A program made the position numbers and the translations under genes. The notes under the pieces were generated by a model. That model ran no database searches. It was not told where the DNA came from and worked only from the letters and a program-made list of their open reading frames with translations. From Cerrena zonata (Eukaryota; Basidiomycota; Agaricomycetes; Polyporales; Cerrenaceae), in the NCBI GenBank assembly GCA_038087015.1, contig JASBNA010000005.1, positions 1,612,001 to 1,676,000 of the forward strand: a stretch of 64,000 nucleotides of DNA, given 5' to 3'. This document shows, piece after piece, positions 1 to 64,000 of this stretch. Every line of letters starts with the position of its first letter. Position 1 is the first letter of the stretch.

Positions 1-3000
1 TTGTTCTGTCAAGTTACCAGGCTCTTCGACCTTCTTAATGCGTAGCTCCCGCAGTCGTTGGACTTGCTTGCGCAACTGCTCACGCATCTCACCAAGGTCT
101 TCGGATAACTGACCTCGGCTCTCTAAGGCCGCTGGATGGACAACCTCCTCGACTAATTCAGCAGAAGAGTTCAACGCAATCTTCAAACTCGTGTCAATAT
201 GATAGATACATATCAGCAGATACATTGCAACTTACAATGCGACGTGCTTCGGAGAAAAGATTGCCTTCGACGAAAGCAATAACTGCATGTCGGACATCTT
301 TGGCATAGTCCAATAAAATACGTGCAGCATCTGCAAAACGTTTCTTGGATGACAAATCCTCTGGACCAATCCTTAAATAGGTTGAGCAGGTGATGAACGT
401 AGGACATACCAGCCAATCGGTACGCTGTGGCGCTAAGATCCTCCTCTGGTACACTTTCTTCAACTGCAATCTGGAAAAGCTCCCGCCAGTCGAGTGATTT
501 CTCATAGGCAATCATAGCCTTGCTTGACTTGCGAGCTTCCCTGAACACTACAGAATCATGAGTAAGAATCATAGACGAAGTGAAATCACTTACCGAACCC
601 GGCCTCGCGGAATTCTCGACGCTCGAATAGCCAATCGCCGTATATGTCAAGAACAGTCTGCAAGACGAAGTGATGAGTTAGGCGGATTTGAGTAAACAAT
701 ATGGAATACCTACTTCGTAATGTTCGGTACCACGCCAAATAGCGAGCGCAGCATCGTAAAGTCGATGTTTCTCAACGTAGGCCAACGCTTCGTCAAAGCG
801 TTCGAGACCGGCTTGGTCGAGATCTCTAAGAGCCTTTTCGTGACGCTTTAGATGATCATCAATCCTGAACCGTTGATAGTATTTGTCTAGGGCCCGAAGC
901 TCTCGCAAGAATGGAAGATATTCCCTTGGGTCCTACAGCGGAATCACTAACCGTACCATATAATGAATGTGCACTAGTACATACCTTCTGTGCATGTTGC
1001 GCAATCATGAGGACTAGTGAGAAGTCGTACATACCGAGTGCAGTATCGAACAGCTTGTCTGCGTCCACCAAAAAGATAACATATCTCACAGCATCTTCGA
1101 CGAGTTCTGGTTCAGTCTCTGTATGGATGATAGGGTGGACGGTCAGAATGATCGTAAATAACAATAATTGAGCAAACGCCTTACCACGCAGACGCAACAA
1201 GAGAGCCAATGCAGACTCGTGGTCCGATGGGCGTTTCACAACGTGTGCCGTCAGTATTGAATTGACGTATTTTTTCATATCTTTCTTCTCTAATTCTATC
1301 CGGATACCGTCGCATACTTGGGAGACCACCTCTGATGGCAGATTACCTTGACCGATAGTCGTGAGGAAGAGGTTTATATAGTCGACATCATCGACTTGTT
1401 CAATGAAAAGAGACAAGTCATCCAAAAATGTCTGCTTGTCATGTTCAACAAAGACGTTCAGGTCAATGCGATGTCGTCTGCATGCAGCGAACGCCTTTGC
1501 GTACTGCTTTCTGTAATGTTATCAAGCATTATTAGACAACACCATATAAATGATATAAACAACACCCACTGGTTGAAGTCTTGCTTCACGATTTGCATAA
1601 CAAGTGGACGAGGGTAGATGGTTTCCAAGTTTCCTCGAGGCATCTGAAGGACCAAGCTCATCGTACTGGGAACTGCTGTGACTATACGAGAACCTCGTTC
1701 TACCCTCCGAGACTCCCAGTCAGGTATAGACGAGCTGGTATCCGATGCTTTCAGGAGGCTTTCGAGGGCCTCGAGAGGCGCAAACTGGGCGACATGGGCG
1801 GCGGTTGTGAATACCAAGAATCCCGATGCGACAAAGAATGAGTTGACATTGGAAGCCAAGGTTCGCGATGTCTGAGTATTCGCGACATGCAGCTTGTTGT
1901 TCTTTGACAGACCAACATAAAGTTGATCTTCCGTTGTTAAATTCACACATTGGGCATCCGGACAAAATTCGGGTAGCTTGGCTGATGGGAGGAAAATTTT
2001 CTCTGCGGGATCGACTAATGAGAGTGGTTGAGTTACACACAGGCCGTAGGGCAAAGAACTCACAATCGTATATTTGACCATCCTGCGATTGCCATGAAAG
2101 GGTATGGTTAGCATTTAACAGTCGACCATTGCGTTCGGGCAGCACAGCATCATATTGTTCACGTATTTCTGCACTTTGTATATCGAGAATAGAGACAATC
2201 TCTTTCGAGCCCGAGCTTAGAGCGGCGAAACGCGTGATGTCGTCGCCATCTGTCTGCTCCGACCACTGTACGACTTGACGGTAGGACTTCTGATTTGAAT
2301 CTTCGGCCACGGATCCAGACCATACTTTGAGAGGGTTCACGAGGGGACCACACCCTGGTCCCGAGCCTAGTCTGCAAACTTACAACTTCCGTATATCCCG
2401 TTTCCCAGAGCGACACTAGGGTGTCGTTTTTGGGTGAAAAGGAGATATGTATGGGAATACTTGGACAATGACTGTCCAGAGTAGTTGGTTTGGTGACGGG
2501 GAGTTGATGAGCTGACATAGGTGGTGGCACATTTTGGGACCGGAAAGGGGTGAGCAATATCGAGGCTACGAAATGATTCATTATAATAATCTCGAGATCG
2601 ATCAGCAAGACGCGTACCACCATCCAGAACGGCAACGGACCCCGAATCTTGTGGAGGTTTGCTTATTGAAGCGAACGTCTCCCAAGTATATAATCTCTCA
2701 ACAATCTGAGCTAAACAAGAAGGTTTAATCCACTGAAAGGCTTAAAGAAAGGTAGAACTTTACACACATTGAGTCGCCAACGTCAGTCTAAGGGGATCTT
2801 CTGGATGCCATGCGACTATTGTGAAACGACCCGGTTCGCCTTTTTCGGAAGGGGCAGTGATCTCATGCTTGAGATACCTTATTTCTCGTTAGTTAAACTA
2901 AGAAGCAACTGGGCAGGCAGGTTGACTTACCAGTGAAAATTTCCAGTTGACCACAGTTGTACTGATAAAAATGATAAGTAAGAAGAGATGAGAACGTGGC

Positions 3001-4368
3001 CCGAGACACATACCAACATCCACATCATCTTTCTCAATCCAAATGGAAAGGATGTTGGAATCTGAACTCCACCCAACCTCTCTTACCCTATACGACCACC
3101 TGCGAGGTTGAGCGGGATCTTTGCTGACCTGTCCATTCCACAGTAACTTTTCGATGCCGAATTCTCCTCGTCTAAGGCCATTTCTTTCGAACATGACTAG
3201 GTCGTGCCTGCCTTCCCGTCCCACTCCTCCACCTTCAAAACCGTATCTCTGTGTCCCTACTATCCAATTGCCAGAGGGTCTCCATGAAACTGTATGCTCC
3301 AACCCCGGAGTCGGTTCAGAAGTACTTTGAAGGATACCTGCATGCGAATAAACCCGAAGTCTCCGATGTCGCATTCCATTCTCAGTGCCTTCCGGAGCAG
3401 GAGAGATAGCGGAGACTACAAAGTATGCACCATCTCCTCTCCAGCTAATACGAGGAAGAGCGTCATCGTCCGGACTTGAGCCAATGACAGAGGGTTTTGG
3501 AGCTTGGGCTGCAGCTTTGCCTAAGGATCCGTGGAACTGTGTTTGTTTGGATCCCCATCCGACATTTATGGGTGCATCTTGGGTGTTATCCGATGTGAGT
3601 TAGAAGGTTTGCGGTGAAAAGATCGAGATCTGACCTTCTCCAAAATCCCCGGTATGTAGTGTAGTTTCAGTAACCACATCAAAAGTGGAAGTCATCAGAA
3701 TCAATTTGTTGTCGCCTACTAAGCTTTGAATAGGCAGATCCATTGCATCATTATTTCGCTTACCAGTTGCAAGAGTGATAAGGGAATCGTCTGGGCTCCA
3801 AGAGGCGGCAGTGATACCAGCTTCCACTGAGCCTACTACTTCCACAGCGATTGGGCCTTCCTCGAGGCTCGTAGTAGCGATATCTCCGCCTCTCATGATA
3901 AAAGCGAGGGTTCTGGAGTCAGGGAGCAGTTTAAATGACACAAGTTCTGCAGGACCATTTTGTGACGACGACCAGGGATTGGATTTGAATGCGGCGGATC
4001 TGAATTCGGTGACGAAACGAGTCGAAGAGACCTAAGATTATTGGTAAGAATTACAGAAAAATAATGTATCACACATGACCAAATGACGATATCGAACGGA
4101 CAAGATTACTATGAACAGTCTTGGAGACCCATTTGGCGTTATCCCAGTAAAGAAATGATCTAGGCAGCCGACTTACTGGTTCAGGTCCAGATCCCTCATC
4201 CCGATGATTCATCCATACTTTTACGGTTACGTCTCCATCTTCAGAAATAAGCTCTGTCGCAAAATACAGAGTTTGTTCGTCGAGATCGAATGTCAATGCA
4301 GATATAGCCTCTCCTTGATTGTCAGGTTGAGTACAACCCGCGGTATTGAGCAGTGATAGGTTACGCAT
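1..4368 (-). CDS. ELP1: Elongator complex protein 1 (ELP1/IKI3), C-terminus cut by the window edge
   Basis: This encodes the largest subunit of the Elongator complex, the cytoplasmic acetyl-CoA-dependent machine that modifies wobble uridines of tRNAs; ELP1 is the scaffold and dimerisation subunit. The N-terminus begins MRNLSLLN, followed by beta-propeller (WD40-like) sequence in short exons down to about position 1900. The C-terminal helical half contains the family signature ALDKYYQRFRIDDHLKR (about 840-900), then FDEALAYVEKHRLYDAALAI and a basic region RKQVQRLRELRIKK near position 50-100, which is close to the family C-terminus. The gene has more than ten short introns, so the reading frame changes repeatedly. 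The start at 4368 gives the conserved N-terminus; no stop codon lies in the window, so perhaps 50-100 residues are missing. Identity is seen directly from conserved blocks; exon boundaries were not all resolved. Confidence 0.93.
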
Positions 4369-5642
4369 ATTGAGTCACAAGTTTTCGGTAAGACAGAGAT
4401 AAATGAAGGGGTTCAATAAAGACACATCCTGACTTGTATGGTACAATGACGAAAAGCGGGATAATTGTAAATGGAGGACAGAAAATGATATATCAGGAAA
4501 CTTTGATGGGGATGTTGACAAACACACCAAAGCAAACATTTCCTCCAAATTCGATTGGCTCGTCGAACCAATATCTCAAACCTATGACGTCGTCAGTCAA
4601 AAACTCCAACGCCTTATTTATCTATTGCAACACAATGTTTACTATCATCATCTATAAGCGAAAGATGTCTGATGGAGGTGAGAACACCTTGAACCCTGCT
4701 TCTAGTGGCTCAAAGGTCGTATAACCTGTCTTCGAAATTTGAAATCGCAGTGTCAATGATGTCGCTAACATGCTCAAGCTGCCAATAGTCCAAACTAGGA
4801 GGTGGTATATAGAGCTTTGTAACATCCTAATGTGAGTCATGAGTACGGATTGCATTCGGTCAACTTACGCCGAAGACCTTCAAGCGCAGTCCTAGTGCAA
4901 TCAGCAATTCCACACTCATGCGAAGTACCTAGAAGTGGTCTTTTCATAAAAGGATCTGCAGGATGCCTTCTTATGAATGCCGCTGTGACATAATAAGAAC
5001 TTGACCGCGGCTTCAAGCCTTCGGATGAACCTCGGGGAAATTTCGGATCACATTATTGGGCAATTGTAGAGTTGGTGGAAGTTGTGCGTGCCGCAGTGTC
5101 AACTCTCGAGGTATTATACTACCTAATTGCACATAATCCGACATCTCAGACCTCTTCTCTTAAGAGCACGGTATTGAAGTAACAAACTCCATATTCTTTG
5201 TTCGTTGTCACTCATTGTAACTTAGTAACTCGTGGAACGGGCTTGAAAAGTGTCTGGATATGCTGCACCTTCTGACTGCAGTACTGCACTACCCTAGACG
5301 AATCATTCTCTGGGGATTCTCAGCTCATCATAATTTCTCAAAGCTTCATCTCGCACGACCTATCGCTATAGTATGAGCCGAAGACTAATTGTCCTCACAC
5401 GACAGACCAGGTGCCAGTGGTTAGTGTATGCCGAGCTATCAGATTATGAAAGCATGTTCCTCAAATTCTCGCCGCCTCTCCGCTGTCCCGATGCCCTCAT
5501 GTGGCCTATGCCTGAGACTTAATATTTGGCACGAGCGGTATACCAGCTGATATAAGAAGCCTCAGACTGTAGGATACACCCCTATCGGCGTCCCACAATT
5601 ACCTATCTACAATTCCTACGAAGCTGCACACCTCTCTTCCCT
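4369..5642. other. intergenic region with unresolved minus-strand coding-like stretch
   Basis: This lies between the divergent starts of ELP1 and the DUF1479 gene. On the minus strand an open frame of about 60 codons runs from about 5056 to 4873 without an obvious start. It is followed by a possible 42-nt intron (GTAAGT donor, TTAG acceptor) and then by the open stretch DVTKLYIPPPSLDYWQLEHV ending in a stop at 4710-4712. The frames do not join cleanly, so this may be terminal exons of an unrecognised gene or a decayed gene. The rest of the interval would hold both promoters. Confidence 0.25.
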
Positions 5643-7568
5643 ATGCTTAGACTAACAGGATCTAGCTGCCGAAAGTTGTTGCCGACATCCGTGATAAGAG
5701 CAAAGGATGTTTACTCACGCTGTTATGCTACCTTAACACAGAACTCAGAGTCTACCACTCCGGCAGATATACCTACCATTGCACGCCGACTTCCCAAGAA
5801 GGAGGGCACTATTGCCGACGTCTTTTCTTTTTCGGCCAACGACATCCCTCCATTACCTCAAAGATTTGCCGAATTGAAGAAACAAATCTACAACGACGCG
5901 ATCATCAACAGCTGGAAAGAAGTAATTCGCGAACTTGACTTGGTGACAGAAGAAATTTCTGCATTGGGTGGGAAGGTATAATATTGTTGATATAAACATC
6001 GTTGTCGCCTTGTTCTGATTTGTATTTTATAGGTCATCCCCCAAATTTCCTACCGTGACATCGTCAGAGGTCTATCAGAAAAACAGAAAGTAGCGATTAG
6101 ACGGACTGGTACTGTCGTCGTTAAAGGCGGTGTCCCTAAAGAGGTTTGAATACGATAATAGTTTTGTCATCTCGGTACTCATAGTCTCTTCTCAGGAAGC
6201 ACTTGCTTGGAAGCAATCAATTCGAGACTATGCCGCTGCAAACGCGGACAAAGTTAAAGGTATGCTGATTGGTCTTTTTCTCCCACTCTTTCAAATGGCT
6301 TATATGTCTGTGTTTAGGCACCCCTCCTGAGCATATCGTCTTTTATGAGATTTATAATTCCAAGGCCCAAATCGCCGCACGTACTCACCCCGCTCTTATC
6401 AGTACTCAGCGGGCACTGTTGACGCTTTGGCATTCCTCTGATCCATCCACATTGGTGGATTTCTCTACACCTATAAGCTACTTTGATCGCCTTCGAATTC
6501 GTGATCCTGGCCCCAGCACATTCACTCTAGGACCACATATCGATGGTGGGAGTCTGGAACGTTGGGAAGACCCAGGTTTCCGTAGTTGCTTTGGTCGTAT
6601 TTTGGAAGGCCGTTGGAGAGAGCACGATCCCTTTGATGGGACACCTAGAATCAACGCCAAGCAAGATTTGTATGATGCACCGTAAGTATACAGACTCACT
6701 ATCACCATAAACCCCTTTTGACAGGATACATTTCCAATAGGAACCAGTGCACCGTTTTCAGACCATGGCAAGGATGGACTTCGATGTCAACGACTGGGCC
6801 ACGGGAGGGCACATTACGTTTACTCCCAATGCTTTCTCTTTCTACGGCTTACCTTATCCTCCGCCCTTTCTTCCGACCAAGGCAGGGAAGACTCATCAAC
6901 GGTCAAATCTCTTTGGCAGCTGATGATTGGGAACTTAACCTTGAAGGAACGGAATTTCCCGGTAGCCAGATAGGCAAAGCACAACACCTTAGCGAACAGG
7001 ATCATCCCCATCTCCGTCTAGATAAAACCCTGATCTCTTTGCCACAGATGGAGCCAGGTGACCAGGTCTACTGTAAGACACCCGCTCTCTATAATGTTCT
7101 CCTGGTTGCTCACTAACTGAAACAGGGCATTGCGATCTGGTACATGCCGTTGAGGCCGAACATATCGGAAAAGGAGATTCCTCCGTGCTCTACATCCCGG
7201 CTATTCCCCTCACCATAAAGAAGTAAGTCTCACTAAATCCACCGAGAACAACTCTTGACAGAGAAACGAATGTCACTAGCGCTGAGTACCTCCGAGACCA
7301 ACGGGATAATTTCAACGAAGGATTACCAGCACCGTGAGTGAAGCAATGCCCGCACAAAGTCACATCTTCTCATATCACATTTTCTATACTGTATAGTGAC
7401 TTCCCTGGCGGTGAAGGCGAATCTAACTTTGTCGATCGTGGAAAAGTGGAAGACATAGTGTCTGCTGAAGGACGCCGTCTTCTAGGGTTTTCCAACTTCG
7501 ACGTCTCTGCCAATGCCACCGACGGATCGTCGAAAGTTATTAAGTACGCTAATAGTATCCTGGTCTAA
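5643..7568 (+). CDS. DUF1479 family protein (putative Fe(II)/2-oxoglutarate dioxygenase-like)
   Basis: Eight exons join to 514 codons plus stop: 5643-5975, 6033-6143, 6196-6259, 6318-6681, 6741-7072, 7126-7222, 7262-7333 and 7397-7568. All junctions are GT-AG and in phase. The family is recognised from TLGPHIDGGSLERWEDPGFR, VFRPWQGWTSMSTTGPREGT, AYLILRPFFRPR and YWHCDLVHAVEAEH. In the double-stranded beta-helix fold of 2-oxoglutarate oxygenases, the HxD of PHIDGG and the later CDLVHAVE histidine would be metal ligands; the biochemical role of DUF1479 proteins is not established. The N-terminus (MLRLTGSSCRKLLPTSVIRA) is basic, hydroxylated and free of acidic residues until about residue 22, as in a mitochondrial presequence. 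That localisation is inference. All exons are open and the length is usual for the family, so the gene looks intact. Confidence 0.88.
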
Positions 7569-8080
7569 GCGCCATGTGTACGCCCCGTTGGTTTCCACTG
7601 GCCACTGTGGTAGCCGTCAGGGTTTTTTAGGTTGTACCGTTTGTCCCCTTAAACCAGGTGCTCTGACTTGTCAAAGGCCGATAGCGAATGGATAAGATGT
7701 TTCCTCTTGTATTGTATTTGACTGTGGGAAATCAGAAATCAATTAGCACGAGGTCTATGTTCAGGGAAAGACTGCGTAAAATTCCAATGACCCTGACACT
7801 CTTACCTGATATAGTTCGTTGGCGGTTGTTGGCGAGACGCCATCAGCATCGTGTCAGGAACAGAAGGCTCTTCATGTGGTATCCCTTGTACTCCCCAAAC
7901 GGTTGCCCTTGTATAAACTCCTCGCGATGTTGCCTCGTGCTGTTCTATGTTCATTATTCAACCTAGAAATCAGCCCGATTGAACCCAAATACACCACTAG
8001 AAGCCCTGCAGGCGAAGACCCTGACACTTGCGAGAGCAAAACAGACTAAAACTCTTCACATGTGAGAAATCGCAGGAAGG
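7569..8080. other. intergenic, no gene seen
   Basis: This holds the 3' flank of the DUF1479 gene and the promoter of the secreted-protein gene. Short open frames on both strands lack splice support and family motifs. I see nothing else in it. Confidence 0.5.
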
Positions 8081-8087
8081 TATAAAT
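8081..8087 (+). promoter_or_regulatory. TATA-box candidate
   Basis: A TATAAAT motif lies about 150 bases upstream of the start codon at 8233, followed by pyrimidine-rich stretches typical of highly expressed fungal promoters. The long 5' leader is an inference. Confidence 0.45.
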
Positions 8088-8232
8088 GTGGTGGTTTGCT
8101 TGGACTTACCTCTCTTTCACCAAGTTCCAATTTCCCTACTTTCGGTGCTCTTCAACGTTCGACCTTCCTTCAATCACAACGTTACACTTTTTTCTATTTA
8201 AAAATACCGCTAGAAACATACCTTACTCCACC

Positions 8233-8643
8233 ATGTTGTCGTCTGCTATTTTCATCTCCCTGTTCTTGGGCGCTGGCTCTCTTGCTGCTCGTAAGTTGTG
8301 ACAGTTGCCTAACGATAACCGCAAGGACTGACATCATTGCAAAGCCATCCCCTCTTCGGCTATTGGTTTACCCTCCGTCATAGCTCTACAATCTCCTCTG
8401 TCATCCGATCACTCAGTCGCATCAACAATAACAACAGGAGAGATAAAAATGCATGTCACCACAGCAGTTGTTGCTGTTCCTCATGAGTGCGTCATGACTC
8501 GGAGCTGTGAGCACGCGTCGAAGAGACAACCTGTCAGTCGCTCCTATTCATATGTGACATAGCCCACGCTGACGTATTGGTTTTGACAGGAGAGAGAGAA
8601 CCCTATATTTACTGGCGATCTACTCCCGCTCAGGCCGATCTAA
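8233..8643 (+). CDS. small secreted protein of unknown family (99 aa)
   Basis: I predict three exons, 8233-8290, 8345-8532 and 8590-8643, giving exactly 99 codons plus stop. The introns are 54 and 57 nt, the second with a CTGAC branch site and a GACAG acceptor. The first acceptor is the less usual AAAG. Residues 1-19 (MLSSAIFISLFLGAGSLAA) form a typical signal peptide, with cleavage likely after LAA. The mature part is short, Ser/Thr/Val-rich, with only two cysteines, and has a Lys-Arg pair (KRQP) near the end of exon 2 that could be a Kex2 site. I do not recognise the family. It lies 0.8 kb upstream of a hydrophobin on the same strand and, like it, has a TATA box, so both may be strongly regulated extracellular products. 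Confidence 0.55.
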
Positions 8644-9390
8644 AGGAACACTCCGTTTTTCAAACACTCGTTTTGACAGCTGCTTTCGTACTTCTCTTTT
8701 CGCATCACGTTCATCTTTATCTTGTTGCCATCATGCCTATCTTCTGTATTTGTTATCTGCTTTGTCTTGCTTCCCGTCAGTGCTTTCGCCCACCTTGTAG
8801 CATGTCTAGTATTGTAAGTGGGCAATAGTCCCCCATATACCCCGCTCCATAATCTTGTTAATTGTGCATTCCTACTACTATCTTTGTAGCCGTACCCTTT
8901 TCTTGCTCCCTAGATAAATAAATGTCCCACGCACGTATTTTGCAACCAAGCAGTGTGGAACTTGCCAATACCAAATCTGGACAGCCCCGTCCTAAAGAGG
9001 GATGCGCCCTTCCAAATTAAGCAACATCTCCTTTGCCTTACATGAGAATGTTTATAAACTGCGTTGAGATAATGATGGGAAAATGGAAGAACGATAAGAA
9101 GTTCCCGTCCAGGGAGCTGAACCACTTCTATATGTATTGTCGCATACTTCCACCATATGAGACATGCCGCCACCTAGAATGGAAGAGTGACTTCGTGGTA
9201 AGTGAAGAATTTCAGCGAATGAGCAGACGACGGCTGACCTAGAAATACGTTCGGTTAAACAGTAAGTGAGTATTTCAGAATTGGAAGCCCAATCTCTCTA
9301 GCTTCAGATACGATATGTCTCACCAGAGGCTCCACCCTGCGCCGATGTTGACCTCCTATGCATAAACACGACGCTCCCCAACCTGGCAGG
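8644..9390. other. intergenic region between secreted-protein gene and hydrophobin
   Basis: This contains the 3' flank of the small secreted-protein gene and the hydrophobin promoter. Short open frames exist (for example 9033-9242 plus and 8910-9173 minus) but show no splice structure or recognisable motif. Confidence 0.4.
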
Positions 9391-9400
9391 TATATAAAGG
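9391..9400 (+). promoter_or_regulatory. TATA box of hydrophobin gene
   Basis: TATATAAAGG lies 87-96 bases upstream of the hydrophobin start codon, which is usual placement for a strongly expressed fungal cell-wall gene. Confidence 0.6.
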
Positions 9401-9486
9401 ATAACCTATGGTAACCCAATCCTCATCAGCTCCTCTGATTCTACTCGCAGTCTAATCACCGTCACACGTAGCCTACCACTCTCGCA

Positions 9487-9932
9487 ATGTTTGCCTACAC
9501 TGTCCTCCCTGCCCTCTTCTTCTCCGCCCTCGTCGCGGCCGCTCCCCAGGCTGTTGGCCCCGTCGACAGTTGCAACGTTGGTAGCGTTCAGTGCTGCAAC
9601 GAAGTTCAAGCTGTAAGTACTTTCCACATTCATGCTTAGATGTTCAGTTACTCATCGGTTCGATAGGCGAACTCAACCTCTGGAACCGCCATCCTCGGCG
9701 CACTCGGAGTTGCCTTGAGCAACCCCAACGCCCTCCTTGGCTTCAACTGCAACCCTATCACCGCAATCGGTGCCGGTTCGGGCTCCTCATGCCAGGCCAA
9801 CCCTGTCTGCTGTGATGACAACAGCGTTGTAAGTTGACTTTCGTGGAGCTCGTTAAGTACTGAATACTCACGAAACTTGTACAGGGCGGTTTCATTTCTC
9901 TCGGCTGTGTCCCTATCAACCTCAGCCTCTGA
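9487..9932 (+). CDS. class I hydrophobin
   Basis: This is a small secreted amphipathic protein that self-assembles at air-water or cell-wall interfaces and coats aerial hyphae and fruiting bodies. Three exons (9487-9612, 9667-9828, 9885-9932) give 111 codons plus stop. Residues 1-18 (MFAYTVLPALFFSALVAA) are the signal peptide. The mature protein has the eight-cysteine pattern in order: C-x6-CC (CNVGSVQCC), a lone C in FNCNPI, a lone C in SSCQ, CC in VCCDD and a final C in LGCVPINLSL. The 32-residue gap between CC and the third block, and the hydrophobic stretch ILGALGVALSNPNALLGF within it, fit class I proteins of Agaricomycetes. Both introns fall where basidiomycete hydrophobins usually carry them. 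The gene is convergent with the PMR1 gene. Confidence 0.95.
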
Positions 9933-10186
9933 GACATCTTTTAGGGTACGATGTGATGGACGGGTCGTTGTATCATTTGTTACCACGCAAATTAAATACT
10001 CACATTTGATGGTGTCTTTTAAACATGAGTGTCCGTGGATTAAGTTACATCGTAAGGATACGTACTTTAACAGTCAGACTACTATTCCCGGAACCAGAAC
10101 CTGAGATTAGAGGCGAATGTCATCAGGGGGAATCTAGTTGTGTCAACACTGAGATATTTCAATGTCCAATACAATATACAATAATA

Positions 10187-14239
<4,053 letters not shown>

Positions 14240-14832
14240 GACGGGTGTACGCTGCGCAGTCCGGTGAGGCGGAAAGAGTGCAGATAGTGACAACCCCTCC
14301 TAGTGTAGGTGAGCGGTATCTGCTAAGGCCCTATCGACGTTCCAGCGTGTCTGGGTTGTGAGAAGGTAGAGGTCTACGTGGAGGAGGTATTTCGAAATCT
14401 ATGTGCTGTTCCAGATTCAGTGCTATTCTCGTTTATGGGCGTTCCGCTGGTGTGATCACATAAAAGGCAGGTCAAGTAGAAACGAAGATGCTATTCTTAC
14501 CTTTGCAACATCAGAACAAGTGCATTCGGAGAAAAAACATGGTGGTATTCCACTACTATACAACAGCAAACAATGCAAAAGATACACGGTAGTGAGTTTC
14601 CTTGATACAGCAAAACATGTGACATGAAGATAGTTCCAACAAACGACGCAACGGTATTAGTAACACAACAACAGAGACAACGACGTCTAAGGGTAGATGA
14701 ACAGAGGGAGGAAAGATGAGGAAAGATGAGAAAAACCAAGTAAAAGAAGATGCAATGGTAAGTTAGAAAGCCAACAAAAAGGATACGACAGCCATTACGA
14801 ACGATGTAAAGCACAATAATCCAAGTAAAACT
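14240..14832. other. intergenic, no gene seen
   Basis: This is the 5' flank of the ATPase gene and the 3' flank of the Rho exchange factor gene. A minus-strand open frame (14497-14814) is hydrophobic by composition but lacks a supporting start context or introns. A further upstream exon of the ATPase gene cannot be excluded. Confidence 0.4.
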
Positions 14833-17800
14833 TTAGTCCATAGGTAGTAAGAAGCTGGCCAACGCCCATCCAAAATCGCCTTCCTGATTCCTTACCAACA
14901 GAAGGCAATCTTCCCCTTCATCCACGCGAAGTGGCAGACCTCTATGTTCTCGTGGATGACCACACTCCTGAACGACCTCATACGCATCTCCTTCCACAAG
15001 AGTGTGGAAAGGAATCCCATGATACTGAACACCCTCGGGAGGCACACAAGCATGGACAACATAGCAAGCATAGAGTGGAGGCAGAGGAATAGGAGGCTGA
15101 ATGTAATTGAATGACGATTGACTGGGAGCTGGAGATGGCATAGCACTGTTGGGTTTCGAGGGAGGGAGAGAGGGAGACCGACGTTTACGAGTGGAAGGTG
15201 TGGGGCTCGGCCGCATAGTTTCAGTGAACCGCCGATGCAAATGGGGCTTACGAGATTCTCGACCTCTCTCCCCATCCTCTTCGTCAAGAAGGTCGTGATA
15301 ATGAGCAGTGCTACTCTGGAAAATAGCATCCCGGTCAATCGGATCGAGTAGTTTTCCTTGCGAATTTGCCCTTCTGAGTTGCATGGGGGCTGAGATCGGC
15401 ATACTCTTCGCGCGATTGTAAGCCGGTTTGGTGGGAGACAGGCCAGTAAATACGTTATCAAAGAAAGAACTGCCACTATCCTCCTGTTGGTATAGGGCAA
15501 CGGAGGCATTGCTATGAGTGTGCCGATGCTTCGAGCTCTTGGCAGACTTGCCCGATTTCTTCGATCGGAGGCTCTCACTCGACCCTCGTCTCTCGAGGGA
15601 AGGGCCTGCTTCTTGTGAATGGGTACTTCGAGGCTTGTTTGGTGATCGAGGTGTGGTTGGGAGGTGTGGCTCGAGGGACGCGAGCATCGTTGAGACAGCA
15701 ACTGTTTGGCTGAGTGCGGAAGCAGTTTGGAAAGAATGGCTGTGGGATCGTGAGCGACCCTTTTGAGCACGAGCGATTTCTTTCTCTTTCTTGCTCTGGC
15801 GTGGGGGCTGAATGATATTGAGACCTTCAAATTGACGAAGGATCTCCTCATGTCGCCACCTCCAAACCTTGATCGTTTCTTCACCATTCCCTTGGTCCTC
15901 GGTTTCGAGCTTCAAGGAATTCCAGAGCTCTTCCCATTTGCCTCGGACGTCGGACCAGAATAAAGTTTGCCATTCTGTAAGTTCCACAACAGTAAAATGA
16001 ACACCTTTCTCCAAAAGCTGGAGATACCGTGGGAGCTCAGCGAAGAGCTGGCCGCGCAACGCAACGTAAGACCTGGAAGCATCCAGGAGTGAAGGGGTTG
16101 GACGGTTCTTGGCGACATCAGTGTTGAGGAGTCCGTAGTGCAGAGGTTCAAGGGTATACATCGCCTCGAGGAGACGTTCTGGAGCTAACGCTGTCTCTTT
16201 CAACTTAGCGAGTTGAACCAGAAGTTGTTTCTCGATCTTTTCAGAAAGAGTGTCACAAGCAGGCAAAATTCCCTTCTCAATGACCTCCACGAACGCATCG
16301 TACGCAGCTGATCCATGGTTTTGATCGAGGCCCACGAGCTTTCCAAAGCTGAAGGTCCAGTCATGCAATGATTCCGCTAAGATCTTCACGGACTCCGACC
16401 ACTTGACCACATCCATAGCATAGTCCCGGATGGCTTCATCATACGCTTTCAGCCGCCGGCTCATCTCCGCGACAGCGGTAGCCTCGGCGTTCGCGTCCAC
16501 GCCTTCCTTTGCCCTCAATGCGCCCGGACGTGTGGTACTCTTCATTCTTGCAAGGTTCGCAGCCGCCGCGATTCCCATACCAAGTCCCTTCTTCTTAGAC
16601 TTCGTCTCCCCTGACTTCTTTGCGTTAAGATTAACTGCAGAACCAGTAGTCAAGACTTCCTTCACGACCTCCCTTCTCCGCCGGCCTTCGTTAACACCGT
16701 GGGCCACTGCTTCCATCTTGACTTTGGCCTCCTTGAGCTTGGGTTTATCGGGATGCGATTCAGGAGTCTCGTCGATGATAGCGCTGAGCAAAAGGGAGTA
16801 CTTGAGAAGCCGCTGGACTGGCTTGATGAGGAGGGATGGGAGGTCCCATGCATGGGTGAGGTGTTGGGCAAGTTCCCGTGTATGTGACAGGTAGTGGGTT
16901 AGGGAAGGGGTTTGGGGCAGAGCATTGAGATGTTCTAGCGCGGCAGGGTGTTTAGTGATGTACTGGGTATAGATAGGTTCCATCTTGGGTATCTATGGAA
17001 TTGAGCGATCAAGAATTAGCGTTTGGGAAGTTGACGCTTTCACAGCGACGTGACAAACGTACCATTTCTAAGAAGAGTGCTCCAACATGATCTTCACCAA
17101 TTCCGCCGTCAAGTATATTTCCTAGCGCCTCCTCCAATCGAATAGCAAATCCCTCTGAAAAGACAGCCAAGTCCCCTATGTTGTTGAAGATGATCCTGGC
17201 GTCATCTACTGTCATAGGTGGTGACAGAGAAGCCGGATCTGAAGTATCGGAGGCAGTTGAGACTGCTCTTGAAGATGACGAGCCATTGGATGAAGGGGGC
17301 GGCGTGAGAGGTATTGGGTGGCCTAGAGATAGAGTCAATAAGAATACAAAGAAGAGCGAGGGAAAGGTTACGAACCTAAGGCGGCTGTAAAGTGGATATC
17401 GTGGATAATAGCCAGATCTGAGGCAAATGCCTTCTCAGAAGAGAGCAGCTCGAGCAGAGCGTGTATGCGTTTGGAAATAGGTGCAGGTGTGTCAAGGAAT
17501 GACGAAGTAGAGGCGTCCGATCGTAGGGTTCCCACCAGTGAATCAGTGTCGTTCATAGACACAGGCGAGGGTGGCGTCATTGGTAGTGGCTTATCAGGTG
17601 TGCTAAGCTTGCGAACGCGAGGGGGAGTACCGAGGTGGCCCGAGAAAGAGGCCAAGCTACGAGCATGGAGCAAAGTCATTAGACTGTCAGATTCAGTGTC
17701 GGTTGATGGGGTCAAAGGTATAGACAAAGATGAAGTTGAAGAGGAATCGGTATAGCGTCGGGCAGCAGGTCGTAGAGGGGATCGTGGTGGTAGTGGTGGA

Positions 17801-17946
17801 GACGGAAGAGGTGGTGGAATGGTGCCGCCATCCGAGTTGGCTCTCTCGGGTAATTGGAAGCTCTGAGGAGGGCCAGGAATGCCCACGCGGTGAGAACGAG
17901 GCTCGTCGATATTGAGGGGGGCAAAATTAGAGTCCATTTCCATCAT
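14833..17946 (-). CDS. Rho guanine-nucleotide exchange factor with DH, BAR-like and SH3-like domains
   Basis: Three exons (17376-17946, 17063-17322, 14833-16992) join in phase to 996 codons plus stop. Residues 1-165 are disordered, rich in Ser, Pro and Thr. A Dbl-homology domain follows: RIHALLELLSSEKAFASDLA, GDLAVFSEGFAIRLEEAL and, in the largest exon, SLLIKPVQRLLKYSLLLSAI, the diagnostic last helix block. A BAR-like helical domain (DYAMDVVKWSESVKIL to FWSDVRGKWEELWNSL) comes next. After a second disordered region the C-terminus (LYACYVVHACVPPEG to GDFGWALASFLLPMD) reads as a divergent SH3 domain. Such DH-BAR proteins (relatives of Tuba/DNMBP) activate Cdc42/Rho-type GTPases at curved membranes; the exact GTPase here is unknown. 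No PH domain was seen, as expected when BAR replaces it. Confidence 0.88.
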
Positions 17947-19294
17947 TGTCGTGGCAAGCGAAGACGTTTGTCAAGGCAAAGAGCGGGAGGGAAGTGAGTG
18001 TCGGTGTCCCTGTTCGACTCGGTATTTCTGGCTCCTCCACTCAAGACTGCCGTCTGCATGTTATTAACCTGCGCACGGAGCAGGGTAAACAACCTACCTC
18101 ACCTCCGACAATACAGCGGCTCCAGCCTGCCGCCCTTTCTACACGTGAATGCAATGTGGTCTTTGAGCCTTGCTGAGACCTTATCCCAGTAATGCGATAT
18201 GAATCTCGACGATCCGTAGAGAAAACCAGGGATCCAGAAGCTGCAGAAGGTCGTTTACCCAGGTATTCAGTGAGAAGAACGGCGAGTGAAAGACAGTCGT
18301 CGTGGTATCGAGATGAGTGTTGTCCGGGTGCTTGTGCCCTAAACGGGATCATGTGCCTTTCATCCGCGTTGTAACCTCTCTTTTTCTTAACCATCTAGCT
18401 AATATCTTGAGGCCTTGAGCTGACATACCTATGGCTGCAGAACTGGTGCTTGAAATGACGATAACCGCGAAAGACAAGACCAAGATCGAATCACCCCGCT
18501 GCAGAGCCTACGGACTCGGACATGATACTGGCGCACAGCCCACCAGCAGTGTGTCTAGTAGTCGCTCGAGACATTGGCAATGAGCTCGGATCCAGTACCC
18601 TTGGGACATGAGTGTGCGGAAGTGAAGAGGGCGAGGACAGGAGTGAGACACCAGGCTGGGAAGTGTATGCAGTATATATTTCTGATTGCAGGTCGAGAAC
18701 AAAAAGGAGCTGCCCTTAGCACTTCTGAAACTATATGTAGCCTCACGAGGCTAGTTTGATAGCATGAGGTATGTGTTCTGCACTTCTAATTTCACCGTGA
18801 TAATCGATTAAAGTACTCTGTAGGTATACGCATTGTTAGAATGTCCAGTCTAATACACATAGATCCTGCAATAACTCTGCACGAAGAGGAGTGACCCAAA
18901 CGTCCAAAGATTGAATTGAATGTGAACCCAAAATCCTTGCAATGTTCCTATGGAACAAAGAAAACCCCTTCTGCTATTATCGGTGACAATTCGATGAATC
19001 TTTTTTGCAGGTGTAGACCGCGACAGAATATCAAGAATGTCTCCGAAATAGGCCCGACTGTCAGTTATAACCAACAATAACACAGTACGTCAACCGCCAC
19101 AAGGAGCTTACTAACCAAGTCATCCCCGATGTCGACCATTCTCAGATCATTAATCATATTCACAAAGAGACAGAGAGTTTAGGGTTTACATGACTCAAGG
19201 AGAACAAGTTCAATATCACAAATCAAGTTATAATATAGAAGTACCATCTTCGAGGTGCTACCTCCCTCCAAGCACAGAATCCCATCAATATCAT
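17947..19294. other. intergenic, no gene supported
   Basis: This is the 5' region of the Rho exchange factor gene and the 3' flank of the FAD oxidoreductase gene. The longest frame (18041-18394 minus, 117 codons) overlaps the likely promoter and has no family motif. The part near 18.75-19.25 kb is AT-rich. Confidence 0.4.
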
Positions 19295-22266
19295 TCAAGG
19301 TGAGGGTGGTTCATTGTATGTGAATTCAACCGGCTCCCCAGTTTCCGTCAGCGGCCAGAAGTTGTTCCTAAACACATTAGTTGGATCATATTTCCGTTTG
19401 AGCTCGGCAAGGCGATCCCAGTTCTTGCCGTAGCAGGCCATGACTCGAGAAGGTAGTTCATGTCGACCAAGGAACTTATAATCAAACAGGTTAACGTTAA
19501 CCAGAAGCCAACAGTGTACAAGAATAAACTTACGGTCGGGAAAGGTCCGCCTACCGAGACCATTCCGATGGTTCCTTGCATCCACTATACAAGGAAAAGT
19601 TCTTCATCAGACACCCGTTGCTTGCTCATACGCATACAACGACATGAAACCTACCTCCTCGGCAGACGTGATGCACCTGGGATCATCGATGCCCATCTCC
19701 CATTGATGCAAGGCTGCGACGGTCCACACGGCCTCTCGCTGCTCTTTAGGCAAACACGTATCTTCGAAGTCGCCAATAGCGCCGCCTGACAGCTCAAATA
19801 TCCAAGCTATATAGCATGACGCCATGAACATTAACTAAACCACGTTGTGAAATGTAGGGGGAAATAGCCTTACTGCATCCTATAGGTGTGTCCCCAAATT
19901 GCATGACGGTCTTATTAATGACTTCATCCGGCAGAGAATGGATCAGAGCTGAACGCATGAACCACTGCCTCCCTCCTAAATATCAGTACCACCGACGTTT
20001 GAAGTCGAAGACACATTAATCAGTACGAAGTCCTTCATGTCAGTGAGAATTACGTCTGTACTTACGTTTTCCTCTTAGTACTTGCGCAACGCTATCCTGC
20101 TGGTTCAGGTAACTCTTTTCATTGACTTCATTCAAGATGGGCCGATCACCGTCCCAGCTTGAAATGGCGTTCAAATACTCTTGACCTTTCTCTTTGGGAC
20201 CGACATAACACATCTGGATGACAATGAGAGAATCTTGGTTTGCCGGACCGGTGGTTAGGAAGAGATTGGCGTAGAGTTCGCGCGGGCAGCCCTTGATACA
20301 GTCACGGAAGTGTTTGATCAGAGATGGTGCAGTCGCACGGTGGAATCGACTACAAACGAGGCATCTTGTAAGTCTGTAATCATGGCCGCTGGAAGAGACC
20401 TAGAACTTACTATAGTAGATTTCCGGCGAACACGACAGGGACTGGGAACGCTTTGACCTTGTATCGAGTCGCAATACCGAAAGCAGGCCCTGCACCGCGT
20501 ATAGCCCACCACAAGTCTTCTCTACTGTTAGTCTAGACCAATGCTATTACGGTGGAAGTAAACTTACCAGGATCGTTGTCTTTATCAAGAATAACGATCC
20601 GCCCGTCTGCAAGTACCATCTCTACCTCCACCAAATTGTCTACGCTCAGGCCATGCATACGACTGATGAACCCGAAACCTGCCAGTAACAATATCGATGA
20701 TCCTACAGGGTGGGCCGACCTACCGAAATTGAGTTTCAGAAATGGTGGACGATCAGGTCACGGCCGGAAATGCTTACGAAGGAATATGATATGGCACCAC
20801 CTTCTCTTCCCTTACACCTGTCAGTTTGTTGGTTCCCTCGAGGGCATTTTCCGACGTATACACATCCACCTCTTTCTGCCTCATCCCTGCGCCAATAGTC
20901 ACATATGCATGGCTATGGATCGGGTTCGCTACGCTCAATGTTCTGATGGGGCGCGATGCAGGGAACGTGTAACTACTACCCGGCGTGAATTGTCTAGCGA
21001 CGGAAGGATTGGTAAACCCAAAAGGACTTCGAATGATAGGAGAACTCCCAGGCGGACCTGCTCCGACGGTGATGGGACTCGGCCAACTTCTGATATTCGG
21101 GTACATGATACTAGCAGAGATGGGTGGAATGGCGGGGATAGTAGGTTCAATCCCACTATAGATGGGTGGACGAGTAGACGTAGAAGAGGACGAAGATGCT
21201 AGCCCAGGGATATATCCGAAAGGATCTGCATTAGATGAGTAAGAGTTGGTTTTGTTGCTCCCCGAGCTAGGGCCCTCTACGGGTGTGTTGGATGGCGAAG
21301 TACCGGTCGTCGCAGAACTACTGTCCATGGATGAGCTAGCGACCGAGTCCGTTGCGGAAGTAGTGGACTCTGAAGAAACTTGTCTATCTTGGATTTGTGG
21401 GACATTGTGTCGAGGTTCAGGGGAATGAAGCCTAGGACGATTTGTGGGTGGTTGTCGAGGTGTTTCTCCTTCGACATGGGGAAGAGGAGGACCTCTGAGG
21501 AAGGAACCAACCGACGTCGAAGCAGCATCATATGAGCGCAGGTGCGCATCGTCTAAAGACGCCTGTGCTCGCTGGCTGTTTCCACTCTCTGGTGGTGGAC
21601 TATCCTCCCTACGACGCTTCGTGGTCGTTACGGGAGTAGTATCTTCCGCAGCAATGTGAGTTGGTTGAGAAGTAGGACTTTGAGTGTGTGCCTGGATTAC
21701 TCCAAAAACGCCTTTACCCGTACTACTTCCCCTAGGCATATCCCTAAGGCTTGTCCACGTATGTCCATCATCAGTTGGGACCGGTGGCTCGATGTCGATT
21801 TCACGCATCAGGCTCAAGTCGATCACAACATCACCTGCGACGGACCATCCAGCGATTGCATATCCTCCAGCCTTCACCGAAGGCGAGAGATCGTGTTTGA
21901 TACAGAAACGGATTATGACACTGACGTCTTGCGCGTCCAAAGCAGACACAAGGATCTGGCAAAATGGTTTGATCTGGCCATTGAATGTTAGGATGCGTTC
22001 TTGAAACCTGTATAGAAGGCATATGAGATCAGCATAGCTTAACTATTGTTTTAAAATTTGGAGAACGAAGGAGATGATCCTGTCATCGATATGTTGGTGG
22101 CAGTATCATTTCATCCGGGAAATCGTAATATTGGCATTGCGCAGGATACTTACTCGTGATCGGTGGGCCGAAACACCCGCCCCTTGACCAACGAGACAAG
22201 CTCGTCAAACTGGACTTGTGTAATGGTAGGAGCAGGCCTAGATGATTTTACAGATATAGGTTCCAT
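19295..22266 (-). CDS. FAD-linked oxidoreductase, BBE/VAO type, with a large disordered insertion
   Basis: Flavin-dependent oxidases of this family oxidise sugars, alcohols or natural-product intermediates. The start at 22266 gives MEPISVKSSRPAPTITQVQF, with no signal peptide. The FAD-binding half contains LSAQD-like LDAQDVSVIIRFCIKHDLSP and VKAGGYAIAGWSVAGDVVID, the usual histidine of the covalent-flavin motif not being evident. It continues with YVTIGAGMRQKEVDVY, GSSILLLAGFGFISRMHGLS and DLWWAIRGAGPAFGIATRYK. The C-terminus carries the BBE block YDPTNVFRNNFWPL. Between the substrate-facing SLMREIDIEPP and YVTIGAGMR lies one uninterrupted open stretch of about 300 residues rich in Ser, Pro and Thr with a basic KRRRED patch. 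Splicing restores the frame at 20.75-20.83 kb (GTAAGC donor, GGTAG acceptor), so the gene looks intact. Around eight introns. Confidence 0.85.
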
Positions 22267-23625
22267 ACGACGGGTTAAAAGGCAAATCCAAGGGAGAAGA
22301 CGGCGTGTAAGTTCAATGAAGTGGATACAGCACGACGTTCAGTCAAGACCAAGGACAATTGGGAGCGGGGATAAGGTCTGACAGGTCGAGGAAGGAAGTG
22401 TATATGCTTTTTGCTCGAAGTAGACTTGTTATGTATATATATGACATTCGGAAAGGCGCGTACGTCAGTCAAAATTACGGAATAGGGTTCAAAGTGTCTG
22501 CCCACCGCGTGTTATGGAACAAACTTGGAATAGAGTGACAAGGGGGTGAGGGTGCAAGAAGTTAATATTGTTGGAGCTTTCCGCGACGAACCGCGTGGGG
22601 GATACAGTGTTCAGTATCTCAAGCAACTCAGTGCGTTGGGTAAGGAGCGTCTAGACTTCTTGGAACCTGATATGATGGACCGTACGGTCGCGTGAGACAA
22701 CATCCTACGATAACAGTACAGGATTTACGACTTGTGAAGAGTCTAAAGCGCCGGCTATTCAAGGGTACGACGCTAGCAATCTCCATGCTGCAGGTTTGAG
22801 GAGTTTGGACGTTCCTGGCCGAGGGGATAAGCCAAGGAATCCCGTGACATTTGCTGTGCGAAATGGATGCAAAAATATACTAAGAATAGTAAAATAGTGG
22901 AGTAATGTTACCAAAACGTCCTCAATAAAGCCGTAATCAACTCCCGCTTTCAATCACAGTCATTCCGCGACGCTATGCAACGTCCAGCGGGGGCGAGACA
23001 GTGTACACGACTGTACAGGTTCTTTCTACCAACAAGTGCAAATAGTCACCCACTTGGGAGCGCTGGTCTAGTCTTGGTCCATTTTCCTATCGCCGACTCA
23101 CTATCATCAAATGACCCAGAATCTCGAACGTTCGGCGGCGATAGGTAGACCTGTACGCAGCAATACGAAACAAAAAGTTTCAACCCACAAGTCTCAGGTC
23201 TGGTGTGAATAAATAACGCGTCTGCCTTGCGGAAACAAAAATGGACTGGATGAAATTTGACAGATGTTCTTACAGATGTTCTTACTGAAGTTCCTTGAAG
23301 ACAATCTGGAACCTCCGTGGCCTGAGCACAACCAGCTCTAGAGCGTGTCGGTCCCGAAGGGACGTCGCACCATGCTATACGCAAAGATGAAACCCACCCG
23401 CGACATAGCACGATCCGATGTATGTGTGACCATACATAAAAGTAGCCTGGAGCTCTATACGGCATCCGGGGGTACCGGATGCGGAACCATCAATGGAAAC
23501 TGTTGGGTGGAGTTACCCCCTCTGTCATCTAGTTACCGGACACGAGGCTCGCTAAAAGAACCAGATGAGCGAAATATAGATTATGTAGAAACGTACACAC
23601 CAACATGACTCGGAACTGTTTTTGA
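22267..23625. other. intergenic, no gene seen
   Basis: This holds the promoter of the FAD oxidoreductase gene and the 3' flank of EFG1. A short direct duplication of CAGATGTTCTTA occurs near 23263-23285. Open frames such as 23046-23465 (minus) have no recognisable content. Confidence 0.4.
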
Positions 23626-24631
23626 TCAACTGTCATCCATCTCCTCATCTTCGTCTTCTCCACCTTCACTCCCATTCTCATTATCACTGTCGTCTCCAAA
23701 GAACGCATCGTCCTGTACACCCGCCAATTTCACTGCCGGCTCCGCATTAGAGCCATTTTGGCTAGATTTAAGAGTTGACCTAGAACGGGGAGTGTGATGG
23801 GGAGCCTGGTCTCCATGCTGTTCTAGTTCTGGTTCGGAGCTGAGCTTCCCCTGTTCCATTTGTTCTCGTATCAGCTTCCGAATCTCTTCTCTTTGGAGAT
23901 CAGTCTTAGCAGTTTCCGCTGACTCTTCGGCTTTCGCCTTTCCCTTGTTACCATCGTCCTGTCGTACCTCAGACGGGAAGAGTGACACATATTTCTGCGT
24001 TCTAGGATAGTTCTAGTGCGGACGACCATGAGTATATATGACCAACATGTCAAGGAAGTAACCCATACCAGGACGTAATTGAGGTCTACTCGTAAAGTGA
24101 ACAGGTCACGATCTAATTGTTTACGTTCCTTCTTGTCCGTCGTTGTGTCAAGCTGCTTCTTTAATTGCTTGATTTTTCGTTCGAGTTTTGTCCGTTCTTC
24201 GGAGGGAAGGAGAGACTTAGCCAGAGTAAGACCTCGTGGACCCTCAACAGACGTACCAAAGAATTTGACTTTATGATACTTTTTCGACATGGTCTTTTCT
24301 TTCCTGACCCTCTCTGCCTCGGCCAAATCGTTCTCAAGGGCCCTGACCCGTCGTTCTGTCTCCACTTTGACATTGGCAGCCAGTTTATCCTAGGGGAATC
24401 GACATGTATTAGCCTACTACGAGCACACAGAAACGTCGCAACAGGGCAACTCACCTTAGCTAACAGTCGACGAGCCTGCCTTAGGGCAGACTTGATCTTC
24501 TGTACACCTGGCAAAGCATTGCTAGCTTTCGCATCATGTTCTTGTCTTTGTTTAGGATATTTTCGTCTAGTGGTGCTTGCTTTTGGGTTGGGTTTCGAAG
24601 AAGATGCTTTTGGTGTCTTAACAGGAGCCAT
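23626..24631 (-). CDS. EFG1: rRNA-processing protein EFG1
   Basis: This is a nucleolar factor required for early 18S rRNA maturation and small-subunit assembly. The start at 24631 gives MAPVKTPKASSSKPNPK, a basic N-terminus. The conserved core follows: LPGVQKIKSALRQARRLLAK, then ETERRVRALENDLAEAERVR and KKYHKVKFF-ERTKLERKIKQLKKQLD, ending with the short conserved LDRDLFTLRVDLNYVL. A 60-nt intron that is in frame and stop-free (about 24195-24254; GTACGT donor, CCGAAG acceptor) interrupts FF|ERTK. Read unspliced it inserts 20 residues that break the family motif, so I treat it as an intron. The C-terminal tail is acidic (Asp/Glu/Ser), as in orthologues. It is mostly coiled coil and lacks enzymatic motifs. 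Confidence 0.88.
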
Positions 24632-27413
24632 GATGCGTAGATAGTGATACCAGCTGTTAGTGCGGGGATTAGACGTTGATCACTATGATTATTAGATAAA
24701 CCAAAGTCTAGGTGCAAGTCCTGTATAGAGTGATCGGTGGAACTCGAATGAGGGTTCGGGTAAAAGGAGGAATTGGTTATGACCAAAATTGATACGTTCC
24801 AAATATGGTAACTCCTCGGAGATCCAAAACGTTCTTTCGTCAAACAGCACCGATTGTGGTGCAAATAGAGCGTCGTACAGCATGTAAGTACTAGAATTTA
24901 AGATAAACATCATGTTATAAAGATAAAACACTACACCAGATATATTCCAGAGAGTTTACCAAATTTAGAATATTCAATGCGGTTCCCTTCGATATCCTCT
25001 GTTGTCATTACTAGCCGGTACCACAATATATTTACGAAGCATCAAGAGTAAGTCACATTAAATTATTTCCCACTGTGAGCATTTTGTACCGAGGTTCATC
25101 TAGCAGATGGGGCCGTTCTCTATGATGAGGCCCCGGGTGAGCCTTCATTGCACTGTTTAGATTTGCGTATCTCTTGCAGTGGACGCTCACTGCACGTTAA
25201 TCGCTCGTTATAGCTCGGTAATTTGAACAAACAGTCCTTCATGTTCGTAAATATGCCTATGTCGAGTTTGGCAGGAGGCCCCGCTGCAGAACCCGACCAT
25301 GAGGACCACGGAGCTCGAAAATTGTTTGTAGTTTCTTCCGTAGAACTTCTTTCAGAGGACAGCATTGACAGCAGTGTTTCTTGATAGTATTGTGCATTTC
25401 TGACGTAACCTGAAATAAATAAAACAAATGAAAACTGGGACGGCGCATGTCAAATCACAATGACGCACCTCTTCAATACCAGCTACTTTTACGCACCTTT
25501 TCCTACTACGGAAGTGTCTTCCCAACAATCCTGCGTATGTGTTGCTGGCTTGAGGGACGTATTATTAGGACGAGCCGAGGTAGTGTGAATAAGCTTTAAG
25601 TGAGTGCGTATACGTTTGGTATATTTGTTTAGGAGACGAGAAGATCGATGTCATGAAGTGACCAGTTCGAAGTAGCTTCAAAGAGTGTGTAGACACCCTT
25701 TTGCGGAGGGAAAGTGTGGACAGTCAATGCCTGGTGGAAATCCTGACACCAATAAACTAGGAGCCCCTAAAATACAAACCTTCGCATAGGTCACTTTGAA
25801 GGATGTCAAAGATAATCGAGGAAATGTGTTAGCAAGAAAATCTGCTTATTGGACCGACCTCTTTGCTGAATTATCTGAACACGATGATGCCGTCAGAAAC
25901 TGAGGAAAGTGAGTGGGAAACTTGCTTAAAATTTTATCCTTTAACATTGCTTCACACCACTCCCAGGAGGCAAACGAGGATTACGTTGTATCTGAAGCCT
26001 TCAGTCAATGGTCACCATCCGGCAGAGACGCAGTATGTTCGTTCCGTTCAGGAAAAGAAGCGTCGTCTGGCGAATCTCGTAGGTTACAAAGTCCACGCTC
26101 CACTCTAAATGCTTTGGTTTTTTTGGATTGATACTTGGTAGACCTTCCTATACTGTCGCACTGGACCCGGAGCACATCAAGAGGGTTCTGAGCAATTGGA
26201 TCGTATGGTCCTATGCCAAGAGCCTCGACACTACCAGGTGGTTATCACCAGCCGAGGCACAGTTATATGGTATTTTGTCTCTAGTGGCTACTACCACAGT
26301 GGGGCTATGATTGCATTTAGAGACCCGGACACTGTGAGAGCTATATTATTCGAAGATCGAGTACTCATAGGGTCACCAATATGGATGAGGACATCGTCGA
26401 CAGTTCTAGCCCCGTCATGACTCTTATATAGGTATGAAGGTTCGACTTCGTGTTGAAGGCGTGTTGAAGGACCAAGAGAATAGTAGTGAGACCTAGTATT
26501 TCAGAGTATAACGCCTCAGTGTCATCATATGAACACCCGGTGGTATTTAAGGTTGCTTCCTGTGGAGTTAGAGGGTGATTGCCTGTGAAGCTAGGTTTGG
26601 AGGGAACTTTTGCCATTTTATGAGAGTTATTTTGCACAGTAAGGACAGTTTGAAAGGTAGGCCTAAGAGGAATGACGAGAGCAAGAACGAAAGTGAAGAT
26701 GGTTCTGAACTAACTCAAAAAGCACCTCAAGCGGCCCAGGCAGCGGTTTCAATTTTATTATCAAATACTTCGACATCATCGTTCAACGTCGACTGAACAA
26801 GATCAGTACTGGTATGAGTACAAACAATCATGTTGTGCAAGCCAACATACCTTTAGATTCTGATCACACTCACAGCAGAAAACTGCCTGCTCGCGTAACC
26901 AAAGATGAAAAGGTGACCGGGATGGACATCGGTCTATAATATTCAAGTAGTATATGTAATACGACTTAACTACTAGTAAGTACTTGAAGAGGGACGGGCG
27001 AATCGAAATCTACTAGTAATACAATTGTTGACAGAGCAGGACAGCACGGGAGCGGAGAGTAAGCAGACGCGACAAAGCAAAGACGAGAGGACGACGAGAA
27101 CTAACGAAAATATATCAAATAATCACTGTTATTTAGATAAGGGAGGTCCAGTTTTGTCATCCTTGCACAGCAACACGAGATGAGACCGGATTAAATAAGG
27201 GATAAAAAGGGTGCTGGTAATACAAGGCGGGTGAAAGAGGTGACACAACGGGACAGTCGAGATGGGAATTGTTCAAGGTAACGACGGTGCTGCAGCGAGG
27301 AAACGACGCCACTTTGGTCTGTAACAAATAATGGATGAAAAAGAATGGAAGTGCCGGTTGGCGAGGGATGAGTGTGAAGGATAGGGAGGTTGAGGATGTT
27401 GACTTTGAGTGTT
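24632..27413. other. AT-rich gene-poor region with coding-like fragments
   Basis: I found no complete gene. Coding-like stretches are: minus 25120-25365 (81 codons, begins MLSSERSSTEETTNNFRAPW), and plus 25863-26108, where a possible 56-nt intron (GTGAGT to CCCAG, about 25909-25966) would join SETEE to a basic stretch ending EKKRRLANLVGYKV. A third is plus 26575-26796, rich in Lys/Glu/Ser and Ala. None matches a family I know; they may be remnants of decayed genes. Several direct AGTACTTGAAG/GTAAGTACT-like short repeats occur near 26.95-27.0 kb. Confidence 0.25.
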
Positions 27414-28269
27414 TTAGGATGAAGGTTCACGTGCAAGCACATCTAGTGGTGCGTGGGCTTCAGGTTTGAATATCTGGAGTGTCTCATCCTGTTTCAATTT
27501 CGGTCAGAGATCCAATTGATAGAGGTTCTCAAGGGGTTCTCACCAGAATATCCTTGCGCTCACGAACATCGCGCCTACAGCCCATTCTGCATGCACCCAT
27601 GTATGGCTCGGGAGCAGGCTCTGGTACAGGTTCAGGTGCAGGCACGGGTTCGGGCGCAGGCATGGGTTCGGGCGCAGGCATGGGTTCGGGCGCAGGCTCT
27701 CTCTTGCAGCCCATGAAGCAAGCACCCATCCATCGCTTCGCTTTCGGTTTGGGAGCAGGCTCAGGCTCTCGCTTGCAACCAAGGGCGCATGCACCCGTCC
27801 ATGCCTTAGGTTCGGGGACGGGGACGGGGACAGGCTCAGGAGCAGGCTTGGGAGTTCGTTTGCAGCCCATAAAGCATGCCCCCATCCATGGTTTGGGTTC
27901 TGGTTTGGGCTCTCGCTTGACTTCGACACCGTCGCGGGAGCAGCCGGCGCCACAAGCTCCCAAGTAAGCTGAACGCTTCATTACCGCGTCTGCTACAGTG
28001 ACGATGGCATCGGTGATGTACGCAGGGATAAACGGAGTCTACACTAAGTCTCAGTGACTTGTTATACATCGAAGTCGAGAACACTCACAGGGTTTTGCAT
28101 CTCGACCTCACCTCTCGGTGCAGTGCGCACGGGGGCGGCTTGCGCTACCGAAGCCGCTATGACGACAGTAAAGTGAGACACGTATCTTAAATGTGCATTA
28201 CAGGTACTTACCACCGACAAGGAGGCCACAGATTGCGAAAGTACGGGTGAGAATGAAAGTGGGTCGCAT
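27414..28269 (-). CDS. secreted precursor with five [YW]xGACxxGC modules and basic processing sites (KEP/RiPP-like candidate)
   Basis: Four predicted exons (28212-28269, 28089-28156, 27544-28038, 27474-excluded, 27414-27473) give 226 residues. Residues 1-27 form a signal peptide ([19 protein letters not shown], then AASVAQAA). After a spacer ([20 protein letters not shown]) come five nine-residue modules at 67-75, 93-101, 122-130, 145-153 and 188-196: [45 protein letters not shown]. Each is followed by SR, KR or RR; KR also precedes modules 1 and 4 closely. Linkers are EP-x-P repeats. This is the layout of Kex2-processed repeat proteins and of fungal RiPP precursors. I know no family with this core. 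If the last intron is not used, the protein ends at 27529 with VRTP instead. No maturation gene (UstY/DUF3328, tyrosinase, prolyl oligopeptidase) was seen nearby. Confidence 0.7.
27638..27701. repeat. 18-bp tandem repeat coding for EPMPAP linkers
   Basis: GGGTTCGGGCGCAGGCAT recurs head to tail about 3.5 times (plus-strand reading), with imperfect relatives upstream. On the coding minus strand it encodes the six-residue period [12 protein letters not shown] between modules 4 and 5. Linker length is therefore likely to vary by replication slippage. Confidence 0.7.
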
Positions 28270-31180
28270 CTTGGAGTGATAGGCAGGGGGTGTCCGGGAT
28301 TATAAGCACGTTGTAAAAAAGCTCGAGAACAAGAACGAAATTCAAGGACCTCGGAAGTTAATCTTCAACGAGGAATCAATAGCAACCAATTGTTGCTAGG
28401 GGTGTATGAGCGATGCCTTGGGAGCTGAGTGCTACGGAATCCGACAGCGCAACAAGACATTACTTATACGACGCTCCAGCGCGGTGTGACCCATCTCCAG
28501 AACGTGTTACGAGACGGGAGAATTAAGGAGAGAAGGTACCGTCCCGATTTGGATGTATCTTTGTGGGCATCCAAGGAATTCGAGATCAAGTTCGACTCAC
28601 TGGCACTGAACCATAAGTATTGCCTTTTACGTATGCGATCAAATCTCTGGCACGCCTTCCGGATTTGGATGTTCGTTTGTACGAACGCTCTCAGCGCTAA
28701 TCCGACGTAGCATCTATGGAACGAAAATAACTTTCGTTACACTTTATCTCTTTTCGTTACGGTCACAACTCACGAGTTGGACACCTCGATACCTTTCTGC
28801 TCAGAAAGACCTGTTAGCCGTCTCCAGAAATTCTGTTATCTCCGGAAATTCAGTGCCAACAATGCTCTCCGGTGTACTCGGAATAGTACATGGATTGCGG
28901 CATTCGTTTTCTTGGGCAGAGTGTTAGTAAGGATCCAACACCGCCTGATATTTGACCTTGCGTCGATGTAAGTAAGTACTTGCTGAAAGAATTGTCATAA
29001 CGTCTAACAAAGTTTTCAGTCGTTAAACGCTAGTATATCGTACTTTACTGCGTCAATGTGTCCAAACTGCACAGTCCCTGGCTTCGCCACAATCAGGTCA
29101 TGATGTTCTATGGTGTGCCCTCATCGCAAAAACTAGCTAATGCGAAAGCAGCTGCATGAAACGGCAGCAAACAGTATGTCGATTAGATCGCTACATGCGC
29201 TCGACCTGAGGGAGGATCAGGCCGGTCGACGGCATGACCAAAAAACATCATCCCGTGCTTCCTTCTTCTCCTTTGGACTTTCCTTATTTGGATTCAGACT
29301 TTTGATATGGTCTCTTCGGATTCAATAGAGTTCTCTCTGGAAACCTCGGGTACGGATACTAAACCCACAACATGGGTACTCACGGTTATTTGACCGGTTC
29401 ACTTGGTGCATGTGCCTGACCCCCGGCGAGATAACAGGTCAGTCCTTTGTGCCAACTCGAGCCGATCTCTTCCTACTTTCTGTTCCCCGGGGCTTCATTT
29501 AATAAACCCTGAGTAGACCCTGCACTTGTAATGGAGTTGATCACAGTTCGTTATGTCGAAACAGGTCCTAGAACCTCAACCGAGTTGTGGTGGCTCGATG
29601 GCCGGAAAACAGACACAGGCGACTGGACATAATCTTTCACGCCTGCCCGCGTGCAACATAAATCGGTTGGTTACATACTTGCCGCCCGTGGGATGCCAAT
29701 GACACAGCTAGGCTTAGTGTAAGCTTTCAAGCTCAGCTGTGTCAAACGACTCATCGATAGAAAGGATTTGAGACTCTATTAGCCAAGGGATACACGTATC
29801 CCGTATCTATTGCCAGAATACAAAGGTAAGTACGTACACCCATTGAAACTAACAGGCACTCTTTATTTTCTATTCTAGGTACAGTACCACGATCTCTACA
29901 AACGTCTACGTTAAAACGATACAAGGTGCTGGGCTAGGGTTACTAGTTAACTATGGCTGGGACGCCGCCCAGGAACCGACTGTGGAGAAATACTTGTTGC
30001 ATCCACTACGTTCGAGTTACTCGCCTCGTCATAACAGGGCCTACATAGTCCAACATCCCCAAACGGATTCATTTATCAGACGCCGCTCAGGGTCCCGACA
30101 TTCAACTTACCGCTTCCGCAGCTCGTCAAAATGTCAAGAATAGTGTTTGAACCCTTGGCTGAACATAACATCATATGGTGATCCCTGACCGACATGACCT
30201 TGGAGTGTCAGCTTCAAACTTCGCTAACACGGCAGAGGATTCCGTTCACGATCGTGACAAGCTCAAACGTCCGCCTGAGGCTTAAGTCAAGCCCGCCCCC
30301 TTCGTTTCCGGTTTCGACGGTATGGCCGCCGCCTCTCTAGAGCGACTCATAACGTCCGGACTTCGCATTCTACGATTTGTACGGCTTATGCGGGTTCTTG
30401 ACGATTTATTGCGCCTTTCAGACTGTTTCGAATGTCGGGAACGTAGGATTAGGAGCGTGAGGTTCGACCTGAATCCGACGTCAAACTTTTATTCAGGAAA
30501 TGCGTGACAGGATCCTCCAGGTCCAGAATCGGTGGCCATCGAGAAGAAATTGATATTCGATCATTTCTCCAACTTTCCGACATCGACTTATGAAGCTAAC
30601 TATACTTGCTATCTCTCTTTCCCCATACCTCTCCCTCAAGTCCTTTGTTCTCGGAAAGCCAATGGATGAAGTAGCACGATCTCAGCATCTCGGTATCTTG
30701 ATATCTTCATCCACATAGAATTCTGAACAGGTTTTGAAGGAACGAAGATCTTTCATTTCTCCCAAGGGACGGATACAGAATACAAGAGATTACACTTCGA
30801 GATCTGAACTTCCCGACCCCAAAACCTCGAGTGTACTTGCAAGAAGTATCTCATCCCTATCCCTAGTCCAGGGCTTCGTGAATTCCCATGCACATGACAG
30901 AAAGATCGTATGTCGCACGAACTATAATTAAATACGACTCCGACCCATGCTTGATCTGCATCATGAGTTTTGATGATGCAGCATGAATTGAATGGGTATG
31001 GTACGCTAGTGAGAAGAAGTAGGCCAAGAGACAGATGGGGAAGAAGGGAAGAGAAGGGAAGAAAAAACGCACAAACATTGGAAAACATACGGAGTGGAGA
31101 TTGCGTGGGGTAGTTTCCGATGGAAAGGAGTGCCAATGAGCTGGTTTTTCTAGAGTACCTTTTTTTGTGCTTCTAAAAAG
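28270..31180. other. gene-poor region, no gene supported
   Basis: The start holds the promoter of the repeat-precursor gene (a TTATAA motif on the minus strand near 28300). The rest contains only short frames. The best-looking piece is plus about 29880-30150 after a GTAAGTACGT-to-TTCTAG intron-like interval, reading STTISTNVYVKTIQGAGLG, and plus 28429-28710 (93 codons). Neither is recognisable. Frequent stops suggest decayed or non-coding sequence. Confidence 0.3.
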
Positions 31181-31199
31181 AACGCAGGAGATGAAACGG

Positions 31200-32150
31200 A
31201 GGGGGTCTATCAGACACCATCTTGCGATTCGTCAGGTGGGTGTATCAGTAACGAAGAACTCATGAGAGGAGGACGAATGAATGGGTAACCAGGAGGTGGA
31301 CTAGGCAATGGCAACGGGCTGGGTGTTGAGTTATGTCCGATCCCGGTTCGCAGAGAGTTCTCTCGGAGGCTCTGAGAACGTGAGGGCTCCTCGTGCAGAA
31401 GAAGTACCTTCTTCCGATGGTCACTGTTGTTGTAGTTAGCAACAAAAACTTACGGACTTGAACCTTGATCATCCTTCAACAATTCTCCGACAAACGTTTG
31501 AACATGACATTTCCTATGAAGGGCAACAAAACTAAGTTAGGTTTACGCCGCAAGAATGAAGGTTAAAAGACATACCTGTCTGTCCAAAATACAAAAATGT
31601 TCCTGGGATGAGTGCGTCACACCATTGGTGAGCCCAAGCTACAGCACCACCCTAGCAACTACTCCAATAGCATCCCTCGACGCAGAAACCGGAGGACAGA
31701 TGATCGACAGCTCACATCAACCCCTTTCAGAACAAAGGGAATCCAGCGGCTGACCATTGATGGGTGTATGCAAAATCTCATGCAACGACAGAAAAAAGAC
31801 AGGCAAGCGCAGGTTGTAGTACAGGATAGAGCCCCGCAGCTGCATGGTAACCTGTGAAAAATGGCAACACCAATCCCCGCAACCGCGCGGCACCGTCGAG
31901 GCTAGATAAATAGATTTCAAATATTGTTATCGGCTGCCTTTACTTACGCCTGGGTTGTTGTCGTTCGGAGAAATATCACGGTGCAGTGCGTGCGTTGAAA
32001 CAAGCCTTTATTTCGTATTTTTGTAATGGTTTGTATTAAGTATAGGAGGTTAGAAAAACGTACCATTTGGGTTGTTAGGGTTTACGAAATGCTTGGAAGA
32101 CCTGGTGAAATTTGTATACTAGCCGTGAAAGCCATCCATAATGCATGATG
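31200..32150 (-). other. possible intron-dense gene, unresolved
   Basis: Several minus-strand open pieces are joined by plausible short introns. HFVNPNNPNG (about 32.09 kb) joins LFQRTHCTVIFLRTTTTQAL (about 32.0 kb) and then DGAARLRGLVLPFFTG (about 31.87 kb). GAVAWAHQWCDALIPGTFLY lies at 31.58-31.65 kb. A tail ending SSSLLIHPPDESQDGV stops near 31.21 kb. GT-AG sites with CTAAC branch motifs separate several of them, but the frames could not all be joined and no start was fixed. The hydrophobic middle suggests a membrane protein. I do not recognise it; it could be a real small gene or a decayed one. Confidence 0.25.
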
Positions 32151-32693
32151 AATTAGAGAAGAACAAGAAGACGATCTGTCAGTTTGTCAAAACGTTGAAA
32201 TGGAGAGATGGACGTGTCAGGGACCCTGCAAAGACGGGAAGAAAGGTAACCATTTCGGTCATGCAGTGGACACTTGTTTTCACGAGCCCAGCGTCTGAGA
32301 TCTGAGACATTTGACTCTTCTTTGCTTTCGAATCAGCAACATCTTTCCTCGAGGTAAACCCCTGGATGTTTAGTATAACCGAGTATAATATGCGTATACA
32401 TCATGTATCATATTACAGCTGCAAGAACGTACGCTTCAATATAAATAGTCACGATAGAACAAGATACTGATCAGAATGATCAATCATGGTCGACAATCGA
32501 AGAGAACCTGATGTTGTACAAAGTTCGATGTCAGTCAGCTTGCACAGATGAGCATTACTTGAGAAAAAGAGAAGGGTCAAGAGAAAGTATGGGTCACCAT
32601 ATCGACGACTTCGCTTCCCCAGGTTCAGACCCCAACGACATACCTCACACCTTCCTCGTCTCCACATAATTCTACCCTCCTTCCTCACCCCAT

Positions 32694-33782
32694 TCACTCA
32701 AACGAGCTTCCATCCATCCGCACTCCCATATTCTGCTTAATGTCCATCCCAAGCAATTTCATCTTCCCCGCCTCCACTCTCTCCGCCTGCACCTTTCTCA
32801 ACTCCATCAGCTGTTCTCGGTTCATGAACGTCTCATCCTCCTTTTTCCTCTTGCTCGAGCTAGCACTCTGCAGAGCGCGTAAGTCGGCCATGGGGTCATA
32901 AGCTGAACCAGAAAGATCGTCTGTAGGAGGGAGGTATTCGCCGGCACGAAGGGCTGTCATGCGCTTCTCGTAGGATTCCATGGAGTAGAACTTTTCATGG
33001 GGGAGAGTTGCTACATAGTTGGGTTAGTTGGTGGTTTAATGAACCAGGGGGGAATGAGGACGAACCTGTGTTGTAGTCTTCGACGAATTTCGCAAACTCT
33101 TTCTTGGTTTGGTCTTTGGTTATAGTTTCGGGGTTGATCACACGCTCCTCGACTAACCAAGCCCGGAACTCTGATTCCTTGTTGTACAGGCTAGAATAAA
33201 ATAATGAGCGGGGTTGTAGCCTCCCTGTTCATGGGAGAGGACATACTCGGTTTCGTTAATGAGGCCGTATTTACCCCACTGGTGGCTTACTGCACCACTT
33301 TTCTTCTTCTAGAGCGGAACTTGAGCAAGGAATTACAAGCAGCACTGGCGAGTTTTGCTTACCTTCTTTTCCTTCTTCTCTTTCTTGCGTTCTTTCCTAT
33401 CCCGACTTCTACTCCTCTTCCGTTTCTTGTCCTTCTTCCGCCTATGCTTCTTGTGATCTGATTCGTCCGACGAGGAGCTTGAAGCTGACGCAGACCTTGA
33501 ACGAGATCGTCGTTTATGATGATCCCGACTTCTATCTCTGCGTCTGTCCTTTCTATCCGCAGACCTAGAACGTGAGCGACGACGAACAGGGCTACGTGAT
33601 CGGGAGTGGCGGTGGTCATCATGTTTGTCTCGTTTCCGATTGTCTACATCACGGTCTCTGTCCCTCCTGTCTCTTGAACGAGAGCGATGGCGGTCGCGGT
33701 CATGTCTGTGTGAGTGTTCACGACTTGCACTGCGGCTCCTATGCCTACGTGTAGAATCGCGCTCGTTTGCCCTGCTTGACAT
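32694..33782 (-). CDS. RS-rich nuclear protein, SCI1-like
   Basis: The start at 33782 gives MSSRANERDSTRRHRSRSAS; the first 140 residues are arginine/serine/aspartate-rich and then lysine-rich, as in splicing-associated RS proteins. After an intron (donor about 33360, acceptor CCACCAG) the conserved C-terminal domain begins WGKYGLINET|DLYNKESEFR and AWLVEERVINPETI, then KEFAKFVEDYNT|ATLPHEKFY, YEKRMTALRAGEYLPP and MKLLGMDIKQNMGVRMDG. This domain resembles the eukaryotic family that includes plant SCI1 (style cell-cycle inhibitor 1) and its animal and fungal relatives, thought to act in nuclear RNA metabolism. The fungal function is unknown. The gene is divergent from the saccharopine-dehydrogenase-like gene, 312 bases apart. 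Confidence 0.75.
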
Positions 33783-34094
33783 ACAATCCTAACAATGATA
33801 AGTATCTCATGGTTATTAGGGAAGTGAAGGAGATATTACGGTTGGATTTCGAGCGTGTATTGAAGTGATGACGGTGAAGTACAGGTTGCGAGCGTTTGGC
33901 TTTCGTTCGAATGGGACCGTGCGGGCCGGGGATCTGAGATCTGGTAAGATAGCCGAATGGAATCAGCTGCCGGAGTTGCACAGGCCAGCAGACGTCAGGC
34001 TACTTGCTCAAATCCTTCCTGGCTGCTTCCACATCTTCAACTCTCTTTCATCTTCTTGCATACTTTCTCAACTCTTATATTCCCCCTCTAATAA

Positions 34095-35958
34095 ATGGCT
34101 GATATACTGGTGCTGGGAGCCACAGGTAAGCATCGTGCATACACCTTTCACCCGTATTCAATTTATCGAATTCATGCTTATGTCAAAACTGTTTGATCTT
34201 ATCCATAATTTAAAAGGCTTCACCGGTCGCCTGATCACTCAATACCTCTACTCTCATCCCGATCGTTCTTCTTTTTCCCTTGCCCTCGGTGCACGCTCGC
34301 AACACAAACTCGCACAACTCAAGCAAGAACTTGGGTTAGACGACAGTGTCAAGACGTTCCAGGTCGATGTCTTGGACGAACATCAAGTAGAAGAAGTTGT
34401 CAAGCAGGTCCAGGTTGTCATAAATACCGTCGGTCCTTTCTATAAATGGGGAACATATGTTGTACAGTACGTCGCGTGCTTGGCCTTCGAAGGATTGTGC
34501 GCTTACCATCGGTCTATGACACTATTGAATACGTCAGAGCTTGTGCACGAAATGGAACTCATTACGTAGATATCACGGGAGAGACCCATTGGATTCGAGA
34601 TATTATTGAAGTGTGCGTTCTCTTTATTCATGTACTCATATACGATACTAACCGCATACGTTAACTGTCAATAGATACGACTACCTCGCTACCAAAACTC
34701 ATGCAATCATTATTCCCTCCTCAGGCATGGATTCCATGCCATCTGACCTCTCCGTTTACCTCTCGAATAAAACCCTCAAAACACTCGTTGGTCCCGACAC
34801 CATGATCGACGAAAGTACGAGTGCATTCGATGTTCTTTGGGGAGCTAGTGGTGGTAGTATTGCTACCCTACTTTCGTCGCTAGAAGATGTACCGAAACTC
34901 AAGAGGGCGATGGCAAGAACAAATTTCGTCCTTAGTAATTGTGCGTGTTGTATTTCCTCTCCGGTTTATTGGACATGCGAAGCATAATCCGTTCCCTTTC
35001 ATCTACTCAATCATCTTTCTGTAAACTGACCAGACGTGTCATGATTCTGTTCTACAGTGAAAGGCGTCGTCCAGCCCCTCCCCCGTCTCCTATACACGCT
35101 CCCTTTCACATCACCACCAACCTGGGGTAGCATCTTCATCATGGGCACCGTTAACCGCATGATTGTTCAACGAACGTGGGGTCTCAAAGAACTCTGGTCC
35201 CGCACACATACCGGTATGTCTCTCTTCCTCTCTTTCTCCCTTATCCTCTCCCCTTCTAATGGAATCGTACAAATAACACTAACACCCATCCTCACTTTCC
35301 AGAACACCCAGAAACAGAACGCAAACAATTCACTTACGGCCCTCAATTCAAATACTCTGAATTCCGAGTGGCCAAAAGTAAAGCCGGCGGAGTCCTCGCT
35401 TCGCTCGGGTTGATCTTTGGAATGCTGTCCTTGTTGATTCCTCCACTCCGGTGGTTACTCAAGAAGGTGGGACCACAGAGTGGAGAGGGACCGTCGCCTG
35501 AGTATGTATTCCCCCTCCCCCCCCTTCTACTCTTCGGGATGGGAGAGATTCTGACGTAGACGTTGACAGATTGCAGAAGAATGGCTGGTTGAAAGTGACT
35601 AATATCACTTCATCTGTCGCGACGCCTACCACTCCCCAGAGACACGTTCGAACTACTATTAATGGGAGTGGCGACCCCGGATATGCACTCACATCCAGTA
35701 CGTTCCCTCTTCTCCCCAATGTAAATTCAAAACCAATTTATCTAACACTCTTGCTTTCTAGTTATGATAGCCGAATCAGCCCTCTCCATCCTCCTCAACT
35801 ACTCCGAACTCACACCTCTCGCACACGAAGGAGGAATCCTCACACCTGCATCGGCACTGGGCGATGTGATCGTGAGGAGGCTGGAACGGAGTGGGAAGTT
35901 TAGGTTTGAGAGCGAGATTATTGTGTGTGGGGAGGTCGAGGAAAAGAAGGAGCGGTAG
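34095..35958 (+). CDS. saccharopine dehydrogenase-like oxidoreductase
   Basis: Eight exons (34095-34125, 34217-34466, 34493-34612, 34675-34940, 35058-35213, 35303-35501, 35570-35697, 35762-35958) join in phase to 448 codons plus stop. The N-terminus is a Rossmann fold: MADILVLGATGFTGRLITQY, the GxxGxxG nucleotide site. It is followed by VVINTVGPFYKWGTYVV and ACARNGTHYVDITGE, blocks typical of the SCCPDH-like family rather than of lysine-biosynthetic Lys9. Later parts include IPSSGMDSMPSDLSVYL and a hydrophobic segment GVLASLGLIFGMLSLLIPPL that could anchor it in a membrane or lipid droplet. The C-terminus ends ASALGDVIVRRLERSGKFRF. The substrate is unknown. The start ATG was chosen because it directly precedes the nucleotide-binding motif. 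Confidence 0.9.
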
Positions 35959-37905
35959 ATCTCGTGGACGTGGTGGGTTTGAGGGCGGGATGGACATAGT
36001 AGCTTGGGGTACAATACACGGTGTGATATGGGTTTGGATCTTTTATTCGCATGCTTACATACATGGGCGCGTTTAGATAGATAGACGAAGGAGTATATAT
36101 GTAGTCCGCAGGTAATTTGGCTCTTTTGGATTTTTATTATAAAAACTAGAAACATCACTAACTTTTGCATATGTTGCAGTCTGTTCCAATTGTCGACTAC
36201 AGAACATTCCTAATCGAGCCGCGCTTGATGCACAAGCGCCACGTGCAGCGTTGTTGAGAGGCTGACGCATTCCGTTTTAGGAAGGTATGTTGGTTCAACT
36301 TTGCTGACACAAGCAGTCAACCTCCGTCCTATAAGACTGCCCGCCCGTGAATCCGAACCTCAATCCGCTCTTGACCTCGTCCCGCCACCATCTCTGTAGC
36401 TCGTCTCCTCTCTTAATGCCTGGCTCTTGTTTGGTATGTCTTTTATTTCTCTCTCATCCTTTCTCTCGTCGTATTTCATCTCTTTCGTCGTTATAGCATC
36501 AGTATAGTCTTCAAGCACATGAACAACCTCGCTCGGATACCATCCGCCATCCACCTTCCGCAACCGACCCGCCCACATTATCCGACCTCCCCTACGTTTA
36601 TAAGTTTCGAAGACATTCACCTTACTTCAAACCCTCTCACTCTCGGACTCTCTCGTCTGTCAAGTCTTCAATACTTTCCTGACAGTCCTCTCAACACTCC
36701 GACTCCGACTCACCTCTCTATCTCACTCGGTATATACATTCCCGCCCGCCTCTCGTACACTTCAACTTCTCTAGATCTTGCATTCACTAGTCCGACTCTC
36801 GTTTCTCGTTATCACTTGCCTCCCCGCCTGTCCAACGACACTCTCCCTCTCTCATTGCTTGTCGCTTTCTCCGATCACTCCACTTACTCACTCGCTCACG
36901 CTCTCCTCTCTTCCTCACGCCATTCCCTTCTCTTCCCTGCCCACATTCCTACCACTTCCTGACTGCTCACCCTGCCGCTATCCCCTCTGCTATCCCTACC
37001 TTCACACCATTTCTCGCCTTCTATCGCTCACATCTCTCTTACATCCGCCTCACACTACCCCGCCTCACACACCCTCTACATCCTATCCTCCATCCCTCAT
37101 CCCTCGTACCTTCCCACAACTCCTACTTCCACACTCACATTCCTATCCCCTCTTACTCCTTCCCCCTCCACCTACTCGCTCACATTCACATCATCTTATC
37201 CCGCTCCATTAACCTCCTCACATCTTATTCCCCCATCATCCCTTCCTCATCCCCCACGCTCACACACTCCTCTCATATCCACACCATTCCCCATATACTC
37301 CCTCCACCCTTTCGCCTCCTCACACATCCTCACACCATATCCTCACACCTCCTTCCCCTTCCTACCTCTCATACTCCACACTCTCCATTCCTAATCTGCT
37401 CCTTCCACTCTTTTCCCCCGCCACCCCTCGTACCCTCTTCACTCACCCTCCTCACACATTCTCATATCCACTCTCTGCTCTTCATACACCCCATCCTTCA
37501 TTTAGCTCCCCCCCTCCTTCGCCTCCTCACTTCTTCGCAGCTCCTCTCACCACCTCCCTCACATCACCCTTCCCTTCCTACCTTTCATACTTCCTACTCC
37601 CCATTCCTCATCCGCATCTTCCTCTCCTTCCTCTCGCACCCACCCCTCTATCCCTCCATCTCTCCTACATTCCTCGCCCACTCATACATTCCCTCATTCC
37701 TCACATACTCATTCCTCTTCCTCTCCCATCTCCTCCATCCACAACACCCTCCTCCCCCCCCCTCTCATACACATTCACTCGCACATCCCTCATCCTCTTC
37801 ACCTCACATTCCTCTCTCCACCCCATCTCATCCTCATCCCTCGCCCCCCATCCCATTTCCTCTCATTCAACCACATCCACATTCCACACACACACACTCC
37901 TTCTT

Positions 37906-37956
37906 CCCGAGGAGGGCAGCTTATCTGTCCTGGTCTACCTTTCCGCGGTCCTCGGG
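37906..37956 (+). ncRNA. candidate structured RNA module A-I
   Basis: Outer stem CCCGAGGA (37906-37913) pairs with TCCTCGGG (37949-37956). Inner hairpin GGGCAG (37914-37919) pairs with CTGTCC (37925-37930). A second hairpin ACC-TTTCCGC-GGT (37937-37949) completes a three-way junction. Confidence 0.45.
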
Positions 37957-38083
37957 ATAAGTAACTCCCAGCTTCAAGATAGTCGATCGTGACTTGCAGG
38001 GGGTGAAACTAAATGACCAAACCTCAAGTTCCGAGTGTAGACCCCACTAACCTCCACTAACTCGCCATTCTTTTTTACAAATT

Positions 38084-38135
38084 CCTGGGGAGGGTATGGA
38101 AAGTGTCCGAGGCCGACCTTTCCGTGGTCCGTGGG
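38084..38135 (+). ncRNA. candidate structured RNA module A-III
   Basis: CCTGGGG (38084-38090) faces CCGTGGG (38129-38135) with one mismatch. Inner stem GGGTAT (38092-38097) pairs with GTGTCC (38103-38108) through wobble pairs. The ACC-TTTCCGT-GGT hairpin is kept. Confidence 0.4.
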
Positions 38136-38288
38136 ATAAGTACTCCTCGCTTCGTACAAGGACAAAACCAATAGTGTGAACTTCAAATTCCATAAGCACA
38201 ACAGGCAAGTACGCAACGTCAACATCAGTATCAAAGGCACTTACACTTGCCCCTTGTAAATATGTTACAAAAACTTTCTTCTGTGTAG

Positions 38289-39093
38289 TCAATAGTGAAT
38301 GTAAAAATACAATATGAATTTATTTATTAGATACGGACGCATTGGCGATTTACGTGGGTTTGGGATTTCAAGTTGTTCAGCGGATTTAGACTGGCATAAA
38401 TCAGCTCTTACCCGGCTTTGCGAATGAGATATTAGCTCATCTTCAGTCAGATACAGTTCCTCCACAAGCACCTGTCATTATGTTGGCCCAAATTCGGACT
38501 CACCGACCTAGTCGGTGCATCATGATCATCTAGAACAGGTGCGGCTTTACTAGTAGCGGCCTTCAAACAAATCCTAAGTATTCTCCTTGTCGTCTTCGAA
38601 TCGATGTGCTCGTTCTCCACGATTTCCCCGACACTAAACACTTGACCTAGTATGGGAATGCTATCATTGCACATAACCCTTGCAACTTCTTGAGCCGTCC
38701 GTGAACTAGTCCAGTTAGCTGACAGGCAACGCGATGATGGTTCTGCGCATATTTGGGACCCATTAGGGTCTCCCTGCACATGACGGACATCATCTGGTTA
38801 TTAATGGAATCAGAATTTGCCCGGGCCCTGATGACGATGCAAGATGGTTTGTCGGAGGATTCGGTTGACTTTGAATAGGGATACACAAGACTTGATAGAC
38901 ATGATGCCTGGTATGAATGAGTCGGAAGGACCACAAATATGATGGACGAGAATGTTATAGTTATCATTCGGGTATTGGGAATAGGTGAGAATGTTTACGT
39001 CGCAATCACTGGCATGCTCACAGGAATGGTTTCTTCCATACTCGGAGACTGATCATAACAAGAACGCGTAGTATAGCTGACAACAACATCCAT
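38289..39093 (-). pseudogene. segment X, degenerate gene of unknown family (copy 1)
   Basis: A minus-strand gene-like segment lies between repeats A and B; its homologue lies between C and D. Coding blocks shared with copy 2 are SDSINNQMMSVMCRETLMGP and KYAQNHHRVACQ, then in another frame SSRTAQEVARVMCNDSI and IVENEHIDSKTTRRIL, and near the end EELYLTEDELISHSQS. A short interval GTAAGA...GCCAG at about 38392-38411 looks like an intact mini-intron before SKSAEQLEIPNPRKSP. Frames shift at least twice between blocks, so it is probably a pseudogene, or a gene with introns I could not place. I do not recognise the protein. Confidence 0.45.
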
Positions 39094-40360
39094 CGATGCT
39101 CGCGGGAACGAGCGTACCTTTCAATTACGCTCAATTACGAGGACTAGAGGCTCCACTACTTCGCATATATTACGGACTGAGGCTGAGTACTGAGTGCTAT
39201 AATTTTCCGTATACCATGACAAGTCCACCGAAAGCGGTGCTAGAACGACAAGCGCTACGTGCAGCCTTGTTGATAGGCCGACGCATTCCATTTTAGGAAG
39301 GTATGTTGGTTCAACTTTGCTGACACAAGCAGCCAGCCTCCGTCATATAAGACTGCCCGCCCATGAATCCGAACCTCATTCCGCCCTTGAACTCGCCCCG
39401 CCACCACCTCTGTACCCCGCCACCTCTTTATCTGGTTCATCTTTGCTTAGTATGTCATTTCATCTTCTCTCATTCTTTCTCTCGCCGTATTTCATCTCTC
39501 TCTATTAGAGCATCAGTATCGTTCTCAAGCACAAGAGCAACTTCTCTCGTATACTATCCGCCTTCAAACCTCCGCAACCGAACCGCCCGCGTTATCCGAC
39601 CTCCCCTACACTTATAAGTTGCCAGAACACTCACCTTACTCTTCAAACCTCCGCTCTCTTGTTATCTCTCGCCTTTCATACCTTCAATAGCTGCCCGCCC
39701 ATCCTCTCAATACTCCGACTGATCCTCATCCCTCGTTATATACATTCCCGCCCGCCCGTCATATACTTCAACTTCTCTAGATCCTTCATTCACCCACACG
39801 ACTCTCATTCATCTCCCCGCCCGTCCATTGAGTCCCGCCCTCCCTTGTTGTCCATCATTTTCTCCAATCACTCCACTCATTCCTTCACTCGCAGCACCCA
39901 CTCACACCTTGCTCCCCTCACGCTCTTCCCCTCTCCTCCCTGCTCCTACCATCATCTTACCACTTATGTCGTCGCTATCCGCTCTAGTATTCATCCTTTC
40001 ACATCACTGCCTGCCGACTATCGCTTACTCCCCCCTCACATTCACCTCATACCGCCCTGCACCTCACCCTCCGTCTACACCACCTTATTCATCCCTCATC
40101 CCTCATCCCTCATCCCTCATCCCTCATCCCCCATCCCTCATCCCTCACCCCTCATCCCTCATATCCTCTTGTATCTCCTACTCCTACACTTGCATTCCTA
40201 TCATCTCACGCCCTCCTCCTCTACCTGCTCGCTCACATCCACATCATCTTATCCCGCTCCATCCACTTCTTACCTCTCATTCCCCTACCCTTTCCTCACG
40301 TCCCATGCTCTATCATATCCACACTCTACTCCTCATGCATTCCCTTCCTACCTCTCATCT

Positions 40361-40513
40361 TCCCCTTCCCCTTCCCCTTCCCCTTCCCCTTCCCCTTCCC
40401 CTTCCCCTTCCCCTTCCCCTTCCCCTTCCCCTTCCCCTTCCCCTTCCCCTTCCCCTTCCCCTTCCCCTTCCCCTTCCCCTTCCCCTTCCCCTTCCCCTTC
40501 CCCTTCCCCTTCC
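40361..40513 (+). repeat. hexanucleotide microsatellite (TTCCCC)n, about 25 units
   Basis: An almost perfect CCCCTT/AAGGGG array of about 150 bases lies inside repeat copy B and is absent from copies A, C, D and E. On the minus strand it reads GGGGAA, with G-runs suited to G-quadruplex formation. Confidence 0.95.
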
Positions 40514-40723
40514 ACTCATCCACTCCTTCATTCCTCACCTACTTATCCCTCTCCTATTTCTTCGATACATTATTCCCCATCTTCCTCACTCCCATCCCTC
40601 GCACACCTCTCATACTCACTCGTTCATCCCTCTTAATTCCCACTTCATATCTCCCATCCCAGCTCGCCTCATCCCTATTCCTCATTTCTTCGCACACCCC
40701 ACTCACACTCCATTTTTCCCTTT

Positions 40724-40774
40724 CCCGAGGAGGGCAGTTTACCTGTCCTGGTCTACCTTTCCGTGGTCCTCGGG
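40724..40774 (+). ncRNA. candidate structured RNA module B-I
   Basis: CCCGAGGA and TCCTCGGG form the outer stem. GGGCAG-TTTAC-CTGTCC is the inner hairpin. ACC-TTTCCGT-GGT is the second hairpin. Confidence 0.45.
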
Positions 40775-40995
40775 ATAAGTAATCCCTAGCTTCAAGACAG
40801 TCGACTGTGACTTGCAGGAGATGAAACTAAACGACCAAACCTCCAGCTTCGAGCGTAGCCCCTACTAATCCGCTGGTCTTCCCTGTGTCTACCTTTCCGC
40901 GGTCCTCAGGATAAGTAGCCTTCAGCTTCAAGATGGCCAACATGACCTGCTAGGGGTGAAACCAAACGATTAAACCTCAAGCCTTTCAAGGTTTT

Positions 40996-41444
40996 AGGAT
41001 ACTCACCTTTTTTCTTCTCTTCTCTTTGCTTGACGGGTTCGGCACGAGCTTCAAGTCAGCTTACAATACTAGACGGTGTAACGGTAGTAAGTATAATGTC
41101 CGTCTCAAAGTGTGTTGTAAACGGAAGAAGTCTAGTAATTTGCCTTGAACGTTTCGACGTCAACATCCTAGGTCCCTAAATAGATTCTGTCTGTACTCAA
41201 TACTATACCTTTGTCCGAACACAAATATCTTCTAAATCATGCAGGCTGATGCAGCGGATGAAACTAAGACGGACCGATCAGTCAACGACTTAACAAACGA
41301 AGAAAGTCTATTCGATTGATTAGTGATTTATATCAACACTCACCATTACCTCATGCTCACACTTCGTAAGAATCGTCACAGCAAACGGTAGAGTCCAAAA
41401 TCCAAAAAGAGTACTGCACCAATATTAGCGATACAATATGCCGA
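40996..41444. other. intergenic between repeat B and USO1
   Basis: About 450 bases hold the 3' flank of USO1. No gene, repeat or motif was recognised. Confidence 0.5.
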
Positions 41445-44400
41445 CTACTCTTCATCGTCCTCCTCATCCTCATCCTCACTAACATCCATCCCGGCTTCTC
41501 TCATCCTCTGTTTATCCTTTTTCCTCTTCACATTCATTTCGTCCAAAAGCACGAACAGATCTTCCTGTTCCTTCTCCATATCTTTCCTACGATCATCAGC
41601 GACCTCGAACGCCTCTCTCATTGCCTTGAGATCGGATTGGAGTTCTTCGAGACGTGAGGCAGTGGCGGACGCCGAGGAAGCTTGCAGCGCTGCCAGTTGA
41701 TTTCGGAGAGCAAGGATTTCGTCGGATTGTTGAGAGATGACAGTTCGAAGGGATGTGACAAGCATTTCTGTTTCGGCATTTTGACCTATAAGGGCGATAA
41801 GTGTGGGAACGGTAAGTGAATAGTTTATATAAACGTACTCGCTGTCGGCGGAGCCTCGTTAGGGTCTACCGCAACACCCTTCACAACAGTGTCTATAAAG
41901 AATATGATCAGTATACGTTTTAGAACGAGCATCAAAGAAACCCACAATAATTCGATTTCCAGAAATCAACAAATGCCCAATCGAACCAAATTTCTGCTTC
42001 CCTATCTTTCTCTGACTCCTGCAGCGCACCTTGCGCCGCCGCAGCACCAGGAGCACCGGCATGACCATGCTGCCCAGGAATGTTAGGCAACGAAGTCGCT
42101 TGGTTTGGATACGACAAGACGAGGGTATCAGGACCGATAGCTTTGAATCTATCATCATCACGCAGACGGGTAATCCGGCCAATAAGGGTATCGATGCCTA
42201 GACGGGTGAGAATTGGGTGGATCGTTGCACTAGGAATTTGAGGGTAAAACTTCAGTATAGAAAACTTACGCTAGAGGAGGAAGAGATACACACCGAGTAA
42301 TTTCTCCTGGCTCCCGGTTAAATTCATAGCAAATTCCAAGTAAAAGCGCGCATAGTCCTGGAATAACAGGATCCGAGTCGGCCATTTGGTTTATTGGCTC
42401 TACCAACTATGTCGCTCTCATCAGTATTCCTTTAAACCAGCTATCCACCAAAATGCAACTTACCATTCCCAAACCACCCGTTTGTAAGAAATCCTTTACA
42501 CTCCCCGGATCATCCCACAGCCATTGCACGAGCAACGACAAATACCCCACAATCAACCTATCCCATTCTCTCACTTCCAAATCACTCGTGTCCGCCCTCA
42601 CTCTCGACAAGAACGCCAAACTCAGATGCTCGCTCAAGATTTGCAACAAACTCTGCAACTCGTCATCATCATCTTCCGGTTCTGGTGGTGGAGGCACGGG
42701 AGAGGCTGGCGCAGGACCACCATCTGCTGGGACGAAGAAATCTCCGGGCTGAGCGGAGGGTGGAGGATTGGTGGAAGGGACGATTTGGCGTGCGAGGATC
42801 TTTGCGCGCGGCGAGTAACGGAGGAGGTGAGAGAAGAGGAGGCAGGAGAAGTGGGTAGACGTTACTGTGCCGATGGCAAGAGGGGATGTTGGTGGGGCCG
42901 TCAAAGCATGGAGGAGGGGAGTTATCGGAGGTGGAGTGTTAGTGCCTAAGTAGAGTAAATAATCATATGCAGATTTTTTGAGATGAAAAATCATCACCTT
43001 CAGCTGGTAGCATCGCTCGTACGATTGCTTCCCGGATCTCGTCTTTCGAAACGAAATTCTGAGAGTTGCATTATTTTAGATGTCTCAGTGGCAAAGGTTA
43101 TCTGAAATTCACCTGAATGACGCCGAGAGCCGCAGCTCTCAGTTCCATGCCATCTTTTGATCGTTTCTCTCCGAACAGACCGTTATATTCCCCGTGCAGA
43201 ACCAACTCGACGAGAGCATCCAAAGCACTTGCTGGTTCGAGACGGTCCCATTCTTCGTCGTTGGTCCCTGGAACCGGCATGTATGGTGTCACGACAAGTG
43301 AAGGAAGTGGGATACCGAGATTCGTGGGGAGTAAGCGGAGAGCCTAGAAATGAGTACTATTATTATTTACGATTTCGTGAGAGTGTGTAAATATTAACTT
43401 GTGTTTTTAAGAATGTCGGTGCGTTACTCGCAAGTCCAATTTCGACGAGACATCTGCTGAACGTCCTAATCTCATCGAGCTATATTTGGAAAGAGCTAAA
43501 TATAGGTCAGAAAGAATACGAAGAGCGTCTTACACTTCCGCCTTTGCTATTCACGAGCATTCCAACAATGCCAACTACAAGGCTGGCATTTGCAGGTTTA
43601 TGCGGTGAGTCCCAGAATTGCAGTGCAAAGTCTTGAGGTACGGGTTGATCAGGTTTCAGAGTTGGAGGGAAAAGTAGGAGCGCGGGGAGCATAGGCGGAA
43701 GCATGGTTTCTCGGAAGTAACTCTTGAATACGATTAACTCATTTCATTAACGTTAAGGAAGTAGTGTACATACTTGATTTGAACTATTGAATCGTAGCAA
43801 AGCATCAACACATGCGAGTGCGTCATGTACGACGAGACCACCGTCAAGCCCGCGTTCTGCTCTGACGATCCCGAATAACCTTTCGAAGGCGCCCTCAAAG
43901 GCAAGTACTTTCTGGATATCAGGGCTCTGATGTACCAAGGTTTGAAGCATGATCAAAGCCTCTATACAAAAGCTATAGTTAGACGAGGAGGTACAGTATA
44001 TAGCTAGTATACATTGTAATGAGCTTACCGTCCCGAATTCGTTCTCGTTTCTCTTCAAGCACTGCAATAATGGCCGTGGCCCCCACAGGTGCTTTAAGGA
44101 AGTAGCTCTGAATAACTTGTCGTCGGTTGGGGAGAAGTATCATAAGCAATTCAAGGACACCAAGGCGCAGCAGATACGATTCATGAGCCAGAAGCGCAAA
44201 CATCTTGTGAGTGACGCGTTCGTCCGCCAGTAGAACATCAGTATGCTTGAAACCAAGTTCCTTGTTCACATTCGGTGGTATATGCGGGTGTCCCTGTCCA
44301 CGACCGCCCTCTACTTCTTCATTAACGTTGCACAGCACGTATAAAGTCTCCAGGACTGCCTTTCCAATGTCCTCATCCAGGTCGGCGTCGTTTATCAGTA

Positions 44401-44611
44401 CGTCGACCAGACCCGGCAGAGCTTGTTGTCCGACTTCGGCCTTCCAGTCTCTCGAAAGACCCTTCAGAGTAAGTACAGTGGATCGTCTGTCTGAGATTTG
44501 AGTTGCTTGAGATAGTCGGTCACTCAACCGAGTGATGGTTTCCGCCGGAGATTGGGGAGTCCCTGTAGGCCCACGGAGAGCAACATTGAGTTGCGAAAAT
44601 ATTGAGTCCAT
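41445..44611 (-). CDS. USO1: vesicle-tethering protein USO1/p115
   Basis: This golgin tethers COPII vesicles to the cis-Golgi with Rab1/Ypt1 and SNAREs. The start at 44611 gives MDSIFSQLNVALRGPTGTPQ. The N-terminal armadillo-type head follows: ETITRLSDRLSQATQISDRR, LLRLGVLELLMILLPNRRQV, YFLKAPVGATAIIAVLEEKR. The second conserved head block is present: MADSDPVIPGLCALLLGICY, then FNREPGEITR|ATIHPILTRL and GIDTLIGRI. After that comes a short coiled coil (LRTVISQQSDEILALRNQLA) and the acidic C-terminus (EDEDEEDDEE) that binds GM130/SNARE partners in animals. The coiled coil is much shorter than that of yeast Uso1, nearer to p115. About ten introns; frames remain open, so the gene is intact despite being enclosed by inverted repeats. 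Confidence 0.92.
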
Positions 44612-44869
44612 AGATACTTTCTAGTGTAGAGTGAACCAATACTAGAGCTGTTGACCCAGCGTTATGATGGTGGTATTACGGTCAACGTGAATGTCGCAAA
44701 GAACACGTCCTTATGGGCGTCTGTTCCTAGTATTAAACGTGCCACTCACGGTGCCACAAGACAAGATCATCTTCTAACTTTAACGTTTAACCATCATATC
44801 CCGACCTCGTAAGTACAAAGATTACCTTCACTCTGACAATGCAATTGATACCTCTCGGGTCTATGCAGG

Positions 44870-46543
44870 ATGCTTCCTATACCCGTAAACAGAAAGGATG
44901 AGCAGGCCCGGAGGGAGATCGAAAATGAAATCGATCAGCTCTTTCAGGCCGTGGTCGAGCTTCGACATCGTCTCAATTTTCTCGTTCCTATCAATCATTT
45001 GCCTCCGGAGCTGCTTCTAGAAATATTTCTATTTTTTGAAGATGGGTCAGGACGATCGTCCGGCATAAAGTCGAAATTGACCTGGATCGCTGTCTGTCGC
45101 TATTGGCGCGAGATCGCTTTGGAGACGCCTCGATTTTGGGCTACAGTCAACTTGGACCGTCATGTATTCGCCAGAAACCGTTGCATGGTTCTGGCGAGAC
45201 CATTACCACTACGTCTCTTGGCCAGCCGATGGTGTCTCGACCAGAATATACTATTTGACACCATGATTTCCAACATGGAACCTATAAACTCGATCGACTT
45301 CGACTTTCCACATCGTAGTTACCCCTCCTATGCGAAACTGGATACGATCCGACCTGCCATTCTCCCGCTGAGATCTGTTCGTATCGCAAATAATAATGAC
45401 TTGCTGGAAGACTTTCCGAGCATACTGAAGAAGTGCACATTACCAGCAATTCAGGATTTGGAACTAACAGGATCTATTAGCAAGCTACCACCGTGTCTGC
45501 TAGGTCCTACTCTAATCCACTTGAAGCTCTTAATGCCGAGTCTGTTCACCGATCCGGTCCAGTTCACTCGTTGCCTGTCTCAAATGTCACAACTAGAGTC
45601 TTTGCATATACAAGAGGTGTCGTTCCGGAAAGGGCCAATTGACCAGGTCCCAATCAAATTGAAAAAGAAAGTGACCTTGCCAAGCCTGCGTCAATTGTGT
45701 CTCAAGCCGCCGAGTGGAGAAACAGAAGAAGATTACATCCTTTTACTTGGAACCTTGGAAATGCCCATCGTGGCACGGCTCCACCTCAAATTTGCATCTG
45801 TCCCGGTCCAGCACCTTCCCGAGCTTCTGCGCGTCATGCTACGGGCTCTGCGTCACCTCACATTTCGAAGTTTATCGCTTTGTGCTGCGAATAGTGCATT
45901 TAAAATCGGGCTATTCAAAAACACACGCCACCCTAGTACCATGGACAGCATGGATTGCACGCCTCCCATTGACATACGCTTACCCAACTCTTCACGATGT
46001 CAAAGGATCATGTGGGATTCATTCCTACACATCATCCACTTGGATCGTATTCAGACCATTCACCTTGAAGATCTAGATGCTGACAAAAAGTTCACGGACG
46101 ACCGGAGACGTCTCCTCCGCACATGCCACCACTTGAAAGTTCTGAGCGTAGTAGGCGAAACTGGTCCAGAAGTGATCAATTTGTTACATGGGGCCGAACT
46201 GACGAATATGGTGGACGGCGATACAGTTTCTCAAATGATCGTACCCGAGCTGAAAACTATTCATCTCACGGGTGTGACTTGGCGGAGTCGGCAGCATGAG
46301 GAGACGGTTACTGACGACTCGGAGAGAGGCGAACTCGTGACAGACCTCGTGCGTGTATTGCAGGCACGAAGGACGGCTGGATGTCCTATAAAGAAAGTGG
46401 TAATTAAATGGGGTATTCTGCTTTATATAACCGACGTCGATCTAATTCAAGAGGAAGGGGTAGTAGTCGAGAGGGATGATTATATTGTGGATCCTAATAA
46501 TGAGGATGCATATCTAAACTATGAAGGTGGATACGAGTATTAG
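44870..46543 (+). CDS. F-box-like domain protein, intronless
   Basis: This is a single open frame of 557 residues, unusual among its intron-rich neighbours but common for the large Agaricomycete F-box family. Residues 1-40 are charged and probably coiled coil (RREIENEIDQLFQAVVELRH). The F-box-like motif follows: INHLPPELLLEIFLFFEDG and LTWIAVCRYWREIALETPRF, which would bind Skp1 in an SCF ubiquitin ligase. The remainder carries irregular leucine-rich strands (LPAIQDLELTGSISKLPPCL) that would select the substrate, which is unknown. The start was chosen as the first ATG of the open frame. The acidic C-terminus ends near DDYIVDPNNEDAYL. It sits between USO1 and repeat copy C. Confidence 0.88.
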   Translation: MLPIPVNRKDEQARREIENEIDQLFQAVVELRHRLNFLVPINHLPPELLLEIFLFFEDGSGRSSGIKSKLTWIAVCRYWREIALETPRFWATVNLDRHVFARNRCMVLARPLPLRLLASRWCLDQNILFDTMISNMEPINSIDFDFPHRSYPSYAKLDTIRPAILPLRSVRIANNNDLLEDFPSILKKCTLPAIQDLELTGSISKLPPCLLGPTLIHLKLLMPSLFTDPVQFTRCLSQMSQLESLHIQEVSFRKGPIDQVPIKLKKKVTLPSLRQLCLKPPSGETEEDYILLLGTLEMPIVARLHLKFASVPVQHLPELLRVMLRALRHLTFRSLSLCAANSAFKIGLFKNTRHPSTMDSMDCTPPIDIRLPNSSRCQRIMWDSFLHIIHLDRIQTIHLEDLDADKKFTDDRRRLLRTCHHLKVLSVVGETGPEVINLLHGAELTNMVDGDTVSQMIVPELKTIHLTGVTWRSRQHEETVTDDSERGELVTDLVRVLQARRTAGCPIKKVVIKWGILLYITDVDLIQEEGVVVERDDYIVDPNNEDAYLNYEGGYEY

Positions 46544-46818
46544 AGTTTTTTTTGCAGACCACAAATAAGAAGCTAAGTACATGGCTTGAATGTATTCTCT
46601 ATTCCGGCAATAAACCGTTATTGGCCATTCCATTACAAACCTGAGTGTCGTGTTCAATCTCGTTGATTCGTATTCAAGAACTTCGCTAGAACATAGCTGT
46701 CCCTTCCTGCGGTCGACCGTAATTGTTCGGGCAATCGTTCTTGTTCTTACCTTTACCTGCTTCCGTTGTATTTGAAGTTCGCGCCGTTGGTATCGTCGCA
46801 CAAAGCGAGGAGTACTTA

Positions 46819-46871
46819 TCCCAGGGACCGCGGGAAGGTCGGCGCCGGGAATCCTCCATGCTTTCTCCGGG
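46819..46871 (-). ncRNA. candidate structured RNA module C-III (diverged)
   Basis: This is the most diverged module: TCCCGG faces CTGGGA, still six pairs with one wobble. The inner stem is weak. ACC-TTCCCGC-GGT replaces the usual hairpin loop. Confidence 0.3.
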
Positions 46872-46992
46872 AACCTTTAAAGAAAGTGAGTATCCCAAAA
46901 TCCTGCCAATAATCTTGAAAGGATTGAGGTTTGGTCATTTGGTTTCACCCCCAGCAGGCTAGGTCGCCGTCTTGAAGCCGAAGGCTACTTAT

Positions 46993-47045
46993 CCCGAGGA
47001 CCGCGGAAAGGTAGACTCAGGACAACTTGCCATGCCCCCCTCGGG
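46993..47045 (-). ncRNA. candidate structured RNA module C-II
   Basis: Outer stem CCCGAGG with CCTCGGG. Inner stem GGGCA with TGTCC closes a longer loop. The ACC-TTTCCGC-GGT hairpin is kept. An intron-like CTTTACAG precedes the module. Confidence 0.45.
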
Positions 47046-47162
47046 AACCTGTAAAGAGGGCTAGCGGGTGAGTAGGGTCTATACTCGGAGCTGGAGGTTT
47101 GGTCATTTAGTTTCATCCCCTGCAAGTCACAGTCGACTGTCTTGAAGCTGGAGAGTACTTAT

Positions 47163-47213
47163 CCCGAGGACCGCGGAAAGGTAGACCAGGACAGGTGAGC
47201 TGCCCTCCTCGGG
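47163..47213 (-). ncRNA. candidate structured RNA module C-I
   Basis: The same fold as the other type I modules: CCCGAGGA with TCCTCGGG, GGGCAG-CTCAC-CTGTCC, and ACC-TTTCCGC-GGT. Confidence 0.45.
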
Positions 47214-48757
47214 AGAGGGAAAGGAAGGGTGAGTGGAGTGTGGAGTGCGGATGAGGATGAGGACGGATGAGGGAAAATAAGAAATGAGGTGAGGGGGATG
47301 AGTGGGTGAAGGTGTAAGAGATGGGTGAGAAGCGAATGGAGCGATAATAAGACGAGCGGGGAAGACGGGGGGAAGATGGGGGACGAGCAATGGAAGGGGT
47401 GGCAGAGGTAGAGATAGAGGTAGAGGGATGAGCGGCTGAGGAATGGAGGGGTGGAATGATGAATGGAATAAGGGGATGTGGGAGGTCATTGTGAGGTAGG
47501 GGGGATAGGAAGAGCGAGAAGGTGAGAAGTGAGAAGGTGAGTATGTGTGGAGAAGAGGTGGAATAAATGAGGGGTGGAATGCACGAGGGGGAGTAGATAT
47601 ACGGGTGTGTAGAGTGAGGCAGGGATAGGTAATGGGAAGTGAGGGTAATGGTGCGGGATAAATGAAATGAGTGAAGAGGGAAGGAGGATGGGGAGGATGG
47701 GGATGCAAGGGGTGAGATGAGAGAGGATGCATGGGTATGAGTAGGAGATGTGAGAGGAAAGGACGAGGGATAAGGAAGCAGTGTGAGAAAGAGGAGAATG
47801 GGTAGGTATGAGAGGTGCGTGAGGGATGTGAAGGTGGGAGTGAGTGATGGTAGGTGGAAATGATGTGAGGGTAAGAATGGTCGAACGGACAGTGGCGGGG
47901 TCAGTGGTAATGGTGTCGTTGGAATGTGAGGAGGGAAGACGAGGAGGGAGGGGAAGGAAGGATAAGAGAGAGTGCTGTGAGTGGGTGAAGGGATAGTATA
48001 ACGCGATGAGGAATAGAGGGGGTGAGAGTCAAAGCACGAGCGGGGAGACGAGCGACGAGAGTCGGAGTAGTGAATGCAAGTTCTGGAAAAGTTGAAGTGT
48101 TTGGAAAGTAAGCAAGGATATATACACCGAGTGAGGTAGAGGAGTGTGTGGGTGGGTTGAGAGGATGGGCGTGCAGATATTGAAGACTTGACAAGCGATA
48201 GAGATCAATAGTGCGAAAGTTTGAAGAGTAAGGTGAGTGTTCTGGCAGCTTATAAGTGTAGGGGAGGTCGGATAACGCGGGCGGGTCGGCTGCGCGCGGA
48301 TAGTAAACGAGAGAAGTTGATCTTGTATTTTCGAACGATACTGATGCTATAATAGAGAGAGATGAAATACGGCGAGAGAAAGAATGAGAGAAAATGAAAT
48401 GACATACCAAGCAAAAATGAGCCAGATAAAGAGGCGACAGGGTACAGAAGTGGTGGCGGGACGAGTTCAAGGGCGGAATGAGGTTCGGATTCACAGGCGG
48501 GCAGCTTTATAGGACGGAAGTTGACTGCTTGTGTCAGCAAAGTTGAACCAGCATACCTTCCTAAAACGGAATGCGTCAGCCTATCAACAAGGCTGCACGT
48601 GGCGCTTATCGTTCTAGCACCGTTTTTGGTGGACTCGTTATGGTATACGGAAAATTATGGCATTCAGCCTCAATCCGTAATAGATGTGAAGTTGGTGAAG
48701 CCTCTAGTCCTTGTAATAAAGCGTAACTGAAAGGCAAGCCCGTTCCCGCGAGCATAG

Positions 48758-49616
48758 ATGGATGCTGATGTCAACTATACTACACGTTCTTGCTATGATC
48801 AGTTTCCGAGTCATGGATGGAACCATTCCTATGAGTATCATGGCCAGTGATTACGACGTAAATATTCTCACCTATCCTCACCAGCCGAGCGATAGCTACA
48901 ACATTCTCGTGTATCATATCCGTGGTCTTTCTGGCTCCTCAATACCAGGCATTGTGTCCATCAAGCCCTGCGTATCCCCGTTCAATGTTGACCGAATTTT
49001 CCGACAAACCATCTTACATCGTCATCGGGGTAAAGTCTGATTCCATTAATGACCAGATGATGACCGTCATGTGCAGTGAGAACCTAATAGGTCCCAAATA
49101 TGCGCAGAACCATCATCGCATTATCTGTCAGAAGGGGATTAAGATAGTAGTAACTGGACTAGTTCACGGACGGCTCAAGAAGTTGCAAGGGTTATGTGCA
49201 ATGATAGCATTCTCATACTAGGTCAAGTGTTTAGTGTCGAGGAAATCGTGGAGAACGAGCACATCGATCGGAAGACGACAAGGAGAATACTTGGAATTTG
49301 TTTGAAGGCCGCTACTAGTAAAGTCGCATCTGTTCTGGATAATTGTGATGCACTGGCTAGGTCGGTGAGTCCGAATTTGGGTCAAAATAATGACAGGTGC
49401 TGGTTCCGGAGGAACTGTATCTGACTGAAGATGAGCTAACATCTTACTCACAAAACCGGGTATGAGCTGATTTATGCCATTCCAAATCCACTGAACAACT
49501 CGAAATTCCAAATGCATGTAAATCGCCAATGCGTCCGTATTCAATAAATAAATTCATATTATATTTTTACATTCACTATCGACTACACGGGCTTCAGAAG
49601 AAAGTTTTTGGGACAT
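48758..49616 (+). pseudogene. segment X', degenerate gene of unknown family (copy 2)
   Basis: This is the inverted homologue of the segment at 38289-39093. Shared blocks are DSINDQMMTVMCSENLIGPK and YAQNHHRIICQ, SSRTAQEVARVMCNDSI, VENEHIDRKTTRRILGICLK and EELYLTEDELTSYSQ. The mini-intron acceptor CCAG of copy 1 is CCAT here, so it could not splice, and the unspliced frame meets a TGA. An insertion of about 17 bases relative to copy 1 follows IICQ. The first half (MDADVNYTTRSCYDQFPSHG) is in a different frame from the second. I read it as a pseudogene. Family unknown. Confidence 0.45.
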
Positions 49617-49690
49617 AATTACAAGGGACAAGTGTAAGCACCTTTGATCCTAACATTGACGTTGCGTATGTCTGTTGTGTTTGTGCAATT

Positions 49691-51424
49691 TGAAATTTAC
49701 ACCGTTGGTTTCGTCCTCGTACAAAGCGAGTTAGTGGAGGTTAGTGTGATCTACACTCGGAAATTGAGGTTTGGTCGTTTAGTTTCACCCCCTGCAAGCC
49801 AAGATCGACTATCTTGAAGCTGGGAGTTACTTATCCCGAGGACCACGGAAAGGTAGACCAGGACAGATGAGCTGCCCTCCTCGGGAAGAAGGAGTGTGTG
49901 TGGAATGTGGATGTGAATGGATGAGAGGAAATGGGATGGGGACGAGGGATGAGGATGAGATGAAGCGGAGAGAGGAATATGAGGGGAGGAGTATGAGGGA
50001 TGCGCGGGTAAATGTGTAAGAGAGAGAGGAGAAGAGGGTGTTGAACGACAATGAGATGAGTGGGGAGATGGGGGATGATGGATGGAAGAGATGGGGGAGG
50101 AAGAGGCATGAGTATGTGAGGAATGTAGGAGAGATGGAGGGATAGGTGCGAGAGGGAGAGGAAGAAGCGGATGAGAAATGGGGAGTAGGAAGTATGAGGG
50201 GTAGGAAAGGAGGGGTGATGTGAGGGAGGTGATGAAAGGAGGTGGTGAGAGGAGGTGGTGAGAGGAGGTGCGAAGAAGTGAGGAGGCGAAGGAGGGGGGG
50301 AGATAGATGAAGGATGGATGTATGAGGAGCAGAGAGTGGATATGAGAGTGTGTAAGGATTGTGAGCGAGGAGGGTACGAGGGGTAGAGGGGGAGAAGAGC
50401 GGAAGGAATAGATGGGGAGTGGGGAGTATGAGAGGCAGGAAGGGAAGGGAGGTGTGAGAAGATGTGAGGAGCTGAGGAAGCGAAGGAGTAGGGAAGGTGG
50501 GATGGGATGAAATGAGATGAGAGGGTGATGTAGGAAGTAGGAGAGTGAGAGTGGAAAATGTGGAGGTAATGGCGGGGAAGGCAGTGAGTGAGAAGAAGGA
50601 ACATGAGGGGAAGTAATGCAGAGTAAGGGATGTGGGAGACATAAGTGAGCGGAGCGGCAAGAATAGGGTGAGAGAAAGTGAGAGACGAGAGAGGATGAAT
50701 GAGCAGGGATGTACGGGAGAACCAAGAACCAAGAACAAGAGCAGGATAGGCGAGTGTAGCATCTAGAGAAGCCGAAGAATACGTGAGATAGGGGGGCAGA
50801 TATGGAAGAGTGGAGGTGTGATGGAGTGCAAAGGTGAGAAGACTTGAAGAATCAGGCGGGTGTTTGAGGATTATTGCGGTCGGGGAGATATGGTCATGAG
50901 AGGATAGCCAAAGAGAAGAGAGTCAGAATGTCGAACAGAATAGCTAGAGCGGTTGAGGTGTATGGGCGGAAATGCAGATATTGTTGAGGACTGAGAGGAT
51001 GGGCGGACAGGTGAAGAGTTGAAACGAGAGAACGGGCGAGACGGTGAAGGTTTGAGGTGTAAGGTGGGTGTATTGGCTTCAGATCCTATAAGCGTTGGGG
51101 GGGAGCGGGTAGCGAGGACGGTTCGGTAGCGGGCGGCGGGTGAGGATGGCGGATATGATACGGACAGATTTGTACTGTGCTTGAGGATGATATTGATGCT
51201 GTAACGGAGAAAGAGAACAGATGTGGTGAGTGAAGAGATGAGAAAAATAGAATAGACACACCAAACCAAGAAGACGCAATACAAGAGGTAGCGGGATGCA
51301 GAGTTAGTGGCGGAACGAGGTCAAGAGCGGATTGAGGTTCAGATTCGCGGGCGGGCAGTTTTATACGACGGAGGTTGACTGCTTGTGTCAGCAAAGTTGA
51401 ACCAACACACCTTCCTAAAACGGT
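49691..51424 (-). repeat. interspersed repeat copy D (pyrimidine-rich element, minus strand)
   Basis: Similarity starts at about 51424 with TTTTAGGAAG|GTGTGT; the most 5' 30 bases seen in other copies are missing. The first intron-like interval and the second (GTGTGT to TTACAG) keep their terminal signals though the sequence between has changed. The minus-strand body is pyrimidine-rich. The 3' end has module I and only the end of module III. It corresponds to copy A in the inverted unit. Confidence 0.8.
49835..49885 (-). ncRNA. candidate structured RNA module D-I
   Basis: Outer stem CCCGAGGA with TCCTCGGG, inner hairpin GGGCAG-CTCAT-CTGTCC and ACC-TTTCCGT-GGT are all kept. Confidence 0.45.
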
Positions 51425-52110
51425 AAGCCACCTGCGCCTCAGCTTGAGATGATAAGATCGTGGAGGAGGCTACGTTTTATGTATATTATAAACATGTTAG
51501 CGTAACTTGAATGAGTGTTGGTCAACATCTGAAAGATTAACGTTGAAAGCTGTGGCTTCCAAGAGTTAAAAGTAAGATACAAATTCGAAATGTGGGTTCG
51601 GGGAATACCGACGTGCACAGCTAGTGCTAGTGAAGACTCGAAGTACTGAGCCTTGAAGCATGTATCGAACTGAGTCGGAGGACGACGTATTCCGTTTTTC
51701 TTCGCAACACAGGTTGGTGGTTTTTTCCGTTCTTGAAGTCTTGGGACTGATATGTCGTCGTGGAAGTCTGCGCAAGAGCGAAGATCTGTGATCCTCTGTG
51801 ATCCCGTCTCCCATATCAACAGTGGTACCAAGGCGCCAAGGGGTTCAAGTTTCCCCCACAACTTCCACCTCCTCTACCACCTTATACCACACTCTCTGTA
51901 CGACAGCTCTATCCCGGATTGTTTCTGCTAGTTTCTCTCGATTCTGTATTGTTATCTGACGAAATCACATCGGTCAAGGATCTACCCTATTCCCCGAAAG
52001 ACTAGTGTCTCCACGCCCGCATTGTACCCTCCGCGCTTCATCACGCCGGATTCATATTGAGTCTACACGCTACTCCCTCTTGCCTGTGATTTTGGCCGCG
52101 GTTTCTGTCC
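51425..52110. other. intergenic, no gene supported
   Basis: A minus-strand open frame of 140 codons (51439-51861) has no recognisable motif and runs into the flank of repeat D. The stretch around 51850-52110 is C/T-rich and probably is the promoter and leader of the membrane-protein gene. Confidence 0.35.
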
Positions 52111-54581
52111 ATGAGTACTGCGTCACCGACAGCGTTTCTCCTATGGGCTCTTCTTTCAGTCTTAGTGCGTCATATCTGCTTCTATGGCAAACCACGTTGC
52201 CGATTCGGACTAACACATGGTTTTGTTTACTACCTCCTTCGATCTCCCGATGTCCATCTATTATCCACTCTGCACTATAGTTCCTGGGGTTTCTCGTTCA
52301 CCACCTATGGTGTTATGACAAGTTCAACTGCCTACGATGGTCGTCAGGACGGCAGCCGGGTGCTTTCAAGCGTGTCATGACCGTACGTCCTTATCAGTTA
52401 TCACCAGTTTGAATGTAATTCAACTTCTCTATAGTACTCATATCTAGGCTCGGTGCCGTTGCTAGTATTCTACAGCGTAGCAACTACTGTAATCAAGTAT
52501 CGAGAAGGTGTGTTGCCACTTCCGTAGAGCCGGACGGATACTCAATTTTACCCGAAAGGTTATACTATTATATTACCAGAAAACAAGAGTAAGTAGCAAT
52601 TAATGAACGCTACACATCCAAGTTATACTCACCTTTTACAAATAGTCATCTCAACGCCTTTAGACCACTACTCAGTAGATGCCCACCGTTGGCTTATCCC
52701 ACTTGACTTTGTGTTTAGTGTAGTGTGGTCGCTGGAATTGTGAGTACCTCTATTAGGACGTGTCAAAGAAGAGTCAATTTGACATCGCCAATTATAATAG
52801 GGTTACACATCTCGAAGGTACGTGTTGACAAATTCCCTTATTTGTAATTCTAATCGCTGCGAATAGAATTGGCATTTTGGCTTTATCTCCTACACCAAAA
52901 ACCTCAAAAGGCGGAATGGTTTTCAAGTTGGGAGTACAGGTTTTGGTATCTAGGTACGCGTCACTCCATTGTTCCATCGCTATTGCTCAACAATGTATCT
53001 TCAGGGAGTATGGTGGCAATCATTGGCATGCCTCTTACTGTGATTATCACTCGACGAAACGTCATCACGGTAAGCATTGCATCCCGTCAAATTCGGCTAG
53101 GTATACTCATGTTATGGCGTCTGAAGTGCGATGCGTACATCTTGCTTGTAGGCGCTTCGGGATCCACCATTACCACCATTTGTTTCTTGTACGTGCTGTG
53201 GAAATTCCCGGCATTCATCAGACATGTGAAGGTAGAAGGTGCCGATCCATCTGTCGTAGTGAGACTAGCGACATTCTACCAGCTTAACGTAGGCGTCTTG
53301 CATCGCGTACCTTACGCAACCCACTAACTAGCTTTATCCTATACAGCAAGCCCGTGTTGTGTTCAGGTTCCTCTTCACAGTGCCGTTACTTGTGATCTCG
53401 CTGGATGGGATCATTGGGGGTCCTCATATCGTCAACAAAGACGTGTAAGTTTTTCCTGTTTCCGAAGACAGCGGGTGACTGAAAATCTTCTTCCAGGTTC
53501 TGGACAGGTATGCCGTGTCCTGGAACGCCCTGCACTCTTTTGCTAACTTTAACCTAGATTTCCTACACATGGTAGCGGGCATTGGGTGCTTCGTTTCTAC
53601 ATGCATCACACTGCTCGTAAGTTCGCCGTTCAATGGGACAGTTCTTGTTTGACGTTTGCATTGCTCCAGATCTTCTTCCCTCGTTCTATCACCAACGAAG
53701 CAGGATATCGCCCAAAGGCGCCTACGATGCCCAACTCCCCAAAGAGCGTTATTACACCGCCTTATCCTATGTCAACTCAACCATCACAAATGTATCCCAC
53801 GTCACCCCAACATACTATTCCGATCTCCGTCTTGCAACGGGAAGCTGATGATTGGGATGACGATTCTGCAATCTCCCCTTCAGACTCAGTACAATATTCT
53901 GATGTCGATCAAGTTCCGCCCTATCCCCACGTCTCTCACCCACAGTATATTCACGCCAACCTACAACAAGCAGTACAGCTGCAACAGGTCCAAGAAGATG
54001 GAAGTACAGTCCCTGCGCAGTATCAACATCATCACCCCGAAAACATTGCCTACCAACGCCATCCCTTCCCACATTCACAGTCTAGCCCACAAATTCTATC
54101 GCCGCCGAATTCACCCGCGAAACCTAGGGCACCCATGCCGCAAAGACGAAGTTACAGACACTATACTAGACGTGTGTCGTCTGTGTTGCCCACTGTAGAA
54201 GTTCCTGAGAGTGAACTTGCCGCTGCTGGCGTTGGCTTGGGGATTGGAACTCCATCATTCGATGATAGAGGTCCTCTTCAACAAGGGTCTGATACACAGC
54301 TCAGGATGGTGATTTCTGCAGGGCAGAGTTCTGTCACTGTGCGACCGCCGTCGACGAACTTACACCCATATGTAAGTTTTACGATCATCTGTTGATGCTT
54401 CCTAGTGATTAATTGTATCTATTTTCTACAGGTTATGACATTCACGTCTCCCATTGGTATGTTTCTTAATCACTGTCTCTACGTGAATGATCGTTCCCTT
54501 GGAAGAAAGATAACTGACAACGATCTCATTCTAGATTTAACCGATATACCCCCAGCGGTAAACAATGCTCGTCCGACATGA
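52111..54581 (+). CDS. probable seven-transmembrane (GPCR-like) protein with long cytosolic tail
   Basis: This is an intron-dense gene with exon pieces that read as membrane helices separated by conserved loops. In order: FLGFLVHHLWCYDKFNCLRW (exon after the ATAG acceptor at about 52282), GAFKRVMTYSYLGSVPLLVF with YSVATTVIKYREG, STPLDHYSVDAHRWLIPLDF, then SMVAIIGMPLTVIITRRN, LLVGASGSTITTICFLYVLW, VVFRFLFTVPLLVISLDGII and FLHMVAGIGCFVSTCITLLI. After FFPRSITNEAGYRPK comes a soluble tail of about 260 residues rich in Pro, Gln and Ser, ending in DIPPAVNNARPT. The topology and long C-terminal tail suit a fungal GPCR-like protein; I cannot name a ligand or class. The 5' end is uncertain: 52111 is a plausible ATG, but the first exon was not fixed. 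Confidence 0.65.
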
Positions 54582-55477
54582 TCTCCCTCTGTTCCTTGTG
54601 CTCACGACCTATTTATGATTCCTGACGTTTCCCCCCCATTTGTCTCTGTTCCTCACACACTCTGATGATATCTGTAGAGATATTGGATTTCTTACTATCC
54701 CTAATCCTGGGTTCGGATCTTTCTTCCTTCCTTTCTACTGTTTCATTGTTCGGTTTCATTATAGTCTATCCATTTTTTCTTTCTTTCTTTGTATTGTAAC
54801 AGGAACAGTAAAATACGGTTGTACTAGTGTTGTATTTGTACAAGGATCACAGGGACGAACAACAACACAAAAATGACGTTTGGGACGTCGATGTTCATGA
54901 TATACTTCAGGCTGTGTAGTGTGTCAGTGACAGATGGGACCGACTCGGAAGGTCAGTAGCGAACACTGATCAATCACCATGATTACCAACTCAGGGAGGC
55001 GAGCAAGAATAGGATCTAGTAACATCTGTATCTTCGTAAAGATGATGCATTCAGATTTTGAGTTCTGCGCCAGCATTCAGGACATTGCAATCGCCGAGAC
55101 GATGAAGGGATGTATGATTCCGTGGTGAGTACAGATTCGGACACGTATATGAAACGATATGTAATTATGGAAGTTTTTTTCCAGCATTTCATGGGCCTTG
55201 CGGGAGTGTGTAAAATAGGATATCATAATGATAATGTTTGACAGAGTCTTTCTCTCAAAAACATGTTTTTCTACCATTTTATGATCGTTACAACACTGAA
55301 AAGTCACTCTAGTAGAATGGATGGTGAGCCAAGTCACGTCGAGCCGAGGTGACGATGGAAATGGAAAATATCTGAATATGTGAGTGGTGAAAGCGACTCC
55401 CTGTCTTTCTATCTAACGACGAATGTTGAATATTTATTGAACTTGAATAAAATAACACGCAGACGCGCAAACAAAGC
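54582..55477. other. intergenic, no gene seen
   Basis: This is the 3' flank of the membrane-protein gene and AT-rich sequence before repeat E. Nothing was recognised. Confidence 0.5.
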
Positions 55478-56791
55478 CAAGCACCACGTGCAGCCTTGTT
55501 GAGAGGCCGACGCATTCCGTTTTAGGAAGGTATGTTGGTTCAACTTTGCTGACACAAGCAGTCAACCTCTGTCATATAAGCCCGCCCGCCCGTGGATTCG
55601 AACCTCAATCCGCTCTTGACCTCGTCCCGCCACCATCACCACATCCCGCCTTCTCTACACTGGTTGGTTTTTGCTCGGTATGTTGTTTCATCTTTCTCTC
55701 ATTCTTTCTCTCGCCGTATTTCATCTCTCTCTCTATTATAGCATCAGCATTGTCTTCAAGCAGAATAAGAACCTATCTCTATCGCATTCTCAATCCTCAC
55801 CCGCCTTCCACCATCGAACCGCCGTGTTATCCGCTCTCACTTACGCTTATAAGATTCTAACACACTCGCCTTACTCTTCAAACCTTCACGCTTTAACTCC
55901 GTCTCGCATCTCAGGAACTCAATACATGTCCGCCCATACTCTCAGCTCTCATCTATATTCATTCAATACGGTACATACGTCCCCGCCAACCTCTCATGCA
56001 TTTCTACCGCTCTAGTTCTTGCATTCGCCGATCCGACTCTTGTTCCTCGTTATACTCTTCCTATATATTCCTCCTCAAGCCTGATATCTCGACTGCTCTC
56101 TCTCCCGCTCATCGGCTTCTATCACCAGTCCACCCCCCGCAGTACTCAGTCTTTCCCTCGCTTCCCTCCTCTACTTCCACACTCGCATTCCCGCTATTCA
56201 CCTCATATTTCGTCGCCTCTAGCACTCCTTCTACACCTCACCTCCTCATCACTCACCTCCTCTCATGTCTCCTACTCCCGCACTCGCATCTCCCATCTCA
56301 CTCGCATCTCACACTCTCATCTGATATCTCCTATCCCCACCCACTTGCACTTCCCCTCCCTTCCGCCTCATCTTATCCTGCACCACTACCCTCTTCACCT
56401 CTCACCTCTCATCCCTCCGCCCTTTCCTCATGCTCCACACTCCTCATTTATTGCCCCCACTCATTCGCATCCTCATACCTCTTCACATCCCCTCACACTA
56501 CCACTCATCTCCTATCACTTCCTACCTTTCACATCCATTCCCCCCCTCTCGTCTATTCCACCTCTTCCTCATCCACTCATTCCTCCATCTCATCCACCTT
56601 TATCACACATCCCTCTCCACACTCCCCACTCACTCCATCGTCGCTCAACTCCCTCTCTCCCTATCCCTCTCATACCCCACATTTCTCACCTCACTCATCT
56701 CTCATATCCCTCACATTCACTCCATCACAACCCGCCTCATTCCACACTTCCTCTCATCTATTCACACTCCACTCCCACTCCCTTTCCCTCT

Positions 56792-56842
56792 CCCGAGGAG
56801 GGCAGCTCACCTGTCCTGGTCTACCTTTCCGTGGTCCTCTGG
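56792..56842 (+). ncRNA. candidate structured RNA module E-I
   Basis: CCCGAGGA faces TCCTCTGG (one mismatch). GGGCAG-CTCAC-CTGTCC and ACC-TTTCCGT-GGT are intact. Confidence 0.45.
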
Positions 56843-56959
56843 ATAAGTAATCTCCAGCTTCAAGACAGCCGACTATGACTTGCAGGGGATGAAACTAAAC
56901 GACCAAACCTCAAGCTCCGAGTGTAGTCCCTACTAATCCACTAGTCTTCTTTACAGGTT

Positions 56960-57012
56960 CCCGAGGGGGGCATAGCAAATTGTCCTGAGTCTACCTTTCC
57001 GCGGTCCTCGGG
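56960..57012 (+). ncRNA. candidate structured RNA module E-II
   Basis: CCCGAGG (56960-56966) pairs with CCTCGGG (57006-57012). GGGCA pairs with TGTCC. ACC-TTTCCGC-GGT is kept. Confidence 0.45.
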
Positions 57013-57140
57013 ATAAGTAGCCTTCGGCTTCAAGACGGCTAACATAGCCTGCTGGGGGTGAAACTAAATGACCAAACCTCAAGACTCTCAAGATTTCTGG
57101 CAAGCTCGAGACACTGACCTTTCTTTTTTCTTTACAGGTT

Positions 57141-57192
57141 CCTGGGGAGGGCATGGAAGATGTCCGGCGCCGACCTTTCCGTGGTCCCTGGG
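57141..57192 (+). ncRNA. candidate structured RNA module E-III
   Basis: CCTGGGG (57141-57147) pairs with CCCTGGG (57186-57192), both strands changed relative to type I but still complementary using two G-U pairs. GGGCAT (57149-57154) pairs with ATGTCC (57160-57165): the last pair changed from G-C to T-A on both sides. Confidence 0.5.
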
Positions 57193-57548
57193 ATAAGTAC
57201 TCCTCGCTTTGTGCGAGGACGAAACCAACGGCGCAAACCTCAAATAACTCGACGTCGTTAAACCTAAATGAAAAAGTGTGCTAGATCTGCATCAATACAT
57301 CGTCGAGAATGTGTTCGACATTACCTTCATAATACAAAATCAATTCACATATTCACGCCGCGTCCTGTATATTCAAACAAAATTTTATAATGCTACATAC
57401 GAGTGTTGATACTTCTGCTTTGCTTTTGTGATACGTCTCATAATGATGACAATAAGGTTATTGAACGCGAGTCGAATCCGACCAGGTATTACAACTTGGA
57501 TGTGCCAAGTACCTTTGTCGTCGCCAAGTGCTGACCAGGTCCATGTAG

Positions 57549-58955
57549 TTATACGATATTGACCTGGTGAGCAGCATCCTTCTCGGCGGGCTCGTCGAAA
57601 ATGTTGATGTTCCACTTGGGCTTGTAAGTGGTAGGGATATTGAACCGAGTGTGCTTGCCCACTCCGATGCTTGTGATCTTCTCGTAGTCTTCCTTGGAGA
57701 GTGTAATTTGTTGGAAGTTGGACTTGATACGTTCTAACATACGTTATATTTAGCATGTAGAATTGTGAGAATTAGATATAAAATTATCGCGTACCTTCCT
57801 GGACACTCTTGGGGATAACAGAGTATCCACGGTAAGCTCCCCAAGCAACGAGAACTTGGGCGGGAGTAGCGCCGAGCTTGTCGGCAACCTCCTTAACCTC
57901 AGGGTAGTCGACGATCTTAGTTTGACCGGTCACTAAAAACACGCCGTCAGCAAAAACCTCGCATGCGGATTGCCATAAGGATACTAACAATTGTTTCCGA
58001 GGGGGCTGTATGCGGTCAGGTGAACGTTGTGCTCCTTGCAGAAAGCAACAAGATCATCCTGAGGAAGAAGAGGGTGGGCCTCAATTTGGTTGGCAGCCTG
58101 ACAATTTTGATTATCACAAAAGGTACGAGGGTACATGAAGAGCTTGTACGTACAGGCCAGACACCGGTAGCATCTACAATGCCCTGAATATGCTTGATGG
58201 TGAAGTTAGAGACACCGATTGCCTTGACCTATTTCACAGGGAACAGGCATGAGGAGGGGAATCAGACAAAATGACGTCTGGGGTACACGTTACCTTGCCG
58301 GTCTTGAGCAGGGGGATCATCGCCTTCCAGGTATCCACCAAACTGGTGGCGGTGTCAATCTCGACCTCACCCTCCAAAGAGGGGTGAGCTGGGAAGAATC
58401 CCCGTCCGGGTGGGAACGCGACAGGCCAGTGAACCACTGGATGTATGCGTCCGATCAGGTACCGAACGGATATTAACGCGTTATTTTACGTACAATAGAG
58501 GTCAAGGTACTCGAGACCAAGAAGCTTCAAGGTCTCGTCGAGCTCTTTCTCCACCAACTCCGGTTGGTGACTCGAGTTCCAGACTTTGGAAGTAATGAAG
58601 AGTTCTTCACGTTTCACAACGGAAGGGATAACCTTCTTCAGAGCCCGTCCGACCTATTTTGAAAGGAAAATTTTCCGGGTGAGTGACTATATGCGTGTGA
58701 TAAGGGGGGTGTTTGTGCGCACCTCGTCTTGGTTCTCGTAAATCATGGCGAGATCGAGGTGCTTGTAGCCATTTCGGACTGCAATCTCGACCTATAGAAT
58801 CGTTATCAGTTCAATCAGTTGGCACGATGTTTCGGCGTGTTTAGGGTTGGACGTACGGCGTTCTCGACTTCATGAGGCTTCGAAAGCCACGTACCGAGAC
58901 CAATCTGAGGGATGGCAGCCCCGGTGGACAATGGGATGACGTTTCCTTGGGACAT
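57549..58955 (-). CDS. aldo-keto reductase (NADPH-dependent, GCY1/YPR1-like)
   Basis: This is a cytosolic (alpha/beta)8-barrel reductase that reduces aldehydes and ketones with NADPH. The start at 58955 gives [20 protein letters not shown], the usual N-terminus. The catalytic tetrad region is visible: [20 protein letters not shown] supplies the Asp and Tyr (D in HLDLA, Y in IYENQ), [14 protein letters not shown] the Lys, and [14 protein letters not shown] the His. The coenzyme loop [17 protein letters not shown] holds the NADPH 2'-phosphate-binding residues, and [14 protein letters not shown] is the second AKR signature. The C-terminus ends [13 protein letters not shown]. Seven or so introns of 50-60 nt split the motifs. 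Length and motifs are complete. The substrate is unknown; fungal relatives act on glyceraldehyde, glycerol or xylose. Confidence 0.92.
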
Positions 58956-61900
58956 TTTGCACTGGGAAATGTGTAGCGACTTGGCGGGCTTTACGACGGC
59001 AAGATGGGGGGATTCAGGGTAAAGATAGAAAAGAAACAGTTGAAAGACGAGCGAGATCTTTATATTGTCGTCATTGCTTTGGAAGGTACATTATCGGCCA
59101 CGGTCCGAGTGAGTGTACGGCCCGGATGCCGGACTCCAACACATGACGCGTGGGCCGAACGGGGAGAGACGGGAAACCAGTTCCGAAAGCGTTCAAGAAA
59201 CAAGCAAACAAGGGGCAAACATATGGTGGAATCCTCGACGATAAAACGGTTCATGAGAAGTCGACAGCGCACCTTCATCACAAAGAACTCTTGCTCTCAC
59301 AGCATGCGACAGGGTTGTTTATCATTGCTTACCGCGAGACGACCTCTCCCTTTCTCCACAAGGCATAAGGTTTGCCACGCAGCAAAAGTGATGATTGATG
59401 ACATGTACACCGTGACGAAGATCTGGGTGTGATGATGATCATGTCGCAGCTCCAGAATTCGAGATCGGCGTCAGCATCTCTCGGTCCTAGAACATGAACA
59501 TGAAGTTACAACGGCAGTCAGCGCGTGGTCTATCCAGAAGCTTTCTGTCACGGTCGGCATCATGCGTGCGGTGGTGAGTAATCACGTTGGAACATAGAAT
59601 GGAAGGCCGAGTGCTGAAGTCTGCAACTTCAAATTGGAGGGGCCATAGATGATGCACCCGACGGCACAATGCATCATGATGAGATGCTTTTACAGTTTTC
59701 ACCAAGCATGTTTACTCCGTGTGGGTACGTCCATTCAGTTTAGAAAACAGCCATCTCATCGTTGGCTTAAGCCCCGGACGTTTTCTAGAAAATACTGACG
59801 TGGACAGGCTACCAGAAGGATTATTGTTGGTGTCGTATGAATAGGTAGGTTTTGAATTGGAGGCTGTGTCCGAGGGAGAAAATCTCAGAGGGGGTTGCGC
59901 AAGTCGAGGCAGAAGGCTAACCACACAGCAAAGAAGCACAGACTCGCGGCAGGTTCTTTTCTTCAGCGTGGAGCGAAATGCAAAGAGTGGAACATGTCAA
60001 GGGGCACAAAAAAAACTGCACTGTGCGAGAACCAGAGAAGACGTGTCTTGCTAATGCCTGGCAGTGAACCTCGCCATATGAACGTTAGAGGAGTGGACGA
60101 GCCGTTAGAACCTATTTCGATCATACCATGATCAATGATCGCAAATTCGGAGAACGCCGCTTCCATAAAGAGGTAGAGCAGTTTGGACAGCTGGACGTTC
60201 CCAGTCATGATCAGGGTTTCTCTTCGGCTTCGACCAAGCGGGCAGGAGGCTATTGAACTCCGAGGATCCTCTCGCCACTGTCTACGCCGAAGGGAGCGGA
60301 ATCCCAGATAAACTTAAACTTAACCCTCTCCGGCATGGCTTTGTCTCCGGCTGAAAGGCCCTAAACTAACCTGCTCGAGGTCCTCTCAACTGTCGACATT
60401 AATCTATCAAGTTCTACAGGTGCCACCCGCGAGGGTCATCGAATGGTCACTTGGATTTGGATCGACGGCTCCCAATGGAGGTATACTACTCCTTATGTCA
60501 CTGTTTTCCTACCATGTTAGTTCCTAGAAATCTCTCTGGAAGACTTTTTGCAGCCCGCTTTTACTTTGGCGTAAGCTAAAACACATTGTTATGTCAGAAC
60601 GGCGGTGACCCATAACTCCGATATCTATTGGAAACTGTGTGAGCTCTAGTAACAAAGTTCTGACCTGTCTGCTAAACACGGCTGACATATCGTTCATTAC
60701 ATCTCTTACTCTATCTCCAGCGACTTTTTCACTTCTATTATTATGTTATTACAGGTACCTAAACACCAAGAGCATCACTTGCATCATGAGCGTGACTCTA
60801 TGACACGCATGCCGAACTGACTTCCGCTACCAAGGGGCGTCTCGACTCCCGGGAAAGCTAGTGCACTGATTGTGGCAAAAGCGAAAGTTACTCCATACCT
60901 CTTCAAGAAGACATTATACGCACACTCGAGAGTCTAAAATCAAGTCAGGACCTAGGCTACACCATATCGTTCACACCTGAAGCGTTCTACCTGTCACTCC
61001 GTTTACCCACTTGGCTCATGGTATCCCATCGAACGAAACGAACGAGGGGATGTCACTCCGAAGAGATACCGTTAACTTCTATCTACATCCGTGGGTCGTC
61101 TCTTCATGATGTCAACCCCTCGATGATCAAGTTTCAGTACACCAGGATCTCACCAAAAATACATACACCTTGGGATTCTGGACTTGGGTATGCCGAATCG
61201 CTGGGGTAGCTATCAAAGGAGTAAGGAATTGAAGTGGAAGGTCTGGAAGAGACGAAGGCAAATGGTTGAAACGCGGCACACCCCAGGATCTTGGGCTCGG
61301 ATGCAACTGATAGAACACGCAGCTCCGGAGGGTTTACGTCTGATACCGCGACGTGGGGTTACGCATTGGAACGATTCGACCATTCAAAACCATTCTTCTC
61401 TCTTTCGTTTCTCCTGTTTCTCTTCGCGTGTTAATACAATTACCGCAAAGATCTAATCATCTACTCGCCGCACAGTGAGGAAGTCTTCGCGTGATAGGCG
61501 CTAAAATACGCCATGGCAAGTTTGTTAGTTTGAGCTTGTTACGATTTTGCGCCACATCGAGTCATCGACGACGCTCTGCATTTCATCTCTCTCTCGCTGA
61601 CTAAACTTGCATCAAAATCCGTCAAGGTTTAAGACCCGGGATTTTCTGGATCCATGGTTTAATTTTTGCATCATTTTCGTCTTGGCTAGGATGGATAAGG
61701 TAAAAAAAGATATTTTTACGGAATGCATGGAGGTGTTTGTGAGGCGTTCTAGTGTCGGAGGTTGTGATCCATGAGGCGCAATCGGGTCTGAATTCTCTAA
61801 TGCAATCCAATTGTCTATAGGACTAACGGACCGTACGGGTGTAACCTACTCTCTCAAGAATCCCGTCAAAGTACACATTTCTGGCGATACGCTCGTCCTA

Positions 61901-63691
61901 CATCCGAAGGCCAGATTCTTTTTTTTAGTTCTTTAGCTTCTAGATCACTCGTCAACATTTCACAATGTATAGTCCCGTATGCAATTCAGAGTTCGGCTAG
62001 AGCGACCTTGTTAGACAGTTTGAGGATGACGATTACAAGACGCCTTGTAAAGTCGGGGTTCTATAAACTAGAACACCATGACTACGGGGATTTGCAATCT
62101 GCAAAGAAGGGCGCTGCCATGGTGCTACCGCATAGCGTAAAAAAGAACAGTCGCAATCAATTGAGGGAAGTTCAAAATATGTTGTGAGACGAAAAACGGA
62201 AAGACGGACGAGAAATTTGCTGTAACAGACCTACTCCGAAGGGACATCGATTCACATGCACACGGCATTGCAGAAGCTTGATGAATGCTTCTGTTCTGCG
62301 TTGCGGTACTATACGGACCCAGCATTCCGAGTGCTGACTTAGTCTGGTAGAGGTCTTGAACGGATATGGTGGGGCAAGTGTCAAAGCTGTGTCGTGCTCC
62401 TGACGTTTGTGTCCTTGGGGCTCACCCAAGACGCACCGGTCCTATTTCAGGTGTTACCATTGCTAAGGGAGGTGGCAGAGCATCGAAGATCTTTCAAAGC
62501 ATAATCTCTTGATAATCCCTGGCGGCTAGATGAGTCTAGCTGATGAGCCGGAATTCTTGCGCTACCGCAGGGAATTGAAATGAAATCGGTTTCATCGTAT
62601 GTGTCATAAATGACGCTCCTGTGCGGAGTGGATCCATTTCTTTAGGCAAGAATGATACGGTATGGCGGATGAAGACCATTCAGAAACGGGGAGCTGTGCT
62701 ACTTCTATCGGCATGGCTGGATGATTGCATAATGCATTGAAACCTTGTTGCAATTGAATAATCAGTAGAGTTATTGGAGGGGTATTGCGTGTGGCCCTGA
62801 CGTTCGGATATACATTGAACACGAGGATACCGAGGATACGGCGATTGTAATGAATGGCCCTCGTTGTGTTGTTGACCGGTGAATCGTGGGCCATGGTCAC
62901 CATCGGAACGACAAAGCAGCTAGGGAGAGTACAAACAGGATCACACGGCATCAAGGGACGGATGGGTGCTATCGACATGGGAAGATCAGGATGTGTATTG
63001 AGACGTCAAACTGGAGGTGCTCTACGCGTCAAATGCGGTGGGCGTCCGTCAGTGAAGGATTGCAGTTTGGCTGGACAGCGCCACGGCAGGCTGCGGTTTC
63101 CCGTTCCATTTACTCACCCGAAGTACGTCGTGGGTGGGCTGGGACAAGAGAGCAGCCGTGTATGGAGATGGGCTACGTATGGTCGCGGCCTATTTGCGGA
63201 TGGTGTTGTTTTCTCTTGTTTTCTGCGTGGAGAGAGCGGGATTCTGGGTGGGCAGTGGTTGGACGCTGGATAAGGGAGGAGTCACCGGACGGCTGGGGGT
63301 TCTGATGGGCTTGGGTTGAGAGGAGGTGGGTCAGGGGAGGGATCATGTGCTGAGCATGAGAAGAAGATGGGTGTTGCGATGAGAGGGAGCTGGAAATCCG
63401 GAGGAAGCCCTGTTGAGGCTTCATGGACGGGGAGTGCCGAGGAGGAGGGTATAATATTGGAATGGACGATAGACTGTGGCAGGTGGGCGAGAGCGGCGCT
63501 GGAAGCAGGTGTGCCCTGGGAGGTCGCGTGTCTGACGGAAGGGGGGAAGCACAGGCAGTGGCATGCATCCCGGCTCGCGTGCGTGCTGAGTGCTAGATGA
63601 GTGCAGCGATCGACTGTCGATCCATGTAGAATTCGAATGTTTGCTCGCAGTCTGCACATGAATCTCTCCAGATGAAGGCGCTACAGCAGTG
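58956..63691. other. gene-poor region, no gene supported
   Basis: I read both strands and found no set of exons with family motifs or credible splice chains. Open frames of 60-140 codons overlap each other on several frames (for example 59004-59432 plus, 62604-62978 minus, 62854-63273 plus) without conservation cues. The stretch 62.85-63.6 kb is GC-rich with purine-biased plus strand. I see no repeat shared with the five-copy family. Confidence 0.4.
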
Positions 63692-63880
63692 CTAGTCCAA
63701 ATCCGGCATCTTCTCAGGATCCCGAGGTTCGTTTGCACGATGGTCTCTGCAGCGGGCTCCGTTTCTCTCTCGTATTCTACGCTTTCGCATCGCCTCATCT
63801 GCTTCAACGATTCTATAGGGACCGGGACCCATCGGAATATCATATCTCTGGCGCTGTTGCATGGTTCTGGGGTCTATCAT
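63692..63880 (-). CDS. short hypothetical ORF (62 aa), doubtful
   Basis: The frame reads MIDPRTMQQRQRYDIPMGPG, then PYRIVEADEAMRKRRIRERN, and ends EPRDPEKMPDLD. Its highly charged, non-repetitive, protein-like composition stands out in a gene-poor region. It is not in a family I can name, and could be the last exon of a gene entering from the right edge. A TATATA motif lies about 25-35 bases upstream on the coding strand. Confidence 0.3.
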   Translation of the reverse strand: MIDPRTMQQRQRYDIPMGPGPYRIVEADEAMRKRRIRERNGARCRDHRANEPRDPEKMPDLD

Positions 63881-64000
63881 TAGCTCTCGCTAGCCGTCTT
63901 CAGGTATATAAGGACTCGCTTTTCGTCTACAGCTCTGGCAACACACGAACTACCCGTCGTGACGCCATTTAATATCTCTTGTACTGCTGCCCTAATCTCT

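Follow-up and report, generated by a model that had tools for sequence, protein, structure and literature searches.

The window analysed here, i.e., the whole 64,000-nt stretch of contig C5, carries on its minus strand a four-exon gene. Its spliced frame, as read from the sequence, encodes a precursor of 231 aa (Table 1) and coincides exactly with the gene ends proposed by the initial annotation. The three introns of this exon model, which derives from the sequence alone, are all of type GT..AG with lengths of 55, 50 and 55 nt. The weakest part of the predicted model is the last intron together with exon 4; without this last splice, the frame stops 15 residues past core 5.

The precursor consists of a signal-like hydrophobic stretch, a short pro-region ending in MKR, five cores and a polar tail. 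Mean hydropathy reaches 1.21 to 1.57 in the 19-residue windows that start at residues 1-13, and no later window (step 3) exceeds 1.2. That is, there is a single N-terminal hydrophobic stretch, which looks like a signal peptide and agrees with the earlier reading of a secreted precursor. A GPI-type hydrophobic C-terminus was not found, the mean hydropathies of the last windows being -0.01 and -0.11. The cores are nonapeptides of the form [YW]xGACxxGC at residues 67, 93, 122, 145 and 188, followed by KR (three times), RR (once) or SR (once). The spliced frame thus reads the same five two-cysteine nonapeptides with aromatic first residue and SR/KR/RR that had been described before, including the two that are closely preceded by KR (KR-SA-Y at core 1, KR-W at core 4).

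Table 1. Features of the precursor gene, with positions in the window and, where given, on contig C5.
Feature	Window position	Contig position	Strand	Content	Basis
Whole gene	27414..28269	C5:1639414-1640269	-	four exons encoding a 231-aa precursor	spliced frame
Exon 1	28212..28269		-	start codon and hydrophobic signal-peptide-like stretch	spliced frame, hydropathy
Exon 2	28089..28156		-	last part of signal region (AQA/AP), pro-region	spliced frame
Exon 3	27544..28038		-	remaining pro-region, five cores, every spacer	spliced frame
Exon 4	27414..27488		-	predicted C-terminal tail, without hydrophobic (GPI-type) end	spliced frame, hydropathy
Core 1 YLGACGAGC	27940..27966	C5:1639940-1639966	-	KR-SA before; SRDGVEV-KR after	
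Core 2 WMGACFMGC	27862..27888		-	KR-(XP)4 before; KR after	
Core 3 WTGACALGC	27775..27801		-	KR-(XP)8-KA before; KR after	
Core 4 WMGACFMGC	27706..27732		-	KR directly before; KR after	
Core 5 YMGACRMGC	27577..27603		-	KR-(XP)16 before; RR after	
Longest STE13-type spacer	27604..27699		-	16 X-P dipeptides, KR to core 5	register control

We scanned 18 ORFs of the window, along with two of the yeast-like contig described below, for Pfam domains. The matches are ELP1, a Gig2-like protein (two ORFs), a P-type cation ATPase, RhoGEF, Efg1 and a saccharopine-dehydrogenase-like domain as well as sub-threshold FAD-binding and F-box matches; a modifying-enzyme cluster was not seen among them. The FAD-binding match (20774-22042, minus strand) lies 5.4 kb from the gene and, with 20.5 bits where the cut-off is 26.4, is too weak to suggest a RiPP cluster. 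A long open stretch of low complexity comes after it, and the locus may represent an oxidase gene that is degenerate or read in the wrong frame. Elsewhere in the window, a dispersed repeat occupies 36200-57250 in both orientations, with inverted arms of up to 372 nt that are 75-96% complementary. It carries Ser/Pro/His-rich open frames sharing a RGGQLTCPGLPFRGPRDK-like end.

We compared the cores with what is expected by chance. When the protein beyond residue 27 was shuffled 20,000 times, not a single core arose. At the DNA level, we searched the 55.5-Mb assembly for the degenerate pattern TRB N3 GGN GCN TGY N6 GGN TGY, in which the first codon can also be Cys or TAG. Of its 7 matches, 5 are in frame within the precursor gene; the reversed control pattern matches twice. 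The other two matches of the core pattern do not encode a core, since one starts with a Cys codon (and has an internal TAA) and the other with TAG. When the copies are compared in pairs, the five invariant codons (G, A, C, G, C) differ 25 times, each time at the third position and never at the first or second; across all nine core codons, first, second and third positions account for 19, 22 and 45 pairwise differences, respectively. Cores 2 and 4 encode the identical peptide with codons that differ at three third positions. By this codon pattern, the cores are apparently kept by selection at the protein level. The restriction of variation to third positions in the invariant codons also speaks for the minus strand and against the open frames antisense to it.

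Exon 3 finds no paralogue in the assembly besides itself at E values up to 1 (5 candidates scored). A Pfam search of the precursor gives nothing above the curated cut-off, with two low-complexity matches far below it, and a search against known structures yields four matches at chance level (best E 0.22). Promoter and terminator models, which are bacterial, match at the rate of shuffled sequence and are thus uninformative.

The spacers in front of the cores had been described as EP-x-P linkers. They are indeed Pro-rich, but this description understates their order: they are unbroken series of STE13-type X-P/X-A dipeptides, 35/35 in register, with P as second residue in 32 and A in 3 and with seven different residues in first position. 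The spacers are 2, 8, 18, 10 and 32 residues long, i.e., all even. Their dipeptides are in phase with the KR that they start from, and equally with what they lead up to, either the aromatic residue of the core or the following KR. Given the predicted KR/RR cutting, a 43-residue piece results in which 16 X-P dipeptides lie ahead of core 5.

We shuffled each spacer's own residues and counted how often the register was retained. For the spacers of 2, 8, 18, 10 and 32 residues this was the case in 99868, 2851, 32, 4737 and 11 per 200,000 shuffles, respectively, where residues are treated as independent and X-P runs may come from repeat expansion. As a further register control, we used 260,954 six-frame codons from 11 sequences, namely the window and ten stretches (two overlapping by 1.5 kb). 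In this set, four or more X-P dipeptides in a row occur 20 times. All 4 runs within the gene begin directly after KR; among the 16 outside the gene in these six-frame codons, none begins after KR or RR. With the criterion relaxed to four or more X-P or X-A dipeptides after KR/RR, five places are found, four of which are in the gene. The one outside, RRRPAPPPSP on the plus strand of the window, matches out of register too. Judged by sequence, the KR-(X-P/A)n-core-KR units are the STE13 signature of alpha-factor precursors, from which the STE13 dipeptidyl aminopeptidase strips X-A/X-P dipeptides after KEX2 (PMC6339444).

Next, we consider the class of the precursor. The published criteria for KEX2-processed repeat proteins (KEPs) are at least 4 KR/RR fragments, at least 3 of them sharing a similar motif, and a motif share of at least 15% of the length; the pipeline sets the C-terminal fragment aside and includes SignalP, TMHMM and FIMO steps (PMC6339444). 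Downstream of its signal region, our precursor is divided by KR/RR into 8 fragments, or 7 when the C-terminal one is not counted; five of them hold a core, and the motif covers 19.5% of the length, or 15.6% when four cores are counted. Fragment number, shared motif and length share are therefore all within the published limits, and a secretion signal with no other membrane span is indicated by hydropathy. The earlier assignment to the KEX2-processed repeat proteins stands as far as these criteria were applied. Moreover, X-A/X-P dipeptides directly follow the KEX2 site and continue up to the core, as in KEPs with STE13 signature. We consider it probable that the gene encodes a KEX2-processed repeat protein of the alpha-factor type in a basidiomycete-like fungus.

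A survey of 250 secretomes found KEPs with clear STE13 signatures in Basidiomycota (PMC6339444), and 76/7878 KEPs are homologous to six putative Basidiomycota pheromones (PMC7329392). The former resemble our precursor in having a basidiomycete host, a signal peptide, short repeated cores and KR/RR sites, with X-P/X-A dipeptides following the KEX2 site (PMC6339444, PMC9769878). They differ in the cores themselves: those printed in the text of the papers are, e.g., of -AADW, QYKAPSW and QSWGGCGGRGTPCW type, and none of them is [YW]xGACxxGC as here. Among them, QSWGGCGGRGTPCW of Trichosporon oleaginosus is a Basidiomycota KEP core with two cysteines (PMC6339444). None of the searchable papers contains in its text any of six strings, four of them cores and two shorter pieces. 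That is, the kind of precursor is already known, while the core sequence appears to be new when judged against sequences printed in text.

The following maturation is proposed. The precursor would enter the secretory pathway, KEX2 would cut after KR/RR, and KEX1 would trim the basic residues left at the C-terminus. The X-P/X-A spacers would then be stripped, two residues at a time, by a STE13-like dipeptidyl aminopeptidase of the membrane, which would halt at W/Y; the stop at the aromatic residue is predicted because residue 2 of the cores is L, M or T but never P or A. The predicted products are WMGACFMGC (twice), WTGACALGC, YMGACRMGC and a core-1 peptide of 16 residues, the latter being longer since core 1 is followed by SR, which is not dibasic. 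Their calculated (M+H)+ values are 1005.345, 881.364, 991.362 and 1556.683, respectively, or 1003.329, 879.349, 989.346 and 1554.668 with an internal disulfide. We hold maturation by KEX2, KEX1 and an STE13-like enzyme to be highly probable. From their sequence, the products are likely linear Cys-x3-Cys peptides and not UstYa-cyclised dikaritins. Trimmed linear peptides from the same architecture were detected in fruiting bodies of Pleurotus (PMC9769878).

Candidates for the respective enzymes are found on contigs that bear introns and are similar in G+C. On C3, a P_proprotein domain scores 63.7 bits (locus G+C 0.493) and its gene shows, by eye, subtilase-like exons and a membrane stretch. A DPPIV_N gene on C19 is matched in four pieces, the best with 143.8 bits (locus G+C 0.454), and has one N-terminal membrane stretch by eye. 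Serine carboxypeptidase matches lie on C5 and C19 among the 42 listed, none of which was singled out as KEX1. Genes of these three types would, on this proposal, process the precursor.

Regarding a receptor, an STE2 profile search of the assembly gives two matches only, which are overlapping pieces on C23 (164.9 and 75.4 bits). The match at C23:33761-34619 is split over two overlapping frames. The contig is low in G+C (0.35-0.38 in three stretches) and has long uninterrupted genes, for which reason this STE2 was rejected as cognate receptor of the precursor. C13, also low in G+C, carries a one-piece STE3 gene. More generally, G+C is 0.32-0.40 in stretches of C13, C23, C24 and C43, where matched genes are long open frames, and 0.45-0.49 in stretches of C3, C5 and C19, where matches are split into exons as opposed to one piece; the window has 0.46-0.50. 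These values refer to selected stretches, none of them on C46. The assembly looks like a mix of two organisms, one a fungus rich in introns with about 47% G+C, the other a yeast low in G+C whose genes are long and uninterrupted, and C23 and C13 point, by composition and gene structure, to a yeast-like contaminant or partner. Due to this mixture, genome-wide counts need sorting by contig.

Since C23 is yeast-like, its STE2 is not credited to the organism of the window, the attribution of contigs being inferred. On the intron-bearing contigs, no STE2 was found at E values up to 1, such that no receptor can be named for the predicted peptides. At C46:298453-333781, six multi-piece STE3 genes lie side by side (our own grouping, 298-334 kb), an array that we take to resemble the B (pheromone-receptor) mating locus of mushrooms. 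On this ground, the organism of the window is regarded as an agaricomycete-like basidiomycete. Further STE3 matches are on C4, on C57 and at C5:1511 kb, the last about 127 kb from the precursor gene.

The closest parallels outside the Basidiomycota are the ascomycete alpha-pheromone precursors. Those of S. cerevisiae (MFalpha1) and F. oxysporum have the same layout and the same predicted KEX2-KEX1-STE13 maturation. The F. oxysporum peptide WCTWRGQPCW starts, like the cores, with an aromatic residue and has two cysteines, although with CxxxxxxC instead of CxxxC spacing (PMC7289986); alpha-type peptides of Aspergillus are nine residues long, as are the cores (PMC6339444). In contrast to an ascomycete alpha mating pheromone, for which a cognate STE2 is expected in the same organism, no STE2 can be credited to the organism here under the inferred attribution of contigs, while the assembly holds a basidiomycete-type STE3 array.

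We also weighed readings in which the peptides are not signals. Among these, extracellular metal binding (Cu, Zn, Fe) by released CxxxC peptides, i.e., a small metallophore or metal buffer, is improbable. This reading needs the same maturation, and two conserved Cys along with Met (in cores 2, 4 and 5, or as neighbours of 4/5 cores) would suit soft metals. A P-type cation ATPase about 13 kb from the precursor gene (10510-14299 by ORFs) might fit as well, but we take it to be a housekeeping Golgi-type calcium/manganese pump and counted it against metal binding. In addition, other genes separate it from the precursor gene, no further metal-related domain is present among the 18 window ORFs scanned, and metal binding leaves the conserved aromatic first residue and Gly-Ala unexplained.

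We rate as quite improbable that the Pro-rich chain is a structural or surface protein, which stays whole or yields surface peptides and whose CxxxC modules cross-link in the wall. Pro/Glu-rich spacers with spaced cysteine modules would suit a flexible cross-linked protein, and there is a basidiomycete KEP, Rep1 of Ustilago maydis, whose peptides attach to hyphae (PMC6339444). However, Rep1 peptides have 37 aa and are without STE13 signature, unlike our precursor (PMC6339444). A structural role is further opposed by the KR that precedes every spacer and by the phasing of the dipeptides with KR, and a wall protein by the lack of a hydrophobic C-terminus for a GPI anchor.

Finally, the initial annotation had compared the precursor to dikaritins such as UstA (ustiloxin), in which UstYa-type oxidases cyclise the cores. 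Both have a signal peptide, KEX2 (KR) sites and repeated cores, two of the five cores here start with Tyr, and the assembly has at least 45 UstYa (PF11807) matches, several genes' worth. Yet C5, where the precursor gene is at 1639-1640 kb, has its listed matches at 939 kb and 115 kb; the nearest (C5:938822-939451) is about 700 kb away, and a dikaritin/RiPP cluster was rejected for lack of a listed UstYa match nearby. Dense UstYa clusters among those listed are at C11:429-868 kb and C124:22-48 kb, where three pairs have the same score on either contig, as though they were duplicates or alleles. Tyr in the cores is a criterion for dikaritin macrocyclisation, and 3/5 cores have W instead of Tyr. 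Y content also serves as criterion in PMC7329392. Furthermore, precursors of toxic cyclic tetrapeptides and epichloecyclins are reported to lack the STE13 signature (PMC6339444) that our precursor has, and UstYa genes are beside just 103/1680 Basidiomycota KEPs (PMC7329392). The STE13 layout does not exclude UstYa, given that 17/76 KEPs homologous to putative Basidiomycota pheromones have a UstYa (DUF3328) gene nearby (PMC7329392). With no UstYa neighbour among the matches listed, cores that are not all Tyr-bearing and STE13 spacers in register, the comparison to UstA does not carry over, and a dikaritin-like RiPP is very improbable.

Returning to linear peptides, by analogy a signalling role has about even chances. 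The most likely role would be that of secreted linear signals with a reducible Cys-x3-Cys pair, outside the mating system. Within this role, a second, non-mating alpha-factor-style system of cysteine peptides, with a receptor other than STE2 and with CxxxC as redox on/off switch, is a speculative and rather unlikely option. A precedent for such a switch is the Fusarium alpha-pheromone WCTWRGQPCW, which is inactive once its two Cys form a disulfide (PMC7289986). Knockouts of six C. cinerea KEPs show no apparent phenotype in culture (PMC9769878), and hence a signalling role of basidiomycete KEPs is not established in this literature.

Basidiomycete mating uses lipidated a-type pheromones, which leaves alpha-factor-style precursors in this group without an assigned job. 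The authors of the surveys call such precursors in basidiomycetes unexpected and ask for their receptor (PMC6339444, PMC9769878). In this respect, the gene offers a clean test case: the register predicts its mature peptides residue by residue, these can be synthesised, and the predicted two-cysteine core can be compared with the ascomycete pheromones.
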